Source: Thermoleophilaceae bacterium | GTDB lineage: Bacteria; Actinomycetota; Thermoleophilia; Solirubrobacterales; Thermoleophilaceae | Direction of reading: 5' to 3' | Assembly: GCA_030447905.1 (NCBI GenBank) | Contig: JAUJNZ010000005.1 | Span: 16,780-80,779, forward strand | Length of the DNA: 64,000 nucleotides | Part shown: one piece after another, positions 1 to 64,000 of the stretch | Layout: every line of letters begins with the position of its first letter | Position numbering within the stretch: position 1 is the stretch's first letter | Translations under genes and position numbers: made by a program | Notes under the pieces: generated by a model | Told to the model about the DNA's origin: nothing | The model's input: only the letters and a program-made list of their open reading frames with translations | Database searches by the model: none

Positions 1-609
1 GCGTGCGCCCCCGGGGCACTCAGGAACTCGGGATGACCCGATAAATCTGTTCAGCCCGCCACTGTTGCGTCCTTGTCACCGACTCGTTCGAGCTGGCGCA
101 CCCGGAGCCTTGCCGGGAAGTTCCAGCCGCTCCGGACGGAAAGGGGCACAGAATCGCCTGTCTGTGACCCCAGTGGATCGTCGCGACAAGCGCGGCTGCG
201 GAGGCACTCTTGGTGCCGGCCGGAGTTCTGTAACCCAAGAACCAGTTAGCGCCGGTCGGGGCTCACGAACCCTTCCCGGCCGCCCCCGCAGACCTGCTGC
301 GAGCGGGGAGCGCCCGGTCGGGGACCTCGTCAAGCGGCTGCTGCTCGATCCGCTCGAGAGAGCCGCCGGGACGAGCAGGTCGTCGCGCGTCTGCGCACGA
401 CGGTCCGACAGCTGTCGCTGCTGAGCGAGTCGAAGCGGAAGCGGCTCGACCACCCCCTCGCGGGCGGGTTCGCTCGATCGTGCGCGCCGCGACGTCCTGG
501 GGGTGCATCCGCGCGGCGACGCGACCCGGCCGCCCACGTTGGCGTGCGGGTAACCACTGAACGCCCGCGAGTGTTTCCCGGTCAAGGGCCGGGGAGACAG
601 ACTCCGACC
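1..609. other. Intergenic/eroded sequence with no supported gene
   Basis: No reading frame here has a recognisable domain, a good ribosome-binding site or a start that fits a family. The longest open frames are Arg/Ser/Pro-rich translations of the kind GC-rich noncoding DNA produces. One frame around 328-470 reads as a weakly helical, charged segment and could be a decayed coding remnant, but I cannot assign it. I see no convincing promoter. Confidence 0.5.
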
Positions 610-1392
610 GTGGAGCTGAGCGTCACCGCGAGCCTCCTGGGGGCCCTCGTCATCGCCGTGGCCCTGGCCGGGCTCCACCTCCTGGCCCCCCGCATCCGGG
701 GCCTGCCGGGGGTCCCCGAAGCGGCGACCGCCTCATTCGCCGGCGGAATCTCGGTGGCCTACGTCTTCCTCCACCTCCTGCCTGAGCTGGCGGAGGGCAA
801 CGAGAGGGTCGCCGAGGCCCTGCGCGAGCAGGTCCAGGCCACGCCCCTGCTCGACCTGGCCATCTTCCTCGTCGCCCTTGCCGGCTTCGTCCTCTTCTAC
901 GGGCTCGAGCGGCTCGCCCGGGGGACCAGGGGGCAAGGCGGCGAACGGGAGGCAAGCGACCCGCCGGCCGGCGTGTTCTTTCTCCACCTCGGCTCGTTCA
1001 CCGCCTACAACGCGCTCATCACCTACACGATGCCGTTGCGCCTGCGCACGGGGATCCTCTTCGCCCTGCTCTTCACCCTGGCCATGGGGCTCCACTTCGT
1101 GCTGACCGACCGGGGGCTCGGTGAGAACTACCCTCGCCGCTTCCGGGCCTGGGGCCGCTATGTGCTCGCGGGCGGGCTCGTGGCGGGCTGGGTGCTCGCC
1201 GCCCTCTTCGCACCCACGAACACGCTGGTCGTGAGCCTGCTCACGGCCTTTATCGCGGGGTCGATACTCCTCAACGTGTTCAAGGAGGAGCTGCCCAGCG
1301 AGCGGCGCTCGCGCTTCGGGTGGTTCTGCGTCGGGCTAGTGGGCTATGCCCTCCTGCTGGGGACCGTGACCGCACTGAGCCAGGAGGTATAG
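610..1392 (+). CDS. ZIP-like eight-helix integral membrane protein
   Basis: This is an integral membrane protein of about 260 residues with eight predicted transmembrane helices. The end of helix 2 carries HLLPEL, and a FKEELP motif follows helix 7. Both resemble the His/Glu/Pro metal-site motifs of ZIP (SLC39-type) divalent cation transporters, so uptake of zinc, iron or manganese is possible. The usual complete HxxxE pair on helices 4 and 5 is not clear, so a divergent non-transporting relative is also possible. I chose the GTG at 610, just before the first hydrophobic helix; an in-frame start at 544 would add a 22-residue polar leader with no family support. It stands alone: the nearest intact genes run on the other strand. 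Confidence 0.6.
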   Translation: MELSVTASLLGALVIAVALAGLHLLAPRIRGLPGVPEAATASFAGGISVAYVFLHLLPELAEGNERVAEALREQVQATPLLDLAIFLVALAGFVLFYGLERLARGTRGQGGEREASDPPAGVFFLHLGSFTAYNALITYTMPLRLRTGILFALLFTLAMGLHFVLTDRGLGENYPRRFRAWGRYVLAGGLVAGWVLAALFAPTNTLVVSLLTAFIAGSILLNVFKEELPSERRSRFGWFCVGLVGYALLLGTVTALSQEV

Positions 1393-1669
1393 GCGGAGCC
1401 CGCCCGGGGCGGCGGGGCGGCCCCGGAGCGGCGCCCGCCCGGGGCCGGTTGGCCCGCAGTCACGACGTTCGCCCCGGCCGTAGGCCAAGCTTCATGGGGG
1501 GCCGTCGCCGGAGGGTGATCCGCGGACCTCGGAGCCGCGCAGCGAGCGGACGTCGAACCGCGCGTCGGCCCGAACCGGCGTGCCGTGGGTCGAGCAGGGC
1601 GTAGTGCCGCTCGCTGCCCACGGCTTCGAGACGCAGCACCTCGAGGCGCCTAGCTCCTCGACTGACCAG
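1393..1669. other. Noncoding spacer downstream of the ZIP-like gene
   Basis: No gene, RNA or repeat is recognised. The first 60 bases are almost pure G/C and can form several GC hairpins, but there is no T-tract, so no terminator is called. The stretch leads directly into the decayed nitroreductase remnant. Confidence 0.5.
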
Positions 1670-1912
1670 ATCGGACCCTCGCCTCCGCGGTACTGCTATC
1701 TCACGACGACAGGCCGAAGGAGAGGAGAGCAACGCGAGATCGAGTCTGGTCTTATTACTCGATCGCACGGCCTACCTCCTCGCCGGCGGAGGAGACCGGG
1801 CGAACTCGGTACTCAACCTGCGGCAAACCAGCGTGGCGGTTCGGATAGGCGATCAGGTCTACGAGGCGCGACCCGGATCCCGGGCCCTCCCGCTCGTCAA
1901 GCGCTACCTGAC
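1670..1912 (+). pseudogene. Decayed deazaflavin (F420)-dependent nitroreductase-family remnant
   Basis: Two adjacent reading frames together resemble the core of the nitroreductase/deazaflavin-dependent oxidoreductase (Ddn-like) family. The first, at about 1684-1740, gives CYLTTTGRRRGEQREIE, matching the family's YLTTTGRRSG-x-REIE core. A different frame, at about 1757-1860, gives YLLAGGGDRANSVLNLR followed by VAVRIGDQVYEAR, matching the GGGDR-x-x-x-x-x-NLR and V-x-x-GD elements. The frame changes near 1740-1757. The N-terminus has no proper start, and the C-terminal part is cut short where it meets the 3' end of the isochorismatase-like gene. The family uses F420H2 to reduce varied substrates; this copy cannot be functional as read. 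The assignment rests on motif recognition only. Confidence 0.5.
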
Positions 1913-2939
1913 GTCTCCCCCCCCTCGCCAATCGACGGGTCGCGCGAGCGATACAGCCGCTCGACTTGGTCTGGGCGAGGCCCTCGCTTCGCCTCCTGCT
2001 CCCCCGGCGAAGGCGGCGCGTCCCACGGCAGCTTTCCGACGATCAGCTTCGGGATGTTGACGAAGACGTCGCCTCCGGCCTTCTTGACGACGGCGTCGAG
2101 GGGGATGTAGGTGTCGCGCTCGAAGACGCGCCCGCGCGGGACGAGCAGGTAGCCCGACGTCTGTGCGCTCGGCTCGACGACGTCCCTGACGGTGCCGATC
2201 TCGCCGTGGTCGGACCCGCGGACGCGATCGCCGGGCTCGACGGGCACGCCTTCCTCGCCGTCGATCGCCGCCAGGAACTCCTCGGTCTCGAGGACGGCGT
2301 TGGCGATCAGCGGGTAGTTGAGGTGGATCGCCGCCTCGTAGGCCGCGGGATTGTCGGCCCCGATCGCGTCCGAGAGGAACGTGACCTCGTACCCGTGCTC
2401 CATCGCGTGGCGGCCGGTCGACTCGCAGCAGAGGCTCGCGGTCATGCCGGCGATGGCGAGGTGGGTCGTCCCCCAACGCTCGAGGTGGTCGGGCAGGTCG
2501 GTCTCGAAGACGTCGATGCCCTTGTGCGGGAGCAGGACGACCTCGTCGTCGCGCGGTTGCAGATCCGGATGGAAGTCGGCGCCCCAGCTGCCGGCGAGGA
2601 ACATCTTCCGCTCGAACATCAGCCGGTTGATGCCGCTGCGTCGCTGCATCTCGCGGTCGCCGTAGTCCTCCTCGGTGTAGGCCATCGGCGCGAAGATAAC
2701 CGGAACACGGCGCTCGCGGGCGCCGTCGATAGCCCCTTGAGGTGGCCGACGACGTCGTGCTTCTTCACCGTCCACTTGGTCAGGTCCCAAGCGGCTCCGC
2801 CCTCGGAGAGGAAGTCGTTGACGGGGTCGATTACGAGCAGGACGGTGCGCTCGCGCGGGAACCCGTTAGCACCTTCCTGCCGCGGGCCGTACCTGGCCTC
2901 TGGCTCACGACCGCTTGGAGGACAATCAGGAGTGCTCAC
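1897..2939 (-). CDS. Isochorismatase-like cysteine hydrolase fused to a PRC-barrel domain (one-base frameshift)
   Basis: The N-terminal part is an isochorismatase-superfamily cysteine hydrolase and the last ~90 residues are a PRC-barrel. The expected triad is visible: Asp in LLVIDPVNDF, Lys in LLPHKGIDVF, and the nucleophile Cys in GMTASLCCEST. The PRC part starts near EPGDRVRGSDHGEIG and ends near FVNIPKLIVGKLPW. The first ~60 residues lie in another frame from the rest. The shift falls at a four-base C run (2733-2736 on the plus strand); one extra base restores a continuous protein (HLKG-AIDGARERR), so a homopolymer sequencing error is as likely as a real mutation. The start is GTG at 2939, 21 bp after the FAD/Rieske gene, so the two are probably co-transcribed. 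The substrate is unknown; the superfamily includes nicotinamidases and amidases. Confidence 0.72.
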
Positions 2940-2960
2940 GCTGCTCGTAGCGGGCGTGGT

Positions 2961-4511
2961 TCAGGCCTCACCGGACTCGCCTTCCGACGGGAGGCTAGAA
3001 GGGCTCGATCGCTTCAGCGCCTTGACCGCCGGCCCATGGATCACCTCGCCGTCCACGCCGAAGCGCGACCCGTGGCACGGGCAGTCCCACGTCGTGTCGG
3101 CGGCGTTCCAGCTCACGATGCATCCCAAATGCGTACAGCGAGCCGACACGGTGTGTAGTTCGCCCTGCTCGTCGCGGTAGGCGGCTAACTGCTGGCTACC
3201 GTCCGCGACGACCGCGCCCTCGCCGGACGCCAGTTCGGCGAGGCTCTGACGCTTCATAAGGCGGTCCCCGAAGAAGCGCCTGGCGACGTTGGCGTTCTCC
3301 TTGATGAACGAGCTCGCCGAGGCCATCGGCTTCAGGCGGTTGGGGCTGTAGAACTCACTCCACGGGTTCTCGCGGCCCTGGAGCTGGTCCTCGATGATCA
3401 TGGCGGCGACGACGGCGTGGCTCATGCCCCACGCCTTGAAGCCGGTGGCGGTGTAGAGGCGATCCGAGCCGCGGCGCATCCTGCCGATGTAGGGCACCTG
3501 GTCGGCGGGGTAGAAGTCCTGGGCCGAGAAGCGGTAGTCGATCGAGCGCGCGCCGAGGCGCTCGCGCGCGAAGCGCTCGAGGCGTGCATAGCGCTCCTGG
3601 TAGTCCGCGGCCTGACCCGTCTTGTGTGACTCCCCGCTGATGAGCACCACTTCGCCGTCGGATGCGGGGTGCGAGCGGATCGAGCGGGTCGGCGAGCCCG
3701 CGGTGATGTACATGCCGTGGGGCACCGGCCCGTCGAGGCGCACGCCGAGCACGTGCTCGCGCTCGGGATGGGTTCGCGCGAAGAAGAAGCCGCGGTCTGT
3801 GAACGGCAGGAGGGTGGCCACGACGACGCGGCCGGCCTCGAGCTCGCCCCTCTCGGTCTGAACCCGGCACGGCCGACCCTCCTCCACCGAGAGCGCCCGC
3901 GTCTCCTCGAAGACGTGACTCCCGCCCCCCTCGACGACCCGGGCGAGGCCGAGGCACCACTTGCGCGGGTGAAAGCGCGCTTGGCCGTCGAACCGCACGG
4001 CGGCGCGGATGGGGTAGGGAAGATCGCTCTCCTCCGTATACGTCGCCGGAAGCTCGACTCTCTTCGCCGCCTGCACCTCCGCCTCGATCTGGGAGACCTC
4101 CTGCTCGCTCTCGGTGTAGGTGTAGTTGGGCACGCGCTCGAAGTCGCAGTCGATCCCATACTCGGAGCACAGGGCGGCCACCCGCTCGATCGCCGCCTCG
4201 TTGGCCTCCCCGTAGGCGCGGGCGCCCTCCTCGCCGAAGCTCGAGGTGAGCGTGTCGTAGACGAGGCCGTGCAGCGAGGACAGCTTTCCGGTCGTGTGGC
4301 CCGTCGTGCCGTGGCACAGGCGATTTGCCTCCACCACCGCGACGGTCATGCCGGCCCGCTTGAGATGGGCCGCGACGGTCAGGCCGGTGATCCCGCCACC
4401 GAGCACGGCCACGTCGACCGATACCTGTCCTCTAAGCGACGGGTAAGCCGTGGTGTCGCTCGTCTCGATCCAGAACGACTGCGGCTCCTCCGGTACCGAT
4501 GGCGTGGCCAC
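2961..4511 (-). CDS. FAD-dependent oxidoreductase with C-terminal Rieske [2Fe-2S] domain
   Basis: This is a DadA-type (D-amino-acid dehydrogenase-like) FAD oxidoreductase of about 516 residues. The dinucleotide-binding motif VAVLGGGITGL lies near the N-terminus, and the flavoprotein core continues to about residue 400. The C-terminus is a Rieske ferredoxin domain with both ligand motifs: CTHLGC (C-x-H) and CPCHGSRF (C-x-x-H). FAD-Rieske fusions of this type are usually annotated as oxidoreductases that deaminate or demethylate amines; the substrate cannot be read from sequence. I prefer the GTG at 4511, which has GGTGAGG just upstream; in-frame starts at 4529 and 4556 are also possible. It heads a two-gene minus-strand unit with the isochorismatase-PRC gene. 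Confidence 0.85.
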   Translation of the reverse strand: MATPSVPEEPQSFWIETSDTTAYPSLRGQVSVDVAVLGGGITGLTVAAHLKRAGMTVAVVEANRLCHGTTGHTTGKLSSLHGLVYDTLTSSFGEEGARAYGEANEAAIERVAALCSEYGIDCDFERVPNYTYTESEQEVSQIEAEVQAAKRVELPATYTEESDLPYPIRAAVRFDGQARFHPRKWCLGLARVVEGGGSHVFEETRALSVEEGRPCRVQTERGELEAGRVVVATLLPFTDRGFFFARTHPEREHVLGVRLDGPVPHGMYITAGSPTRSIRSHPASDGEVVLISGESHKTGQAADYQERYARLERFARERLGARSIDYRFSAQDFYPADQVPYIGRMRRGSDRLYTATGFKAWGMSHAVVAAMIIEDQLQGRENPWSEFYSPNRLKPMASASSFIKENANVARRFFGDRLMKRQSLAELASGEGAVVADGSQQLAAYRDEQGELHTVSARCTHLGCIVSWNAADTTWDCPCHGSRFGVDGEVIHGPAVKALKRSSPSSLPSEGESGEA

Positions 4512-4848
4512 CGCCTCACCGTATCGGACCGCGGACCCGCTGCACGATAAGGTCAAGCGCAGTTGTGGGCGACGTCCGCGCCTGAGGGCTTCCTCGACCG
4601 AGAACGCTCCTATAGGGCTCCGGGCAGCTAGCGCAGACGGCGTTGAGCAGACCTGCGCCGCCGCGTCTCGGGCGAAAACAGCTCATGTTCTTGGCCCTTG
4701 TGCGCTGGCGAAAGGCGCTCGCCGAAGCGCCTCGACCGGGGTGCCGACGACCTCGGCGTCGACCACGTCGGGGCGGGCTGGCACTGTTACTCGACCGCGA
4801 CTGCCCGGACGGGCGCCGCCCGCCGGACGGCCTGCTCGAGCCCCCGGG
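4512..4848. other. Gap with a possible SRPBCC/AHSA1 remnant
   Basis: No intact gene is present. On the plus strand at about 4738-4800 a short frame reads GVDHVGAGWHCY, which recalls the C-terminal AGWH-x-YLD helix of AHSA1/SRPBCC proteins. A one-base shift would continue it as LDRDCPDGRRPP. This is too short and damaged to call a pseudogene with confidence. Nothing else is recognised. Confidence 0.3.
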
Positions 4849-5979
4849 TCACCCCAAGACCGGAAAGCTTCGCCTGTTCGCCAGACGATCCATGCCGGCC
4901 TGAAGCCTTCGCTCGACTAGCCGGTACACCTCCTCGACGTAGTCGTCGTCGTCGGCGCGCTCGGGATCGTCGTCGACGAACAGGGGCTCGAGCAGCTCTG
5001 ACCGCAGCTTGGCGGGGAGGGGGAAGAACGGCAGCACCCCGGGCGCGACTCCCCAGGGCAGGCCGACGGCCATCGGGAGCGCCTCCGCCCGCGCGAGCCG
5101 ATCGAGGCCGAGGGCCCGCGCGAGCCCCTTGCCGTCGCTGAGCGTGAACATGGTGTCGGATCCGCCGGTCTGGGCGAGCGGCACGATCGGGACGCCGGAG
5201 CGGATCGCCTGCTTGACGAAGCCGGTCCGCCCGGCGAGCATCACCCGGTCGCGCTTTGGCCACGGTCGCAGCGAGTCGACGTCGCCGCCCGGGAAGACGG
5301 CCACGTCGCGACCGGCCTCGAGCGCCGCGGACACGGTCTCCCGCGAAGCCGACATGACCCCCATCTTGCGGAAGTAGTCTCCGACCACGGGGGCGGCCAT
5401 GAGGGCGTCATGCGCCGTCGCATGCAGGATGCGGTCCTCGCCGAAGCGCCGCCACCAGCTCAGCCCGAACATCCACGCCTCGACCGGGAAGATCCCCGCG
5501 GCGTGGGTCCCGACGACCAGGGCCGGGGGGTCCGGGAGGCGGTGCCAGCCCTCGATCTCGATGCGGAAGTAGTGGTCCTGGACGAAGTTCCAGAGGTGGC
5601 GCTGGCGCCGGGCGAAGGTCGGGTCGATCGCGTCGAGCGACCACTGGCCGGCGCGACGCTGGATGAGACCCGCGAGACCGCCGGGGGAGCCGGCGCCCGA
5701 ACCGCTACGGGTTTTGCGGCGGCTCGCCGAGCGGTCCCGGCGGGTGGAGGCCGCCGCGCCGCTGGATTCGCGCCGGCGGGTCTGCCGGCGGCGGTCACCG
5801 GCGGTCCCGGCGCGGCCGGAGCCGGAACTGCGGACTTGGCTGGGGCTGCCGGTCGAGGCCCGCCGCGCGTTGCGAGCGCCGCCGCGCGAGCCGCCCCCGG
5901 CTCGCTCCCCTCCGTTCCGTCGTGCTCGTCGTTGGGCCGGCTGGGTGCCGGCCCGTTCGGCTCCGTCTCGTGCGGCCAT
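4849..5979 (-). CDS. Lysophospholipid/diacylglycerol-type acyltransferase with basic N-terminal extension
   Basis: The protein is 376 residues long. The first ~105 residues are Arg/Ala/Ser/Gly-rich, strongly basic and probably disordered. The remainder resembles the lysophospholipid/DGAT-like acyltransferase family: VVGTHAAGIFPVEAW holds the catalytic His in an H-x(4-5)-acidic context, followed by AVFPGGDVDSLRPW, which matches the (Y/F)PGG-x-x-(E/D)-x-L-RP element of MGAT/DGAT-type enzymes. A role in glycerolipid or storage-lipid acylation at the membrane is the likely inference. The ATG at 5979 has GAGGAG five bases upstream, so the odd extension appears to be translated. It is monocistronic or loosely linked to rlmN, 87 bp upstream on the same strand. 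Confidence 0.75.
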   Translation of the reverse strand: MAARDGAERAGTQPAQRRARRNGGERAGGGSRGGARNARRASTGSPSQVRSSGSGRAGTAGDRRRQTRRRESSGAAASTRRDRSASRRKTRSGSGAGSPGGLAGLIQRRAGQWSLDAIDPTFARRQRHLWNFVQDHYFRIEIEGWHRLPDPPALVVGTHAAGIFPVEAWMFGLSWWRRFGEDRILHATAHDALMAAPVVGDYFRKMGVMSASRETVSAALEAGRDVAVFPGGDVDSLRPWPKRDRVMLAGRTGFVKQAIRSGVPIVPLAQTGGSDTMFTLSDGKGLARALGLDRLARAEALPMAVGLPWGVAPGVLPFFPLPAKLRSELLEPLFVDDDPERADDDDYVEEVYRLVERRLQAGMDRLANRRSFPVLG

Positions 5980-6066
5980 CGTGCTCCTCGCTCCCGCCGT
6001 CGCTCTCCCTACGGGTCCTTCCCGCCGGTGCGAGCGCCCATGCCCGGTCCCGTCGAGCGCGTGTGA

Positions 6067-7077
6067 CTACGGCGACGCCGTGACGGCGCTCGCCTCGGCC
6101 CGCGCGGCGAGCTGACCGCACGCCGCGTCGATTTCGCGCCCGCGCGCGAGCCTGACCGTCGCCATCACCCCGCGCTCCCCCAGCGCCGAACGGAAGGCGT
6201 CGATGGCCGCCCGGCTCGAGCCGGCGAACCCGGCCTCGGTGGGGTTGTAGGGGATGAGGTTGACCTTGAAGGCGCCGTCGGAGCCGAGCAGGCGGGCGAG
6301 GGCGACCGCCTGCTCGTAGCGGTCGTTGACCCCGTCGAGCATCAGGTACTCGACGAACACCGGCGCGCGCCGCGCCTGCGACCAGCGCCGGCACGCGGCG
6401 AGCACGTCGCCCAGCGGGTAGCGCTCGTTGACGGGCATGAGCTCGGAGCGCAGCGCGTCCTCGGGCGCGTGCAGGGAGAGCGCCAGCCGGACCGGCGGAC
6501 CCTCGCCCGCAAGCCGCTCGATGCCGGGGATCCACCCGACCGTGGAGACGGCGATGCGGCGGGCGCTCACGCCGAGGTCGGGCAGGCGCTCGCACGCCGC
6601 GAGCACGGCGTCGAGGTTGAGCATCGGCTCGCCCATGCCCATGAACACCACGTGGTCGATCGCCTCTCGGCGACGGAAGTGGAGCGCTTGTTCGAGGATC
6701 TCCGAGGCGGTCAGGTTACGCCCGAACCGCATCGCTCCGGTGGCGCAGAAGGTGCAGGTGAGCGGGCAGCCCGACTGGCTCGACAAACAGACCGAGCGCC
6801 GCCCGTCGCGGTAGCGCATGAGCACGGCCTCGAGCGGGCGGTCGTCGGCGGTGCGAAACAGCGCCTTCTCGGTCCCGTCGCGGGCGCGGGCCTCGCGCTC
6901 GAGGGCGAGCGCGGAGAGGGGAACGGCCGCGGCGAGCTCGGCGCGCAAGGCGGCGGGGAGGTTGGTCATCTCCTCGTAGGACTCGGCGCCGCGCGCGACC
7001 CACTCCCAGACCTGTCGAGCCCGGAAGCGGGGCTCGCCGCGCTCGGCGAGAGTGCGTTGAAGTAGATCCAGGTCCAC
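6067..7077 (-). CDS. rlmN: 23S rRNA (adenine(2503)-C(2))-methyltransferase RlmN
   Basis: This is a radical-SAM enzyme that methylates A2503 of 23S rRNA (and A37 of some tRNAs). It is 336 residues long, normal for the family. The cluster motif CPLTCTFC places the three [4Fe-4S] ligands at C104, C108 and C111. GMGEP, which helps bind SAM, follows. The methyl-carrying Cys is C320 in REIDAACGQL. An N-terminal helical accessory domain precedes the barrel. The GTG at 7077 (VDLDLLQRTL) matches the usual RlmN N-terminus; the open frame extends upstream to 7416, but that part is repeat-bearing spacer sequence. No strong ribosome-binding site is visible. It is divergent from pdhA. Confidence 0.95.
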   Translation of the reverse strand: MDLDLLQRTLAERGEPRFRARQVWEWVARGAESYEEMTNLPAALRAELAAAVPLSALALEREARARDGTEKALFRTADDRPLEAVLMRYRDGRRSVCLSSQSGCPLTCTFCATGAMRFGRNLTASEILEQALHFRRREAIDHVVFMGMGEPMLNLDAVLAACERLPDLGVSARRIAVSTVGWIPGIERLAGEGPPVRLALSLHAPEDALRSELMPVNERYPLGDVLAACRRWSQARRAPVFVEYLMLDGVNDRYEQAVALARLLGSDGAFKVNLIPYNPTEAGFAGSSRAAIDAFRSALGERGVMATVRLARGREIDAACGQLAARAEASAVTASP

Positions 7078-7206
7078 GCGCCGAGTTTCGCAGCCGCGGC
7101 TGCCCCGGCAGCGGCGATGCCTTCGGCGATCATGGCCGGGCACATCTCGCTCGGGACGGAGCAAACGCGGAAGCAGCCGGGCCGCGTCGCCGTGCTCGGC
7201 GTGCCC

Positions 7207-7317
7207 TGGCTTGCGGTACCGTGCCCGTGGGTACCTGTAGGCAGGGCGCGCCCCTACGAGGATGGCTTGCGGTACCGTGCCCGTGGGTACCTGTAGGCAG
7301 GGCGCGCCCCTACGAGG
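7207..7317. repeat. Perfect 55-bp tandem duplication (period 56 bp) between rlmN and pdhA
   Basis: Bases 7207-7261 and 7263-7317 are identical. Each copy holds two GGTACC hexamers separated by nine bases, then a GGGCGCGCCC palindrome flanked by GTAG on the left and CTAC on the right, so each copy can fold into two hairpins. The pair lies in the shared upstream region of the divergent genes rlmN and pdhA, ending 28 bp before the pdhA start. It looks like two adjacent copies of a REP/MITE-like palindromic element, or a local duplication. A regulatory role is possible but unsupported. Confidence 0.85.
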
Positions 7318-7345
7318 GGCTGACGAGGAACGGAGGCTGACCAGC

Positions 7346-8527
7346 GTGACGCAGGCGGAGCAGGCGAGCGAGGACGGCCAGGCGCGGGAGCCGGGCGGCG
7401 CGGCCGGCGGGCACATCGGGCCGAACCTCCTCGAGCGCGCGGGGAGCCCCGTCGGGCCCGAGAGCCAGATCTCGCTCAGCGCCGACCGCCTGCGCGAGCT
7501 CTACGAGACGATGGTCCTGATCCGGCTCTTCGAGGAGGAGACCGAGCGCCAGTACAAGAAGGCCCAGATCGGGGGCTACTGTCACATCTCCTCCGGTCAG
7601 GAGGCCGTCGCGGTGGGCGCGCTCGAGCCCCTCGAGCACGACGACGTCCTCATCACCGCGTACCGGTGCCACCACCTCGCGCTCGCGCGGGGGGTCTCGC
7701 CCGAGTCGGTGATGGCCGAGCTCTTCGGACGCGCGGAGGGCTGCGCCGGTGGCCGCGGCGGGTCCATGCACCTCGCCGATCCCACGCGCGGCTACCTGGG
7801 CGGCTGGGGCATCGTGGCCGGCCATGTACCGCTCGCGACGGGTGCTGCCTTCACCTTCGCCCAGACCGACGAGCCGCACGCCGTCCTCTGCGAGCTCGGC
7901 GAGGGCGCCGTCAACGAGGGCGCCTGGCACGAGGCACTCAACCTCGCCGGCCTCTACGGGCTTCCGGTCGTCTACCTCGTCGAGAACAACATGTACGGGA
8001 TGGGGACCTCGGTGCACATGGCGTCGGCGGAGCCGGAGGTGTGGAAGCGCGCGGCCGGGTTCGACATGCACGCCGAGCGGGTCGACGGACAGGACGTCGA
8101 AGAGGTCATGGAGGCCTCCGACCGCCTTCTCCGCCGCGCGCGGGAAGAGCGCCGGCCGGCCCTCCTCGAGTGCGTCACCTACCGCTTCCGCGGGCACTCG
8201 GTGGCCGACGCGGGCACCTCCTACCGCACCGAGGAGGAGATCGAGGAGTGGAAGGGGAAGGACCCGATACCCCGCTTCGGCCAGACCCTCCTCGACCGCG
8301 GGATCTTCGAGTCGGACGAGGAGCTCGACGAGGTGCGCGAGCGCATGGACGCGCGGGTCCAGGAGGCGGTCGAGTTCGCTGAGAACGCCGATCTCCCGGA
8401 GCTCGACTCGCTCGCCCGTCACGTCTACGGTGACGAGCACGCCGCCGAGCAGTTCACGCGCATGGCCCCGGGCAGCCCGTTCGGCGAGCGCGAGCTCGTC
8501 CTCGAGAAGGAGCTGGGAAATGGATGA
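7346..8527 (+). CDS. pdhA: Pyruvate dehydrogenase-type E1 component, alpha subunit
   Basis: This is the alpha chain of a heterotetrameric thiamin-diphosphate 2-oxoacid dehydrogenase E1, probably decarboxylating pyruvate for acetyl-CoA formation. It is 393 residues long. The ThDP/Mg motif reads GEGAVNEG...VENN (GDG-x-x-N usually), and the phosphorylation-loop region RGHSVADAGTSYR is present. HISSGQEA and GGSMHL, typical of PDH E1 alpha, support pyruvate over branched-chain substrates. The GTG at 7346 has GGAGG nine bases upstream; an earlier in-frame ATG at 7262 lies inside the tandem repeat and is unlikely. Its stop overlaps the start of pdhB by 8 bp. No E2 or E3 gene is in the window. Confidence 0.93.
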   Translation: MTQAEQASEDGQAREPGGAAGGHIGPNLLERAGSPVGPESQISLSADRLRELYETMVLIRLFEEETERQYKKAQIGGYCHISSGQEAVAVGALEPLEHDDVLITAYRCHHLALARGVSPESVMAELFGRAEGCAGGRGGSMHLADPTRGYLGGWGIVAGHVPLATGAAFTFAQTDEPHAVLCELGEGAVNEGAWHEALNLAGLYGLPVVYLVENNMYGMGTSVHMASAEPEVWKRAAGFDMHAERVDGQDVEEVMEASDRLLRRAREERRPALLECVTYRFRGHSVADAGTSYRTEEEIEEWKGKDPIPRFGQTLLDRGIFESDEELDEVRERMDARVQEAVEFAENADLPELDSLARHVYGDEHAAEQFTRMAPGSPFGERELVLEKELGNG

Positions 8528-9656
8528 GGCCGCCACCGATACGGAGACCACGAGCGGGGGGGAGGACCAGACGCACGCCGTCGACGAGCTCGAGCGCGGC
8601 GAGGAGCCCGGGCGCGAGGAGCTCGACGAGCAGCACGAGTACGAGACGGAGGAGATCACCTACCGCGAAGCGCTTCGCCGCGCCCTGCGCGAGGAGCTCC
8701 TGCGCGACGAGCGGGTCTTCCTGATCGGCGAGGAGATCGGGATCTTCGAGGGCTCCTACAAGGTCACCGCGGGGCTGTTGGACGAGTTCGGAACGAAGCG
8801 GATCCGCGAGGCGCCCATCTCGGAGGAGGGCTTCACCGGTCTCGCCAACGGGGCGGCGATGACCGGGTTGCGGCCGATCGTCGAGATCATGACGATCAAC
8901 TTCATCCTCATGGCGATGGACCAGGTCGTCAACCACACCGCGAAGGTCCGCTACATGTTCAGCGGGCAGGTCGGCTGCCCGATGGTGATCCGCACCCCGA
9001 ACGGAGCGGGCAACCAGCTGACCGCCCAGCACTCGCAGAACCTCGAGGGCTGGTTCGCCCACGTACCCGGGCTCAAGGTCGTCACCCCCGCGACGCCGGC
9101 GGACGCGAAGGGCCTTCTCAAGGCGGCGATCCGCGACGAGGACCCGGTGCTCGTCGTGGAGAACCTCCCGTCGTACAACCTGAAGGGCGAGGTGTCCCAG
9201 GATCCCGACTACGTGACGCCGATCGGCGAGGCGAAGGTGACGCGCGAGGGCGACGACATCACCCTGATCGGCCACTCCATGGCCGCGCATCGCTCGCTCC
9301 AGGTGGCCGAGCAGCTCGAGGAGGAGGAGATCTCGGTCGAGGTGATCGACCTGCGGTCGCTGCGTCCGCTCGACATGGAGACGGTGGCCCGCTCGCTCGC
9401 GAAGACCAACCGCGCCCTCTGCGTCGACGAGGGCTGGGCGACCTACGGCGTCAGCGCCGAGCTGTGCGCCCGCATCCAGGACGCGTGCTTCGACGACCTC
9501 GACGCGCCGATCGGCCGGGTGGGCATGGCCGAGGTGCCGATGGCCTACGCGAAGAACCTGGAGAACGCGACGCTCCCGCACGTGAAGAAGGTCCGCGCGG
9601 CCGCCCTGGCGGTGCTGGGCGAGGAGACAGACCCGGAGGAATGGCGGGCGGGATAG
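8520..9656 (+). CDS. pdhB: Pyruvate dehydrogenase-type E1 component, beta subunit
   Basis: This is the E1 beta chain, which pairs with the upstream alpha chain to form the ThDP-binding site. It is 378 residues long. The conserved core begins near EITYREALRRAL (about residue 45) and contains GEEIGIFEGSYKVT, IREAPISEEGFTG (with the catalytic-site Glu), MFSGQVGCPMVIRTPNGAG, and the C-terminal transketolase domain with DLRSLRPLD. The first ~45 residues are an unusual, very acidic Glu/Asp/Thr-rich extension. The ATG at 8520 overlaps the pdhA stop, which implies translational coupling. The broken HAD gene starts 15 bp inside its 3' end. Confidence 0.93.
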   Translation: MDEAATDTETTSGGEDQTHAVDELERGEEPGREELDEQHEYETEEITYREALRRALREELLRDERVFLIGEEIGIFEGSYKVTAGLLDEFGTKRIREAPISEEGFTGLANGAAMTGLRPIVEIMTINFILMAMDQVVNHTAKVRYMFSGQVGCPMVIRTPNGAGNQLTAQHSQNLEGWFAHVPGLKVVTPATPADAKGLLKAAIRDEDPVLVVENLPSYNLKGEVSQDPDYVTPIGEAKVTREGDDITLIGHSMAAHRSLQVAEQLEEEEISVEVIDLRSLRPLDMETVARSLAKTNRALCVDEGWATYGVSAELCARIQDACFDDLDAPIGRVGMAEVPMAYAKNLENATLPHVKKVRAAALAVLGEETDPEEWRAG

Positions 9657-10367
9657 CCGAAGACCGCCTCGAGGCGATCGTGCTCGACGTCGACGGCACC
9701 CTGGTCGACAGTGAGCGCGACGGCCATCGCGTCGCCTTCAACCGGGCCTTCGAGGAGGCCGGCCTAGAACCGGATCAACGCCTACTTCGAGGAGCAGGGC
9801 ATGCCCGAGGACGAGCGCGAGGAGCTCGCCAGCCGTCTTCAGGCCCGCAAGACCGAGATCTTCACGGAGATGGCGAGCCGGGGCGAGATCGAGGCGCGCC
9901 CCGGCGTCAGCGAACTGCTCGACGAGCTCGAGGACGGCGGGGTGCGGCTCGCGGTGGCGACGACGGGGACTCGGAAGTGGGTCGAGCCCCTGCTCGACCG
10001 CTTGTTCGGGCTCGAGCGCTTCGAGGCCGTCGTGGCCAGCGACGACGCGCCCGACCGAAAGCCCGACCCGAGTGCTCACCAGCTGACCCTCGAGCGCCTC
10101 GGGCTGGAAGGCTCAGCCGCCCCGGGAATCGAGGACTCCGCAAACGGCCTGAGGGCGGCCAAGGCGGCCGGCCTGGCTTGCGTGGTCGTGGTCAACGACT
10201 ACACGCGCGAGCAGGACTTCCACGACGCCGACCTCGTCCTCGACGGCTTCGGGCGCCCGGACGCCCCGGTCTCGGTCCTGGCCGATCCCCACCGGCTCGA
10301 CCCCCCCGGACGCCTCGACGTCGACACGCTGCGCCGCCTGACGGCCGGGAGCGACTCCGCCGACTGA
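9641..10367 (+). pseudogene. HAD-superfamily (CbbY-like) phosphatase gene with internal deletion and frameshift
   Basis: The N-terminal frame from the ATG at 9641 has the HAD motif I, VLDVDGTLVDSE, followed by DGHRVAFNRAFEEAGL. After about 9765 the similarity continues only in another frame (NRINAYFEEQGMPED onward), which holds ARPGVSELLDEL, motif II (VATTG), the motif III Lys in RKPDPS, and motif IV GIEDSANG. About 20-24 residues normally lying between these two parts of CbbY-like proteins are missing, and the second frame begins behind an in-frame TAG at 9765. This looks like a 60-70 bp deletion that left the gene out of frame, not a single-base error. It overlaps the pdhB 3' end, where an intact copy would be co-translated. 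Confidence 0.7.
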
Positions 10368-10396
10368 CGGGTCCGGGCCCCCTGGCGTGACACCCC

Positions 10397-11004
10397 CTAG
10401 GCTGCGAGCGCCCGCTTGAGCAGCGTTAGATGGTCTCTTAGCAGGCGGGTGAGGAGGAACCGCTCCCGTCCCTGCCCCGGTTGCACCGAGCTCTCGCGAG
10501 CCCGGTCCGGGTTCTCGAGGAGCTCGCGTACGCGCTCGGCGAACTCGTCCACCGACCCTGCCAGATACCCGGTGATGCCGTCTCGACCTGAGCCGGTATG
10601 CCGCAATTCGGCTCCTCGTGGGTCTCACGCTCGATCTCCTCGTAGATCCGCCATCCCTCCGGGTCGTCGTCGGCCATGGCGCCCACGAGGGCGAGCTGGA
10701 GGTCTGGGAAGACCTCCCGGACGCGGCGCCATGTATCGACGACCCCGTGGGGATCCTTCCAGGGATCGAACCGCGAGACCTGGATCATCAGCGGCTTGTA
10801 GAGGTCGATGCCCAGCTCGGCGACCGTCTTGCGGGCGAGGTAGGCGGGGAGCATGGCGTTCTTCGAGGCGAAGGGATCGATGGCGGGCAAGATCGTCGAG
10901 GTGGGTACGCCAAGTCCCTGAGGCACGAAGGCCTCGTCGGTGAAGACCGTGTGCTGGTGAGACTCCACGAACGGCCGCACGAAGGACCACACGCCGTGGT
11001 AGTC
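10397..11004 (-). pseudogene. Remnant of a trehalose-synthase-like GT4 glycosyltransferase
   Basis: Fragments of a retaining GT-B glycosyltransferase (trehalose synthase TreT/trehalose phosphorylase-like) are present. The first runs from about 11004 with HDYHGVWSFVRPFV through PAIDPFASKNAMLP and MIQVSRFDPWKDP to EEIERETHEEPN. The normal ~100-residue donor-binding section is then missing. The C-terminus resumes in another frame as DGITGYLAGSVDEFAERVRE...TRLLRDHL, ending at a TAG (10397-10399). The N-terminal ~150-200 residues are absent; the homology stops abruptly about 30 bp before the rluB start. The damage (two large deletions and a frameshift) is too extensive for sequencing error. Confidence 0.72.
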
Positions 11005-11034
11005 ATGTCGCGGGGAGGCTACCTTGAGCTCGCC

Positions 11035-11775
11035 GTGCGCCTCGCCCGTTACCTCGCCCACGCCGGCGTCGCCTCGCGGCGGGCCGCAGAGCGGATCGTC
11101 GCCGAACGGCGCGTCGCCGTGGCCGGGGCCGTCGTCACCGACCCGGCCTTTGACGTCAACGAGCGCAGCGGGGTCACGCTCGATGGTCGGCTCGTGGCGC
11201 CCGAAGATCACGAGGTGCACGTCCTCCACAAGCCGGCGGGCGTCGTGTCCACCGCCCGCGACACGCACGGCCGCCCGACCGTGCTCGACCTCGTGCCCTC
11301 AGCACACCGTCTCTATCCCGTCGGCCGCCTCGACTCCGACTCCACGGGCCTGATCCTGGTCACCAACGACGGCGAGCTCGCCAACCGGCTCACCCACCCG
11401 CGCTACGGAGTCGAGAAGGTCTACCTTGCCGAGGTGTCACCGCGACCGGTCGATGAGACGGCGCTCCGAGCTCTGCGGAACGGCGTCGAGCTCGACGACG
11501 GCCCCACACTTCCCGCGCGGGTGCGCCAGACCCGCCCGGGGGTGCTCGAGGTCGTGCTGCGCGAGGGGCGAAAGCGCCAGCTACGGCGCATGTGCGAGGC
11601 GGTCGGACACCGCGTCGTCGCCTTGCGGCGCATCGCCTTCGGGCCGCTGGCGCTCGGTGACCTGCCCGAGGGACAGAGTCGCCGGCTCGCCGAGGCCGAC
11701 GTCGAGCGCCTGCGCCAGGCGACCGGTCGCGGCAAAGCGTGCGGCTCGCGGCCGCCGGCGCCCAGCTCCCGGTGA
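11035..11775 (+). CDS. rluB: Pseudouridine synthase, RluB/RsuA family
   Basis: This rRNA pseudouridine synthase of the RluB/E/F-RsuA group is about 246 residues long. An N-terminal S4 RNA-binding domain (RLARYLAHAGVASRRAAERI) is followed by the catalytic domain with LHKPAGVVST and the signature GRLDSDSTGLILVTNDGE, whose Asp is the catalytic residue. REGRKRQLRRMCEAVGH near the C-terminus is also typical. The isomerised base is likely in the large-subunit rRNA, but the exact site cannot be read. I chose the GTG at 11035, which gives the family's usual VRLARYLAHAG start; an in-frame ATG at 11005 adds ten residues. Its stop overlaps the next gene as GTGA. Confidence 0.9.
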   Translation: MRLARYLAHAGVASRRAAERIVAERRVAVAGAVVTDPAFDVNERSGVTLDGRLVAPEDHEVHVLHKPAGVVSTARDTHGRPTVLDLVPSAHRLYPVGRLDSDSTGLILVTNDGELANRLTHPRYGVEKVYLAEVSPRPVDETALRALRNGVELDDGPTLPARVRQTRPGVLEVVLREGRKRQLRRMCEAVGHRVVALRRIAFGPLALGDLPEGQSRRLAEADVERLRQATGRGKACGSRPPAPSSR

Positions 11776-12623
11776 CCGCTTCCACACTCCCTGGAGACGG
11801 CGAGCGCGGACGCATCCTCGCCCGCGCGAAGGGCTATCCCTACGCCGCCCCCGCGACCTCCTACGCGATCACCCCCGCCGGTCGTCACGAGCTCGTCGGC
11901 CTCGACGCCGAGAAGCCCGGCACGGGTCTCGCCAGCGGCGCCCGCGCTCGCCACGCCGGGACCGGCGAGGAGCTCGCGCTCGCAGACCTTCCTCCCGGCG
12001 ACCTCGGTCCCGATTCGCTGCGCGCCCGCATCCCCGTGCTGGCCTACGGCGCCAACCGCACGGTGGAGGCGCTCGAGCGAAAGCGCAGCCTTCCAGGGTT
12101 CCCGGCCGAGCAGTCGATCCTCGTCCTTCGCGGGCGCCTGCACGACCTCGATGTCGTCTACTCGTCGCACCTGTCCTCCTACGGCTCGGTGGGCGCGACG
12201 CTCCAGGCCAGCCCCGGGACGGCCGTCGAGGTCTGCCTCATGCTGGTCACCGAGGCCCAGCTCGGCGCCCTCGGGGAGACCGAGCGCAACTACACGCTCC
12301 AGGAGCTCGGCGACCTTGGGCTCGAGATCGAGGGCGGCGGCCGGCTCGACCGCGCGCGCTCGTACGTGTCCCGTCACGGCGCCCTCGTGCTCGACGGCGC
12401 CGAGGTCGCCCTGGCGGCGATCCCGGCGACAGGGCGGCGTTTCGAGGCTCGTACCGAATCGGACGTACTCGCCGCGGTCGCGCGGAGGCTCGGCCACTCG
12501 AGCGACCTCGACGACTTCATCCTCGCCACCGTGCACGACCCGCAGCTCGCGGCCACGCGCACGCGCGAGCTGCGCCGCGACGCCCGCCCGCTCGAACGGC
12601 CGCCGACCCACCAGGCGCGCTGA
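11772..12623 (+). CDS. Conserved hypothetical protein, GGCT/AIG2-like motif
   Basis: This is a 283-residue soluble protein that I do not recognise with certainty. The central part contains VLAYGANRTVEALERK, which resembles the N-terminal YGSN substrate loop of gamma-glutamylcyclotransferase (GGCT/AIG2) folds. A VLRGRLHDLDVVYSSHLSSYG segment and a VEVCLMLVTEAQL strand follow. An ~85-residue N-terminal region precedes the motif, unlike simple GGCT proteins. The GTG at 11772 overlaps the rluB stop (GTGA), and aroH starts 31 bp downstream, so it is probably part of that transcript. A cyclotransferase function is only a suggestion. Confidence 0.55.
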   Translation: MTASTLPGDGERGRILARAKGYPYAAPATSYAITPAGRHELVGLDAEKPGTGLASGARARHAGTGEELALADLPPGDLGPDSLRARIPVLAYGANRTVEALERKRSLPGFPAEQSILVLRGRLHDLDVVYSSHLSSYGSVGATLQASPGTAVEVCLMLVTEAQLGALGETERNYTLQELGDLGLEIEGGGRLDRARSYVSRHGALVLDGAEVALAAIPATGRRFEARTESDVLAAVARRLGHSSDLDDFILATVHDPQLAATRTRELRRDARPLERPPTHQAR

Positions 12624-12654
12624 CCCCCGACGACCCTCTGGAACAATCCGGCCG

Positions 12655-13020
12655 GTGAAGCTGCGAGCGCTCAGAGGCGCCATAACCGTCTCCGAGAACG
12701 ACGCCGACGCCATTCTCGACGCGACCGAGGAGCTCGTGCGCGCGGTCATCGAGCGCAACGCCCTGACGCCCGACGACATGGTGAGCTGCATCTTCACCGC
12801 CACCGACGACCTCGACGCCGAGTTTCCCGCGGTCGCCGCTCGCCGCCTGGGACTCGGCTCCGTGCCGCTGCTGTGCGCCCGCGAGATGGCGGTGCCCGGC
12901 TCGATGCCCCGCGTGATCCGGCTCATGCTCCACGCCTACGCGCCCGCCGACGGCCGCCCCGCGCACGTCTACCTCCGCGACGCGATCGCCCTGCGCCGCG
13001 ACCTCGAGGGAGCGCAGTGA
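12655..13020 (+). CDS. aroH: Chorismate mutase, AroH type
   Basis: This enzyme converts chorismate to prephenate, the branch point to phenylalanine and tyrosine. At 121 residues it matches the monofunctional, pseudo-alpha/beta-barrel AroH class known from Bacillus subtilis and Thermus, rather than the all-helical AroQ class. Characteristic elements are RGAITVSEND, DDMVSCIFTATDDLDAEFPA and PLLCAREMAVPGSMPRVIR, which carries active-site Cys/Arg/Glu residues. HVYLRDAIALRRDL closes the protein. The GTG start at 12655 fits the family N-terminus. Its stop overlaps hisC as GTGA. Confidence 0.93.
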   Translation: MKLRALRGAITVSENDADAILDATEELVRAVIERNALTPDDMVSCIFTATDDLDAEFPAVAARRLGLGSVPLLCAREMAVPGSMPRVIRLMLHAYAPADGRPAHVYLRDAIALRRDLEGAQ

Positions 13021-14102
13021 GCATCGAGTTCACCGAGCGCGTCGGGGCCATCCCGGTCTACCCGGCGGCCGAGACCTACGGCTATGAGGGCGAGCTCACG
13101 AAGCTCGCCTCCAACGAGACTCCCTATCCGCCCCACCCCGCCGTGCTCGAGGCGATCCAGGGCTCGCTCGGCTCGCTCAACCGCTACCCCGACCCCACGG
13201 CGGCCGTGTTGCGCCGCCGCCTCGCCGACCGCCATGGCGTGCCCCAGGCCAAGGTCGCCGTCGGCAACGGCTCGTGCGAGATCCTGCTCGCCGCCGCGGA
13301 GGCGATGCTCGAGCCGGGCGCCGAGATCGTCTATGCGTGGCCGTCGTTCTCGATGTACCCCCACCTGGCGGCGATGACCGGCGCGCGCGCGGTGACCGTC
13401 CCGCTCGACGCGGCGGGCGGTCACGACCTCGACGCGCTCGCGCGGGAGGTCACCGTGGCGACGCGGATCGTGCTCGTCTGCAACCCCAACAACCCGAGCG
13501 CCACCGCGCTCCCCGTCGAGGAGATCGACGCCTTCGTCGCCGCCCTGCCGCGTCACGTGCTCGTGGTCCTCGACGAGGCCTACGTCGAGTTCTCGGTCCT
13601 GCAGGACCCCGACGAGTCGCTGCCGCTGCTCGATCGCCACCCCAACGTCGTCCTCCTGCGGACCTTCTCCAAGGTCTACGGGCTATGCGGCCTGCGCGCG
13701 GGCTACGCGCTCGGTCCGGAGTCCTTCCGGCTCGCGGTCGACCGGGTCCGCCAGCCGTTCTCGGTCAACGCGCTGGCCCAGGCGGCGGCAGCCGAGGCCC
13801 TGCGCCACCAGGACGAGGTCGAGCGCCGCGTCGAGCGCACGGTGATCGAGCGCCTGCACGTCCAGGACGGGCTCGCCGACCGAGGACTGGCGGTCAGCGA
13901 CTCGCAGGCGAACTTCTCGTGGGTGGCCCTCGGAGAGGATCGCGACGAGGAGGCGGTCTACGCGGGGCTGGCGCGCTGCGGGGTGATCGTGCGCGGGGGC
14001 GGGGCGCTCGGGGCGCCGGGGCACCTGCGGATCACCTACGGCACGCGGGCCGAGAACGATCGGTTCCTGGCGGCGCTGGACGGAGCGCTCGCCGAGGGGT
14101 GA
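13017..14102 (+). CDS. hisC: Class I/II PLP aminotransferase, histidinol-phosphate/aromatic type
   Basis: This PLP-dependent aminotransferase is 361 residues long. LASNETPYPP at the N-terminus, CNPNNPSAT, VVLDEAYVEF and the Schiff-base Lys (K219 in TFSKVYGLCG) are those of the HisC family. HisC converts imidazole-acetol phosphate and glutamate to histidinol phosphate. Family members in aromatic gene clusters often act on phenylpyruvate or 4-hydroxyphenylpyruvate. Translational coupling to aroH (GTGA overlap) and the nearby tyrA and glutamate synthase genes favour an aromatic aminotransferase role here, but no other his genes are in view to decide it. Confidence 0.88.
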   Translation: MSIEFTERVGAIPVYPAAETYGYEGELTKLASNETPYPPHPAVLEAIQGSLGSLNRYPDPTAAVLRRRLADRHGVPQAKVAVGNGSCEILLAAAEAMLEPGAEIVYAWPSFSMYPHLAAMTGARAVTVPLDAAGGHDLDALAREVTVATRIVLVCNPNNPSATALPVEEIDAFVAALPRHVLVVLDEAYVEFSVLQDPDESLPLLDRHPNVVLLRTFSKVYGLCGLRAGYALGPESFRLAVDRVRQPFSVNALAQAAAAEALRHQDEVERRVERTVIERLHVQDGLADRGLAVSDSQANFSWVALGEDRDEEAVYAGLARCGVIVRGGGALGAPGHLRITYGTRAENDRFLAALDGALAEG

Positions 14103-14241
14103 GCAGGGGCCGCGTCGGAGCCTTTCGCGCTCGTGCGGGCGGGCCCATGGCCGGCGAGAAGCTCTTGCGAGCCACGCGCGCCGGTGCCGGTGTTCCAAGC
14201 TGACCCCCGTCGAGGCCGATACCTGCTACAAAGGTCCCTTC

Positions 14242-14322
14242 ATGCCGCACCTCGTCACGTCAGCCGACCTTATGAGCGCCGCTCCGGGCGTCCGTTGGCG
14301 TGCCTATCCGCGATTTACCTAG
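14242..14322 (+). CDS. Candidate aromatic leader peptide upstream of aroF
   Basis: This is a 26-codon reading frame in the 345-bp aroF leader. It starts at ATG 14242, eight bases after AAAGG; the same AAAGG precedes aroF. Its last residues are VRWRAYPRFT followed by TAG, so Trp19, Tyr22 and Phe25 are evenly spaced just before the stop. The Tyr and Phe codons are TAT and TTT, which are uncommon next to TAC and TTC in the neighbouring genes. The stop codon touches the first arm of a hairpin. This resembles a regulatory leader peptide of a ribosome-mediated attenuator sensing charged aromatic tRNAs. A second in-frame ATG at 14272 would give a 16-residue version. It is not experimentally supported. 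Confidence 0.5.
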   Translation: MPHLVTSADLMSAAPGVRWRAYPRFT

Positions 14323-14399
14323 GCGTCCGGGAGGCGCGGCCAGCGGCCGCAACGACGCTTCCGATGCGCCCGGACGCCCCGCAACCGGCCGACAGGCCG
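14286..14399 (+). promoter_or_regulatory. Candidate attenuator with mutually exclusive hairpins before aroF
   Basis: Three segments matter. S1 (14286-14294, GGGCGTCCG) lies inside the leader frame just before its Trp codon. S2 (14322-14331, GGCGTCCGGG) begins at the leader stop codon. S3 (14369-14379, CCCGGACGCCC) pairs perfectly with S2 over 10 bp or with S1 over 9 bp, but not with both at once. A small GCGGCC-AGC-GGCCGC hairpin (14336-14350) is nested between S2 and S3. A further CGGCC-GACA-GGCCG hairpin (14386-14399) follows. There is no T-tract, so control could be Rho-dependent or translational instead of intrinsic termination. The role is inferred. Confidence 0.45.
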
Positions 14400-14447
14400 T
14401 TCCGTCCCCGCCGATAGGCTGATCGAGGAGTAGAAAGGCATCAAGAG

Positions 14448-15488
14448 ATGATGATCGTGATGAAAGAGGGCGCAAGCCCGGAGCAGATCGACGCGGTGAT
14501 CGACCGCATCGAGTCCGTGGGCGCCAAGGCGCACCCTTCGCGCGGCGAGCTCGTGACGGTGATCGGGGCGATCGGCGACCGCGAGCACGTCGCCAACCTC
14601 GGGCTCGAGGGGGCTGAGGGCGTCGACCACCTCGTCCCCATCCTCAAGCCCTACAAGCTCGCCTCGAGCCAGTTCAAGAAGGGCGAGCGAACCGTTCTCG
14701 ACATCGGCGGGTGCCGGATCGGCGGCCCGCACTTCATGGTGATCGCCGGACCGTGCACGGTCGAGTCGCGCCAGCAGCTCCTCGACACCGCGCACGTGGT
14801 CAACGACGCGGGGGCTCACTGCCTGCGGGGTGGCGCGTACAAGCCGCGGACCTCGCCGTACTCGTTCCAGGGTCTGGCCGAGGCGGGGCTTCGTCTGCTC
14901 GCCGAGGCCAAGGAGGAGACCGGCCTGCCGATCGTGACCGAGGTCATGGACGCCCGCGACCTCGAGGCGGTGCTCGAGGTCGCCGACGTGATCCAGCTCG
15001 GCGCGCGCAACATGCAGAACTACACCCTCCTCACCGAGCTCGGCCGGGCCGGGCGCCCGGTCCTGCTCAAGCGCGGCCTGTCGGCCACGCTCGAGGAGCT
15101 GCTCATGTCCGCGGAGTACATCCTCAAGGAGGGAAACGAGGCGGTGATGCTGTGCGAGCGCGGCATCCGCACGTTCGAGACCGCCTACCGGTTCACGCTC
15201 GACCTGATGGCCGTGCCGGTGCTCAAGGACCTCTCGCACCTCCCCGTCGTCGTCGACCCCAGCCACGCGGCGGGCCGGCGCGACCTGGTCGGCCCACTCT
15301 CGCTCGCCGCGGCTGCGGCGGGAGCCGACGGCATCATCGTCGAGACCCACCCCGACCCCGAGCGGGCGATCTGCGACGGGCCGCAGGCGGTGCGGGCCGA
15401 GGAGTTCGGCGACTATCTGCGTCAGGTGGAGCAGGTGGCGGCCGTGGCGGGCAAGGCGACGGTCGGCACGGCGGAGGCTCAAGTCTAG
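14448..15488 (+). CDS. aroF: 3-deoxy-7-phosphoheptulonate (DAHP) synthase, AroA-beta/AroF type
   Basis: This enzyme condenses phosphoenolpyruvate and erythrose 4-phosphate, the first step of the shikimate pathway. It is 346 residues long. Residues 1-75 form a ferredoxin-like regulatory domain ([20 protein letters not shown]), as in Thermotoga-type enzymes, where it binds Tyr or Phe for feedback inhibition. The KDSA-like barrel follows with [48 protein letters not shown] and [13 protein letters not shown]. The ATG at 14448 follows AAAGG. The long leader with its short aromatic frame suggests control by amino-acid supply in addition to allostery. Confidence 0.96.
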
Positions 15489-15659
15489 GCTCGCCGGGCG
15501 CGCCCACACTCCCTCTGGGCCAAGCCGGCGGTGGAAGGCCTCCCCGCGGCCAACGCTCGGCTGCGCCGCGCGCCCTAAGGTCTTATCTGTGCCGCCGCTT
15601 GTGCACCACCAGCTGAATGAGCTCCGGGACTCCGTCGCCCGGACGGTCCTCGGCTGAGC

Positions 15660-18600
15660 ATGGCGACGACTCCCTCCCGCCACGGCCTCCACGACCCCGC
15701 CCGCGAGCGCGGAGCGTGCGGCGTGGCCTTCGTGGCCAAGCTCGGCGGCGAGCGCTCGCACGAGTGCGTGCGCCGGGCCCTGACCTCGCTCGAGAACATG
15801 GAGCACCGCGGCGCCGAGGGCGCGGACGCCGACACCGGCGACGGCGCCGGAATCCTGCTCCAAATCCCCGACGAGCTGCTTCGCGCGGACATGGGCGGCG
15901 CGCTGCCGGCGCCCGGACGTTACGGGGTCGCGGTCTGCTTCCTGCCCCGCGACGGCGAGCGCCGGGACGCGCTCGAGGGCGCGCTCGAGGACGCGGTGCG
16001 TGCGCAGGGTCAAGGCGTACTCGGCTGGCGCGACGTGCCGGTCGATCCGGCCGAGGTCGGCGAGGTGGCCCGGCGCACGGCTCCGATCATCCGCCAGCTC
16101 GTGGTGCTCGCGTCCGAGGGGATCGACGAGGACGCCTTCGAGCGCTCGCTCTACCTCGCCCGGCGCGCGGCCGAGCGCACGACCGACTTCGAGCTCGTCT
16201 TGCCGAGCTTCTCGGCGCGGACGGTGGTCTACAAGGGCATGCTCTCGGCGCCCCAGCTCGGCCGCTTCTACCGCGACCTCGCCGACGAGCGGCTGCGGAG
16301 CTCGGTCGCGCTTGTGCACTCCCGCTTCTCGACTAACACCTTCCCCAGCTGGGAGCTCGCCCATCCCTACCGGATGATCGCCCACAACGGCGAGGTCAAC
16401 ACGCTGATGGGCAACCGCAACTGGATGCGCGCGCGCGAGTCGCAGCTCGCCTCGGACCTGCTGGGCGAGGGGCTCGGGGAGACGCTGCCGGTGATCGCCC
16501 CGGGCGCCTCGGACTCGAAGGCGATCGACAACGCACTCGAGCTGCTCGTCATGGCCGGGCGGTCGCTCCCGCACGCGGTCAAGATGCTCATCCCCGAGGC
16601 CCACGAGGGCCGCGACGACCTCCCCGAGGGCCTCGCCGACTTCTACGACTACCACTCGTGCCTCACCGAAGCCTGGGACGGGCCGGCGTCGGTGTCGTTC
16701 ACCGACGGCCGCGTGGTCGGGGCGACCCTCGACCGCAACGGCCTGCGCCCCGGCCGCTGGCTCGAGACCCGCGACGGCTGGGTGATCTGCGCCTCGGAGG
16801 CGGGGACGGTCGAGCTCGAGCCCGGCGAGGTCCTGCGTAAGGGGCGGCTCAAGCCCGGCGCCCTGCTGCTCGTCGACGTCGAGGCCGGGCGGGTGCTCGC
16901 CGATCGGGAGGTCGAGCGCGAGCTCGCGGCGCGGCGGCCCTACGGTCGCTGGTACCGCGAGCGGACCGTCCGCCTCGACGAGCTGCCCGAGCCGGAGGCC
17001 GGGCGCGCGTCGTCCGACCGTTCGCCTTCCCCGCCCGCCGAGTCGCTGCGCCGCCGCCAGCTCGCGTTCGGCTGGACGCAGGAGGATCTCCGCGTCCTAC
17101 TCGCGCCGATGGCCGGGGACGGCAAGGAGCCCAACGGCTCGATGGGCTCGGATGTGCCGCTCGCGGTCCTCTCGGACCGCCAGCCCCCGCTGTTTGCCTA
17201 CTTCAAGCAGCTCTTCGCCCAGGTCACGAACCCGGCCATCGATCCGGTACGCGAGGAGGCGGTCATGAGCCTGCGCACCGCCCTCGGCCCGACCGGCAAC
17301 ATCCTCTCGGAGGAGCCCGGCCACGCCCACCAGCTCGTCATGGACACGCCGATCCTCCGCGATCCCGAGCTCGAGCGGCTGCGGGCGGTCCGCCACGAGG
17401 TGCTCGCGGCGCGGACCCTCGACGCCACCTGGCCGCGGGCCGACGGCGCCGCCGGGCTCGAGCGGGCGCTCGAGCGGCTCTCCGGGGAGGCAAGCACGGC
17501 GGGCGCCGAGGGCGTCAACGTGCTCGTGCTGTCAGACCGGACGGTCGGTCCCGAGCGCGTACCCGTCCCGTCCCTGCTCGCCGTCTCGTCGGTTCACCAC
17601 CACCTCGTCCGAGAGGGGACGCGCCTGCGCGCCGGGCTGGTCGTCGAGTCGGGAGAGCCGCGCGAAGTCCACCACGTCGCCTGCCTGATCGGTTACGGCG
17701 CGAGCGCCGTCAACCCGTACCTGATGCTCGAGTCGCTCGGCGAGCTGGCCGCCTTCGACGAGACCGAGAGGGAACCGCCCGCGGGCCGGCTGCTCGACGA
17801 CCCGCTCGACGTCGACGACCGCGCCGGGGCGGAAGCACGGCTCGTCCGGGCGCTGAACAAGGGGCTGCTCAAGATCCTCTCGAAGATGGGGATCTCCACG
17901 ATCCAGTCCTACTGCGGGGCGCAGATCTTCGAGGCCGTCGGGCTCGACGCCGACCTCGTCGAGCGCCACTTCACGGGCACCGCCTCGCGGATCGGCGGGG
18001 TCGGCCTCGAGGTGCTGGCGGACGAGACGATCGCCCGCCACGCGCGCGCCTGGCCTGAGCCCGACGAAGAGCTGCTCCCGGTGGGCGGCCTCTACGCTTG
18101 GCGGCGCGACGGCGAGTTCCACATGTGGAACCCCCAGACGGTCACGGCGCTCCAGCGCGCGGTCGGCCTGCCCCCCGTCCTCCCGAGCGCCGGCCGCGAC
18201 GGCGCCGGCGGCGAGCCCGATCCAAGCACCTACGAGGAGTTCGCGCGGCACGCCAACGAGGATGCGGTTCGCCGGGCGGCGCTGCGCGGACTCCTCCGGC
18301 TGAGGCCGGAGGGCGAGGGCGTGGCGCTCGAGGAGGTCGAGTCGGTCGCGGAGATCACCAAGCGCTTCTCGACCGGCGCGATGAGCCTCGGCTCGATCTC
18401 GCCCGAGGCCCACGAGACGCTCGCCGTGGCCATGAACCGGATGTCGGGGCGCTCGAACACCGGCGAGGGCGGGGAGGACCCGCGCCGATATCAGCCCGAT
18501 CCCAACGGCGACGCCCGCCGCTCGGCCATCAAGCAGGTCGCCTCGGCGCGCTTCGGGGTCACGATCGGCTACCTCGCCGACGCCGACCAGCTCCAGATCA

Positions 18601-20285
18601 AGATCTCGCAGGGCTCGAAGCCCGGTGAGGGGGGCCAGCTTCCCGGGGGGAAGGTCGACGACCACATCGCCAAGCTGCGCTTCGCCACCCCGGGTGTCGA
18701 GCTGATCTCGCCGCCGCCCCACCACGACATCTACTCGATCGAGGACCTCAAGCAGCTCATCTACGACCTGCGCTGCGCCAACCCGCGCGCGACCGTGTCG
18801 GTCAAGCTCGCGGCGGAGGTCGGCGTCGGCACGGTCGCGGCCGGGGTCTGCAAGGCGGGGGCCGACCACGTGACGATCGCCGGCCACGAGGGCGGCACGG
18901 GCTCCTCGCCGCTGTCCTCGATCCAGTCGGCCGGCCTGCCGTGGGAGCTCGGCCTGGCCGAGACCCAGCAGACGCTCGTGCGCGAGGGCCTGCGCTCGCG
19001 CATCCGCGTCGAGGTCGACGGCCAGATGAAGACCGGGCGCGACGTCGTCGTCGCCGGCCTGCTCGGAGCCGAGGAGATGGCGTTCTCGACCGCGCCGCTG
19101 ATCGCCACGGGCTGCGTGATGATGCGGGTCTGCCACCTCAACACCTGCCCGGTCGGGATCGCCACCCAGGACCCCGAACTGCGCAGGCGGTTCGCGGGCA
19201 GGCCGGAGCACGTCGTCGCCTACTTCGCGCACGTGGCCGAGGAGGCGAGGCGGCTGATGGCCGCGCTCGGCCTGCGGCGGTTCGACGACCTCGTCGGGCG
19301 CGTCGACCTGCTCGAGCCCGACCCCGAGGTGAGCCACCTCAAGGCGAGCCGGATAGACCTCAGCGACCTCCTGGCCCGGCCCGACGTGCGCTCCGACGCC
19401 CCGACCCGCCAGATCGAGGCTCAGCGGCCCGTCCTCGACGACGCCCTCGACCACGAGATCCTCGCTGCGGCCCGCCCGGCGATCGAGCGCCGCACCCCGG
19501 TGCGTCTCGCTTACCGCGCGCGCAACGTCAACCGCGCCCTCGGCGGCCTCCTGTCGAACGCGGTCGCTCGCGAGCACGGCGACGAGGGCCTTCCCGAGGG
19601 CGCGATCGAGCTCCTCTTCGAGGGCTCGGCAGGGCAGAGCTTCGGCGCCTGGCTCGCACCCGGGATCGTCGCGACCCTGCGGGGGGAGGCCAACGACTAC
19701 GCGGGCAAGGGCCTCTCCGGCGGGGTCGTCGTCGTTCTCCCCCCCGACGACGCCGCCTATGCGGCGGAGGAGAACGTCATCGTCGGCAACACGGTCCTGT
19801 ACGGAGCGACGGGCGGGCGCGCCTTCTTCCGGGGGCTCGCGGGCGAGCGCTTCGCGGTGCGCAACTCCGGCGCGCACGCCGTGGTCGAGGGCGTGGGCGA
19901 CCACGGCTGCGAGTACATGACCGGCGGGCGGGTGGTGGTCCTCGGTTCCACCGGGCGCAACTTCGCCGCCGGAATGTCGGGCGGCATCGCCTACGTGCTC
20001 GACGAGGACGGCGGCTTCGAGCGGCGGTGCAACCGCGAGCTCGTGGACCTCGAGAGGCTGGCGGACGCCGACGCCGAGGAGCTCCGAGCGCTCGTGGCCG
20101 AGCACGGCGAGCGTACGGGCTCGCCGGTGGCCGCACGCGTTCTCGAGGATTTCGACCGTGCCCGAGAGCGCTTCGTCAAGGTAATCCCGCGTGACTTCAA
20201 GCAGGCGCTCGAAGAGCTCGAGGCCGATGAGCGGAGCGCCCCGCCGGCCTCCGAGCCCGCGCCGGCGGCTGCCCCCGCCGCCTGA
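15660..20285 (+). CDS. gltB: Glutamate synthase (GOGAT), large alpha subunit
   Basis: The NADPH-type GOGAT large subunit, 1541 residues. It hydrolyses glutamine in its N-terminal class-II amidotransferase domain and transfers ammonia to 2-oxoglutarate in the FMN domain. The nucleophile is C20 in ERGACGVAFVA, implying a 19-residue propeptide that is removed. The central domain leads to the FMN-binding synthase domain (GSISPEAHE, KISQGSKPGEGGQLPG, GADHVTIAGHEGGTG). The [3Fe-4S] ligands are C1152, C1158 and C1163 (MRVCHLNTCPVG). The C-terminal GXGXG beta-helix includes NDYAGKGLSGG and GATGGRAFFRG. The ATG at 15660 is directly followed, two bases after its stop, by gltD. Confidence 0.97.
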   Translation: MATTPSRHGLHDPARERGACGVAFVAKLGGERSHECVRRALTSLENMEHRGAEGADADTGDGAGILLQIPDELLRADMGGALPAPGRYGVAVCFLPRDGERRDALEGALEDAVRAQGQGVLGWRDVPVDPAEVGEVARRTAPIIRQLVVLASEGIDEDAFERSLYLARRAAERTTDFELVLPSFSARTVVYKGMLSAPQLGRFYRDLADERLRSSVALVHSRFSTNTFPSWELAHPYRMIAHNGEVNTLMGNRNWMRARESQLASDLLGEGLGETLPVIAPGASDSKAIDNALELLVMAGRSLPHAVKMLIPEAHEGRDDLPEGLADFYDYHSCLTEAWDGPASVSFTDGRVVGATLDRNGLRPGRWLETRDGWVICASEAGTVELEPGEVLRKGRLKPGALLLVDVEAGRVLADREVERELAARRPYGRWYRERTVRLDELPEPEAGRASSDRSPSPPAESLRRRQLAFGWTQEDLRVLLAPMAGDGKEPNGSMGSDVPLAVLSDRQPPLFAYFKQLFAQVTNPAIDPVREEAVMSLRTALGPTGNILSEEPGHAHQLVMDTPILRDPELERLRAVRHEVLAARTLDATWPRADGAAGLERALERLSGEASTAGAEGVNVLVLSDRTVGPERVPVPSLLAVSSVHHHLVREGTRLRAGLVVESGEPREVHHVACLIGYGASAVNPYLMLESLGELAAFDETEREPPAGRLLDDPLDVDDRAGAEARLVRALNKGLLKILSKMGISTIQSYCGAQIFEAVGLDADLVERHFTGTASRIGGVGLEVLADETIARHARAWPEPDEELLPVGGLYAWRRDGEFHMWNPQTVTALQRAVGLPPVLPSAGRDGAGGEPDPSTYEEFARHANEDAVRRAALRGLLRLRPEGEGVALEEVESVAEITKRFSTGAMSLGSISPEAHETLAVAMNRMSGRSNTGEGGEDPRRYQPDPNGDARRSAIKQVASARFGVTIGYLADADQLQIKISQGSKPGEGGQLPGGKVDDHIAKLRFATPGVELISPPPHHDIYSIEDLKQLIYDLRCANPRATVSVKLAAEVGVGTVAAGVCKAGADHVTIAGHEGGTGSSPLSSIQSAGLPWELGLAETQQTLVREGLRSRIRVEVDGQMKTGRDVVVAGLLGAEEMAFSTAPLIATGCVMMRVCHLNTCPVGIATQDPELRRRFAGRPEHVVAYFAHVAEEARRLMAALGLRRFDDLVGRVDLLEPDPEVSHLKASRIDLSDLLARPDVRSDAPTRQIEAQRPVLDDALDHEILAAARPAIERRTPVRLAYRARNVNRALGGLLSNAVAREHGDEGLPEGAIELLFEGSAGQSFGAWLAPGIVATLRGEANDYAGKGLSGGVVVVLPPDDAAYAAEENVIVGNTVLYGATGGRAFFRGLAGERFAVRNSGAHAVVEGVGDHGCEYMTGGRVVVLGSTGRNFAAGMSGGIAYVLDEDGGFERRCNRELVDLERLADADAEELRALVAEHGERTGSPVAARVLEDFDRARERFVKVIPRDFKQALEELEADERSAPPASEPAPAAAPAA

Positions 20286-20287
20286 AG

Positions 20288-21709
20288 ATGGGTCACGCTC
20301 GCGGCTTCCTCGAGGTCCGGCGGGTGCCCGCGCCGGAGCGCGACCCGCGCGAGCGAACGGCCGACCACGGCGAGATCTACGGCCTCCTGCCGGAGGAGGA
20401 GCTGCGCCCCCAGGGCGGGCGGTGCATGGACTGCGCCATCCCCTTCTGCCACGACGGCTGCCCGCTCGGCAACCTGATCCCGGACTGGAACGACCTCGTC
20501 AGCCGCGGCCGCTGGCGCGAGGCGATCGACCAGCTCCACGCGACCAACGACTTCCCCGAGCTGACGGGCTACATCTGCCCGGCGCCGTGCGAGGACGCGT
20601 GCGTCCTCGAGATCAACGACGACCCGGTCATGATCAAGCAGATCGAGCTGTCGATCGTCGAGCGGGCGTGGGAGGAGGGCTGGATCGTGCCGCGCCCGCC
20701 CGGGCGGCGCAGCGGACGCAGCGTGGCGGTGGTCGGCTCCGGCCCCGCCGGCATGGCCGCGGCCGCCCAGCTCAACCGCCGGGGTCACCGGGTCACGATC
20801 TTCGAGCGCGACGAGGCGGCCGGCGGGCTCAACCGCTTCGGCGTACCCGACCACAAGCTCGAGAAGTGGATCCTCGACCGCCGCCTCGCCGTCATGGCCG
20901 AGGAGGGGATCGAGCTGCGATGCGGGGTCGACGTCGGGGGCGACCTCGATCCGGGTGAGCTTCGCGAGCGCTTCGACGCTGTGGTGCTGGCCGTGGGTGC
21001 GCGCGTTCCCCGCGCGCTCGAGATCCCCGGCGCCGACCTTGACGGGGTCCACTACGCGATGGACTACCTCTACGACCGCAACCGGGCCGTGGCCGCGGGC
21101 GCAGACGGGCGGGCTCGCAAGGGGCGCGCGGAGATCAGCGCCGCCGCGCGGCGCGTCGTCGTCATCGGCGCCGGCGACACGAGCGCCGACTGCATGTCGA
21201 ACGCCCACCGCGAGGGCGCGGCGAGCGTGACCCAGCTCGACACCTACCCGGTGCCCGCCGGGGACCGACCGCGGGAGCTTGCCGGGTGGCCGCGGACTCC
21301 GAAGCGCCTGCCGACCAACTACGCGCTCGAAGAGGGCGGTGAGCGACGCTCGGGCGTGGCGGTCGTCGCCCTGCACGCCGACGGCGACGGCCGCGTCGAC
21401 TCGGTCGAAGGGGTCGAGACCCACCCCGAGACCCGCGCGCCGCTGGACGGAACGGGCTTCATCCTCCCGGCCGACATGGTGCTCGTGGCCATCGGGTTCA
21501 CCGGCCCGGAGCCCGCGCTGCTCGACGGGCTCGGCCTCGAGCGCGACGGGCGCGGGAACGTGCGCGCCGAGCAGTACGCGACCTCCGCCGCCGGGGTCTT
21601 CTGCGCCGGCGATGCGCGGATCGGCCAGTCGCTCACCGTCACCGCCATCGACGAGGGGCGCCGGTGTGCCCGGGCGGTCGACCGCTTCCTCGTGGCTAAC
21701 TCCCGTTAG
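20288..21709 (+). CDS. gltD: Glutamate synthase, small beta subunit (NADPH)
   Basis: This is the 473-residue NADPH-oxidising partner of GltB, passing electrons through FAD and two [4Fe-4S] clusters to the large subunit. The N-terminal Cys-rich segments (GGRCMDCAIPFCHDGCPLGN and YICPAPCEDACVL) hold the cluster ligands. VAVVGSGPAGMAAA is the FAD-binding and VVVIGAGDTSADC the NADPH-binding Rossmann motif, and FCAGDARIGQSL near the end is the typical FAD closure. It begins two bases after gltB, so the two are certainly co-transcribed. Their position between aroF and tyrA ties glutamate supply to the aromatic transaminations. Confidence 0.96.
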   Translation: MGHARGFLEVRRVPAPERDPRERTADHGEIYGLLPEEELRPQGGRCMDCAIPFCHDGCPLGNLIPDWNDLVSRGRWREAIDQLHATNDFPELTGYICPAPCEDACVLEINDDPVMIKQIELSIVERAWEEGWIVPRPPGRRSGRSVAVVGSGPAGMAAAAQLNRRGHRVTIFERDEAAGGLNRFGVPDHKLEKWILDRRLAVMAEEGIELRCGVDVGGDLDPGELRERFDAVVLAVGARVPRALEIPGADLDGVHYAMDYLYDRNRAVAAGADGRARKGRAEISAAARRVVVIGAGDTSADCMSNAHREGAASVTQLDTYPVPAGDRPRELAGWPRTPKRLPTNYALEEGGERRSGVAVVALHADGDGRVDSVEGVETHPETRAPLDGTGFILPADMVLVAIGFTGPEPALLDGLGLERDGRGNVRAEQYATSAAGVFCAGDARIGQSLTVTAIDEGRRCARAVDRFLVANSR

Positions 21710-21811
21710 CCGGTCGTCCGCATCGAGGCGCCCTCGGCGGACTCGGCCGCGTAGATCGCCGGGGCCGGATCGTTCAGAGCAGGCCGGGGCGGTTGAGGTA
21801 GCTTGCGAGCC

Positions 21812-22888
21812 ATGCGAATCGCGGTGCTCGGCTTGGGCTTGATCGGCGGGTCGGTCGGCCTGGCCGCCCGCGAGCGAATCTATGGCGTCGACGTGGCGGG
21901 CTTCGACCCGGTGACCGAGGCGCGCGAGGCCGCGCTCGAGCGCGGCGCCATCCACGTCGTGGCCGAGTCGGTGACCGAGGCCCTCGCGGGGGCGCGGGCG
22001 TGCCTGTGCTGCGCGCCGGTCGGAGCGCTCCCGCAGCTCGCGGCCGAGGCGCTGGCCGCGGCGGGGCGCGACTGCATCGTCTCCGACGTCGGCTCGACCA
22101 AGCGGGCGATCGCGGCCTCGACCGACGACGAGCGCTTCGTCGGGGGACATCCCGTGGCCGGGGCGGAGACGGCCGGCATCGAGCGCGCGCGCGCCGACCT
22201 GTTCGAGGGGGCGACGTGGTACCTGACCCCCGGCAATCGCGCCTCGGGCCTCCTCTACGAGCGCCTCCACCGCCTCGTGGCCGCCCTCGGGGCCCACCCG
22301 GTGGCGATCGACCCGGGCACCCACGACCGCCTGCTCGCCGTGGTCAGCCACCTGCCCCACGTGCTCGCCAACGTGCTCGTGAGCCGGGTCGCCGGGCGGG
22401 TGGAGGCGGAGGGCGAGGCGCTACCCCGAGTCGGGCCGAGCTTCCGCGACGCCACGCGCGTCGCGGGCGCGAACCCCGCGATCTGGGGCGACATCTACGC
22501 CACCAACGGTCCCGCCATCGCCGCCGAGATCGACGCGGCGGCGGCGGCTCTCGGTGAGGTCGCCGAGGCCCTGCGCGCGGGCGACGCCGAGAGGATCGCG
22601 GCGTGGAGCGAAGCGGCGCGCGCCGACCGCGACCGGGTGCTCGAGACCGAGATCGTCGGCGGGCCGGTGCGCGAGCTGCGCCTCGTCGTCCCCAACCGGC
22701 CGGGAATCGTCGCCCAGGTGGCGCTCGCGCTCGGTCGCGCGGGGGTCAACATCGTCGACATGGCGCTCGCTCCCGCCGCGGACATGAGCTCGGGCGCGAT
22801 GACCCTGTGGGTGACCGGCGACGAGACCGCCGACCGCGCGCGCAGGCTGATCGAGGAGCTCGGCTTCACCGTCGGGGCGCCGGCGTGA
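21812..22888 (+). CDS. tyrA: Prephenate dehydrogenase with C-terminal ACT domain
   Basis: This enzyme oxidatively decarboxylates prephenate to 4-hydroxyphenylpyruvate for tyrosine synthesis, using NAD(P). It is 358 residues long. The Rossmann motif is VLGLGLIGGSVGLA at the N-terminus. SDVGSTK and GGHPVAGAETAGIE (with the catalytic His) mark the TyrA active site, and a helical domain follows. Residues from about 285 (ELRLVVPNRPGIVAQVALAL) form an ACT domain, which in this family usually mediates feedback inhibition. The ATG at 21812 is preferred over a TTG nine bases earlier. Its stop overlaps the aroA start as GTGA. Confidence 0.95.
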   Translation: MRIAVLGLGLIGGSVGLAARERIYGVDVAGFDPVTEAREAALERGAIHVVAESVTEALAGARACLCCAPVGALPQLAAEALAAAGRDCIVSDVGSTKRAIAASTDDERFVGGHPVAGAETAGIERARADLFEGATWYLTPGNRASGLLYERLHRLVAALGAHPVAIDPGTHDRLLAVVSHLPHVLANVLVSRVAGRVEAEGEALPRVGPSFRDATRVAGANPAIWGDIYATNGPAIAAEIDAAAAALGEVAEALRAGDAERIAAWSEAARADRDRVLETEIVGGPVRELRLVVPNRPGIVAQVALALGRAGVNIVDMALAPAADMSSGAMTLWVTGDETADRARRLIEELGFTVGAPA

Positions 22889-24243
22889 ACCGACGCTTCG
22901 ATCCGGTCGACCGCCTCAGCGGCGAGGTCACGCCGCCGGCCGACAAGTCGATCTCCCATCGCGCCGCGCTCGTGGGGGCGATGTGCGACGAGCCGCTCAC
23001 CGTCCGCAACTTCCTCGACGCCGCCGACACCCGCTCGACGCTCGACGCCGTGCTCGCGCTGGGGGCCGGGGTGGACGAGCGGGAGGGGGAGCTCGTGATC
23101 CGAGGTGTCGGCCTGCACGGCGCCTTCGAGCCCACGGGCGGGACGCTCGACGTCGGCAACGCCGGCACTCTGATGCGGGTCCTGCCCGGCTGGCTCGCCG
23201 GTCAGCCGTCGGGCCGCTGGAGGCTCGACGGCGACGAGTCGATTCGCCGCCGGCCGGTCGGCCGAGTCGTCGAGCCGCTGCGGAGCATGGGCGCTCAGGT
23301 CGAGGCCGAGGGCGACCGGCTGCCTCCCCTGACCGTGCGGGGCCGGCGACTCGAGGGGGCCGGTCACACGCTCCAGGTGGCGAGCGCCCAGGTCAAGAGC
23401 TGCCTGGTCTTCGCCGGCATGCTCGCCTCGGGGCAGACGCGGGTGAGCGAGCCGGCGCCGAGCCGCGACCACACCGAGCGCATGCTCGCCCGCGCTCGGG
23501 CCCCGATCGAGAGAGACGGCCTGACGGTGCGCGTGGCGGCGACCGACGAGCTCGAGCTCGACGAGGTGGTCGTCCCGGGCGATCCGTCCTCGGCGGCGTT
23601 CCTGGTCGCGGCGGCGTGCGTCGTCCCGGGGTCGCGGATCGTCGTCCGCGATGTCGGGCTGAACTGGACCCGGACCGGCTTCCTGCGGATCGCCGAGCGC
23701 ATGGGAGCGGTGATCGTGGGAGAGCTCGAGGCGGCTCCGTCCGCCTGGGACGGCGGCCCCCCGGACGCGGCGGGGGGCGACCGGGGTGGTGGAGCGGAGC
23801 CCTCCTCAGACGTCGAGCCCGCCGGCGACCTCGACGTTCGCGCGTCGCCGCTCGAGGGCACGACGGTCGCTCCCGAGGAGGTCCCGCTCGCGATCGACGA
23901 GCTGCCGCTCGTGGCCCTGCTGGGGTGCTTCGCCGAGGGCGAGACCGTGGTCTTGGGCGCCGAGGAGCTGCGCGTCAAGGAGAGCGACCGAATCGCCGGC
24001 GTGGTCGAGGGGCTGCGCGGCCTCGGAGCCGACATCGAGGCGACTGCGGACGGGTTCGCGGTGAGGGGCGGCGAGGGGCTGCGAGGCGGCTCCTTCGACG
24101 CGCGCGGCGATCATCGGATGGCCATGCTCGGCGCGGTCGCGGGCCTCGCCTCGCGCGAGGGCGTCGAGGTCCGGGGGATGAACGCCGTCGAGGTGTCCTA
24201 TCCGGGATTCGAGGCGGACCTGAAGGGGCTGCTGGAGGGGTGA
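22885..24243 (+). CDS. aroA: 3-phosphoshikimate 1-carboxyvinyltransferase (EPSP synthase)
   Basis: This is the sixth shikimate-pathway step, joining PEP to shikimate 3-phosphate. It is 452 residues long and has the double inverse alpha/beta barrel. Key elements: ADKSISHRAALV (substrate Lys/Ser), GNAGTLMRVL (PEP-site NAGT-x-MR), PGDPSSAAFL, LRVKESDR and GDHRMAM. Relative to E. coli, the NAGTAMRP loop has Leu for Ala and Val for Pro. A Gly/Pro/Asp-rich insertion of about 25 residues (near SAWDGGPPDAAGG) interrupts the second half and is probably a surface loop. GTG 22885 overlaps the tyrA stop (GTGA). Confidence 0.95.
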   Translation: MNRRFDPVDRLSGEVTPPADKSISHRAALVGAMCDEPLTVRNFLDAADTRSTLDAVLALGAGVDEREGELVIRGVGLHGAFEPTGGTLDVGNAGTLMRVLPGWLAGQPSGRWRLDGDESIRRRPVGRVVEPLRSMGAQVEAEGDRLPPLTVRGRRLEGAGHTLQVASAQVKSCLVFAGMLASGQTRVSEPAPSRDHTERMLARARAPIERDGLTVRVAATDELELDEVVVPGDPSSAAFLVAAACVVPGSRIVVRDVGLNWTRTGFLRIAERMGAVIVGELEAAPSAWDGGPPDAAGGDRGGGAEPSSDVEPAGDLDVRASPLEGTTVAPEEVPLAIDELPLVALLGCFAEGETVVLGAEELRVKESDRIAGVVEGLRGLGADIEATADGFAVRGGEGLRGGSFDARGDHRMAMLGAVAGLASREGVEVRGMNAVEVSYPGFEADLKGLLEG

Positions 24244-24330
24244 GCCGGCCTCTAATTGCCTGGATAACGAGAGCCGCGCCGCGATGGACGGGGCTCCCGC
24301 TCGGTCGCTGTGGTGGGGCCTGCCGAGCCT

Positions 24331-24924
24331 TTAAGGCAGCGCGGTGGGGATCCAGCTCAAAAGTCCGCCCAGCGCCCCGCCCGGGGCCTCGCCGCCGACA
24401 TCGTCACGGAGTTGGGAAAGCGCCTCGAGCGCCGCGTTCAGCCCCGCGGCCACCTCGCTTGGGACGCCCTGGTCTAGCAGCGCCCGGATGATGGCGATCG
24501 CCTTGGCGAGGCCGCGCGTGTCGGCCAGCGCCGCCTTGGCGATCGCATTCCTCACCTGGCCCTCGACCTCGTCGAGCAGGCTCTTGAGCTGCTCGATGTT
24601 CTCTCCTGCTGGTCGGCGACGAGCAGCTGCGCGCGCGCGGCCGCCGCCCGGGCAGGAGCGGTGTGGGCCGCGCGCCGCAGCCGCGCGGCCTCGGCCCTGG
24701 CTTGGCCCATCTCCCTGCAACTGCGGACGAAAGACTGCTTGCCCCGGCGGTCGCGGTTATGCTCGAACAGAGCGACGGTCCGGTCGAGTGCCGCGTCGGC
24801 TCGGTCGGTGTGGGCCTTGACCGAGCCCACGCTCGTCTGGACGCGGGCGCCGGCTCCAACGGGGAAGGCGAGCGCTCCGGCGACGAGCACGGCGCCCGCC
24901 GCAGATGATGCCTTTGAGCTTCAT
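24331..24924 (-). pseudogene. Secreted alpha-helical protein gene with two frameshifts
   Basis: The ATG at 24924 has an excellent GAGGAGG ribosome-binding site. It begins MKLKGII, and after a frameshift near 24905-24915 continues as AVLVAGALAFPVGAGA, together a clear Sec signal peptide. The mature part is Ala/Arg-rich and helical (AALDRTVALFEHNRD, MGQARAEAARLRRAA). A second frameshift near 24600 joins it to ENIEQLKSLLDEVEGQV, continuing to a TAA at 24331. The joined product would be about 195 residues. Two separate indels suggest real decay or local sequence errors. No family is recognised; a secreted or cell-surface helical protein is all that can be said. Confidence 0.6.
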
Positions 24925-25172
24925 TGATTTGCCTCCTCGGCAACTGGACGACCTCACGTTGAAGGGCGTCTTGGTGTTGCGCTCCCGCCTTACGACGGAG
25001 AGGCCTGGCGATGTCGCTCCCCCGTGAATCGGCAAACCGCGCGAGCGAAAGAGCCAGCTGACCGCGGTGGCCATTCGTCCCATGCCGGAATCGGTCTCCA
25101 GCGTGTTCCGAAGCCTCGCTCTGGCTCCGTCGGCCATCGTCACGGCCTCTAGGGGATTAGCCTCTCGAGACG

Positions 25173-25787
25173 ATGGTGGTGGCGATAGACGGTCCGGCTG
25201 GCGCCGGCAAGAGCACGGTGGCGCGGGCGGTGGCCGAGCGCCTCGGGTTCGCCTACCTCGACACCGGGGCGATGTACCGGGCGGTGGCGGTCGCCGTGCT
25301 CGCGCGCGGCGGCCCACCCGCCGCTCGCGCCCGCGAGCTCGAGGTCGTCGGGGCGGCCCGCTACCTGGTTGGCGGCCACGATGTCACCGCCGGCATCCGC
25401 AGCCCCGAGGCGGCGGCCGAGGCGTCGCGGATCGCGACCGACCAGTCGCTGCGCGACGCCCTCGTCGAGCGCCAGCGGGCGGTGCTGGCCACCGGCGACT
25501 GGGTCGCCGAGGGGCGCGACATCGGCACCGTGGTGGTCCCCGACGCCGCGCTCAAGGTCTACCTGGTGGCAAGCCCCGAGGAGCGCGCGGCGCGCCGCGC
25601 GCGCGAGCTCGGGACCGACCCGCAGACCGTGCTCGCCGACCAGACGCTTCGCGACGAGCAGGACCGCCGCCGGGAGCATTCCCCGTTGCGGGCGGCTGAA
25701 GATGCGGTCGAGCTCGACACGACCGGGCTGACGATCGACGAGGTGGTGGAAGAGGTCGTGGTCCTCACGGGCGAGCCCCATGGCTGA
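25173..25787 (+). CDS. cmk: Cytidylate kinase
   Basis: This kinase phosphorylates CMP and dCMP with ATP in pyrimidine nucleotide salvage and supply. It is 204 residues long, slightly shorter than the 220-230 usual for the bacterial Cmk family. The P-loop GPAGAGKST spans residues 7-15, and the CMP-specific [12 protein letters not shown] and [15 protein letters not shown] motifs follow. The lid and C-terminal [20 protein letters not shown] region is typical. The ATG at 25173 lies immediately before the P-loop strand. It overlaps der by 8 bp; cmk-der pairing is a widely conserved arrangement. Confidence 0.95.
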
Positions 25788-27165
25788 GCGCTTCCCCAGG
25801 GTCGCCGTGGTCGGCTACCCGAACGTCGGCAAGTCGACCCTCGTGAACCGCCTCGCCGGCGGCCGCGAGGCCGTCGTGCACGAGGAGTCGGGCGTCACCC
25901 GCGACCGCAAGGAGATCGACGCCGACTGGAACGGGCGCGCGTTCCTGCTCGTCGACACGGGCGGCGTCGACCTCGCCGAGGCCGACGACCTCGCCCGCTC
26001 GGTGCAGGGCCAGGCCCGACAGGCGCTCGCTGAGGCCGACCTCGCCGTGCTCGTGGTGGACGCGCGCGCGGGGCTGCGTCCGGGCGACGAGGAGCTCGCC
26101 GACGTGCTGCGGCGCTCGTCCGGCAACGGTCCCCCCGTGCTCGTGGCCGCCAACAAGGTCGACGACGTGCGGGCGGTCCCGCACACCGCCGAGTTCCACG
26201 GGCTCGGGCTCGGCGAGCCGATCCCGGTCTCGGCGACCCAGGGGCTCGGAACCGGCGACCTGCTCGACCGGGTGGTGGCGCGGCTCGCGGAGGTTGCGCC
26301 TGAAGACGAGGCCGGTCGCGCCACCGGGAGCGACGAGGTCCGGCTTGCGGTGATCGGCCGCCCCAACGTCGGCAAGTCCTCGCTCGTGAACGCCTTTTTG
26401 GGGTCCGAGCGCGTGATCGTCTCCGAGCGCGCGGGCACCACCCGGGACGCTATCGACACCCGCCTCGAGGTCGAGGGTCGCCCGATGCTGCTCGTCGACA
26501 CGGCGGGTCTCAGACGCCGCACCAAGGTCGCCGGCAGCGTCGACTACTACGCCCAGCTTCGCTCCGAGCGCGCCGCCGAGCGCGCCGACGTGGCGCTCGT
26601 GGTCTGCGACGCCCGCGAGGGCGTCACCAGCGAGGACCTCCGGATCGCCGAGCTGGCCATGCGATCGGAGTGCGCGACGCTCGTCGCGCTCAACAAGTGG
26701 GATCTCGGCGCAGCGGGAGAGGAGCAGCTGATCGACGCCCGCGAGCGGGTCGCCGCCCGGCTGCGGCTGCGCCCGCGCGTGCTCACCGCCTCGGCGCTCG
26801 CGGGTCGCAACGTGCGCCGGATCCTGCTCGAGTGCCTGGGGCTCGCCGACCGGGCGGCGCAGCGGCTGCCCACCCCAGACCTGAACCGGTTCCTGTCCGA
26901 CCTGCAGGCCGTCCGCGAGCCGCCGGCGGTGAGGGGCCGCCGGCTGCGGATGCTCTACATGACCCAATACGAGGTCCGCCCGCCTCGCTTCGCGATCCAG
27001 GTCTCAGACCGCTCGAGGGTCACCCGCGACTACGCCTTCTTCATCGAGAACCGCCTGCGGGAGCGTTACCGGCTCGAGGGAGTGCCGCTCGTGATCGACT
27101 TCCGCGAGCGCGGAGGGGGCGAGCGCCGCTCCCGCGCGCGTCCGCAGGCGGCCCGGTCCGGGTAA
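25780..27165 (+). CDS. der: Ribosome-associated GTPase Der (EngA)
   Basis: An essential GTPase for 50S subunit maturation, 461 residues long, with two tandem G domains and a C-terminal KH-like domain. The G1 motifs are GYPNVGKS (residues 12-19) and GRPNVGKS (193-200); the G3 motifs are DTGGVD and DTAGLR; the G4 motifs are NKVD and NKWD. The tail after about residue 360 ([17 protein letters not shown], then [10 protein letters not shown]) is the KH domain that contacts rRNA. The ATG at 25780 overlaps the end of cmk by 8 bp, indicating coupling. Confidence 0.96.
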
Positions 27166-27188
27166 GCTGTCCTGCTGACCTGTGCCCC

Positions 27189-27203
27189 GCGGCGGTCCGC
27201 CGC
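27189..27203. terminator. Weak GC hairpin between der and metK
   Basis: A 15-base self-complementary element, GCGGCGGTCCGCCGC, lies 24 bases after the der stop and 42 before metK. It has no T-tract, so it may be a processing or pause site rather than an intrinsic terminator. A SAM riboswitch is not present in this short spacer. Confidence 0.2.
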
Positions 27204-27244
27204 CGGCCGCCCAAACGCACCCGAGCAAGGAGCCAGACCTCCGC

Positions 27245-28483
<1,239 letters not shown>

Positions 28484-28549
28484 GGAGCGTCGAGGGCGCG
28501 ACGCGAAGGCGGGCGCCGCCCGTCCGAGGCCGCCCCTAGCTTCCGGGGG

Positions 28550-30841
28550 GTGATCGCCAAGGTCGAGCCGCTCACCTCCGCACGCGCCCTCCGCGGGCCG
28601 TTCGACTACCGGCTGCCGCGACGTCTCGGGCAGGTCGAGGTCGGCAGCGTGCTCGTGGTCCCGTTCGGGCGCCAGAGGACGCTCGGGGTGGTGGTCGAGG
28701 TCGCCGAGCGCAGCGAGCTGGCGCCCGAGCGGCTCGTCGAGCCGTTCGCCGCCGTCGAGCAGGGCGTTCCCGCGGAGCTGGTCTCGCTGGCGCTGTGGGT
28801 TGCCGAGGCCTACTGCTCGACTCCCGCTCGGGCGCTCGGGCTCGTGCTGGCGCCGGGGACGGGGCGCGGTGAGCGGCCGCGCGTGCGGGAGCGGAGGGAG
28901 CTGTCGGTGACCCTCACCGAGGCCGGACGGGCCGCGGGCGCGGCGCTCGCGGGCGGGACGGGTACCTCCGACCCGGGTGCGGTCCCTCCGTCCCGGCTCG
29001 GGGCACGCCAGCGCGCGGCGATCGAGGCCCTCGCGGCAGGCCGGCGCCCTGCCGCCGCGCTCGCCCGCGAGGCGGCCTGCGGCCACGCCTCCCTCCGGGG
29101 ACTCGAGGCCCGCGGGCTCGTCGCCGTCGAGCGGGAGTCGGTGCGGCGTCGCCCGGCTCGCCCCGTCCGCGTGGGCGCCCGCGGTATACCCGGCCGCGAG
29201 CCGACTCCCGCCCAGCGCGAGGCCCTGGCGGCGGTCGTGGCCGCCCTCGACGCTCCGCAGGCGGCTGCGGGCGACCGGCGCCTGCTCCTGCACGGCGTGA
29301 CCGGCAGCGGCAAGACCGAGGTCTACCTCGACGCGGTGGAGGCGGCGCTCGCCCGGGGGCGCTCGGCGATCGTGCTCGTGCCGGAGATCGCGCTCACTCC
29401 CCAGACCCTCGCACGCTTCGGCGAGCGCTTCGGCGAGGAGGTCGCCGTGCTTCACTCGCGACTGCCGCCGGGCGCGCGCCTCGACGAGTGGGTACGTCTG
29501 CGCTCGGGCGAGGCGCGGATCTGCGTCGGGCCCCGCTCGGCGGTCTTCGCGCCGGTCCGCGACCTCGGCCTGATCGTGATCGACGAGGAGCACGACGCCT
29601 CCTACAAGCAGGAGGGCGATCCGCGCTACGACGCGCGGCGGGTGGCCGAGCGCCGAGCGGCCGGGACCGGCGCCGTGCTGGTCGCGGGGACAGCGACCCC
29701 GCGCCCCGAGAGCTTCGAGGCCCTGCGGCGGGTCGTCCTCCCCGAACGGGTCGACGGGCGCGCGCTGCCGCCGGTCGAGCTCCTCAGCACGTTCGGGGCC
29801 TCGGGCACCGGCGGAGGACTCCATCCGCGGACGGCCGAGGCGCTCGCCGAGGTTCGCCGCCGCGGCGAGAAGGCGATCGTGCTGCTCAACCGCCGTGGGT
29901 GGTCGAGCTTTCTCACCTGCCGGACGTGTGCGCGGGTGTGGGAGTGCCCGCACTGCGACGTGACGCTCGTCCTCCACCGCGCCGCCGCGCGGCTCGAGTG
30001 CCACCACTGCGGTCACGCCGAGCCGGTCCCTCAGGGCTGTCCCGACTGCGGCTCGGTGTCGGTCGCGCGCCACGGCGCCGGGACCGAGCGGCTCGAGCAG
30101 GTCCTGGCCGAGCTGCTCGACCCGCTTCCCGTGGTCCGCCTCGACGCCGACGCGGCGGGCGCCCCCGACGCGCTCGTCGATCGCCTCGCCCGCTTCGAGG
30201 CCGCTCCCGCGGGGGTGCTGCTCGGCACCCAGATGGTCGCGAAGGGCCACGACTTCCCCGACGTCACGCTCGCCGTGGTGATCGACGCCGACGCGACGCT
30301 GCGCTTCCCCGACTTCCGAGCCGAGGAGCGCACGTTCGCGCTCGTCGCCCAGCTCGCCGGTCGCAGCGGGCGGGGAGCGCGGGGCGGACGGGTGATCGTC
30401 CAGGCCGTCGAGCCGGAGGCCCGGGCGCTGCGGTATGCCGCCCGCCACGACGCGGAGGGCTTCGTGCGCGGAGAGCTCGAGCGGCGGCGCCGGCTCCGCT
30501 ATCCACCGTTCACCGGGCTCGTACGGATCGTCTGCTCGTCCCGCGAGCGCGAGCCGCAGGCCCGCGCGGCGGCGGCGGTGGCCCAGCGGGTGGGGGCGAG
30601 CCTCGGCACCGGCGGAGCCGAGCCGAAGGTGCTCGCGGCCCCGGGCGCGACCGGCGCCGGGGGGGCCGTGCTCGGTCCGGCGCCGCTGTTTCGGCTCAAG
30701 GGGCGCGAGCGCTCGCAGGTGGTCGTGAAGGCGGCGGATCGAAGGGCGGCGGTGGCGGCGGTGCGCCGCGCGGTCGACGCCGTGGCCGCCGAGCGCTCGT
30801 CGCGCGAGGTCGCCTTTGCGGTCGACGTCGACCCGCACTGA
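28550..30841 (+). CDS. priA: Primosomal protein N' (replication restart helicase PriA)
   Basis: PriA reloads the replisome at stalled or recombined forks. It is 763 residues long. An N-terminal 3'-DNA-binding domain (about 1-100) and winged-helix region precede the SF2 helicase core. Walker A is GVTGSGKT (249-256), Walker B is VIDEEHDASYKQ, and a later motif reads LLGTQMVAKGHDFPDV. Two pairs of zinc-binding Cys motifs sit between the helicase lobes (CRTC, CPHC, CHHC, CPDC). All motifs look intact, unlike some actinobacterial PriA proteins in which helicase motifs are degraded. GTG 28550 is the only good start. Confidence 0.95.
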   Translation: MIAKVEPLTSARALRGPFDYRLPRRLGQVEVGSVLVVPFGRQRTLGVVVEVAERSELAPERLVEPFAAVEQGVPAELVSLALWVAEAYCSTPARALGLVLAPGTGRGERPRVRERRELSVTLTEAGRAAGAALAGGTGTSDPGAVPPSRLGARQRAAIEALAAGRRPAAALAREAACGHASLRGLEARGLVAVERESVRRRPARPVRVGARGIPGREPTPAQREALAAVVAALDAPQAAAGDRRLLLHGVTGSGKTEVYLDAVEAALARGRSAIVLVPEIALTPQTLARFGERFGEEVAVLHSRLPPGARLDEWVRLRSGEARICVGPRSAVFAPVRDLGLIVIDEEHDASYKQEGDPRYDARRVAERRAAGTGAVLVAGTATPRPESFEALRRVVLPERVDGRALPPVELLSTFGASGTGGGLHPRTAEALAEVRRRGEKAIVLLNRRGWSSFLTCRTCARVWECPHCDVTLVLHRAAARLECHHCGHAEPVPQGCPDCGSVSVARHGAGTERLEQVLAELLDPLPVVRLDADAAGAPDALVDRLARFEAAPAGVLLGTQMVAKGHDFPDVTLAVVIDADATLRFPDFRAEERTFALVAQLAGRSGRGARGGRVIVQAVEPEARALRYAARHDAEGFVRGELERRRRLRYPPFTGLVRIVCSSREREPQARAAAAVAQRVGASLGTGGAEPKVLAAPGATGAGGAVLGPAPLFRLKGRERSQVVVKAADRRAAVAAVRRAVDAVAAERSSREVAFAVDVDPH

Positions 30842-30884
30842 GTCCCTCGCACCGGCTCGAGCGTCCCTCTAGAATCGCTCGACG

Positions 30885-31481
30885 ATGGCCGCCGAGCCCG
30901 ATATGCGAGAGGAGCGCCTGGACGACGAGGACACGACCGTCGATCCCGCCGTCGAGGCCCGGCGGGCCGCGGCGCTGTCCCTGCTGCGTCGCTACGGAGA
31001 TCCCGCACTGCGCTCGAGCGCTACTCCGGTCGACCGCTTCGACGACGCCCTTCAGGCGCAGGTCGCCCAGATGGGGAAGATCATGGGCGATGCCCTCGGC
31101 GTGGGTCTCGCCGCCCCCCAGCTCGGCCTCTCGCAGCGGCTGCTCGTGTACCGGGTAGGCGCCGATGCGCCGCTCGTCGCGCTCGTCAACCCCGAGCTCG
31201 AGTGGGCGAGCGACGAGGATCTCGAGGTCCTCGAGGAGGGGTGCCTGTCGATCCCCGGCGTCTCGGTGGACGTCGAGCGCCCGGTCCACGTCCGCGTCCG
31301 CGCCCGCGACGAGCAGGGCGAGCAGCGCCTCGTCGAGGCCTCCGGTCTCGAGGCCAGGGTGATCCAGCACGAGGTCGACCACCTCGACGGGGTGCTGATC
31401 CTCGACCGGGCGACCAAGGAGGGACGCCGCGAGGCCCTGCGCGCCCTGCGCGAGGCCCAACCGGAGTCGCGAGCCGCCTAG
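30885..31481 (+). CDS. def: Peptide deformylase
   Basis: This enzyme removes the formyl group from the N-terminal Met of nascent proteins. It is 198 residues long. The three family motifs are GVGLAAPQLG (72-81), EEGCLSIPG with metal ligand C120, and QHEVDHLDG with H162 and H166 as metal ligands and E163 as the catalytic base. About 28 extra acidic residues precede the domain, so a later start is possible, though none is better supported than the ATG at 30885. fmt follows after 24 bp: the formylase/deformylase pair is a common operon. Confidence 0.96.
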   Translation: MAAEPDMREERLDDEDTTVDPAVEARRAAALSLLRRYGDPALRSSATPVDRFDDALQAQVAQMGKIMGDALGVGLAAPQLGLSQRLLVYRVGADAPLVALVNPELEWASDEDLEVLEEGCLSIPGVSVDVERPVHVRVRARDEQGEQRLVEASGLEARVIQHEVDHLDGVLILDRATKEGRREALRALREAQPESRAA

Positions 31482-31505
31482 CCGGCCGCGCTCGCGCGCG
31501 CCGCG

Positions 31506-32474
31506 ATGCGCACCGTCTATCTCGGCACCTCGGAATTCGCGGTGGTCGTGCTCGAGCGCCTGGCGGCGAGCGACCACCGTCCCCAGCTCGTCGTCACCCG
31601 ACCGGACCGACCGCGCGGGCGCGGCCGCCGGCTCGCCCCGCCGCCCGTCGCCGAAGCCGCCCGTGCGCTCGGCATCGAGGTCGCCCAGCCGGAGAAGGTC
31701 AACGGATGGGAGGCACGCGAGCTCATCGCCGCCGCGCGGCCCGACGCGGTGGTCGTCTGCGCGTTCGGCGCCCTGATCGACGAGCCGCTTCTCTCCGCGC
31801 ACGAGATGCTGAACGTGCATCCCTCACTGCTGCCCCGCTGGCGCGGGGCCGCGCCGATCGAGCGCGCGATCGAGGCCGGCGACGAGGTGACGGGGGTCTC
31901 GATCATGCGTCCCGTGCTCGAGATGGACGCGGGTCCGGTCTGCCTCGCCCGCGAGGAGGCGATCCGGCCTGACGACGACTTCGGCGTGCTGTCGCGGCGG
32001 CTCGCCGAGCTCGGCGGGGACTTGCTCGTCGAGGCCCTCGATCGCCGACCCGAGTTCGTGGACCAGCCCGATGAGGGGGTGACGATCGCGCCGAAGGTCG
32101 ACGCCGCCGACCGCCGGCTCGATCCCGAGCGCCGCGGCGCCGTCGAGCTCGAGCGCCGCGTCCGGGCGCTGACGCCGCACGTGGGGACTTGGGTCGAGCT
32201 GCCGGAGCTCGAGCGGCTCGGAGTCCGCCGCGCACGGGCGATCTCGGGCGAGGGCGACCCGCTTCCCGCCGTGGGGGAGCCGGGAACGCTCGGCGCGGGC
32301 GCCGACGGCCGCCTCCTGCTCGCCTGTGCGCCGGGGGTCCTCGAGCTGTGCGAGGTGCAGCCCGCGGGCGGGCGGCCGATGCCGGCGGCGGACTGGCTGC
32401 GGGGTCGCGGGGCCGATCTGCTCCGAGAAGCGGGCTCGAGCGGTGTGCAGGCGGGTCGGGGGCTCGACCGGTGA
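31506..32474 (+). CDS. fmt: Methionyl-tRNA formyltransferase
   Basis: This enzyme formylates initiator Met-tRNA using 10-formyl-tetrahydrofolate. It is 322 residues long. The catalytic trio is N103 and H105 in LNVHPSLLPRWRGAAPI, and D141 in LEMDAGP. The N-terminal Rossmann-like domain starts MRTVYLGTSEFAV, and a C-terminal OB-like tRNA-binding domain begins near residue 205. It sits between def and rsmB, overlapping the latter by GTGA, an arrangement shared across many bacteria. Confidence 0.96.
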   Translation: MRTVYLGTSEFAVVVLERLAASDHRPQLVVTRPDRPRGRGRRLAPPPVAEAARALGIEVAQPEKVNGWEARELIAAARPDAVVVCAFGALIDEPLLSAHEMLNVHPSLLPRWRGAAPIERAIEAGDEVTGVSIMRPVLEMDAGPVCLAREEAIRPDDDFGVLSRRLAELGGDLLVEALDRRPEFVDQPDEGVTIAPKVDAADRRLDPERRGAVELERRVRALTPHVGTWVELPELERLGVRRARAISGEGDPLPAVGEPGTLGAGADGRLLLACAPGVLELCEVQPAGGRPMPAADWLRGRGADLLREAGSSGVQAGRGLDR

Positions 32475-33865
32475 CGTCGACCGGCTCGGCTCGGCGATCG
32501 CGTCCTCGCTCGGGCGCCACTCCCGCCCGTCGCTGCGCGTTGAGGGTCCTGCGGCGGGTCTTCGCGGAGGGCGCCTTTGCCGACCGAGCCCTGCGCGCCG
32601 AAGCCGATCGGGCTCGACTCGAGGGGCGCGAGCGAGCCTTGGCCGAGCGCCTGGCCTCCGGCGCCGTGCAGCGCCGCGCGACGGTCGACCACGTGCTCGC
32701 GGCGTGCTCGGCCCGCCCCCTCGCGGAGATCGACCCAGATCTCCTCGACGCCCTCCGCCTCGGGGCGCTCCAGGTCCTGTTCCTCGACGCCGTTCCCGCT
32801 CGGGCCGCCGTAGAGCAGACCGTCGAGCTCGCCCGAGAGGCAGCGGGAGAACGCACGACCGGCTTCGCCAACGCGGTCATGCGCCGGGCGGCCCGGGAGG
32901 GCCCCGGCCTGCTCGCGCGCCTCGACGACGCGACCCCCGAGGGCGCCGCCCTGCGGCACTCGCACCCCGAGTGGATCGCCCGGTCGTGGTGGGAGGCCCT
33001 CGGCCCCGCCGCCGCGCGGGCGCTCCTGGCCCACGACAACGAGCCCCCCGAGCTGGCCCTGCGGGCCAACGAGCTCGTGGCCACGCGCGGAGAGGTCCTC
33101 GCGGCGCTGCGCCGCCGCGGGGTCGCCGCCCGCGCCGATGTCGCCCTTCCCGAGGCGATCATCGTCGACGGGCCGTTCGATCTCGCCCACTCGCCGCTCT
33201 TCGCCGCCGGGGCGATCACCCCGCAGGGACGGGCCTCGATGCTCGTCGCGAGGGTGGCGGCCCCGCGCCCGGGCGAGCGGGTGCTCGACCTGTGCGCCTC
33301 GCCGGGGACCAAGACGACCCACCTCGCCGCGCTGATGGGCGGTCGCGGGAGCCTGGTCGCGGTCGAGTCGAACCGCGGGCGAGCCAGGGCGCTCGCCGAC
33401 AACTGCCACCGCCTCGGCGCCGACGCAGTCGAGATCGTCAGCGGCGACGCCCGCGAAGTCGACGTCGGGCATGACTACGACCGGGTCCTACTCGACGCGC
33501 CGTGCTCGGACCTCGGGACCCTGGCCGCACGGCCCGACGCCCGCTGGCGTAAGTCGCCTGCGGACGTCGACGAGCTCGCCGAGCTCGGGCGGGAACTGCT
33601 CGCGGCCGCCGCCCGGCGCGTGCGACCGGGGGGGACGCTCACCTTCTCGACCTGCACGATCTCGCCACCCGAGAACGCCGAGCAGGTCGAGCGCTTCCTG
33701 GAGACGCGGCCCGACTTCGCCGCCGACGACCTGGGGGCCGACTGGCCGGACCTCCGCGACCGCTCGCGGCCGCGGTATCTCCAAACCCTTCCTCACCGCG
33801 ACGCAACGGCCGGGTTCTTCATCGCCCGCCTGCGGAGAACGGGGGAGAGCGAACCACCGGCCTGA
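32471..33865 (+). CDS. rsmB: 16S rRNA (cytosine(967)-C(5))-methyltransferase RsmB
   Basis: This SAM-dependent m5C methyltransferase acts on 16S rRNA C967. It is 464 residues long. The N-terminal ~140 residues form a NusB-like helical RNA-binding domain (ALRVLRRVFAEGAFADRAL). The Rossmann catalytic domain contains VLDLCASPGTKTTHLAALM, LLDAPCSDLGTL with C345, and FSTCTISPPENAEQV with C395, which corresponds to the attacking Cys of the TCS motif; C345 would assist product release. GTG 32471 overlaps the fmt stop (GTGA). Confidence 0.94.
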   Translation: MTSTGSARRSRPRSGATPARRCALRVLRRVFAEGAFADRALRAEADRARLEGRERALAERLASGAVQRRATVDHVLAACSARPLAEIDPDLLDALRLGALQVLFLDAVPARAAVEQTVELAREAAGERTTGFANAVMRRAAREGPGLLARLDDATPEGAALRHSHPEWIARSWWEALGPAAARALLAHDNEPPELALRANELVATRGEVLAALRRRGVAARADVALPEAIIVDGPFDLAHSPLFAAGAITPQGRASMLVARVAAPRPGERVLDLCASPGTKTTHLAALMGGRGSLVAVESNRGRARALADNCHRLGADAVEIVSGDAREVDVGHDYDRVLLDAPCSDLGTLAARPDARWRKSPADVDELAELGRELLAAAARRVRPGGTLTFSTCTISPPENAEQVERFLETRPDFAADDLGADWPDLRDRSRPRYLQTLPHRDATAGFFIARLRRTGESEPPA

Positions 33866-33882
33866 ATCGCCACAATCAACCG

Positions 33883-34113
33883 ATGGCCGAAGCCCGGCAG
33901 ACCGACGCAAAGCCCGTGTGCCCCGGGTGCGGTCAGAGCTGGCTGCGCACGACCAGCCTCCCGGGCCGCTACCGATGCGCCTACTGCCTCAGGCGCTACG
34001 AGCTTCGCTCCGACTGCCCGAGCTGCGGCGCCCACTCCACGATCGCCCGCATGTCGGAGACGGCGAACATGGTCTGTCGCAACTGCGGCGAGACGACGCT
34101 GCGGCCGGTCTGA
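33883..34113 (+). CDS. Small zinc-ribbon protein
   Basis: A 76-residue protein with four CxxC knuckles: CPGC, CAYC, CPSC and CRNC, enough for two zinc ribbons. No catalytic domain is present. It starts at ATG 33883, 17 bp after rsmB, and probably shares its transcript. Short double zinc-ribbon proteins of this sort often bind nucleic acid or act as adaptors, but the function of this one is unknown. It is convergent with the PrsW gene. Confidence 0.75.
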   Translation: MAEARQTDAKPVCPGCGQSWLRTTSLPGRYRCAYCLRRYELRSDCPSCGAHSTIARMSETANMVCRNCGETTLRPV

Positions 34114-34141
34114 GGCGCGCCCGGCTCGCGGCGAGGAGTCG

Positions 34142-35467
34142 TCAGGCGGCGGTGTCCTCGGTCCACCGCCACCCATCCCACCACCGCAGCCGGGCCTGGC
34201 GGTAGGGGTCGGGGTACCACGCGGCGGGCGCGTCCGCCGGGCTCGACGCGGCGGCCGATGGGCTCTGAGGCCCGGACGTGGTCGCCGGAGCCGCCAGCGC
34301 CGAGGCGAGCGGAAGCGCCGCCCGCAGGTCGTGTAGGCGTGCGGTGTAGGCGGCCTCGCGCTGGGCGAGGTCCTCGTCGCGGTCCGTCGGGCGCCGCGCC
34401 ATGTGGCGGCGCACGAAGGCGAGCTCGGTCGCGGCCTGGTGAAGCTCCTTGCGGTCGCGCCGCGCCCCGGAGCCGTGGCGCTTGGCGCTTCGCAGCGCCC
34501 GCCGGCGCTCGCGCAGGGACGAGAGCACGGCGAGGTCCTCGGCGGTCAGCAACTGGCTCGCGAGCTCGGGCTGGAGGTACTCGTGAAGGACCCGGTGTTC
34601 CCTCAGGAGGGCACCGATCGCCACCGCGAGCAGCGCGAGGAAGACCGGAAACATGATGAGGACGTAGACGGTCAGGAGGCCGAGCCCGCCGCCGAGGCCG
34701 GCCGAGGTGTTCCAGAGGCTGTGCAGGATCATCGCCCCGAGCAGCCCGACCGCCGGGAGGGCTCGGCGCCACGGGCTCCCTCGCAGGGCCGCGATGCCGA
34801 GCCCGACGCCGGTGAGCGCCGTGAACACCGGGTGGGCGAACGGGGCCAGGATTCCCCGCACGAAGAACACGGCAGCCAGGGGAACCCCGCCCTCGAGGGC
34901 CGTACGCGCGTAGTAGAGGATGTTCTCGGTGAAGGCGAAGCCAAGGCCGACCATCGACGCGTAGACGATCCCGTCGAGGACGCCGTCGAACTCGGCGCGC
35001 CGCCAGCGGTAGATCGCGAGCAGGACGACCGCCTTCGAGGCCTCCTCGACGACCGGCGCCGACAGGGATGCGCCGTAGAGCTCGCCGACGGCCGAGCCGA
35101 AGGCCGAGCCGACGAGCGCCTGACCGGCGGAGTTGACCATCAGCGCGATCAGCGTGGCGCCTGTGGCCCCCCAGAAGAACGCCCACGCCAGCAGGTGCGG
35201 CGGCTCGGGCTCGAAGCGATCGACGAAGAGCGCGAGGCCGACGTAGATCGGGACCGGCAGGACGGCGAGCAGGAGCCCGGTGGCGAGCGCCACCGGCCCG
35301 ACCTCGACGCCGATCAGCAGGAGGGTCAGAAGCCCGGCTAGCAGCAGAACCACGATTCCGAGCGCCGCCAACGCCCGGCGCGGGCCGCGACGGTGGGGGC
35401 GCGGGGCAGGCAGCGGCCGGCTCGAGGCGGTGGGATCACCGGCGGGCTGGGGGAGGGGAGTGGTCAT
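34142..35467 (-). CDS. PrsW-family intramembrane metalloprotease with C-terminal DUF2510
   Basis: A membrane-embedded protease-like protein of 441 residues. After a short polar N-terminus there are about eight to nine transmembrane helices. They carry the family motifs EEASK, GFAFTENILYY, FAHPVFTALTG and HSLWN, whose Glu and His residues are expected to bind zinc. Residues ~290-400 are a charged helical cytoplasmic region. The C-terminus (AWYPDPYRQARLRWWDGWRWT) is a DUF2510 motif common on actinobacterial membrane proteins. Bacterial PrsW cleaves anti-sigma factors in Bacillus; no sigma/anti-sigma pair is nearby. I chose the ATG at 35467; an in-frame upstream frame to 35620 is Arg/Gly-rich and unlikely. 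Confidence 0.88.
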   Translation of the reverse strand: MTTPLPQPAGDPTASSRPLPAPRPHRRGPRRALAALGIVVLLLAGLLTLLLIGVEVGPVALATGLLLAVLPVPIYVGLALFVDRFEPEPPHLLAWAFFWGATGATLIALMVNSAGQALVGSAFGSAVGELYGASLSAPVVEEASKAVVLLAIYRWRRAEFDGVLDGIVYASMVGLGFAFTENILYYARTALEGGVPLAAVFFVRGILAPFAHPVFTALTGVGLGIAALRGSPWRRALPAVGLLGAMILHSLWNTSAGLGGGLGLLTVYVLIMFPVFLALLAVAIGALLREHRVLHEYLQPELASQLLTAEDLAVLSSLRERRRALRSAKRHGSGARRDRKELHQAATELAFVRRHMARRPTDRDEDLAQREAAYTARLHDLRAALPLASALAAPATTSGPQSPSAAASSPADAPAAWYPDPYRQARLRWWDGWRWTEDTAA

Positions 35468-35564
35468 GGCCGCCCGCCGCGTTCCATCGCCGGGGACGGT
35501 ACCCGCTCGGCTCAGTGCCACTCCGGGCAACCGGTGGTAGACCAGCCTCGGCCTCGGAGCTCTA

Positions 35565-35581
35565 CCTATGCAATGCTTAGG
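35565..35581. promoter_or_regulatory. 17-bp near-palindrome at the start of the molybdate regulator gene
   Basis: CCTATGCAATGCTTAGG is palindromic around a central A, with seven of eight half-site pairs matching. It covers the ATG at 35573 and sits just upstream of the alternative GTG at 35585. Its A/T-rich core stands out against the surrounding ~75% GC. A candidate operator, most simply for autorepression by the HTH-Mop protein encoded here; this is inference. Confidence 0.45.
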
Positions 35582-35983
35582 CGCGTGGCGACCGACCTCT
35601 CGCTCGGCGAGGCCGCCCAAGCGCTCACGGTGAGCGTCGACACCCTGCGCCGGTGGGACCGGTCCGGCAAGCTGCGCACGACGCGCGACGAACGCAACCG
35701 CCGGCGGGTGCCGGCGGCCGAGGTCGAGCGGCTGTCGGCGCGACCACGGCGGCGGAGGAACGCTTCCGGAGAGGCCCTGTCGGCGCGCAACCGCCTGCCG
35801 GGGCGCGTGCGCTCGGTCGAAGTCGACGGGGTGATGGGGCTCGTCGAGCTCGAGGCGGGGCCGTTCCGGCTCGTGGCGGCGGTCACCCGCGACGCGGTCG
35901 AGGACCTCGGGCTGGCGCCGGGCGTTGCGGCCACGGCGACGGTGAAGGCGACCTCGGTGATGCTCGAGCGCGGCGGCGAGTGA
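35573..35983 (+). CDS. MerR-type HTH regulator with C-terminal Mop/TOBE molybdate-binding domain
   Basis: This is a 136-residue ModE-like regulator. Residues ~8-55 form an excisionase/MerR-type winged helix-turn-helix (LSLGEAAQALTVSVDTLRRW then RTTRDERNRRRVPAAEVERL). A basic linker leads to a Mop (TOBE) domain from about residue 70 (ARNRLPGRVRSVEVDGVMG...VTRDAVEDLGLAPG...VKATSVML), which binds molybdate or tungstate oxyanions. It heads the modABC operon and overlaps modA as GTGA, so molybdate-dependent control of uptake is likely. The ATG at 35573 falls within a near-palindrome; a GTG at 35585 is an equally good start. Confidence 0.88.
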   Translation: MLRRVATDLSLGEAAQALTVSVDTLRRWDRSGKLRTTRDERNRRRVPAAEVERLSARPRRRRNASGEALSARNRLPGRVRSVEVDGVMGLVELEAGPFRLVAAVTRDAVEDLGLAPGVAATATVKATSVMLERGGE

Positions 35984-36759
35984 GGCGCGCCCGGGCCCTC
36001 GTCGCCGGGCTGTGCACGCTCGCCGCCCTCGCTTCTCTGGCGGCCGCGGGCTGCGGCCGGCAGGGCCCGGCGCAGGATGCCGAGGAACCGCTCACCGTCT
36101 CCGCCGCCGCGTCGCTCGCCGAGGCCTTCGGGCGCTACGGCGAGGGCGTCGAGGGCGGCCGACCGCGCTACTCGTTCGCCGGCTCCGACGAGCTGGCCGC
36201 CCAGATCCGCCAGGGCGCCCGGCCGGACGTCTACGCCGCGGCCAACACGAAGCTCCCCGAGGCGCTTCATCGCGAGGGGCTCGTCGAGCGCCCGGTGACC
36301 TTCACCACGAACGCGCTCGTGCTCGCCGTGCCCGCGGACTCCGCGATCGACGCGCTGTCTGACCTCGAGCGTCCGGGCGCGGACCTCGTCGTCGGATCGC
36401 CGTCGGTGCCGGTCGGCTCCTACACCCGCGAGGTGCTCTGGCGGCTGGGGCCGCAAAGGGCCGAGCTCATCCTCGCCGGAGTGCGCTCGCGGGAGCCCGA
36501 CGTCAAGGGCGTCGTGGCCAAGCTCGTCGCCGGCGCCGCCGACGCGGGCTTCGTCTACCGCAGCGACGTCGTCGCCGCCGGGGGTCGCCTGCGCGCGCTC
36601 GCACTGCCCGGGCGACTCCGCCCGCAGGCCGCCTACGCGGCCGCGGTGGTCAGGGGCGGAGAGCGCCACGCGCTCGCGCGCCGGTTCGTCGGGGGGCTGC
36701 GCTCCGGTCGAGGCGCCCGGATCCTGCGTGCTGCCGGCTTCGGGCCGCCGCCGCGGTGA
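35980..36759 (+). CDS. modA: Molybdate ABC transporter, substrate-binding lipoprotein
   Basis: The extracytoplasmic molybdate/tungstate-binding protein, 259 residues. The N-terminus is a signal peptide ending in a probable lipobox (LAAAGC), with the lipidated Cys at about residue 25. The mature protein begins with the ModA motif LTVSAAASLAEAFGRY and contains FAGSDELAAQIRQGARPDVYAAA, GSPSVPVGSYTREVL and DAGFVYRSDV, all anion-site or fold elements of the family. GTG 35980 overlaps the regulator stop and its own stop overlaps modB (both GTGA), giving tight translational coupling. Confidence 0.94.
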   Translation: MRRARALVAGLCTLAALASLAAAGCGRQGPAQDAEEPLTVSAAASLAEAFGRYGEGVEGGRPRYSFAGSDELAAQIRQGARPDVYAAANTKLPEALHREGLVERPVTFTTNALVLAVPADSAIDALSDLERPGADLVVGSPSVPVGSYTREVLWRLGPQRAELILAGVRSREPDVKGVVAKLVAGAADAGFVYRSDVVAAGGRLRALALPGRLRPQAAYAAAVVRGGERHALARRFVGGLRSGRGARILRAAGFGPPPR

Positions 36760-37559
36760 GCGCCGTGCGCCCGTTCAGGGCGATCGTGACGGTCGCGCTG
36801 GCCTTCGCCCTCTGCTTTCTGACGCTCCCGGTCGTCGCCATCTTCGCCGGCACGCCGCCGGGCGAGCTGGTCGCGAGCCTCGGCGATCCCGCGGCCCTGG
36901 ACGCGCTGTCGCTGAGCCTGCAGGCGACGCTCGCTGCGCTCGCCGTGATCGTCGTCGTCGGGGCTCCGGCGGCCTACGCGCTCGCGACACGCTCGTTTCG
37001 AGGGCGCTCGGCGGTGATCACGCTCGTCGAGCTGCCGCTCGTCCTGCCCCCGGCGGTCGCCGGGATCGCCCTGCTGGCGGCGCTGGGACCGCAGGGGCTG
37101 CTCGGCGGGTGGCTCGAGGACGCGGGCGTGCGGCTCGTCTTCGAGACCGCCGGGGTGATCGTTGCGCTCGTCTTCGTCGCCGCCCCGTTCTTCATCAGTC
37201 AGGCCCAGGCGGCGTTCTCGGCGGTCGACCGCACCTGGCTCGACGCCTCGCGGACGCTCGGCGCGACCGAGGCGCGAACCTTCCTCTCGGTCATGGTCCC
37301 GAGCGCCCTCCCCGGGCTGCTCTCGGGGCTCGCGCTGGCGTGGGGGAGAGCGCTCGGGGAGTTCGGGGCGACGCTGATCTTCGCCGGCTCGCTCTCCGGG
37401 GTGACCCAGACCGCTCCACTCGCCATCTATGAGCTCTTCGCCACCGACCTGAACGCGGCGCTCGCGCTCTCGGCCGTGCTGGTGGCGATCTCGGCCGCGC
37501 TGCTGCTGTCGGTGAAGCTCGTCGGCGGACGAGTGGCGCCCGGCCTACTCGCCCGCTGA
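36756..37559 (+). CDS. modB: Molybdate ABC transporter, permease
   Basis: The inner-membrane channel subunit, 267 residues, with about six transmembrane helices. The helices include FRAIVTVALAFALCFLTLPV, ALAVIVVVGAPAAYALA, LPLVLPPAVAGIALLAAL and VIVALVFVAAPFFIS. The cytoplasmic EAA loop, which docks onto ModC, reads ASRTLGATEARTFLSVMVPS. The helix following it, LALAWGRALGEFGATLIFAG, is characteristic of ModB/CysT-type permeases. GTG 36756 overlaps modA (GTGA). It forms a complex with ModA and ModC. Confidence 0.95.
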   Translation: MSAVRPFRAIVTVALAFALCFLTLPVVAIFAGTPPGELVASLGDPAALDALSLSLQATLAALAVIVVVGAPAAYALATRSFRGRSAVITLVELPLVLPPAVAGIALLAALGPQGLLGGWLEDAGVRLVFETAGVIVALVFVAAPFFISQAQAAFSAVDRTWLDASRTLGATEARTFLSVMVPSALPGLLSGLALAWGRALGEFGATLIFAGSLSGVTQTAPLAIYELFATDLNAALALSAVLVAISAALLLSVKLVGGRVAPGLLAR

Positions 37560-37567
37560 CGGCCCCG

Positions 37568-38671
37568 GTGGGCGCGCGGGACCCGCTCTCGGAGGAAGAG
37601 GGCGCCGCCCTCGAGCTCGGCGCTGAGCTCAGGCTCGGTGCCTTCGACCTGGAGATCGAGCTCGCCGTGCCCGCCGGGTGCTGCCTCGCCCTCGCCGGCC
37701 CCTCGGGCGCCGGGAAGAGCACGGTGCTCCGAGTCGTCGCGGGACTCCTGCGTCCCGACCGGGGGAACGTCCGCTGCGGCGAGGCGACCTGGCTCGACAC
37801 CGAGGCCGGGATCGACCTTCCTCCCGAGCTGCGCCGCTGCGGTTACGTCTTCCAGGACTACGCTCTCTTCCCGCACCTCAGGGCGTGGCAGAACGTCGCC
37901 TACGGGCCACGGCGCGAGGTCCGGGGACGGGCGGAGCGCCGCCGCCGTGCCGAGGCGCTGCTCGAGCGCTTCGGCGTGGCCCACCTCGCCGACGCCTACC
38001 CGCGAACGCTGTCGGGCGGCGAGCGCCAGCGGGTCGCGCTCGCGCGGGCGCTCGCGCCGCGCCCACGGGCGCTCTTGCTCGACGAGCCGCTGGCCGCGCT
38101 CGACTCGCGCACGCGCGCCGCCGCGACGCGCGAGCTCGCCTCCGTTCTCCGAGAGGCGGAGGTCCCGACGCTGCTGGTGACCCACGATTTCGCCGAGGCG
38201 GCCACCCTCGGGGATACGGTCGCCGTGATGGCCGAGGGCAAGCTGGTCCAGCGCGGGCGGGCGGCTGACCTTGCCGCGCGGCCGGTGTCGGCATTCGTCG
38301 CCGACTTGACCGGCGCTGTGGTTCTCAGCGGCGTCGCCCGGCCCGGGGCTGAGGGACTCACGCTGGTCGACCTCGACGGCGGCGGTGCGATCGCCAGCGT
38401 CGACCACGCCACAGGCCCGGTCACGGTGAGCGTCTTCCCGTGGGAGATCGCGCTCGAGCCGCCGGGCGGCAGCGGGTCGGCTCGCAATCGCCTGGCAGTT
38501 GAGGTCGCCTCGGTGACCGAGCTGGGTAGCCGGGTGCGGGTCGGCCTCGAGGGGCCTCAGCCGCTCGCCGCCGAGGTCACCGCGGCGTCGGCCCGCGCGC
38601 TCGGCCTCGCGCCCGGACGGACGGTGGTCGCTACATGGAAGGCGGCGGCCACGCGTTTGACGAGCAGCTGA
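37568..38671 (+). CDS. modC: Molybdate ABC transporter, ATP-binding protein
   Basis: The ATPase that powers molybdate import, 367 residues. Walker A is AGPSGAGKST, the Q-loop is VFQDYALFPHL, the signature is LSGGERQRVALARAL, and Walker B is LLLDEPLAALD, followed by the switch His in LLVTHDFAEA. The C-terminal ~110 residues include a TOBE/Mop-like domain (RLAVEVASVTELGSRVRVGLEG) that can sense molybdate, as in other ModC proteins. GTG 37568 starts 8 bp after modB. The product supports the Mo cofactor used by the sulfite-oxidase-like enzyme at 56.6 kb. Confidence 0.94.
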   Translation: MGARDPLSEEEGAALELGAELRLGAFDLEIELAVPAGCCLALAGPSGAGKSTVLRVVAGLLRPDRGNVRCGEATWLDTEAGIDLPPELRRCGYVFQDYALFPHLRAWQNVAYGPRREVRGRAERRRRAEALLERFGVAHLADAYPRTLSGGERQRVALARALAPRPRALLLDEPLAALDSRTRAAATRELASVLREAEVPTLLVTHDFAEAATLGDTVAVMAEGKLVQRGRAADLAARPVSAFVADLTGAVVLSGVARPGAEGLTLVDLDGGGAIASVDHATGPVTVSVFPWEIALEPPGGSGSARNRLAVEVASVTELGSRVRVGLEGPQPLAAEVTAASARALGLAPGRTVVATWKAAATRLTSS

Positions 38672-38705
38672 GCCGCGGCGCGCTGGAAAGCCGTTCCGAG
38701 CCCGC

Positions 38706-38777
38706 CGAGTCACGCTCCTCGTAACCGCGCCTCGCCGGCCTCCATACGGTCCCGCTTTGGTAACTAAGCGTGACTCG
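38706..38777. repeat. Perfect 11-bp inverted repeat spaced by 50 bp downstream of modC
   Basis: CGAGTCACGCT (38706-38716) and its exact reverse complement AGCGTGACTCG (38767-38777) flank a 50-bp spacer between modC and the next gene. The core GTCACGCT recurs at 39673-39680, on the other side of that gene. It could be a long-loop hairpin, paired protein-binding sites, or the scar of a lost element. No transposase is nearby. Confidence 0.6.
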
Positions 38778-38851
38778 ACGCCCATGGTGGGGAGCGGCAT
38801 CCTCGAACGCGCGACCACGCTGGGACGCGCGCCGCACATAGACTCGGCGCC

Positions 38852-39637
38852 GTGCCGACCGACGTCGAGGCCCGCTGGCTCGACTACGCCTGGGACGTCG
38901 TCGACTGCCCTGACTCTCATCGCCGCGCGTGCGAGGCAGCCGGCGGTGGCATTCCAGGCCCCGGTCGAGTAGACGGCAACGATCTCCGCTGGCCCGGTTA
39001 CCTCGGCCGCGACTACTGCGAGGGGAGTGGCGTCCTGTGCGTCGGCGCCGTGCATCGCGAGGCGCCCCTCGCCATGGAGGCGACCGACCCGATCATCGCC
39101 CGCACCAACCGAGAGCTGGTAGCCGGGGCGCGGACGTGGCTGCGAGCCGGTCGCTCACCGCAGAGCGACGCCGCCTACCTCGAGCGGCTGCGCTCCGCCT
39201 ACGAGGAGGCGCTGCCGCGATGGCCGCGGTGGCGGCGCCACTTCCGAACACTCGTCGAGGACTACCTCAGCATGAGCAGCACGCAGATCGCCTGGACGAA
39301 CCTCGCGAAGTGCCGAGTGTCGATCGACCGCGGGGCTGCGGAACGCGCATCGCAGGCGACGCTTACGAGGCTCTGTCAGCGGCAGTTCCCGGCGCGCGAG
39401 CTCGTCGAGGCGATTCGGCCGGCGGCCGTGCTCGTCGCGGTGCTCGGCGCCCGACCCGGCGGAGACCTCGTCGAGACCTGGCACTCCCCCCGCGCGGCGC
39501 CGCTCGTCTTCGCCTGGCAGGGCCAGTCAGGCCACGACCGGATGAACACCGACCCGGCAGCGAGGCGCCTCAGCGAGTGGGGCCCGGAGGCGGCCGAGCG
39601 GATCAAGTGGGCGATGAGAGCCGGACGATCGCCGTAG
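38852..39637 (+). CDS. Hypothetical protein, possibly uracil-DNA glycosylase-like fold
   Basis: A 261-residue soluble protein starting at GTG 38852. I do not recognise it firmly. Three features recall the UDG superfamily: a VLCVGAVHREAP segment after a Cys-containing strand (where UDGs have a VG-x-x-PG-x-x-E motif), a strand-loop IAWTNLAKCRVS (compare TNLVKCRP in family 4/5-like enzymes), and LCQRQFPARELVEAIRPAAVLVAVLGA (compare C-x(3)L-x(2)EI-x(3)PK-x-V-x-ALG). The terminal HPS-type motif is not clear. It lies alone between the mod operon and a convergent glycan operon, flanked by GTCACGCT repeats. Confidence 0.45.
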   Translation: MPTDVEARWLDYAWDVVDCPDSHRRACEAAGGGIPGPGRVDGNDLRWPGYLGRDYCEGSGVLCVGAVHREAPLAMEATDPIIARTNRELVAGARTWLRAGRSPQSDAAYLERLRSAYEEALPRWPRWRRHFRTLVEDYLSMSSTQIAWTNLAKCRVSIDRGAAERASQATLTRLCQRQFPARELVEAIRPAAVLVAVLGARPGGDLVETWHSPRAAPLVFAWQGQSGHDRMNTDPAARRLSEWGPEAAERIKWAMRAGRSP

Positions 39638-39725
39638 CGCCCCTGCGCTCTCCGGCTGTCTCCTGTCGCATGGTCACGCTATGGAGCAGAAGAGTGACCG
39701 TTGCGACCCAGCGCTGGTCAGCGGA

Positions 39726-41099
39726 TCAACGCTCTCCGGCCCTGTATAGCCCGCCGAGCAGCACGCACAGCAGCCCCGCCGCCCCCACGAACCCGACCTC
39801 GACCTGCAACACGCGGTCCTCCAACCGCCACGCGAGCAGGAAGCCAACGAACGCCGCCGCGGCGACCGCCCAGCACAGCGCGGCGGCCCGCGCCTGCGCC
39901 CGCGCGAGCGCCGCTTGGTTGAGCGTCGCGGCGGCGAGATACAGCCCCATCCCGACGCCGACGAGCACCAGGCCGCCACGGGCGTAAGCGAAGTCACCGC
40001 CGAAGAACAGGTCCATGAGCGCCGGCCCTAGCGTGAGCAGCACGAGGCACACGACGCCCGCAAAGGCCGCGATCGCCGCCAGCGTCAGGTTGACACTCCG
40101 CCGGAACGGGTCGGTCTCGCCGCCGGCCCGCAGCCGCGTGAGGTGGGGAAGGATCGACGTCTGCACGGCCTGGAAGAGCTGCAGCGGCGCCCGCGCGATG
40201 AGGAGCACGTTGAAGACGAACCCGGCGAGCGCCGCGCCGCGCACCCCCTCCGTTGCTTTGACGAGCAGCGGTCCGGCGTTGAGGAAGGTCTGCTCGCAGA
40301 CCATGACGACGAGCACCGCGGCCGCGAAGCCGCTCCCGCGGGCGAGCGTGAACTCGGTGTCGGCTCGCCCGCCTTCGGCCCGGGGCTCGACCGTCTCCGT
40401 GGCCTCGAGCGCCACCGCGAGATCGGTGGCGCCGACCGCCACCCGCTCGCCGGGCCTGCGCAACCGCCGCCCGAGCGCCCACGGCACCACCCCGAGCGAG
40501 ACGATCGGCGCCGCGGCGATCCCCAGAGCCGCGACCGCCTGACCCGACGCGATGCCCACGACCACCGCCCCCGCGAACAGGCAGCGCGAGACCGACTCCA
40601 TGAGCACCAGCCCCCCGTACAGGCCGAACCGGCGGTGGCCGGCGAGGAAGCCGCGCGCGAAGTAGCTCGCCGCGTAGGACAGCACGGCGACGATCAGGAT
40701 CCAGTAGAGCGTCGCCGATCCGCCGAGCAGGCCACCCTGGATCGGTTCGCGTAGCGCGAGCGCCGTCCCGGCAAAGGCAAGGCCGAGCCCGAGCTGGATC
40801 GTCGCCGCCACGCGCAGGTGCCCGGTGCCCGACTGCCCGCGCGCGTCGCGGTCGGCGATCGTCCGCGAAAGGAGCTGCTCGACCGGTCGGTAGAGCACCG
40901 ACACGGTCACGAACACCGCCGACCACAGCAGCGTGATCGCGCCGTACTCCGCGGCGCTCAGCGCGTGGCTCGAGAGCGAGAAGTAGGCGTAGGTGAAGAG
41001 CCCGGTGACGCCGATCCCCACCGAGAGGATCCCGGCGCCGCGGCCGTAGCCTGGCGAGCGGGGCGCGGCGCGCGCGCCTGCCTCAGTCGACGCGGACAA
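39726..41099 (-). CDS. Polysaccharide flippase-like (Wzx/MATE-type) membrane protein
   Basis: A polytopic membrane protein of about 457 residues with 12 or more predicted helices in the pattern of Wzx/MATE-type lipid-linked sugar flippases. Early segments include GVTGLFTYAYFSLSSHALSA and YGAITLLWSAVFVTVSVLYR, typical of the oligosaccharide flippase N-half. A charged cytoplasmic loop lies in the middle (ATETVEPRAEGGRADTEFT). It is the last gene of the five-gene minus-strand glycan operon and would export a lipid-linked glycan. The TTG at 41099, overlapping the methyltransferase by 17 bp, is the most upstream reasonable start, but the start is uncertain. Confidence 0.8.
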   Translation of the reverse strand: MSASTEAGARAAPRSPGYGRGAGILSVGIGVTGLFTYAYFSLSSHALSAAEYGAITLLWSAVFVTVSVLYRPVEQLLSRTIADRDARGQSGTGHLRVAATIQLGLGLAFAGTALALREPIQGGLLGGSATLYWILIVAVLSYAASYFARGFLAGHRRFGLYGGLVLMESVSRCLFAGAVVVGIASGQAVAALGIAAAPIVSLGVVPWALGRRLRRPGERVAVGATDLAVALEATETVEPRAEGGRADTEFTLARGSGFAAAVLVVMVCEQTFLNAGPLLVKATEGVRGAALAGFVFNVLLIARAPLQLFQAVQTSILPHLTRLRAGGETDPFRRSVNLTLAAIAAFAGVVCLVLLTLGPALMDLFFGGDFAYARGGLVLVGVGMGLYLAAATLNQAALARAQARAAALCWAVAAAAFVGFLLAWRLEDRVLQVEVGFVGAAGLLCVLLGGLYRAGER

Positions 41100-41712
41100 G
41101 CAGCATCGTCCACGGAAACGGCGAGCGGGCCTGCTCGACCTTCCCGTGGCGCGAGAGCAGCGAGGCGAACCCCCGCTTCGACCAGTGGTTGACGTGCCCC
41201 GGGGTGTTGCCGAGCGACCGCACGTACGCGCCACGCGCCACGTTCAACGCGCGCCATAAGGGCTCGCGCGGCACCGATACGAGCAGGTGGCGGCGCGCCA
41301 CGCGCGCCATCTCCGCCACCGTGGCCTCGGGGTCGGGGACGTGCTCTAGGACCTCGATCGCCGCCGCGAGGTCGAACTGCCCGTCGGCGTAGTCCAGGGC
41401 GGTCGCATCGGCGGCGCGGTACTCGAGGTTGGGCCGCGAGCGCCGGGCCCACTCGGCGTGCAGCTTCGGATCGTCGAGGTCTATCCCCACGACGGGTCCC
41501 TCCCCGAGCCGCTGGGCCCACTCGTGGGTCAGAACCCCCTCTCCGCAGCCGACGTCGAGCACCGAGGCCGGCGCGGCCCGCGCGAACAGCTCGTCGAGCG
41601 TCGAGCGAAACCCGGCCATCAGCCACCGTACGACCGGGTTGGTGGAGCCGTACTTGTCGAAGGTGTTGCCCGTGGGGACGGGCTCGGCGGTCAGGTGACC
41701 CGACCCGCTCAC
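41083..41712 (-). CDS. SAM-dependent class I methyltransferase
   Basis: A 209-residue Rossmann methyltransferase of the Methyltransf_11/UbiE-like group. SVLDVGCGEGVLTHEWA is the SAM-binding motif I, VVGIDLDDPKLHAEWA motif post-I, and FDLAAAIEVLEHVPDPEA motif II. HLLVSVPREPLWRALN follows. No target is evident from sequence; its place between a GT2 and a flippase in a glycan operon suggests methylation of a lipid carrier, a sugar or an isoprenoid-linked intermediate. GTG 41712 overlaps the GT2 stop as GTGA. Confidence 0.87.
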   Translation of the reverse strand: MSGSGHLTAEPVPTGNTFDKYGSTNPVVRWLMAGFRSTLDELFARAAPASVLDVGCGEGVLTHEWAQRLGEGPVVGIDLDDPKLHAEWARRSRPNLEYRAADATALDYADGQFDLAAAIEVLEHVPDPEATVAEMARVARRHLLVSVPREPLWRALNVARGAYVRSLGNTPGHVNHWSKRGFASLLSRHGKVEQARSPFPWTMLLVRVD

Positions 41713-42827
41713 CGCGCGAGCGCCTCGTGCTCCTCGGTCTTGCCGGTGGCCGGGCCGGCGTCGGCCCCCGTGGTCGCCTCGGGCCGGCCTCTGCCCTCGC
41801 GGTCGCCGACGGCCGCGGGGTCGGCGCCGTCGACCTCGCCGGACGCGGGCTGGTCGGCCCCCGGCTCGTAGTGCGAGGGCGCGACCCCGAGCTGCAGCTC
41901 GACCCGGCGCACCCGCTCGAGCACCCGCTGCTGAAGGACGCGGCTTCCGGCCAGGATGTCGCCGATCACCCCGAGCGCCGCGAGCTGGACCGCGGCGACG
42001 AACAGCATCGACCCGAGGATCAGCGACTGGATGTGCCCGGCACCCTCTCCGCTCAGGTAGAAGAACAGGAAACGCCCGAAGATCGCCAGCGCCACGACCC
42101 CGACGATCGCCGCGAGGGTCATGAACACCCTCAGCGGCTCGTACAGCGCGTAGATGCGGAAGATCGACATCCCGTTGCGGCGCACGTAGGCCCACATCGA
42201 GGGAAACAGCCGGGACTCGCGGGTCTTCGGGTTGGTCCGGATCGCCACGTGGTCGACCGCGACGAGCATCTTGCCGGCCTGGATGATGGTCTCGAGCGTG
42301 TAGGTGAACTTCGACACGCTTGCCATCTGCAAAGCCGCCTCGCGGTTGTAGGCCCGAAATCCCGAGGTGGTGTCCGGCACGGTCGTGTCGGAGGCGCGGC
42401 GGACGACCGCGCTGCCGAGGTGCTGGAGGCGAACCTTGAGCGCCGAGAAATGCTCGATCTTCGCCACCTCGCGGTCGCCGACCACCATGTCGGCCTCGCC
42501 CGCCAGGATCGGTCCGATCAGCTTGGGGATGTCGCGCGCGTCGTACTGGTTGTCGGCATCGGTGTTGACGATGACGTCGGCCCCGAGCTTGAGGCAGGCG
42601 TCGAGCCCGGCCTGGAACGCGGCGGCGAGGCCCTTGTTGTTGGTCAGGCGCACGACGTGGTCGACGCCGTTGGCGCGCGCGACCTCGATCGTCCGGTCGC
42701 TCGAGCCGTCGTCGACGATGAGCGACTCGATCTCGTCGACGCCCGGTAGCTCGCGCGGCAGCGAGGCGAGCGTATGCGGAAGCTGCGCCTCCTCGTTGAA
42801 GCAGGGAATCTGGACGATGAGCTTCAT
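41709..42827 (-). CDS. Family 2 glycosyltransferase, DPM1/undecaprenyl-phosphate sugar type
   Basis: This is a 372-residue GT-A enzyme. The N-terminal catalytic domain holds IPCFNEEAQLPHTLASLP, LIVDDGSSDRT, NNKGLAAAFQAGLD and the metal-binding DADNQYDARDI, as in polyprenyl-phosphate glycosyltransferases. Two transmembrane helices follow near 220-290 (VFMTLAAIVGVVALAIFGRF, ILGSMLFVAAVQLAALGVIG). The last ~70 residues are a polar, disordered tail. It probably charges polyprenyl phosphate with a sugar that the GT-C proteins of the same operon then use. Its stop overlaps the methyltransferase start. Confidence 0.9.
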   Translation of the reverse strand: MKLIVQIPCFNEEAQLPHTLASLPRELPGVDEIESLIVDDGSSDRTIEVARANGVDHVVRLTNNKGLAAAFQAGLDACLKLGADVIVNTDADNQYDARDIPKLIGPILAGEADMVVGDREVAKIEHFSALKVRLQHLGSAVVRRASDTTVPDTTSGFRAYNREAALQMASVSKFTYTLETIIQAGKMLVAVDHVAIRTNPKTRESRLFPSMWAYVRRNGMSIFRIYALYEPLRVFMTLAAIVGVVALAIFGRFLFFYLSGEGAGHIQSLILGSMLFVAAVQLAALGVIGDILAGSRVLQQRVLERVRRVELQLGVAPSHYEPGADQPASGEVDGADPAAVGDREGRGRPEATTGADAGPATGKTEEHEALAR

Positions 42828-42875
42828 TGCGCGGAGTGGAGTGTACGCAGGCTTTCGGGCGGCGAAGACCCGTCT

Positions 42876-44438
42876 TCAGGCGGGCGACCGGCACGCTGTC
42901 GCCGCGGCGCGCGCGGCGACCTGACCACGGCCGACGACGAAGACCCGCCACCCACGTGGCCCGGAGCCGAGCGGGACCGGTACGAGCCCTGGCGGCAGGA
43001 TCTCCGGACGAGCGATCAGGTTGAAGCGCCGCTCGGCTCGGCTGAAGACGACGCTCGGCGGCTGGAGCTCGAGGCGAGGGTCGGGCGGCCACGCCCGCTC
43101 GACCGCCGACAGCGGCAGGCCGAGCTCCCACGCGAGCGTTCCCTGCGTGCCCGGTCGGGTCACCGCCGGCCGCCCGCACGCGAGGACTCCCCGCCGCCCT
43201 CCCACCGACGCGACCGCGGGCTCGACCCCGGCGATGATCCGCGCTCGGCCGGCCGCCTCGGCGCGGAAGCCGGCGACGTCGCGGGCGCGCTCGAGGCCGA
43301 ACGGAGCGGCGATCACCAGCAGGAGGAGAGTGGCCGCGACCGCTCGGCCCGGCCTCTCGCCGTCGGCGACCGCTCTCACGATCACTCCCGCGCCGGTTCC
43401 GCCCAGCACGCAGATCGCCGCCACAGCGGGGAACAGGTAGCGCTCGTTGCCCGTGAAGCCGGCCTGGGTGAGGGCCGCGACGACGACCACCCACAGCGCC
43501 GCGGCGACGGCGAGGATGAGCGCACCGGCGTGCGCAGGGTGGCTACGGAAGCCGGCGTGCACCCGCCGGGCCAGCCCCGCGGTCGCGCCGTTGCGCCGAA
43601 CGAGCGCCGCCAACAGGGCGGTTCCCGCCGCCACCAGCGCCCCCGCCAGCACGGGCAGCGCAACGAGGCGCACGGTCTCGGCAACGACCGCGAGGGCCGG
43701 CACGTCCGCGGTGGCGAGGCTCGCCCCGGTCAGGCGGTTGGCGCGCGCCCCGGCCGAGAACGCGTCGCCGGTGGCCAGCCACGGCGGCCCGAGCCAGAGC
43801 GCCGGCGGCACGGCGAGCGCCGCGCCCGCCGCGAACCGCAGCCTCGGCTCTCGGACCCACACCAGCCCGGCGTATGGAACGAGCAAAAGCCAGGTCTCGG
43901 GGCGCCCGAGCGCGGCCAGGGCGAGCAGCGCGAGCGCTTGGCCCCGGCGCCCGTCGAGGTGTCGCTCGAGCGCCCACAGGCAGAGCGCCGCGACGAGCGG
44001 CTCGGAGTCCGCGCTGGCGGCGTAGTCGACGTGGTCGGTGAGGAGGAGGGCGAGAGCTGAGAACGCACCGGCGAGCCGGCCCGCGAAGCGGGCTCCGAGC
44101 CGGTAGGCAAAGACGAGGGCGAGCAGGGCTCCGGCGCGCGCGACGACCGTCCACAGGACCGGCGCCGCCTCCCCGAGCAGGGCGACCGGAGTGGTGAACA
44201 CGACCGGGAGCGGCTTCCACGAGGGTCCGTTGGTGGGATCGAGCGCCCCTCCGAGCAGCTCCCGTCCCCAGACGAGCCACGCCCACGCGTCCGAGCCGAT
44301 GCCCAGGGGCAGAACGACCACCGAGAGCGCCCCGCCGGCCAGCGAGGCGGCCACGAGCGCGACGTAGGCGTGTGCGCGCAGTGTCGCGGGGACCGCGCCA
44401 AGGTGCTCGCGGTGGGCGGGAGACGCGGCGGTGGACAC
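42876..44438 (-). CDS. GT-C type integral-membrane glycosyltransferase
   Basis: A roughly 520-residue polytopic protein with about ten or more helices and a C-terminal periplasmic region. The first long loop holds GIGSDAWAWLVWGRELLGG, in which the Asp resembles the catalytic acidic residue of polyprenol-phosphate-sugar-dependent GT-C enzymes; TDHVDYAASADSEPLV and LGRPETWLLLVPYAG follow. The family transfers sugars from lipid-phosphate donors on the outer face of the membrane. GTG 44438 has a GGGGAG ribosome-binding site and starts 13 bp after the upstream GT-C gene. Donor and acceptor are unknown. Confidence 0.78.
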   Translation of the reverse strand: MSTAASPAHREHLGAVPATLRAHAYVALVAASLAGGALSVVVLPLGIGSDAWAWLVWGRELLGGALDPTNGPSWKPLPVVFTTPVALLGEAAPVLWTVVARAGALLALVFAYRLGARFAGRLAGAFSALALLLTDHVDYAASADSEPLVAALCLWALERHLDGRRGQALALLALAALGRPETWLLLVPYAGLVWVREPRLRFAAGAALAVPPALWLGPPWLATGDAFSAGARANRLTGASLATADVPALAVVAETVRLVALPVLAGALVAAGTALLAALVRRNGATAGLARRVHAGFRSHPAHAGALILAVAAALWVVVVAALTQAGFTGNERYLFPAVAAICVLGGTGAGVIVRAVADGERPGRAVAATLLLLVIAAPFGLERARDVAGFRAEAAGRARIIAGVEPAVASVGGRRGVLACGRPAVTRPGTQGTLAWELGLPLSAVERAWPPDPRLELQPPSVVFSRAERRFNLIARPEILPPGLVPVPLGSGPRGWRVFVVGRGQVAARAAATACRSPA

Positions 44439-44451
44439 GACGCTCCCCGCG

Positions 44452-46428
44452 TCAGTAGCTGCCGACGAAGGTGGTCCCGACGCCCTTGTCGAGCCCGCGC
44501 GTGCCCGCCGGCTGCTCGGGCACCTCGCCGTAGCGTTGCTCGCAGTTGCGCAGGCGATGGATCCGCACCTCCGGACCCGGGCGCTCGAAGACAACCGGGT
44601 AGTAGTTGAACGACAGGTCGAAGTCGAACGGGGGCGGGTCGGCGCCCGGCCGGTGGGGACTCGCCTCGAATACCACCTCCGACTCCCGCTCGAGGCGGCG
44701 GTAGTAGCCGAGCACGCCTTTGTCACCCGCGTTCGCGGCCCGCTGGCGGACGATGCTCATGGTCATTACCGTGCAGTAGCCCTGCCGGCGGTAGAGATCG
44801 ATGAGCTCGGGCCGCAGGATGGTCAGGTTGGCGTTCGGGCCGCCCTCGCGCTCGCTCACCCGGCGGCGGACGTCGCGCAGGAACTCGCGCACGAAGCGCT
44901 GCTCGTCGAACGGCAGGCAGTTCCCCCGGGAGGCCTCCCCCTGCGCGGTGCCCTTGGCGAGCCCGGTGCAGACCCCGGCGACCTCGACCCCATCGTCGCC
45001 GGGACGCGAGCGGTAGTAGACGTCGGGGACCACCGGTAGCGCCGGTTCGATCGCCACCCGCAGCTCGGGCGGGTGGCGGTCGACGAGGAAGTCGCGCGCG
45101 AGGTTGCGGGTATCGGTGCGACCCAGCACCTCGGCCGTGCGCACGTCGGCGGCAAGCGGCTGGGCGAGGACCAGCAGCGTGAGGACCGCCAACGCCACCG
45201 GCTGCAGGCGCGGGCGGGCCCGCAGGACGGCGACCGCCTGCACTAGCGCCACTCCGCACAGCAGGGCGAGCAAGGGGTAGGCCGGAAGGACCCAGCGCGC
45301 GAAGTAGCGCGACTGGAGGCTCATGTAGAGAAAGAGCGCCAGCGGGAAGAGGAGGATCAGGACCGCCCGGACGCGGTCGTGCCGCCAGACGATCGCCGCG
45401 CCGGCGAGCGCAGCCACGAGCCCGGCGAAGCCGAGCCCCCAGGTCAGGCTGCCGAGGTAGAAGAGAATGCCCGAGCTGCTCGTCTGTCCGAGCTTCTCCG
45501 CCCCGCCGGCCGCCTCGGCCTGGGTCTTCAGCTGGTAGAGAGCGCTGATCGGGTCGAGAAAGAAGAAGGGCGTGGTCACGAAGAACACCGCTACGAGGGC
45601 GGCGAGCGCGAGCGCCAGCGAGCGCGCCTCGGCGCGGTGGCGAAGGCCGAGCGCAAGGCGAGCGAGCCCGCGTGCGCCCGCGGCCCGCGCCCGGCCGGCG
45701 AGCGCCCTCGGGGTACGCGGCTCGGGGGCCGTTGCGACCGCCCGCAGCGCCACCGCTGCGAGCAGCGGCAGGAGGACCAGCCCGGCCGTGTACTTGAAGC
45801 CGATCGCGAGGCCGATCATCGCGCCGGCCAGCAGGTAGTGGCGCCGGGCTCCCGTCTCGTGCACCCGGACGGCGCCGTAGACCGCCAGCGCCACCGGCGC
45901 GAGCGTGCCGGCGTCGGTGACCGCGATTCGCCCGTAGGCCACCGGGAGGAAGGCGAACGAGAGCACCGCGGCGGCGACGAGGCCGACCCGCGTGTCCCAC
46001 AGGCGCCGGCCCACGGAGAACACGGCGACCACCCCGGCGACCGCGAGCAGCGCCGCCAGCGAGCGCGAGACGAGCCAGATCGGGGTCGGGTCGAGCTCGA
46101 ACTGGGTGCCAACGGTGTCGAGCGGGAGCTCGAGGATCGAGCCGATCCCGGGCCAGTCGGCGTAGAGCAGCCGCAGCGCGGCGTGGACGATGTAGGTGAA
46201 CCCGGAGGGGTTCTGGTAGTAGTCGGGATCGAAGCCCCCGCCGAACATCTCGACCGCGCGCGACGTGAAGTGGGTCTCCTCGTCGTAGTTGTAGACGTAG
46301 GGGAGCCCGTAGTCGTTGTTCCACACGCGCAGCAGGAAGCCGCCGGCGACGATCGCCGAGAGCAGCAGGAGGACCGGGAGGGAGGCCGAGCCGCGCGGGC
46401 GGGCACGGCCTCTGAGGGGCCGAGACAC
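44452..46428 (-). CDS. GT-C/PMT-like integral-membrane glycosyltransferase (GT39/83-like)
   Basis: A 658-residue membrane protein with about ten helices and a ~200-residue C-terminal extracytoplasmic domain. The first loop has YVYNYDEETHFTSRAVEMF, with the D-E pair found in PMT/ArnT-type enzymes. HYLLAGAMIGLAIGFKYTAG is a second PMT-like signature. It probably transfers a sugar from a polyprenyl-phosphate donor to a surface glycan, lipid or protein. It starts at GTG 46428 and leads the five-gene minus-strand operon. The 53-bp gap upstream is shared with a divergent lipoprotein gene and must hold both promoters. Confidence 0.82.
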   Translation of the reverse strand: MSRPLRGRARPRGSASLPVLLLLSAIVAGGFLLRVWNNDYGLPYVYNYDEETHFTSRAVEMFGGGFDPDYYQNPSGFTYIVHAALRLLYADWPGIGSILELPLDTVGTQFELDPTPIWLVSRSLAALLAVAGVVAVFSVGRRLWDTRVGLVAAAVLSFAFLPVAYGRIAVTDAGTLAPVALAVYGAVRVHETGARRHYLLAGAMIGLAIGFKYTAGLVLLPLLAAVALRAVATAPEPRTPRALAGRARAAGARGLARLALGLRHRAEARSLALALAALVAVFFVTTPFFFLDPISALYQLKTQAEAAGGAEKLGQTSSSGILFYLGSLTWGLGFAGLVAALAGAAIVWRHDRVRAVLILLFPLALFLYMSLQSRYFARWVLPAYPLLALLCGVALVQAVAVLRARPRLQPVALAVLTLLVLAQPLAADVRTAEVLGRTDTRNLARDFLVDRHPPELRVAIEPALPVVPDVYYRSRPGDDGVEVAGVCTGLAKGTAQGEASRGNCLPFDEQRFVREFLRDVRRRVSEREGGPNANLTILRPELIDLYRRQGYCTVMTMSIVRQRAANAGDKGVLGYYRRLERESEVVFEASPHRPGADPPPFDFDLSFNYYPVVFERPGPEVRIHRLRNCEQRYGEVPEQPAGTRGLDKGVGTTFVGSY

Positions 46429-46481
46429 GCGAGGAGGGTAGCCGGGCGCTGGCGCGTCCGCGAGGCGTCAAACTCTCGCCG

Positions 46482-46901
46482 GTGAGGAGGCAGACGACGC
46501 TCAGCGCCCCGCTCGCCGCGGCGCTGGCCATCCCGGCGATCACCGGCGGGTGCGGGAGCGGGCCGGCGGCCGACCCGCGCGCGGGGGAAGTGGTGAGGAC
46601 CATCCAGGACTTTGCCACCGCCGACGGCGAGGAGGCCTGCGAGCTTCTCACCGAGGCCGCGCTCGAGCGGATCTACAACGGCCTCGAGGGCTGCCTCAAG
46701 CGCTCGGAGGAGTTCACCCGGGGGGCCGTGAAGGTGGAGAGCGTCGGCATCAGCGAGCGCGGCACCCGCGCCACCGCTCAGGCCCGCTCGCTCGGAGGGG
46801 AGGACCGCTACACGGTGGTCGCCCGCCTCGTCGCCCCGCCGGGCTGCCCGTTCCCCTGTCCTGGGGCTCGCTGGCGGATCAGCGAGGTTCGACCGCGCTG
46901 A
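46482..46901 (+). CDS. Small putative lipoprotein of unknown function
   Basis: A 139-residue protein from GTG 46482. The N-terminal signal (TLSAPLAAALAIPA) ends in ITGGC, a plausible lipobox with Cys at about residue 24. The remainder reads like a small alpha/beta (NTF2- or DUF4878-like) fold: VVRTIQDFATADGEEACELLTEAAL, then YTVVARLVAP and WRISEV. Several Cys residues (CELL, GCLKR, GCPFPCPG) could form disulfides. Divergent from the glycan operon and upstream of ribD. The fold assignment is tentative. Confidence 0.65.
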   Translation: MRRQTTLSAPLAAALAIPAITGGCGSGPAADPRAGEVVRTIQDFATADGEEACELLTEAALERIYNGLEGCLKRSEEFTRGAVKVESVGISERGTRATAQARSLGGEDRYTVVARLVAPPGCPFPCPGARWRISEVRPR

Positions 46902-46982
46902 GAGGGGCAGCGGGGACGGTCAAACGCGATCGAGCCTCCGCGGTCCGCTGGTAGATTGAATCGGGAATCAACCCCGCCGTTG

Positions 46983-48119
46983 ATGACCGCCTCGCCCACC
47001 CAGACGCTCGCCCCGGAGCGCGACGCCTTCCACCTCGGGCGGACGCTCGAGCTGGCCCGGCGCGGGAGCGGACGCACGAGCCCGAACCCTCTGGTCGGAG
47101 CGGTGGTCGTCAAGGACGGGCGCCCACTCGGCGAGGGCTATCACTGGGGACCGGGGGAGCCGCACGCCGAGGCCGCCGCGCTCGCGGCCTGCAGCGAGGA
47201 TCCGGCCGGCTCCACCCTGTACGTCTCGCTCGAGCCCTGCGCCCACCACGGTCGCACGCCACCCTGCGCCGAGGCGATCCTCGCCGCGGGCGTCGAGCGG
47301 GTCGTCATCGCCTCCGACGATCCGAGTGCCAAGGCGAGCGGTCGTGGCCCCGAGGTCCTGCGACGCGAGGGCGTGGAGGTCCAATGGGCCGGTGAGGAAG
47401 TCGCCCAGGAGGCGCGGCTGCTCAACCAGCCCTTCCGCAAGCACGCGATCACCGGCCGCCCGCTCGTGGTATTCAAGTCGGCGCTGACCCTAGACGGAAG
47501 GGTCGCCACCCGCACCGGCGACTCGAGGTGGATATCGAGCGAGGAGAGTCGCGCACGGGTGCACCGCTGGCGGGCCGACGCCGACGCGGTGGCCGTCGGG
47601 ATCGGCACCGCGCTCGCCGACGACCCGCTCCTGACGGCGCGCGTCGACGGGGGAGAAGTGCCCACCCGGGTCGCGCGACGCGTCGTCTTCGACTCGGGGG
47701 CGCGCCTTCCGGTGTCCAGCCGCCTCGTGCGCGGCGCCGACGCGCCGGTCACGCTCATCTGCTCGCCGGCCGCGCCCCGTTCCGTCCGCGACGCGCTGGC
47801 CGCCGCCGGGGTCGAGGTACTCGTCGGCGAGGGCGACGACGAGGCGGCTCGGGTCGGGGCCGGCCTCGACGCGCTCGGCGACCGCGGAGTCCAGTCGCTG
47901 TTGCTCGAGGGCGGGCCGCGCCTGGCCGGCGCCTTTCTTGACGCCGGCGAGATCGACGAGGTGCGCGCGTTCGTGGCGCCGATCCTCGCCGGCGGCGGCC
48001 GCGGCGTGCTGGAAGCCGAAGGGGTGGCGTCGATCGCCGACGCGCGCCGCGCGGTCGGCGTCGAGGTCGAGCGAATCGGCGACGACACGCTCCTCCAGGC
48101 GCGCTTGCGGGAGTGGTAG
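46983..48119 (+). CDS. ribD: Bifunctional riboflavin deaminase-reductase RibD
   Basis: This enzyme catalyses two consecutive steps of riboflavin synthesis, pyrimidine deamination then NADPH-dependent ribose reduction. It is about 378 residues long. The deaminase domain has HAEAAAL (H61, E63) and PCAHHGRTPPC (C86, C95), which bind zinc and do catalysis. The reductase domain from about residue 160 has FKSALTLDGRVATRTGDSRW and LLEGGPRLAGAFL. I chose ATG 46983; an upstream in-frame TTG at 46956 adds nine residues. It leads the ribD-ribE-ribBA-ribH operon. No FMN riboswitch was found in the short leader. Confidence 0.95.
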   Translation: MTASPTQTLAPERDAFHLGRTLELARRGSGRTSPNPLVGAVVVKDGRPLGEGYHWGPGEPHAEAAALAACSEDPAGSTLYVSLEPCAHHGRTPPCAEAILAAGVERVVIASDDPSAKASGRGPEVLRREGVEVQWAGEEVAQEARLLNQPFRKHAITGRPLVVFKSALTLDGRVATRTGDSRWISSEESRARVHRWRADADAVAVGIGTALADDPLLTARVDGGEVPTRVARRVVFDSGARLPVSSRLVRGADAPVTLICSPAAPRSVRDALAAAGVEVLVGEGDDEAARVGAGLDALGDRGVQSLLLEGGPRLAGAFLDAGEIDEVRAFVAPILAGGGRGVLEAEGVASIADARRAVGVEVERIGDDTLLQARLREW

Positions 48120-48198
48120 TGGTCCGCCCGCCCTCGCTCCGGTCGCTCGAGCCCACCACCGGGGGGGTTCCGGGGTGCTCGCCCCCCGGGCCAGGGTG

Positions 48199-48795
48199 AT
48201 GTTCACGGGCCTTGTCGAGGATCGCGGACGGGTGGGCGGCGCGGAGGGCACCGCAGGGCTGCGGCTGACCGTCGCGACCCGGCTCGCCGCCGAGCTCGAG
48301 CCCGGCGACTCGGTGGCGGTGAACGGGGTCTGCCTCACCGCTGCGACCGTCGACGACGGCGCGTTCACCGCGGACGTGATGGCCGAGACCGTCCGCCGCT
48401 CGTCGCTGGCCGCACTCGGCGCCGGCGACGAGGTGAACCTCGAGCTGCCTCTGCGCGCCGGCGACCGCCTGGGCGGTCACATCGTCCAGGGGCACGTGGA
48501 CGGAGTGGGCGAGGTCGTGTCGATCCAGCCCGAGGGCGCCGCTCGCGTCGTGCGCCTGGTCGCCTCGCCCGACCTCCTTCGCTACGTCGTCGAGAAGGGC
48601 TCGATCGCAGTCGACGGCGTCTCGCTCACCGTGGCGTCCGTGGACGACGAGGGCTTCGCGGTGTCGCTCATCCCCGAGACGCTCACGCGCACCACGCTCG
48701 GCGCCGCGGAGCCCGGGCGAGCGGTCAACCTCGAGGTCGACATGCTGGCCAAGCACGTCGAGAAGCTGCTCCCTCGGAAGGATCTCGTCCGATGA
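48199..48795 (+). CDS. ribE: Riboflavin synthase, alpha chain
   Basis: This enzyme dismutates two 6,7-dimethyl-8-ribityllumazines into riboflavin and the pyrimidine precursor. It is 198 residues long and consists of two lumazine-binding beta-barrels: MFTGLVEDRG...VAVNGVCLTA and GGHIVQGHVDGVG...IAVDGVSLTV, with conserved Ser/Cys/His substrate contacts. The ATG at 48199 gives the canonical MFTGLVE; a GTG three bases earlier is also in frame. Its stop overlaps ribBA as ATGA. Confidence 0.96.
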   Translation: MFTGLVEDRGRVGGAEGTAGLRLTVATRLAAELEPGDSVAVNGVCLTAATVDDGAFTADVMAETVRRSSLAALGAGDEVNLELPLRAGDRLGGHIVQGHVDGVGEVVSIQPEGAARVVRLVASPDLLRYVVEKGSIAVDGVSLTVASVDDEGFAVSLIPETLTRTTLGAAEPGRAVNLEVDMLAKHVEKLLPRKDLVR

Positions 48796-50135
48796 GCTCG
48801 TCGCCGTTCTCGAGGATCGAGGAGGCGATCGCCGACGTCCGCGACGGTCGGATGGTGGTGGTCTGCGACGCCGAGGACCGCGAGAACGAGGGCGACCTCG
48901 TCGTCGCCGCGCGCTTTGCCACCCCCGAGGCGATCAACTTCATGACCAAGGAGGCCCGGGGCCTCGTGTGCCTCGCGCTCACCCCGGACCGCTGCGACGA
49001 GCTCGGGCTCGACCTCATGACGGCCAAGAACGAGTCGTCGCTCGGTACCGCGTTCACCGTCGCGATCGAGGCCCGGCAGGGAGTGACCACCGGGATCTCC
49101 GCGCACGACCGCGCTCGCACGGTGCAGGTGGCCATCGACCCCCGGACGGGCCCCGAAGACCTGCGCCAGCCGGGGCACATCTTCCCCCTCAAGGCGAAGG
49201 CCGGGGGGGTGCTCGAGCGCACCGGGCACACCGAGGCGGGCACCGACCTCGCGCGCCTCGCCGGGCTCGAGCCGGCGGCGGTGATCTGCGAGATCCTCAA
49301 CGACGACGGCACGATGGCGCGGGTGCCCGACCTCGCCGGCTACATCGACCGCCACGGCCTGAAGATGATCACCGTCGCCGACCTGATCGAGTACCGCCGC
49401 CGCCGCGACTCCTCGCTCGTAGAGCAGGTCGTCTCTGCGCGCCTTCCGACCGACTTCGGCGAGTTCGACGTCGTCGGCTACCGCTCGCTCGTCGACGGCA
49501 AGCACCACGTGGCCATGGTCAAGGGCGAGGTCGCCGGCGAGGAGGACGTGCTCGTGCGCGTCCATTCCGAGTGCCTTACCGGCGACGTCTTCCACTCGCG
49601 CCGCTGCGACTGCGGGCAGCAGCTCGAGGACGCCATGCGGCGGATCGAGGAGGAGGGCCGTGGCGTGCTGCTCTACCTCGCCCAGGAGGGGCGCGGCATC
49701 GGCCTGCTCATGAAGCTCGAGGCCTACCGCCTCCAGGAGCAGGGGCTCGACACCGTCGACGCAAACCTCGAGCTCGGCCTCCCCGCCGACCTGCGCGACT
49801 ACGGGATCGGTGCCCAGGTCCTGGCCGACCTCGGCCTGACCTCGATCCGCCTGCTGACCAACAACCCGAAGAAGATCGTCGGGCTCGAGAGCTACGGGCT
49901 CACCGTCACCGACCAGCTCCCGATCCAGCACCCGGCGACCGCGCACAACGTCGCCTATCTGCGGGCCAAGCGCGACCGACTCGGCCACCGACTCCACCAC
50001 CAGGCGCTCGCCCTCGACGAGGAGTTGATCCACTCCGAGCGCGTCGAGGACCGTCGGCGGGAGCGCCAGGGCGGGGCGGGAACCGCCGCCGATCCGGCGG
50101 TCGATCCGGCCGCCGAGGAACGCGGCGTTGACTGA
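48792..50135 (+). CDS. ribBA: Bifunctional DHBP synthase / GTP cyclohydrolase II RibBA
   Basis: A fusion of 3,4-dihydroxy-2-butanone-4-phosphate synthase (residues 1-205) and GTP cyclohydrolase II (from ~210), which together make both riboflavin precursors; 447 residues. The N-domain holds CDAEDRENEGDLV and HTEAGTDLARLAG. The C-domain has the zinc ligands C261, C272 and C274 (SECLTGD, SRRCDCGQQLEDAM), then LYLAQEGRGIGLL and the GTP-site RLLTNNPKKI. A ~45-residue polar tail follows. Starts by ATGA overlap with ribE and overlaps ribH by 8 bp. Confidence 0.96.
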   Translation: MSSSPFSRIEEAIADVRDGRMVVVCDAEDRENEGDLVVAARFATPEAINFMTKEARGLVCLALTPDRCDELGLDLMTAKNESSLGTAFTVAIEARQGVTTGISAHDRARTVQVAIDPRTGPEDLRQPGHIFPLKAKAGGVLERTGHTEAGTDLARLAGLEPAAVICEILNDDGTMARVPDLAGYIDRHGLKMITVADLIEYRRRRDSSLVEQVVSARLPTDFGEFDVVGYRSLVDGKHHVAMVKGEVAGEEDVLVRVHSECLTGDVFHSRRCDCGQQLEDAMRRIEEEGRGVLLYLAQEGRGIGLLMKLEAYRLQEQGLDTVDANLELGLPADLRDYGIGAQVLADLGLTSIRLLTNNPKKIVGLESYGLTVTDQLPIQHPATAHNVAYLRAKRDRLGHRLHHQALALDEELIHSERVEDRRRERQGGAGTAADPAVDPAAEERGVD

Positions 50136-50574
50136 CGGCGCCGGCGGCGAGCGCTTCGCGATCGTCGTCGCGCGCTTCTACGTCGAGATCGCCGACCGGC
50201 TGGTGGCCGGGGCGCGGGAGGTCCTCTCAGGGGCGGGCGCCGCCGTTGACGTGCACGAGGTCCCCGGCGCCTTCGAGCTGCCGCTCGCGGCGCGGTTATG
50301 TCTTGACTCGGGGCGGTACGCCGGGGTGGCCTGCCTCGGGTGCGTGGTCCGCGGGGAGACCGACCACTACGACTTCGTGTGCGCCGGCGCGGCGCGGGGG
50401 ATCGCCGAGGTCGGCCTCGAGAGCCGTGCGCCCTGCGCCTTCGGCGTGCTCACCGTGGAGAACCGCGAGCAGGCGCTCGAGCGCAGCGGCGGGGGCAAGC
50501 GCCACGCCGGTCGTGAGGCTGCCGAGGCGGTGCTGCGGATGGCCGCGCTGCGGCGCGAGCTCGACTCTGGCTGA
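50128..50574 (+). CDS. ribH: 6,7-dimethyl-8-ribityllumazine synthase
   Basis: This is the penultimate riboflavin step, joining the pyrimidine and four-carbon precursors. It is 148 residues long, close to the family size. FAIVVARFYVEIADRLVAGA, VPGAFELPLAA, CVVRGETDHYDFVC (with the catalytic His) and FGVLTVENREQA are diagnostic. The usual acidic/amide triplet GKRHAGREAAEA near the end is present. The start is a TTG at 50128 in the end of ribBA; no alternative fits better. It completes a full four-gene riboflavin set. Confidence 0.94.
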   Translation: MTDGAGGERFAIVVARFYVEIADRLVAGAREVLSGAGAAVDVHEVPGAFELPLAARLCLDSGRYAGVACLGCVVRGETDHYDFVCAGAARGIAEVGLESRAPCAFGVLTVENREQALERSGGGKRHAGREAAEAVLRMAALRRELDSG

Positions 50575-50647
50575 GCCCGGTGGCGCCCGCGGCGACGTCG
50601 AGCTCGAGGTTCCCGGGCGAGCGCACCCCGGTGCTAGCCTGCCGCCC

Positions 50648-50839
50648 GTGCCGAAGGTCTGCTACGTGTGCTCCAAGGGCCCGGCGTTCGGGCACAACCG
50701 CAGCCACTCGATGGTGGCGACCAAGCGGCGGTTCAATCCTAACCTGCAGAAGGTCCGGATCGACGTCGCCGGGACGCCGCGCCGCGAGTACGTGTGCACC
50801 CGCTGCCTCAAGGCCGGCAAGGTCCTCAAGGCCGTCTGA
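50648..50839 (+). CDS. rpmB: 50S ribosomal protein L28 (zinc-binding type)
   Basis: Large-subunit protein of 63 residues, starting at GTG 50648. MPKVCYVCSKGPAFGHNRSH is a standard L28 N-terminus. C5, C8, C50 and C53 form the zinc-binding (C+) version of the protein, so zinc-limited replacement by a C-minus paralog could exist elsewhere in the genome. rpmB next to fakA and recG is a widespread arrangement. Confidence 0.95.
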   Translation: MPKVCYVCSKGPAFGHNRSHSMVATKRRFNPNLQKVRIDVAGTPRREYVCTRCLKAGKVLKAV

Positions 50840-50964
50840 GCCGAGCGCTGAGGTCCCGCGGCGTCGCCCGGCTTCTCCGCACAGGAGGGGGTAGCCTCGC
50901 GACTCATTCCCGACGCTGGTCCAGGCTGCGCAACGAGACCGCCGTGGCGGTGTAGCCCTCTCCG

Positions 50965-52635
50965 ATGCCTGACCCCAGCATCGTTCGCTTCCGCCGAGCC
51001 GTCTCCGCCGCCTGTGCGGAGCTCGACAGCCGCCGGCAGGAGGTCAACGACCTGAACGTGTTCCCCGTCGCCGACGGCGACACGGGGGACAACATGGCGA
51101 TGACCCTGCGCGCCGTGCTCGACGAGCTCGACGGCGTGAACGGGCTGCCGATCGACGCGACCGGGCGCGACGAGCTCGTGGCCGCGGTCGCCCGCGCAGC
51201 CCTGCTCGGCGCGCGCGGCAACAGCGGAGTGATCCTCTCGCAGATCGTCCGGGGCGCCGCCGAGGAGCTCGCCTCGCGCCCGGGTGAGCTCGTCGACCCG
51301 GTCCTCGTCTCCGCCGCGCTGGCCCGCGCCGCCGACGCTGCCTACGCCTCGGTGCGCGATCCCGCCGAGGGCACGATGTTGTCCGCGGTCGCGGCGATGG
51401 CCCACCGCGTGGCCCGCGAGCTTGCGCACATGCAGACCAAGCGGCTCGAGACCGGGGCGAGCGAGGCCGAGCAGGACGAGCTGCTGGCCGACGTCCTCGA
51501 GCATGCCCTCGAGGCCGGCCGCGAGGCCGTCGAGCGCGGTCCCGACCAGCTCGCCGTGTTGCGCGAGGCCGGAGTGGTCGACGCCGGGGCCTACGGACTG
51601 ACAGTCATCGTCGCCGGAGTGGTCGCCGCGCTGCGGGGTGACGAGCGCCCGCGGCTCGACCATCACACCGCTCCCGCGCCCGCCCGCTCGCTGCACCTCC
51701 CCCAACACGAGTCGAGCGACTACCGCTTCTGCACGAACTTCGTGGTCTCCGGCGAGGGGCTCGAGTCGCGTGGCTTCGTACCCGAGCTCGAGCGGTTCGG
51801 CGACTGCGTGCTCGTGGTCGGGGATGACCGCACCCTGCGCGTGCACCTCCACACCGACGAGCCGGACCGGGCGACGGCCGTCTTCGAGCACGCCGGCGAG
51901 GTCTCGCGCTTCGACGTGGCCGACATGCGCGAGCAGGTCACCGATCGCAGCGCGCGTCTCGACGCCGCGGGCGGCGGGGGCGGGAACGGGGCGGAGGCCG
52001 TCCGCGCCCGCTGCGGGGTCGTCGCCGTGGCCACCGGCCCCGGCATGGTCCGCCTGTTCGAGGAGCTCGGGGCGCTCGTAATCGACGGAGGAGCGAGCAT
52101 GAACCCCTCGACCTTCGAGCTGCTGGCGGGGGTCCACGCGGTCGCGGCCGAGGAGGTCGTCGTGCTGCCCAACAGCCCCAACGTGGTCCTCGCCGCCGAG
52201 CGAGCCGCCGAGCTGTCTGAGCGACCCGTCGAGGTCGTGCCGACCCGCTCGCCCCAAGCCGGTCTCTCCCTACTCGTCGGGCTCGATCCCCGGGCGTCCG
52301 CGGAGCTCAACGCCGCGGCGCTGCGGCAGGGCGTCACCCGCGTGCGGACCGGTGGGGTGGCGCCCTCGGCGCGCGAGGACTCGCGCGGTCGTTTCCGCGC
52401 CGGCGACGCGATCGGGTACGTCGATGAGGACCTCGTCGCCTTCGGCGATCCGGTTACGACCCTCGACCGCGTCCTCGCGCAGCTCGCCGAGGGCAGCGGG
52501 CTCGTCACCTGCCTCGAAGGCGAGGGTGCGCCCGCCGCCCGCGCCCAGGTCGAGGCCCTGGCTCCGGCCGGGGTCGAGCTCGAGTACCACCGCGGCGGCC
52601 AGCCGGCCTGGTGGTGGCTGCTCAGCGCGGAATAG
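50965..52635 (+). CDS. fakA: DAK2-domain protein, FakA-like fatty-acid kinase subunit
   Basis: A 556-residue ATP-dependent kinase related to FakA, which phosphorylates FakB-bound fatty acids. The N-terminal DhaL domain has NVFPVADGDTGDNM with D37, D39 and D42 (Mg-ATP ligands) and ARGNSGVILSQI. The centre (HHTAPAPARSLHLPQHE then YRFCTNFVV, VHLHTDEP) and the C-terminal DegV-like part from ~350 (GASMNPSTFELLAGV, LPNSPNVVLAAE) match FakA. No FakB gene is in view. The usual Asp23/DUF322 gene that lies between rpmB and fakA in many Gram-positives is missing here. recG follows with a 25-bp overlap. Confidence 0.9.
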   Translation: MPDPSIVRFRRAVSAACAELDSRRQEVNDLNVFPVADGDTGDNMAMTLRAVLDELDGVNGLPIDATGRDELVAAVARAALLGARGNSGVILSQIVRGAAEELASRPGELVDPVLVSAALARAADAAYASVRDPAEGTMLSAVAAMAHRVARELAHMQTKRLETGASEAEQDELLADVLEHALEAGREAVERGPDQLAVLREAGVVDAGAYGLTVIVAGVVAALRGDERPRLDHHTAPAPARSLHLPQHESSDYRFCTNFVVSGEGLESRGFVPELERFGDCVLVVGDDRTLRVHLHTDEPDRATAVFEHAGEVSRFDVADMREQVTDRSARLDAAGGGGGNGAEAVRARCGVVAVATGPGMVRLFEELGALVIDGGASMNPSTFELLAGVHAVAAEEVVVLPNSPNVVLAAERAAELSERPVEVVPTRSPQAGLSLLVGLDPRASAELNAAALRQGVTRVRTGGVAPSAREDSRGRFRAGDAIGYVDEDLVAFGDPVTTLDRVLAQLAEGSGLVTCLEGEGAPAARAQVEALAPAGVELEYHRGGQPAWWWLLSAE

Positions 52636-54773
52636 CCGAGCAGTCGTCCGGTGGAGTTTCTATAGACACGGGCATCGCCCGCCGCTTCGCCGATACGCGA
52701 GAGCTGACCCCGGCCGAGGCCCTCACCGCCCCCCTGCGCTCGATCCCGCGACCGAGCCGGCTGCGCGCGCCGCTCGGGCTCCGGGGGCGCGCCGCCGAGG
52801 CGGCGACGATCCTCGGGCTCGAGACCCTCGGCGACGTGCTCGAGCACCTCCCCGATCGTCACCTCGACCGCGAGGAGCGCACGCTCGCCTCGCTGGCTCC
52901 AGGGGAGGAGGCGACCGTGGGCGTCGTGATCAAGGGCATCGACACCCGCCCGATGCGCCGCCGGCGCGGTGTGCGCGTCGAGGCTCGGGTCGCCGACGCG
53001 AGCGGACCGGCTCTCGCCGTCTGGTTCAACCAGCCCTGGGTCGCGCGCCAGCTCGGACCGGGCGCCAGCGTGCTGCTGCGCGGAGCGCTCAAGCGCCGCA
53101 ACGAGTTCCACGTCCGCGAGTGGGAGCAGGACGACGGCGCCGACGCGGCGGTGCATACGCTCGGGCGGGTAGCCGTCTACCGGGCGGCAGAGGGCATCAG
53201 CAAGCGGGCGCTGCGCGAGCTCGCTCAGCGCGCGCGCGACGCGGTGGGCGAGGTGGTCGAGCCCCTCCCGGCCGCGCTCAGGGTCGCAGACCGCCTCCCC
53301 GACCGGGCCGCGGCGCTGGCCGCCGCCCACTTCCCCGAGACCAACGAAGACTTCGACGCCGCGCGCGAGCGCCTCGCCCTCGAGGAGCTGCTTCTGCTCG
53401 AGATCGCTCTCGGACGGCGCAAGCGTGAGCGCCGCGCCCGCCGCCGCGCGGTCGCTCTGGCGCTCGACGGTGGTCTCGCCGAGCCGTGGCGCGCGGCGCT
53501 TCCGTTCGAGCTCACCGGCGAGCAGCAGTCGGCGATCGCGGCGCTCGACCGCGACCTCGCCTCGGAGGCGGCAATGCACCGACTGCTCATGGGTGAGGTC
53601 GGGTCAGGCAAGACGGTGGTCGCCCTCCACGCCATGCTGCGTGCAGTCGAGGACGGGCGCCAGGCCGCGCTCATGGCCCCGACCGAGACGCTGGCGGAGC
53701 AGCACCTGGCGACGCTCGACCGCCTGCTCGGAGGCCTCGTCCCGATCGCCCTGCTGACCGGGGCGACCCCGCCGGCGCGCCGGCGCGAGCTGCTCGGTCG
53801 GCTCGAGAGCGGGGAGCTGGGGCTCGTGGTCGGAACCCACGCGCTGGTCGAGCCGACCGTTCGCTTCTGCGACCTGGCCGTGGCCGTGGTCGACGAGGAG
53901 CACCGTTTCGGGGTGCGCCAGCGCGAGGCGCTCGACGCCAAGGCCCGCGAGGGGCGGGCGCCGCACCTGATGCACCTGACCGCTACGCCGATCCCGCGCA
54001 CGCTCGAGCTCACGAGCTACGGCGATCTCGAGGTCACCGCGCTGCACGAGCTGCCGCACGGACGTCGAGCGGTCGAGACCCACGTGGTCTCGGGCGAGCG
54101 CGCCCGCGCCCGCGCGTACGAGCGCGCGCGAGAGGAGATCGCCCGCGGGCGTCAGTGCTTCGTAGTGTGCTCGCTCGTCGAGGAGTCAGAGGCGCTCCAG
54201 GCCCGGGCAGCGACCGCCGAGGCCGAGCGCCTGCGAGAGACGGAGTTCTCAGACCAGCGCGTGGCGCTCGTGCACGGCCAGCTCCCTTCGGCCCAGAAGC
54301 AGGCGGCGATGCGGGAGTTCGCCTCGGGCTCGGCCGACGTGCTCGTCGCGACGAGCGTGATCGAGGTCGGCATCGACGTGCCCAACGCGACGACGATGCT
54401 GATCGAGGAGGCCGAGCGCTACGGCCTCGCCCAGCTCCACCAGCTGCGCGGGCGCGTCGGTCGCGGCGAGCGCGGCGGTGTGTGCATCCTGTTCGGCGAC
54501 CCCAAGCTGCCGAGGCTCGAGGCGATCGCCCGCGAGTCGAACGGCTTCCGGCTCGCCGAGGTCGACCTCGAGCTGCGAGGAGCGGGGGAGGTGCTCGGGA
54601 CGCGCCAGCACGGCCTGCCGCGGCTCCGGTTCGCCGAGCTCCCCCAGGACCGGGACCTGCTCGTGCGCGCTAGGGCGCGCGCCGAAGCGCTGCTCGAGTC
54701 CGATCCGCGGCTCGAAGCGCCCGAGCACGCGCTGCTGCGAGCGGCGCTCGAGGCACGCTTCGATGACGCCTAG
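52611..54773 (+). CDS. recG: ATP-dependent DNA helicase RecG
   Basis: This helicase reverses stalled replication forks and processes branched DNA. It is about 720 residues long. An N-terminal wedge/OB domain (GLRGRAAEAATILGLETLGDVLEHLPDRH) is followed by the SF2 core: Walker A GEVGSGKT (328-335), TETLAEQH, Walker B VVDEEHRFG, and the C-lobe with DVLVATSVIEVGIDVPNA and QLRGRVGRGE. The start is a GTG at 52611 or 52614, inside the fakA 3' end; no ATG, GTG or TTG in this frame lies between the fakA stop and the conserved region. rsmD follows after 222 bp with no evident gene between. Confidence 0.95.
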   Translation: MVAAQRGIAEQSSGGVSIDTGIARRFADTRELTPAEALTAPLRSIPRPSRLRAPLGLRGRAAEAATILGLETLGDVLEHLPDRHLDREERTLASLAPGEEATVGVVIKGIDTRPMRRRRGVRVEARVADASGPALAVWFNQPWVARQLGPGASVLLRGALKRRNEFHVREWEQDDGADAAVHTLGRVAVYRAAEGISKRALRELAQRARDAVGEVVEPLPAALRVADRLPDRAAALAAAHFPETNEDFDAARERLALEELLLLEIALGRRKRERRARRRAVALALDGGLAEPWRAALPFELTGEQQSAIAALDRDLASEAAMHRLLMGEVGSGKTVVALHAMLRAVEDGRQAALMAPTETLAEQHLATLDRLLGGLVPIALLTGATPPARRRELLGRLESGELGLVVGTHALVEPTVRFCDLAVAVVDEEHRFGVRQREALDAKAREGRAPHLMHLTATPIPRTLELTSYGDLEVTALHELPHGRRAVETHVVSGERARARAYERAREEIARGRQCFVVCSLVEESEALQARAATAEAERLRETEFSDQRVALVHGQLPSAQKQAAMREFASGSADVLVATSVIEVGIDVPNATTMLIEEAERYGLAQLHQLRGRVGRGERGGVCILFGDPKLPRLEAIARESNGFRLAEVDLELRGAGEVLGTRQHGLPRLRFAELPQDRDLLVRARARAEALLESDPRLEAPEHALLRAALEARFDDA

Positions 54774-54995
54774 CGCTCCCGTCCGCCTCTCCTCTCCCCC
54801 GGCCGGAGCCACCGCGTGCCCACCCACTACGGCGGCGAGCTCCATGCGGTCGTGGCCGGAGACGGGCCGGCCACTCGGCCTCCTGATCGCCGCCACCGTC
54901 CTCTCGTGCGGCTGGGCGCTCGCGACCGCCGGCCTCAAGAGTCCATGCGTGTCGATGACCTCGAGCTGGCCGCGCCGCCGGTCGAGTAGGTCTGG

Positions 54996-55523
54996 TTGCG
55001 CGTAGTCGCTGGCCAGCTGCGCGGCCGCCGCCTCATCGCTCCGCCCGGCCGCGGCACCCGCCCCACCTCGGACCGCGTGCGCGAGGCGCTCTTCTCGATC
55101 CTCGGGCCGCTCGGGGGAGCGCGCGTGCTCGACCTGTTCGCGGGCTCGGGAGCGCTCGGGATCGAGAGTCTCTCGCGGGGGGCGCGGCACGCGACCTTCG
55201 TCGACCGGGACGCCCGGGCGATCGCGGCGATCGGACGCAACCTTGCTGCCCTCGAGCTCGACACGGCCGTCGTCGATCGCCGCGACGCCCTCGCCTTCCT
55301 GAGCCAGGCGACCGGCCCGTGGGACCTCGTCTTCCTCGACCCGCCATATGATGACGCTCCACGCTGGGGCCAGACGCTCTCCCGCGCTCTCCCGGCCGTG
55401 CTCTCCTCAGAGGCACGCATCGTGACCGAGTCCGACACCCGATCCCCCCTGGTCCTCGACCTGCCGCTCGAGGTCGACCGCGCCTACGGCGATACCCGGA
55501 TCGCCGTCCACCGTGGCGCCTGA
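54996..55523 (+). CDS. rsmD: 16S rRNA (guanine(966)-N(2))-methyltransferase RsmD
   Basis: This SAM-dependent enzyme methylates G966 of 16S rRNA. It is 175 residues long. MRVVAGQLRGRRLIAPPG is the usual N-terminus, VLDLFAGSGALGIESLSRG the SAM-binding motif I, and VFLDPPYDD the N6/N2-adenine/guanine methylase catalytic (D/N)PPY motif. The start is TTG 54996. It overlaps coaD by 11 bp; rsmD-coaD is a very common pair. Confidence 0.95.
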   Translation: MRVVAGQLRGRRLIAPPGRGTRPTSDRVREALFSILGPLGGARVLDLFAGSGALGIESLSRGARHATFVDRDARAIAAIGRNLAALELDTAVVDRRDALAFLSQATGPWDLVFLDPPYDDAPRWGQTLSRALPAVLSSEARIVTESDTRSPLVLDLPLEVDRAYGDTRIAVHRGA

Positions 55524-56016
55524 GCGCGCCGGAGTGGCGGTCTGTCCGGGTTCCTACGACCCCGTGACCTTCGGTCACCTCGACATCATCGCCCGCACGG
55601 CGGCCATCTACGAGCGGGTCATCGTGGCCGTGGTCAACGTCACCATCCGCAAGCAGCAGACCCTGTTCAGCGCCGAGGAGCGGTGCGAGATGATCGCGGC
55701 CGAGGTCGAGAAATTCGGGAATGTGCAGGTCAAATCCTTTGATAGGCTCATCGTCGATTTCGCCCGGGAGCACGGCGCCAACGCGATCGTGAAGGGGCTC
55801 CGCGCGATCTCTGACTTCGAGTACGAGTTCGAGATGAACCAGCTGAACCGTAAGATGGCGCCCGACGTCGAGTCGATCTACATGATGTCCTCCCCCCAGT
55901 ACAGCTTCCTGAGTTCGAGCGGCGTGAAGGAGCTCGCGACCTTCGGGGGCGACCTCGCCGATCTCGTCCCCCGCGCCGTGGCGACACGGCTCGAGGATCA
56001 GCTCAAGCGCCGCTAG
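55513..56016 (+). CDS. coaD: Phosphopantetheine adenylyltransferase
   Basis: This enzyme transfers AMP to 4'-phosphopantetheine, the penultimate and often rate-limiting step in coenzyme A synthesis. It is 167 residues long. PGSYDPVTFGHLDIIARTA is the nucleotidyltransferase (T/H)xGH motif with H22; KGLRAISDFEYEFEMNQLNR and SSPQYSFLSSSGVKELA are the other conserved elements. GTG 55513 overlaps the rsmD end. It supplies CoA for the pdh and fatty-acid enzymes in the window. Confidence 0.95.
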   Translation: MAPERAGVAVCPGSYDPVTFGHLDIIARTAAIYERVIVAVVNVTIRKQQTLFSAEERCEMIAAEVEKFGNVQVKSFDRLIVDFAREHGANAIVKGLRAISDFEYEFEMNQLNRKMAPDVESIYMMSSPQYSFLSSSGVKELATFGGDLADLVPRAVATRLEDQLKRR

Positions 56017-56043
56017 CCGACCCCGACGGAGAGAACGCCCCGC

Positions 56044-56508
56044 ATGGATGTCCTCGTTCTGATCGACAAGCTCGACGATTCGATCCACAACGGCAAGCCG
56101 GTGCCGCTGACCGACCAAGTCCGCGTCGAGCGCGAGGAGATCTACGACATCCTCGATCAGATGCGGGCGACGGTGCCGGAGGAGATCAAGCAGGCGCGCT
56201 GGATCGTCAAGGAGCGCCAGGAGATGCTGGCCGAGGCCAAGCGCGAGGCCGAGCGCATCATCCGCGAGGCCCGCGACCAGCAGGAGCGGCTGATCAACCA
56301 GCAGGAGGTCGTGCGCCTGGCCGAGCGCCAGGCCGAGGACATCGTCGAGGAGGCGCGCTCGCGCGAACGCGAGATCCGCCTCGGCGCCGAGGACTACGCC
56401 GACGACATCCTCAACACGCTCGAGGTCAACCTTCAGAAGTTCACGCAGGCCGTCCAGCGTGGGCGCGAGCGGCTGGCCGGGCGCGAGCAGGGCGCCGAGG
56501 TCGGGTAG
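56044..56508 (+). CDS. DivIVA-like coiled-coil protein, SepIVA-like
   Basis: A 154-residue charged coiled-coil protein. MDVLVLIDKLDDSIHNGKPV at the start is highly characteristic of the actinobacterial DivIVA-like family that includes mycobacterial SepIVA (Rv2927c), a septal factor. Residues ~55-140 are an uninterrupted heptad-type coil (EERQEMLAEAKREAERIIRE and onward). In mycobacteria the gene sits beside the DUF177, rnc and smc genes; here the same cluster follows, with a sulfite-oxidase-like and a VOC gene inserted. A role in septation or envelope growth is therefore likely. The cluster comparison is from memory. Confidence 0.82.
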   Translation: MDVLVLIDKLDDSIHNGKPVPLTDQVRVEREEIYDILDQMRATVPEEIKQARWIVKERQEMLAEAKREAERIIREARDQQERLINQQEVVRLAERQAEDIVEEARSREREIRLGAEDYADDILNTLEVNLQKFTQAVQRGRERLAGREQGAEVG

Positions 56509-56563
56509 GGCACGGGTCCCGGCGCGCCTGCGCCACTTCGCGCGCGGGTAGGGAGATTCCGCC

Positions 56564-57703
56564 ATGCCCTGGGGCAAGCGCGCCAATCTGGTCGTCCACG
56601 GGGACGATCCGTTCAACGCCGAGCCGCCGCGCGCGGCCCTCGCCGACGAGCCCGTGACCTCGCTCGACGCCTTCTACGTGCGCAATCACGGGCCGGTCCC
56701 CGAGATCGATCCGTCGTCCTGGCGTCTGCGCGTCGACGGGCTGGTGGAGCGTGAGCTCGAGCTCTCGCTCGACGAGCTCAGGTCGCGGTTCGCTCAGCAC
56801 GAGGAAGCGGCGACGCTTCAGTGCGCCGGCAATCGCCGCGTCGGCTTCCTCTCGTTCCGTGACATCCCGGGCGAAGCGCCGTGGGGACCGGGCGCCACCG
56901 GGACCGCGGTCTGGGCCGGCGTTCGCCTGACCGACCTTCTTGCCGCAGCGGGGATCGAGGAGAACGCCGACCACGTCGCCTTCCTCGGCGCCGATGTATC
57001 TGAGGAGCCCGAGCCGCCGCAGCCCTTCGGCGCCTCGCTCCCCCGCCACAAGGCGACCGCCGAAGAGGTGCTGGTCGCCTGGAGCATGAACGGCGAGCCG
57101 TTGCCGGCGGTGCACGGGGCGCCCGTCCGCCTCGTCGTTCCCGGCTACATCGGGGCACGCAGCGTCAAGTGGCTCGAGCGGATAACCGCGCAGGCCGAGC
57201 CGTCCGACAACTTCTTCCAGGCCGAGACTTACCGTCTGCTGCCCGCCGAGGCGGACCCCGACGCGATTGCGCCGGGCGAGGGGGTCGCCCTCGGCGCGGT
57301 GGCGGTCAACGCCGAGGTTCTCTCCCCCGACGATCGCGCGACCGTCACGCCGGGGCCGCTGCGGGTATCGGGCTACGCGTTCGCCGGCGACGATCGCCGC
57401 ATCGTGCGCGTCGACGTCTCGACCGACGAGGGGCGCAGCTGGCGCCAGGCCGACCTGCTCGGCCAGCACGGTCCCTGGACCTGGCGCCTGTGGGAGACAG
57501 AGGTGGAGGTAGGCGCCGAGACGACCGACATCGTCGCCCGCGCCTGGGACAGCGCGACCGCCGCCCAGCCCGAGAGCGCCGCCCCCCTCTGGAACCCGAA
57601 GGGCTACGTGAACAACGCGTGGGCGCGGGTGGCCGTCACCGTGGATCGTCCGGCGGCTGGTGCAGCCCGAACGACGAGCCCTGGTCGTCGCGACACAGCT
57701 TGA
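56564..57703 (+). CDS. Sulfite-oxidase-family molybdopterin enzyme
   Basis: A 379-residue cytoplasmic-looking enzyme of the sulfite oxidase (SUOX) family. The Mo-coordinating Cys is C87 in ATLQCAGNRRVGF. GTAVWAGVRLTDLL, AWSMNGEPLPAVHGAPVRLV and PGYIGARSVKWLERI are family signatures, and the C-terminal ~115 residues are the Ig-like SUOX dimerisation domain (VSGYAFAGDDRRIVRVDVST). No heme domain, Tat signal or cytochrome partner is evident, so the electron acceptor and substrate (sulfite or another oxyanion/sulfoxide) are uncertain. Its last 68 bp overlap, tail to tail, a VOC gene on the other strand. The modABC operon at 36-38.7 kb would supply molybdate. Confidence 0.9.
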   Translation: MPWGKRANLVVHGDDPFNAEPPRAALADEPVTSLDAFYVRNHGPVPEIDPSSWRLRVDGLVERELELSLDELRSRFAQHEEAATLQCAGNRRVGFLSFRDIPGEAPWGPGATGTAVWAGVRLTDLLAAAGIEENADHVAFLGADVSEEPEPPQPFGASLPRHKATAEEVLVAWSMNGEPLPAVHGAPVRLVVPGYIGARSVKWLERITAQAEPSDNFFQAETYRLLPAEADPDAIAPGEGVALGAVAVNAEVLSPDDRATVTPGPLRVSGYAFAGDDRRIVRVDVSTDEGRSWRQADLLGQHGPWTWRLWETEVEVGAETTDIVARAWDSATAAQPESAAPLWNPKGYVNNAWARVAVTVDRPAAGAARTTSPGRRDTA

Positions 57704-58001
57704 AGCGCCCGAACCGGGCCTGCGAGTCGGCGTCGCCCTCGATGTCCATCTCCTCGACGGTTCCTCCGAGCTCACGCACACGGGTGAGCGCAGCCTCCAT
57801 GTCGCTGACCCGGAAGAAGACGTAGGGGCTGGCTCCCCTGTCGCCGCCGTGCATCCCGCCCCTCACGTTTGGGGCGCCGATCACAAAGCCCCCAGACGGT
57901 CCGGGCTCGAAGCGCCACCGGTCGAACAGGCCCTCGTAGAACGCGCGCGCGCGCTCGGTGTCCTCGACGCCGATCTCGAAGAACGCCAGCTCGCCTGCCA
58001 T
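57636..58001 (-). CDS. VOC-superfamily (glyoxalase/bleomycin-resistance fold) protein
   Basis: A single 121-residue VOC domain with two beta-alpha-beta-beta-beta motifs: LAFFEIGVEDTERARAFYEGLF and SPYVFFRVSDMEAALTRVRELG. VOC proteins bind divalent metal, or drug or antibiotic ligands; the canonical metal-binding residues are not all clear here, so its activity (glyoxalase, dioxygenase or binding protein) is unknown. The ATG at 58001 has a GGGAG site. Its 3' end overlaps the molybdoenzyme gene by 68 bp. Confidence 0.85.
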   Translation of the reverse strand: MAGELAFFEIGVEDTERARAFYEGLFDRWRFEPGPSGGFVIGAPNVRGGMHGGDRGASPYVFFRVSDMEAALTRVRELGGTVEEMDIEGDADSQARFGRFKLCRDDQGSSFGLHQPPDDPR

Positions 58002-58083
58002 CGGTCTCCCTTCCCTCGCACGCGGGTTGTCCGGGGGACTGTACGCGGTCGCCAGAGGGGAGGTCTCGGGCTAACCTCGAGGC

Positions 58084-58596
58084 ATGGCCCTGGAGACCCA
58101 TACGCTCGACCTCGGACAGCTCGCGCTGACCTCTGGCGAGGGCCGTCGCCTCGACCTCGAGACCCGCGTCGAGCCGCTCGTCCTCGCCGGGCAGCACTAC
58201 GCCCCGGAGGCCGCCGTACCCGTGCGGATCGACGTATCGCGTACGACGAACGGCTACTCGCTGCGGCTGCGCGCCGACGTTGCGCTCGAGGGCCCCTGCA
58301 TGCGCTGTCTCGAGCGCGCCGGCCGCGAGATACCGATCGACGGGCGCGAGGTCGATCAGCCCGGGGGCGGCGAGGACCTCACCTCGCCCTACGTCCAGGG
58401 CGACGAGCTCGACCTGGGCGCCTGGGCGCGCGATGCGCTCGCACTCGCCCTGCCCGCCCAGATCGTCTGCCGCGAGGAGTGCCGGGGGCTGTGCGCGATC
58501 TGCGGGCAGAACCTCAATTTCGCGGGGCCCGAGCACGGTCACGAGCCGGAGCCGGACCCGCGCTGGGCCGCGCTGCGTGAGCTGCGCCTCGATTAG
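58084..58596 (+). CDS. DUF177 family protein (YceD-like)
   Basis: A 170-residue protein of the DUF177/YceD family, almost always next to rpmF. LEGPCMRCLERAGREI and IVCREECRGLCAICGQNLN are its conserved Cys-rich segments (CxxC and C-x3-C-x2-C-like). The proposed role in plants and bacteria is in 23S rRNA processing or ribosome assembly. The start is ATG 58084; rpmF follows after 23 bp. It begins the conserved DUF177-rpmF-plsX-acpP-rnc-smc unit. Confidence 0.9.
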   Translation: MALETHTLDLGQLALTSGEGRRLDLETRVEPLVLAGQHYAPEAAVPVRIDVSRTTNGYSLRLRADVALEGPCMRCLERAGREIPIDGREVDQPGGGEDLTSPYVQGDELDLGAWARDALALALPAQIVCREECRGLCAICGQNLNFAGPEHGHEPEPDPRWAALRELRLD

Positions 58597-58619
58597 GGCA
58601 CGGCTAGACTGCCCGGCCG

Positions 58620-58814
58620 ATGGCCGTTCCCAAGCAGAAGCAGTCCCACGCGCGCACCAACAAGCGCCGCTCCCAGCACCGGATCACGCCGCCGGCCGCG
58701 CGCTCCTGCCCACAGTGCGGCGAGCCGCGGCTCCCCCACCGCGTCTGCGGCAACTGCGGCCACTATGCGGGCCGCGAGGTGATCGCCCCCGAGCCGATCG
58801 GGGCGGGCGAGTAG
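58620..58814 (+). CDS. rpmF: 50S ribosomal protein L32 (zinc-binding type)
   Basis: Large-subunit protein of 64 residues. MAVPKQKQSHARTNKRRSQH is the usual L32 N-terminus, and C30, C33, C43 and C46 (CPQC, CGNC) form its zinc ribbon (C+ form). It is near-certainly co-transcribed with DUF177 and plsX. Confidence 0.96.
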   Translation: MAVPKQKQSHARTNKRRSQHRITPPAARSCPQCGEPRLPHRVCGNCGHYAGREVIAPEPIGAGE

Positions 58815-58854
58815 GCGCCTGCGTAGCCGCCGGGCGCGCGCCCTCCATCGGCCG

Positions 58855-59853
58855 GTGATCGCGCTCGACGTGAACGGCGCCCACGCCGGCCCCGCCGTGG
58901 TGGTCGAAGGCGCCCGCCACGCCCCCACCGCGGTCACCCTCTTCGGGCCGGCGGCCGAGATCGCCGACCCGCCGGGCGATGTCGTCGACGCGCCGGTCGC
59001 GATCGGGGGCGACGAGGAGCCGTCTCTGGCGGTGCGATCGAAGCCCGACGCGTCGATCGTGCAGGCGGCGCGCGCGGTCGGGGACGGGCGGGCCGAGGCG
59101 CTCGTCTCGGCGGGGGCCACGGGTGCTGTGCTCGCCGCCTCGCTGTTTCACGTCAAGCGCCTGCGGGGGGTCTCGCGCCCGGCGATCGCCGTTCTCCTGC
59201 CCGTCCCCGGCCATCCCACCCTGCTGCTCGACGCCGGCGCCAACGTCGAGGTCAGGCCCGAGCACCTGGTGCAGTTCGCGCTCATGGGCGCCGCGTTCAT
59301 GCGCGCCGTACACGGGGCGGAGCGTCCGCGCGTCGGCCTGCTCTCGGTGGGGGAAGAGGCGGCCAAGGGGACGTCCGACGTGGTCGAGGCCCACGCGCGG
59401 CTCGCCGCGGTCGAGGCGGGGGAGTTCGACTTCGCCGGTAACGTCGAGGGCCACGCCGTGACCGCCGGCGCCGTCGATGTCGTGGTCACCGACGGCTTCA
59501 CCGGCAACGTCGCGCTCAAGGTCATGGAGGGGGCGGCGAAGACGGTGGTCGGGGCGGTCCGGGCGGCGATCGGCTCCTCGCCGCTCGCCGCAGTCGGGGG
59601 CCTGCTCGTGCACGGGCGCCTCGGCGGGCTGCGCCGCGACCTCGACCCCAACACCACGGGCGGCGCGGTGTTGCTCGGTCTGCGCCGGCCGGTGGTGATC
59701 GCTCACGGCGGCTCGAGCGCCGAGGGGATCGCCAACGCGCTGCGGCTCGCCCGGCGCGCGGTCGACGAGCGGGCGGTCGAGCGGACGGCCGCGGCGCTCG
59801 AGGCGGCGGGGACTCTGCGGTCCGCCGGCACTGCTAGCGTCGCCGAACCATGA
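58855..59853 (+). CDS. plsX: Phosphate acyltransferase PlsX
   Basis: This enzyme makes acyl-phosphate from acyl-ACP to start phospholipid synthesis. It is 332 residues long. The conserved core holds SKPDASIVQAARAVGDGRAEALVSAGATGAVLA, LLLDAGANVEVRPEHLVQFALMG, LLSVGEEAAKG and VVTDGFTGNVALKVMEGAA. The N-terminus, VIALDVNGAHAGPAVVVEGA, departs from the usual IALDAMGGDHAP, and the N-terminal ~55 residues look shortened relative to the family. The start is GTG 58855. Its stop overlaps acpP as ATGA. Confidence 0.93.
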   Translation: MIALDVNGAHAGPAVVVEGARHAPTAVTLFGPAAEIADPPGDVVDAPVAIGGDEEPSLAVRSKPDASIVQAARAVGDGRAEALVSAGATGAVLAASLFHVKRLRGVSRPAIAVLLPVPGHPTLLLDAGANVEVRPEHLVQFALMGAAFMRAVHGAERPRVGLLSVGEEAAKGTSDVVEAHARLAAVEAGEFDFAGNVEGHAVTAGAVDVVVTDGFTGNVALKVMEGAAKTVVGAVRAAIGSSPLAAVGGLLVHGRLGGLRRDLDPNTTGGAVLLGLRRPVVIAHGGSSAEGIANALRLARRAVDERAVERTAAALEAAGTLRSAGTASVAEP

Positions 59854-60104
59854 CCCGAGAGGAAGTGCTCGCGCGCGTGCGTTCCCATCTGGCGTCGGAG
59901 CTCGAGCTCGATCCCGAGCGCGTCGAGGAGAGCACCCGCTTCAAGGAGGATCTGGACGCCGACTCGCTCGACCTCGTGGCCCTCGTGGTGGAGCTCGAGG
60001 ACTCCTACGGCGTGCGCATCCCGGACGAAGAGGCAGTGCGGATCGGGACCGTCGGCCAGTCCGTCGACTGCATTCTCGCCCACGCGCCCCATGGCGCTTC
60101 CTGA
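59850..60104 (+). CDS. acpP: Acyl carrier protein
   Basis: The central fatty-acid carrier, 84 residues. KEDLDADSLDLVALVVELED holds the phosphopantetheine-attachment Ser, S39 in DSL. The typical acidic helix II and IPDEEA follow. ATG 59850 overlaps the plsX stop (ATGA). Its stop TGA at 60102-60104 overlaps, as CTGA, what appears to be the rnc start. Confidence 0.94.
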   Translation: MTREEVLARVRSHLASELELDPERVEESTRFKEDLDADSLDLVALVVELEDSYGVRIPDEEAVRIGTVGQSVDCILAHAPHGAS

Positions 60105-60814
60105 CTCCGAATCCGCCCCGCGCCCTGGAAACGCTCGCTGGCCTTCTCGAGGAGCTCCCGGAGGACCTCGCGCGCCGGGCGGTCACCCACACGTCCTGGG
60201 TCGAGCGGCGCAGCGAGTCGTGGGAGCGGCTCGCTTTCCTCGGCGACGTCGTCCTGAGCCTTGCGGTCTCGACCGACATCTATCCCCGCTTCCCGGGCTT
60301 CGGGGCCGGGCGGCTGACCAAGCTGCGCGCCCAGGCGGTCAGCCGTGGCGCGTGCGCGGGGGTCGCGCGCGACCTCGGCCTGGCCGAGCGGGTGATCGCC
60401 GCCGCCCCCGACGCCTACGACGCCACGGGGCTTGTGCTAAGCGACCGCATCCTCGCGTCGGTCTGTGAGGCGGTGATCGGGGCCGCCTACCTGGCCTTTG
60501 GCTTCGAGCGCGTGGCGCCCGCGGTGGTCGAGGCGTTCGGCGACCAGGTGGAGGAGGCGCTGCGCCACCCCGTCGACTACAAGTCGGTGCTCCAGGAACG
60601 CCTGGCCCGCCGCGGCCAGAGGGTGGATTACCGGATCGACTCTGAGGAGGGGCCACCCCACGAGCGCAGCTTCGTGGCCATCGCCGAGGTCGCGGGTCGG
60701 GAGCTCGGGCGCGGCGAGGGGCGCACCAAGAAGGCCGCCGAGCAGGAGGCAGCGCTCGAGGCCCTCGGGGACGGGGAGGAGCCGGCGACGCTCGCCGAGG
60801 CGGCGGGCGGCTGA
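60101..60814 (+). CDS. rnc: Ribonuclease III, with probable CTG start and altered metal site
   Basis: A 237-residue dsRNA endonuclease as read from CTG 60101. The helical catalytic domain includes ALETLAGLLEELPEDLARRA, THTSWV, ERLAFLGDVVLSLAVS and ILASVCEAVIGAAYL; the C-terminal dsRNA-binding domain is HPVDYKSVLQERLARRG...GRTKKAAEQEAALEAL. Relative to E. coli, the E38, D45 and E117 equivalents are kept (E42, D49, E123), but E41 and D114 are replaced by A45 and S120. This frame has no ATG, GTG or TTG before 60392, which would cut off half the catalytic domain. CTG 60101 overlaps the acpP stop in the same 4-bp manner as other pairs here. An ATG at 60091 would need a one-base shift near 60121. 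Confidence 0.85.
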   Translation: MTPNPPRALETLAGLLEELPEDLARRAVTHTSWVERRSESWERLAFLGDVVLSLAVSTDIYPRFPGFGAGRLTKLRAQAVSRGACAGVARDLGLAERVIAAAPDAYDATGLVLSDRILASVCEAVIGAAYLAFGFERVAPAVVEAFGDQVEEALRHPVDYKSVLQERLARRGQRVDYRIDSEEGPPHERSFVAIAEVAGRELGRGEGRTKKAAEQEAALEALGDGEEPATLAEAAGG

Positions 60815-60819
60815 GCTAC

Positions 60820-63800
60820 ATGTACCTGCGCTCGCTCACCCTCAAGGGGTTCAAGTCCTTCCCGGACCGCACGCGGCTCGAGTTCTCGCCCGGGGTGTCG
60901 GTGATCGTGGGCCCGAACGGGTCTGGCAAGTCGAACGTCTCCGAGGCGGTTCTCTGGGCGCTCGGCGAGCAGAGCCCCTCCGCGGTCCGCGGACAGACCA
61001 TGCAGGACGTGATCTTCGCCGGTGGCCAGGACCGGGGCTCGCGCTCGGCGGCGGAGGTCGAGGTCGTGCTCGACAACACCGACGGAGCCGGGGAGCCCGC
61101 TGGTTTCTCAGAGGTCTCGATCGCCCGGCATCTCGACCGCTCGGGCGAGGGCGGGTACCGCTTGAACGGCGCGCGTTGCCGGCTCGTCGACGTGGCCGAG
61201 GTCCTCTCGGACACCGGTCTGGGGCGGGAGATGCATTCGGTGGTGTCGCAGGGTCGCGTCGAGGCGATCGTGCACTCGCGTCCGCGTGAGCGGCGACTCT
61301 TGATCGAGGAGGCCGCGGGGCTCGGCAAGCACCGCCGCCGGCGCCGCCGGGCCGAGCTCAAGCTCGGCCACACGCGCGACAACCTCGACCGCGCGCTCGA
61401 TGTCGAGCGCGAGGCGCGCTCGGGGCTGCGGCCGCTCAAGCGCCAGGCCGAGGCGGCCGAGCTTCACGCTCGGCTCGAGCGCGGCATGCTCGAGGCGCGC
61501 CTGGAGCTCGTGCGCGAGGGCCTGCGGGCGGCCGAGGTCGAGCGGCTGGCCGCGGAGGAGGCGACCGCCGCGGCCCGGGCCGAGCGCGACGAGTCGGAGC
61601 GAGGACTCGGTGAGGTCGGGCGCCGCCGCGAGGCGGCGGAGCGGGCGTTCGCCGAGCGCGCGCGAGCCCGGGAGCAGCTCTCGGGGTGGGTGCACGCCGC
61701 GCGCTCGGCGCAGGAGCGGATCGCGCTGCGAGCGGAGCGGGCGCGGGAGACGGCACGAGGCGCGGCCGAGGGCGCGACGCGGCGGCGGGCCGAGCTCGAG
61801 CGGCTCGAGCGGGAGATCCGGGAGGCGGGCGCAGAGAGCCCGGCGGGCGACTCCGCGGCTCGCATCGAGGCGTTCGAGGCCGAGCTCGCGCAGCTCTCCG
61901 CGCGAGAGGAGGAGCGGCGGACCGAGGAGCTCGCGAGCCTCGCGGCCGAGCAAGAGGCGGCGGAGCGAGCCCGGGTCGAAGCCGTGGGCCGGGTGGAGCA
62001 GCGCCGCGCCGCCCTGCGTGAAAGCGAGCGGGCGGCGGAAGCGGCCCGCGCCGAGCGGCGCGACGCCGAGCGCGCGGCGGAGGCGGCGCGGACGCGGGCG
62101 GCGGCCGCGGGCGCGGAGCTCGCCTCGGCCAACGCGTTCCTGCGCGCCGCGGGCGGCGCTTCCGGCGGCGGGGGACGTCCGCTGGTCGACGACCTCGGCG
62201 TCGAGTCCGGCTACGAGCTGGCCTTGGCCGCGGCGCTCGGTCCGCGGCTGCGGGCCGAGGTGGTGGACGATCTGGCCGCGGGCGAGGCCGTGCTCGAGCG
62301 CGCGGGTCGCGACGGCGCGAGTGCCCTCGTCGCCGGAGCGGAGTCCGGCTCTCCCTCGGCGCGTGCGGGCGGCGACCCTCCGGCCCCGCGCGCGGAGCGA
62401 CTGCTCGACCGCGTGCGCCCCGCGCCCGGCCGCCACCGCCTGGCCACCCGGCTGCTCGGCGAAGTCTGGGTGCTCGACGACCTGTTAGACCTGCCCCCCG
62501 TTTCGACGGGATCGCGGTCACCCGCCGCGGACGCGTGCTCGACGGCCGCCTCGGCGAGCTGCGCCAGGCGCCGGCCGGGGGAGAGGAGCGCGTGCTCGAG
62601 GAGCGCAATCGCCGCGAGCGGCTCGTGGCCGCCTCGGAGCAGGCGGTGACCGCCGAGGGCGGAGCACGCGCGGAGGCCGAGCGCATGCACGAGCGCGTCG
62701 CCGACGCCGACGGGGCGCGCGAAGCGGCCGAGTCGGGCCTCCGGGCCGCCGCCCGCGATGCCGACGAGTCCGCCGAGACCGTCCGCCGCCTGGCCGAGCG
62801 GGCTCGCCGCCGCAGCGAATCTCCGGCCGAGGGCCCCGGTGCGGTTCGCCGCGCGCAGCTCGAGGCCGAGCTGGGCGCCGAGCGCCGCCTGGCCGAGCGC
62901 GCGGAGCGCGAGCGCGCCGAGCGCGCCGGGCGGCGTGCTCGGCTCGCGGCGCGAATCGAGCGCGACTCGGCGCTGGCCACCGCAGCCGAGCGAGCCGCCG
63001 CGGCTCTCGCGGCCGCCGAGGCGACGGTCGCCGCCCGGCGCACGGACCTCGCCGACGAGCTCGAGGCCGGGGCCGCGCTCGGCGAGCGGACCGCCGCCGA
63101 GTTGCGCCAATGCGCCCGCGAGGAGGCCGATCTCCAGGTGCGCCTGCGGGCCGCCGCCGAGGTCATGACCGCCACGGAGGTCCGCGCCGAGCGCGCCCGC
63201 GACCACGCCGGGGAGCGAGCGCAGGAGCTCGCCGGCATCCTCGCCCGGCTCGAACGGAGGGACGAGGCCGCTGCCCCGCCACCCGAGCCGCTGGGTCCCG
63301 AGCGCCGCGCCGAGCTCGAGGCCCGCATCGAGCGCCTCGCCCGCCGCCGCGAGACCCTCGGGCCGGTCAACCCGCTCGCCGAGGAGGCCTACGCCGAGGC
63401 GCTCGCCCACGTCGAGGAGCTCGAATCCCAGCGCCGGGACCTCGAGAGCGCGCTCTCAGAGCTCGAGGCCCTGATCCGGGACATCGACCGCCGCATCGGC
63501 GAGAGCTTCGAGTCGACCTTCGCCGCGGCGGCGCGCAACTTCGAAGAGCTCGCCGCGCACCTGTTCCCCGGCGGGCGGGGGCGGCTGCGCCTGGTCCGGC
63601 CCGACGGTGGTGGCTCGGAGGCGGCGGCGATCGAGGAGCCCGGCGAAGAACCTGCGGCCCGCGAGGACGAGGGTCCCCCGACCCGCGAGGAGCCGGGCGT
63701 CGAGGTCGAGGTCACGCCCGCCGGCAAGGCCACCCGCCGCCTGTCGCTCCTCTCCGGAGGCGAGAAGTCGCTGGTCGCGCTCGCCTTTCTGTTCGCCGTG

Positions 63801-64000
63801 TTCCTCGCCCGCCCGTGCCCGTTCTACATCCTCGACGAGGTCGAGGCCGCGCTCGACGATCTCAACATCGACCGCTTCCTCGAGCTCCTGCGCCGCTACT
63901 CCGACCGTGCGCAGTTCATCGTCGTCACCCACCAGCGGCGCACGATGGACGCCGCCGACCGCGTCTACGGGGTGAGCATGGGCGCAGACGGAGTGTCGAA
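60820..64000 (+). CDS. smc: Chromosome segregation ATPase SMC (frameshifted; runs off the window)
   Basis: A structural-maintenance-of-chromosomes ATPase, starting MYLRSLTLKGFKSFPDRTRL. Walker A is GPNGSGKSN (31-39). Coiled coil runs from ~165 to ~450, the hinge starts near GGGGRPLVDDLGVESGYELA (~residue 452), and a second coil leads to the C-terminal head with LSGGEKSLVALAF and Walker B FYILDEVEAALDDLN. The frame shifts at a C6 run (62494-62499): reading one extra C joins LLDLPP to RFDGIAVTRRGRVLDG without a break, so a homopolymer error is likely. The gene is open to the window edge. It is preceded five bases after rnc, in the usual actinobacterial order. The coil arms look somewhat shorter than average. 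Confidence 0.92.

What the first reader, a model, noticed from the sequence alone, without database searches (positions are those of the whole stretch)
14242..14399. Aromatic leader peptide and attenuator-like RNA before DAHP synthase
Seen: a 26-codon frame with an AAAGG site ends VRWRAYPRFT-stop. Trp, Tyr and Phe are spaced three apart, and the Tyr and Phe codons are the uncommon TAT and TTT. Its stop touches arm S2 (14322-14331), which pairs perfectly with S3 (14369-14379). A second copy of the same arm, S1 (14286-14294), lies just before the Trp codon and can pair with S3 instead. A stalled ribosome would cover S1 and leave S2-S3 free to form; a ribosome that finishes would cover S2 and free S3 for S1. 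Known: ribosome-mediated attenuators precede amino-acid genes, including, as I recall, an aroF leader in Corynebacterium. Inferred: this operon senses all three aromatic amino acids by leader translation. The lack of a T-tract suggests Rho or translational control, which would differ from the textbook case.
Basis: partly seen in the sequence, partly recalled or inferred. Interest (0 to 1): 0.82.

Follow-up and report, generated by a model that had tools for sequence, protein, structure and literature searches.

The report
Aromatic-sensing leader before DAHP synthase gene
A very short gene rich in tryptophan, tyrosine and phenylalanine codons, followed at once by a conserved RNA hairpin, sits before the first enzyme of aromatic amino-acid synthesis across a bacterial order; it most likely lets the ribosome sense a shortage of all three amino acids, although the final switching step is unknown.

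Summary
The leader is real. ATG 14242 to TAG 14322 encodes MPHLVTSADLMSAAPGVRWRAYPRFT, and S2 (14322-14331) pairs with S3 (14369-14378). I found 85 distinct leaders of this type, essentially all in one order (Solirubrobacterales-type genomes); 84 hold Phe, Trp and Tyr in the last 15 codons. Wherever the downstream gene could be read it was a DAHP synthase, type I-beta (as here) or type I-alpha. S2:S3 covaries (93% of cells paired, at most 43% when shifted; 14 double changes versus 3.7 in shuffles).

Corrections: the AAAGG site is the end of an extended -10 promoter element (TGCTACAAA), so the leader ORF is probably leaderless. S1 is not conserved, and S1:S3, S1:S2 and S3:downstream pairings do not exceed shuffles. 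Rho control is unlikely: none of 101 genomes of the order reaches the Rho family cut-off.

Likely mechanism: a ribosome waiting at the stop covers S2; one stalled on the aromatic codons leaves it free, S2:S3 forms and the synthase is made. How S2:S3 acts is not shown (no T-tract, no intact Rho, no Shine-Dalgarno masking). A nearly invariant GCGATTTANCTAGGC over the last codons is unexplained. Known kind (leader-peptide attenuation), new variant.

The parts
14224..14232 (+). extended -10 promoter element TGCTACAAA (P1)
   Evidence: TGNTACAA exact in 54 of 85 leaders versus 0.2 expected; start codon 7-15 nt behind its last A at all 67 sites with at least 6 of 7 matches; only 1 of these has a Shine-Dalgarno-like site
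14242..14322 (+). leader ORF, MPHLVTSADLMSAAPGVRWRAYPRFT-stop, probably leaderless
   Evidence: conserved C-terminal aromatic cluster in 85 leaders
14296..14298 (+). Trp codon TGG (sensor)
14305..14307 (+). Tyr codon TAT (sensor)
   Evidence: TAT 80 versus TAC 59 in the last 12 codons of 85 leaders against 3.5% TAT in the synthase genes
14314..14316 (+). Phe codon TTT (sensor)
   Evidence: TTT in all 26 leaders found by a peptide-only criterion
14310..14324 (+). nearly invariant, mostly unpaired core GCGATTTACCTAGGC across the last codons and the stop
14322..14331 (+). arm S2
   Evidence: pairs with S3; covariation
14336..14350 (+). inner hairpin between S2 and S3
   Evidence: predicted fold; inner segment mean z -1.34 over 82 leaders, though +0.4 in the window itself
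14369..14378 (+). arm S3
14286..14294 (+).
14415..14420 (+). TAGGCT, candidate -10 of a second promoter P2 close to the synthase gene
   Evidence: TANNNT 12-33 nt before the start in 31 of 56 type I-beta genes versus 6.9 expected; no clear -35 in the window
14431..14438 (+). Shine-Dalgarno site TAGAAAGG of the synthase gene
14448..15488 (+). DAHP synthase, type I-beta
   Evidence: NF006421 477 bits, TIGR01361 379.5 bits; Pfam DAHP_synth_1 and DAHP_snth_FXD

Best explanation
It is a ribosome-gated leader that controls the only DAHP synthase gene found in this genome. Shown by comparison: a leader ORF with a Trp/Tyr/Phe cluster in its last nine codons, started directly behind an extended -10 promoter, and a covarying stem S2:S3 whose first arm begins on the last base of the stop codon. 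Inferred: a ribosome that waits at the stop covers S2 (about +2 to +12 from the T of the stop), so S2:S3 cannot form while the RNA is being made; a ribosome stalled at an uncharged Trp, Tyr or further upstream aromatic codon leaves S2 free, S2:S3 forms, and the synthase is expressed. That S2:S3 is the ON form follows from the logic of a biosynthetic gene, not from a measurement. The step that S2:S3 controls (RNA polymerase pausing or termination without a T-tract, message decay, or translation) is not known.
For: Leaders of the same family end ...YWRF(S/T)-stop. 60 stretches in public genomes, all Thermoleophilia-type where the record names a group. 84 of 85 leaders hold F, W and Y in the last 15 codons; aromatic fraction 0.33-0.93 at codons -4 to -9, at most 0.11 further upstream. 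A search through the synthase protein, without any motif, found the leader in 26 of about 41 readable loci of the order and in 0 of 17 outside it. S2:S3 covariation: 93.3% of cells paired, 27.8-42.9% when slid, 14 double-change cells versus 3.7 in shuffles. The same leader precedes two types of DAHP synthase, 57 I-beta and 23 I-alpha. Promoter and leaderless start. Rare TAT and TTT codons enriched. Model R1 finds about one such element per genome, and its confident hits stay within the order.
Against: No terminator and no competing structure was found: S3:downstream pairing is slightly weaker than in shuffles (mean z +0.36) and the segment behind S3 is only weakly structured (z -0.29). A candidate second promoter between S3 and the gene would let part of the expression escape the leader. 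Part of the order has the synthase without a leader. No expression data exist here.
Confidence: 0.78

Rival explanations
1. Arrest at the stop codon (TnaC-like): the nascent peptide ending W-R-F-x at UAG senses free aromatic amino acids and holds the terminating ribosome, which covers S2 and keeps the gene off when aromatics are plentiful.
For: Fixed codons CGA TTT and stop TAG right before S2; S2 has about the length that a ribosome at the stop would cover.
Against: The residue next to the stop varies (S, T, I, R), Trp is replaced by Pro, Leu or Arg in some leaders, and the aromatic cluster changes in make-up from species to species, as expected for codons rather than for one peptide surface.
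Confidence: 0.1
2. The nearly invariant GCGAUUUANCUAGGC next to the S2:S3 stem is the binding site of a protein (or a DNA or RNA-polymerase pause element), and peptide translation is secondary.
For: Synonymous sites are fixed (CGA about 6% and TTT about 2.5% of their amino acid in the synthase genes), the stretch is mostly unpaired, and conservation goes beyond S2:S3.
Against: The aromatic cluster and rare TAT codons are conserved as coding features without nucleotide conservation; the exact motif was found only before DAHP synthase genes, about one per genome, which is unlike a general regulator site.
Confidence: 0.08
3. One reading: S1:S3 replaces S2:S3 when translation finishes, with Rho or translational output.
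For: S1:S3 is a 9-bp perfect pairing in this window (z -1.9) and z is -2.4 and -1.6 in the two nearest relatives.
Against: No enrichment of S1:S3 over shuffles in 85 leaders; no intact Rho in the order; no Shine-Dalgarno switch.
Confidence: 0.03
4. Chance: a short frame with a few aromatic codons and a GC-rich hairpin in a GC-rich genome.
For: GC-rich sequence makes hairpins common; the S1 and S3:downstream pairings are of that kind.
Against: Conservation of frame, cluster, promoter and covarying stem over 85 leaders and two enzyme types.
Confidence: 0.01

Closest known systems
Corynebacterium glutamicum aroR leader before aroF (PMC4046766; PMC11802643, citing Neshat et al. 2014)
   Same: Actinobacterial leader peptide with aromatic codons (Phe-Tyr-Phe) before a DAHP synthase gene; expression rises by ribosome stalling under Phe limitation
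   Different: Here Trp, Tyr and Phe are all in one leader; the RNA element has no confident relative outside this order; leaderless start; no terminator seen
trp/his-type ribosome-mediated transcription attenuators (e.g. ilvB1 of M. tuberculosis, PMC13236596)
   Same: Regulatory codons near the end of a leader ORF; a ribosome at the stop masks an arm that a stalled ribosome leaves free
   Different: No terminator with U-tract and no second competing hairpin found here
Leaderless polycysteine ORFs of mycobacteria (Canestrari et al. 2020, known to me here only through its citation in PMC13236596, which calls it translation attenuation)
   Same: Leaderless short ORF with a run of sensor codons before biosynthetic genes in an actinobacterium
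   Different: Different amino acids and gene; Shine-Dalgarno masking not supported here
LEU element of actinobacterial leuA (PMC1262725)
   Same: Conserved RNA element overlapping a leader ORF before the first enzyme of a pathway, without classical terminator
   Different: [quoted passage not shown] the same survey saw no conserved structure before phenylalanine or tyrosine operons
tnaC leader of E. coli (general knowledge)
   Same: Conserved codons up to the stop; the ribosome at the stop decides
   Different: tna depends on Rho, which is not intact in this order; opposite metabolic direction

Membership tests
Ribosome-mediated (trp/his-type) transcription attenuator | Leader ORF with codons for the pathway's end products near its end | tested here: met
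   84 of 85 leaders with F, W and Y in the last 15 codons; translation itself not measured
Ribosome-mediated (trp/his-type) transcription attenuator | Conserved RNA stem whose first arm is covered by a ribosome at the stop and free under a stalled one | tested here: met
   S2:S3 covariation; S2 starts on the last base of the stop; the ribosome footprint itself is inferred
Ribosome-mediated (trp/his-type) transcription attenuator | Mutually exclusive second structure | tested here: not met
   S1:S2, S1:S3 and S3:downstream not above shuffles
Ribosome-mediated (trp/his-type) transcription attenuator | Intrinsic terminator (hairpin plus T-tract) before the gene | tested here: not met
   No T-tract behind S3 in the aligned leaders; no terminator-like site in the leader
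Ribosome-mediated (trp/his-type) transcription attenuator | Induction by starvation for the amino acids | not testable with these tools
   needs reporters or RNA-seq
Rho-dependent leader (tna type) | Functional Rho in the organism | tested here: not met
   0 of 101 genomes of the order reach the Rho cut-off; the window genome's homologue lacks a recognisable ATP-binding loop
Leaderless attenuator with Shine-Dalgarno masking | Leaderless leader ORF | tested here: met
   (predicted from the promoter; start not mapped)
Leaderless attenuator with Shine-Dalgarno masking | Shine-Dalgarno site hidden in one state and open in the other | tested here: not met
   0.51 versus 0.50 unpaired
C. glutamicum aroR-aroF leader | Shared RNA element by homology | tested here: inconclusive
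   model R1 gives confident hits only in this order among 397 genomes drawn from the phylum; whether C. glutamicum was among them is not known
Any Rfam 15 family | Covariance-model match at gathering score | tested here: not met
   no match above gathering score in 13000-16500
LEU element | Pseudoknot with a base stem pairing sensor codons and Shine-Dalgarno box | not tested
   only nested folding was computed

The most novel reading that the evidence does not exclude
A leader-peptide attenuator that works without Rho, without a T-tract terminator and without a second competing hairpin, in a bacterial order that seems to have lost active Rho; the fixed GCGAUUUANCUAGGC plus the post-stop stem would be read by something new (RNA polymerase, the ribosome at termination, or an RNA-binding remnant of Rho).
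Probability: 0.25. Interest if true: 0.82.

Novelty: new variant of a known kind. Interest (0 to 1): 0.6.

Why it matters
It is an order-wide RNA element that Rfam does not hold, in a lineage where I found no described leader regulation. It joins Trp, Tyr and Phe sensing in one leader at the entry to the pathway and is kept when the enzyme type changes. It also raises a testable question: how does attenuation act where neither an intact Rho nor T-tract terminators are seen?

Tried and rejected
S1 pairing with S2 or S3, and S3 with downstream sequence: not above dinucleotide shuffles in 85 leaders. A partner for the invariant core: mostly unpaired, only a weak self-hairpin. Shine-Dalgarno switch: no difference that matters. 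Stop-codon readthrough or frameshift product: no frame stays open consistently. Rho: no intact gene in the order. A similar leader before trpE of this genome: none; trpE follows another coding region closely and no Trp-rich leader ORF was found. A copy before a type I-alpha synthase in this genome: no such gene. A pattern search allowing 3 mismatches was too loose: the reversed control pattern also gives about one hit per genome. Caution on bias: the 60 public loci were found with GCGATTTANCTAGGCGTYC, so these bases are fixed there by construction; the claim of invariance rests on loci found through the synthase, where S2 does vary (GGCGCTC, GGCACTC, GGCATCC) and S3 follows. S3 was located by complementarity, but the covariation count used an alignment made without structure.

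Full report
What is there. Downstream, at 14448-15488, lies a DAHP synthase of type I-beta (NF006421, TIGR01361), the only DAHP synthase of the two type I classes found in this genome. Upstream lie a histidinol-phosphate-type aminotransferase and chorismate mutase AroH; glutamate synthase follows.

Conservation of the leader. In the same family the leaders read directly from the synthase gene end in an aromatic cluster plus R-F-S/T-stop. A scan of 84,980 species for GCGATTTANCTAGGCGTYC gave 60 stretches, all from Thermoleophilia or Solirubrobacterales where the record names a group below phylum or class Actinobacteria. Together with loci found through the protein this gave 85 distinct leaders. 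In 84 of 85 the last 15 codons hold Phe, Trp and Tyr. Aromatic residues fill 33-93% of positions -4 to -9 and at most 11% further upstream. TAT makes up 80 of 139 Tyr codons in the last 12 codons, against 3.5% in the synthase genes.

Check without motif bias. Loci fetched only through the synthase protein were searched for aromatic-rich frames without any nucleotide motif. In the order 26 of about 41 readable loci have the leader; outside it none of 17. All 26 have the codons CGA TTT and the stop TAG, although CGA is about 6% of Arg and TTT 2.5% of Phe codons. So the fixed bases are not an artefact of the motif search. In the leaders of the window's genus and a few others Trp is replaced by Pro, Leu or Arg, but the G before CGA stays: the constraint is on nucleotides.

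The stem. S2 starts on the last base of the stop codon. It pairs with S3, which begins 32-77 bases behind the stop. On an alignment made without structure, 93.3% of cells pair; sliding the partner by 1-3 columns gives 27.8-42.9%. Four pairs have changes on both sides, and 14 cells are double changes against 3.7 in shuffles. Examples: GGCGTCC with GGACGCC, GGCGCTC with GAGCGCC, GGCACTC with GGGTGCC (one G-U). The whole S2-S3 segment folds at mean z -2.94, the inner segment at -1.34, the segment behind S3 at only -0.29.

What fails. S1:S3, S1:S2 and S3:downstream duplexes are not stronger than with dinucleotide-shuffled partners (mean z -0.13, +0.09, +0.36). In the window S1:S3 is a good 9-bp pairing, but it is a local feature of this genus at most. 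The AAAGG site is the tail of TGCTACAAA: TGNTACAA is exact in 54 of 85 leaders against 0.2 expected, the start codon lies 7-15 bases behind it (mostly 8-11), and only 1 of 67 has a Shine-Dalgarno-like site; a TTG-like box lies about 18 bases upstream of it. The leader ORF is therefore probably translated from a leaderless message (prediction; not mapped).

The output step. No T-tract follows S3, and terminator-like sites are rarer than chance in the first 40 kb. Rho: the best match in this genome has 151 bits against a cut-off of 509 and lacks a recognisable ATP-binding loop; 0 of 101 genomes of the order pass the cut-off, while 32 of 120 genomes drawn from the class, all of other families, do. 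The synthase's Shine-Dalgarno site is equally open with S2 free or covered. A candidate second promoter, TANNNT 12-33 bases before the start, occurs in 31 of 56 I-beta genes against 6.9 expected. So the sensing half is well supported and the output half is open.

Mechanism proposed. With the stop codon in the A site a ribosome should cover about 12 bases beyond the first base of the stop, that is the whole of S2; with Trp at codon -4 or any earlier aromatic codon in the A site it should end near the stop and leave S2 free (footprint sizes from general knowledge). A biosynthetic gene should be on in shortage, so S2:S3 is most likely the ON form. This inference, and the identity of what S2:S3 prevents, need experiments.

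Two enzymes, one leader. 57 leaders precede type I-beta and 23 precede type I-alpha DAHP synthase (TIGR00034), the latter followed in many loci by a prephenate dehydrogenase-like gene (named from sequence). In L213 a shortened I-beta gene is directly followed by a I-alpha gene behind one leader, possibly a stage of enzyme replacement under constant control. The covariance model R1 finds about one such element per genome, and its confident hits all lie within the order.

Known or new. Leader-peptide attenuation is an established kind; an aromatic leader before aroF is described in C. glutamicum with Phe-Tyr-Phe. A survey of Actinobacteria saw no conserved structures for phenylalanine or tyrosine operons. 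Rfam has no match, and the paper library holds nothing that joins leader peptides and this order by name. I rate it a new variant of a known kind.

Noticed in passing
L181 1288-2457 (-) in this genome; L183-L194 in relatives: The order seems to lack an intact Rho: 0 of 101 genomes reach the family cut-off; the homologue here keeps Rho_N and the RNA-binding domain, but the ATP-binding loop reads SGRT (Lys to Arg) in relatives and is unrecognisable in the window's genome. Some other families of the class have normal Rho, some show none.
   Followed up: partly
14415-14420: Candidate second promoter (TAGGCT) between the leader and the synthase gene; TANNNT at this distance in 31 of 56 relatives versus 6.9 expected.
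   Followed up: partly
L213 1631-3063: A shortened type I-beta DAHP synthase is directly followed by a type I-alpha one behind a single leader.
   Followed up: no
window 1-40000: Terminator-like hairpin plus T-tract sites are rarer than in shuffles (1 versus 4.2 and 1 versus 3.0); how transcription ends in this genome is unclear.
   Followed up: no
14310-14324: GCGATTTANCTAGGC is almost fixed, also at synonymous sites, and mostly unpaired; its role is unexplained.
   Followed up: partly
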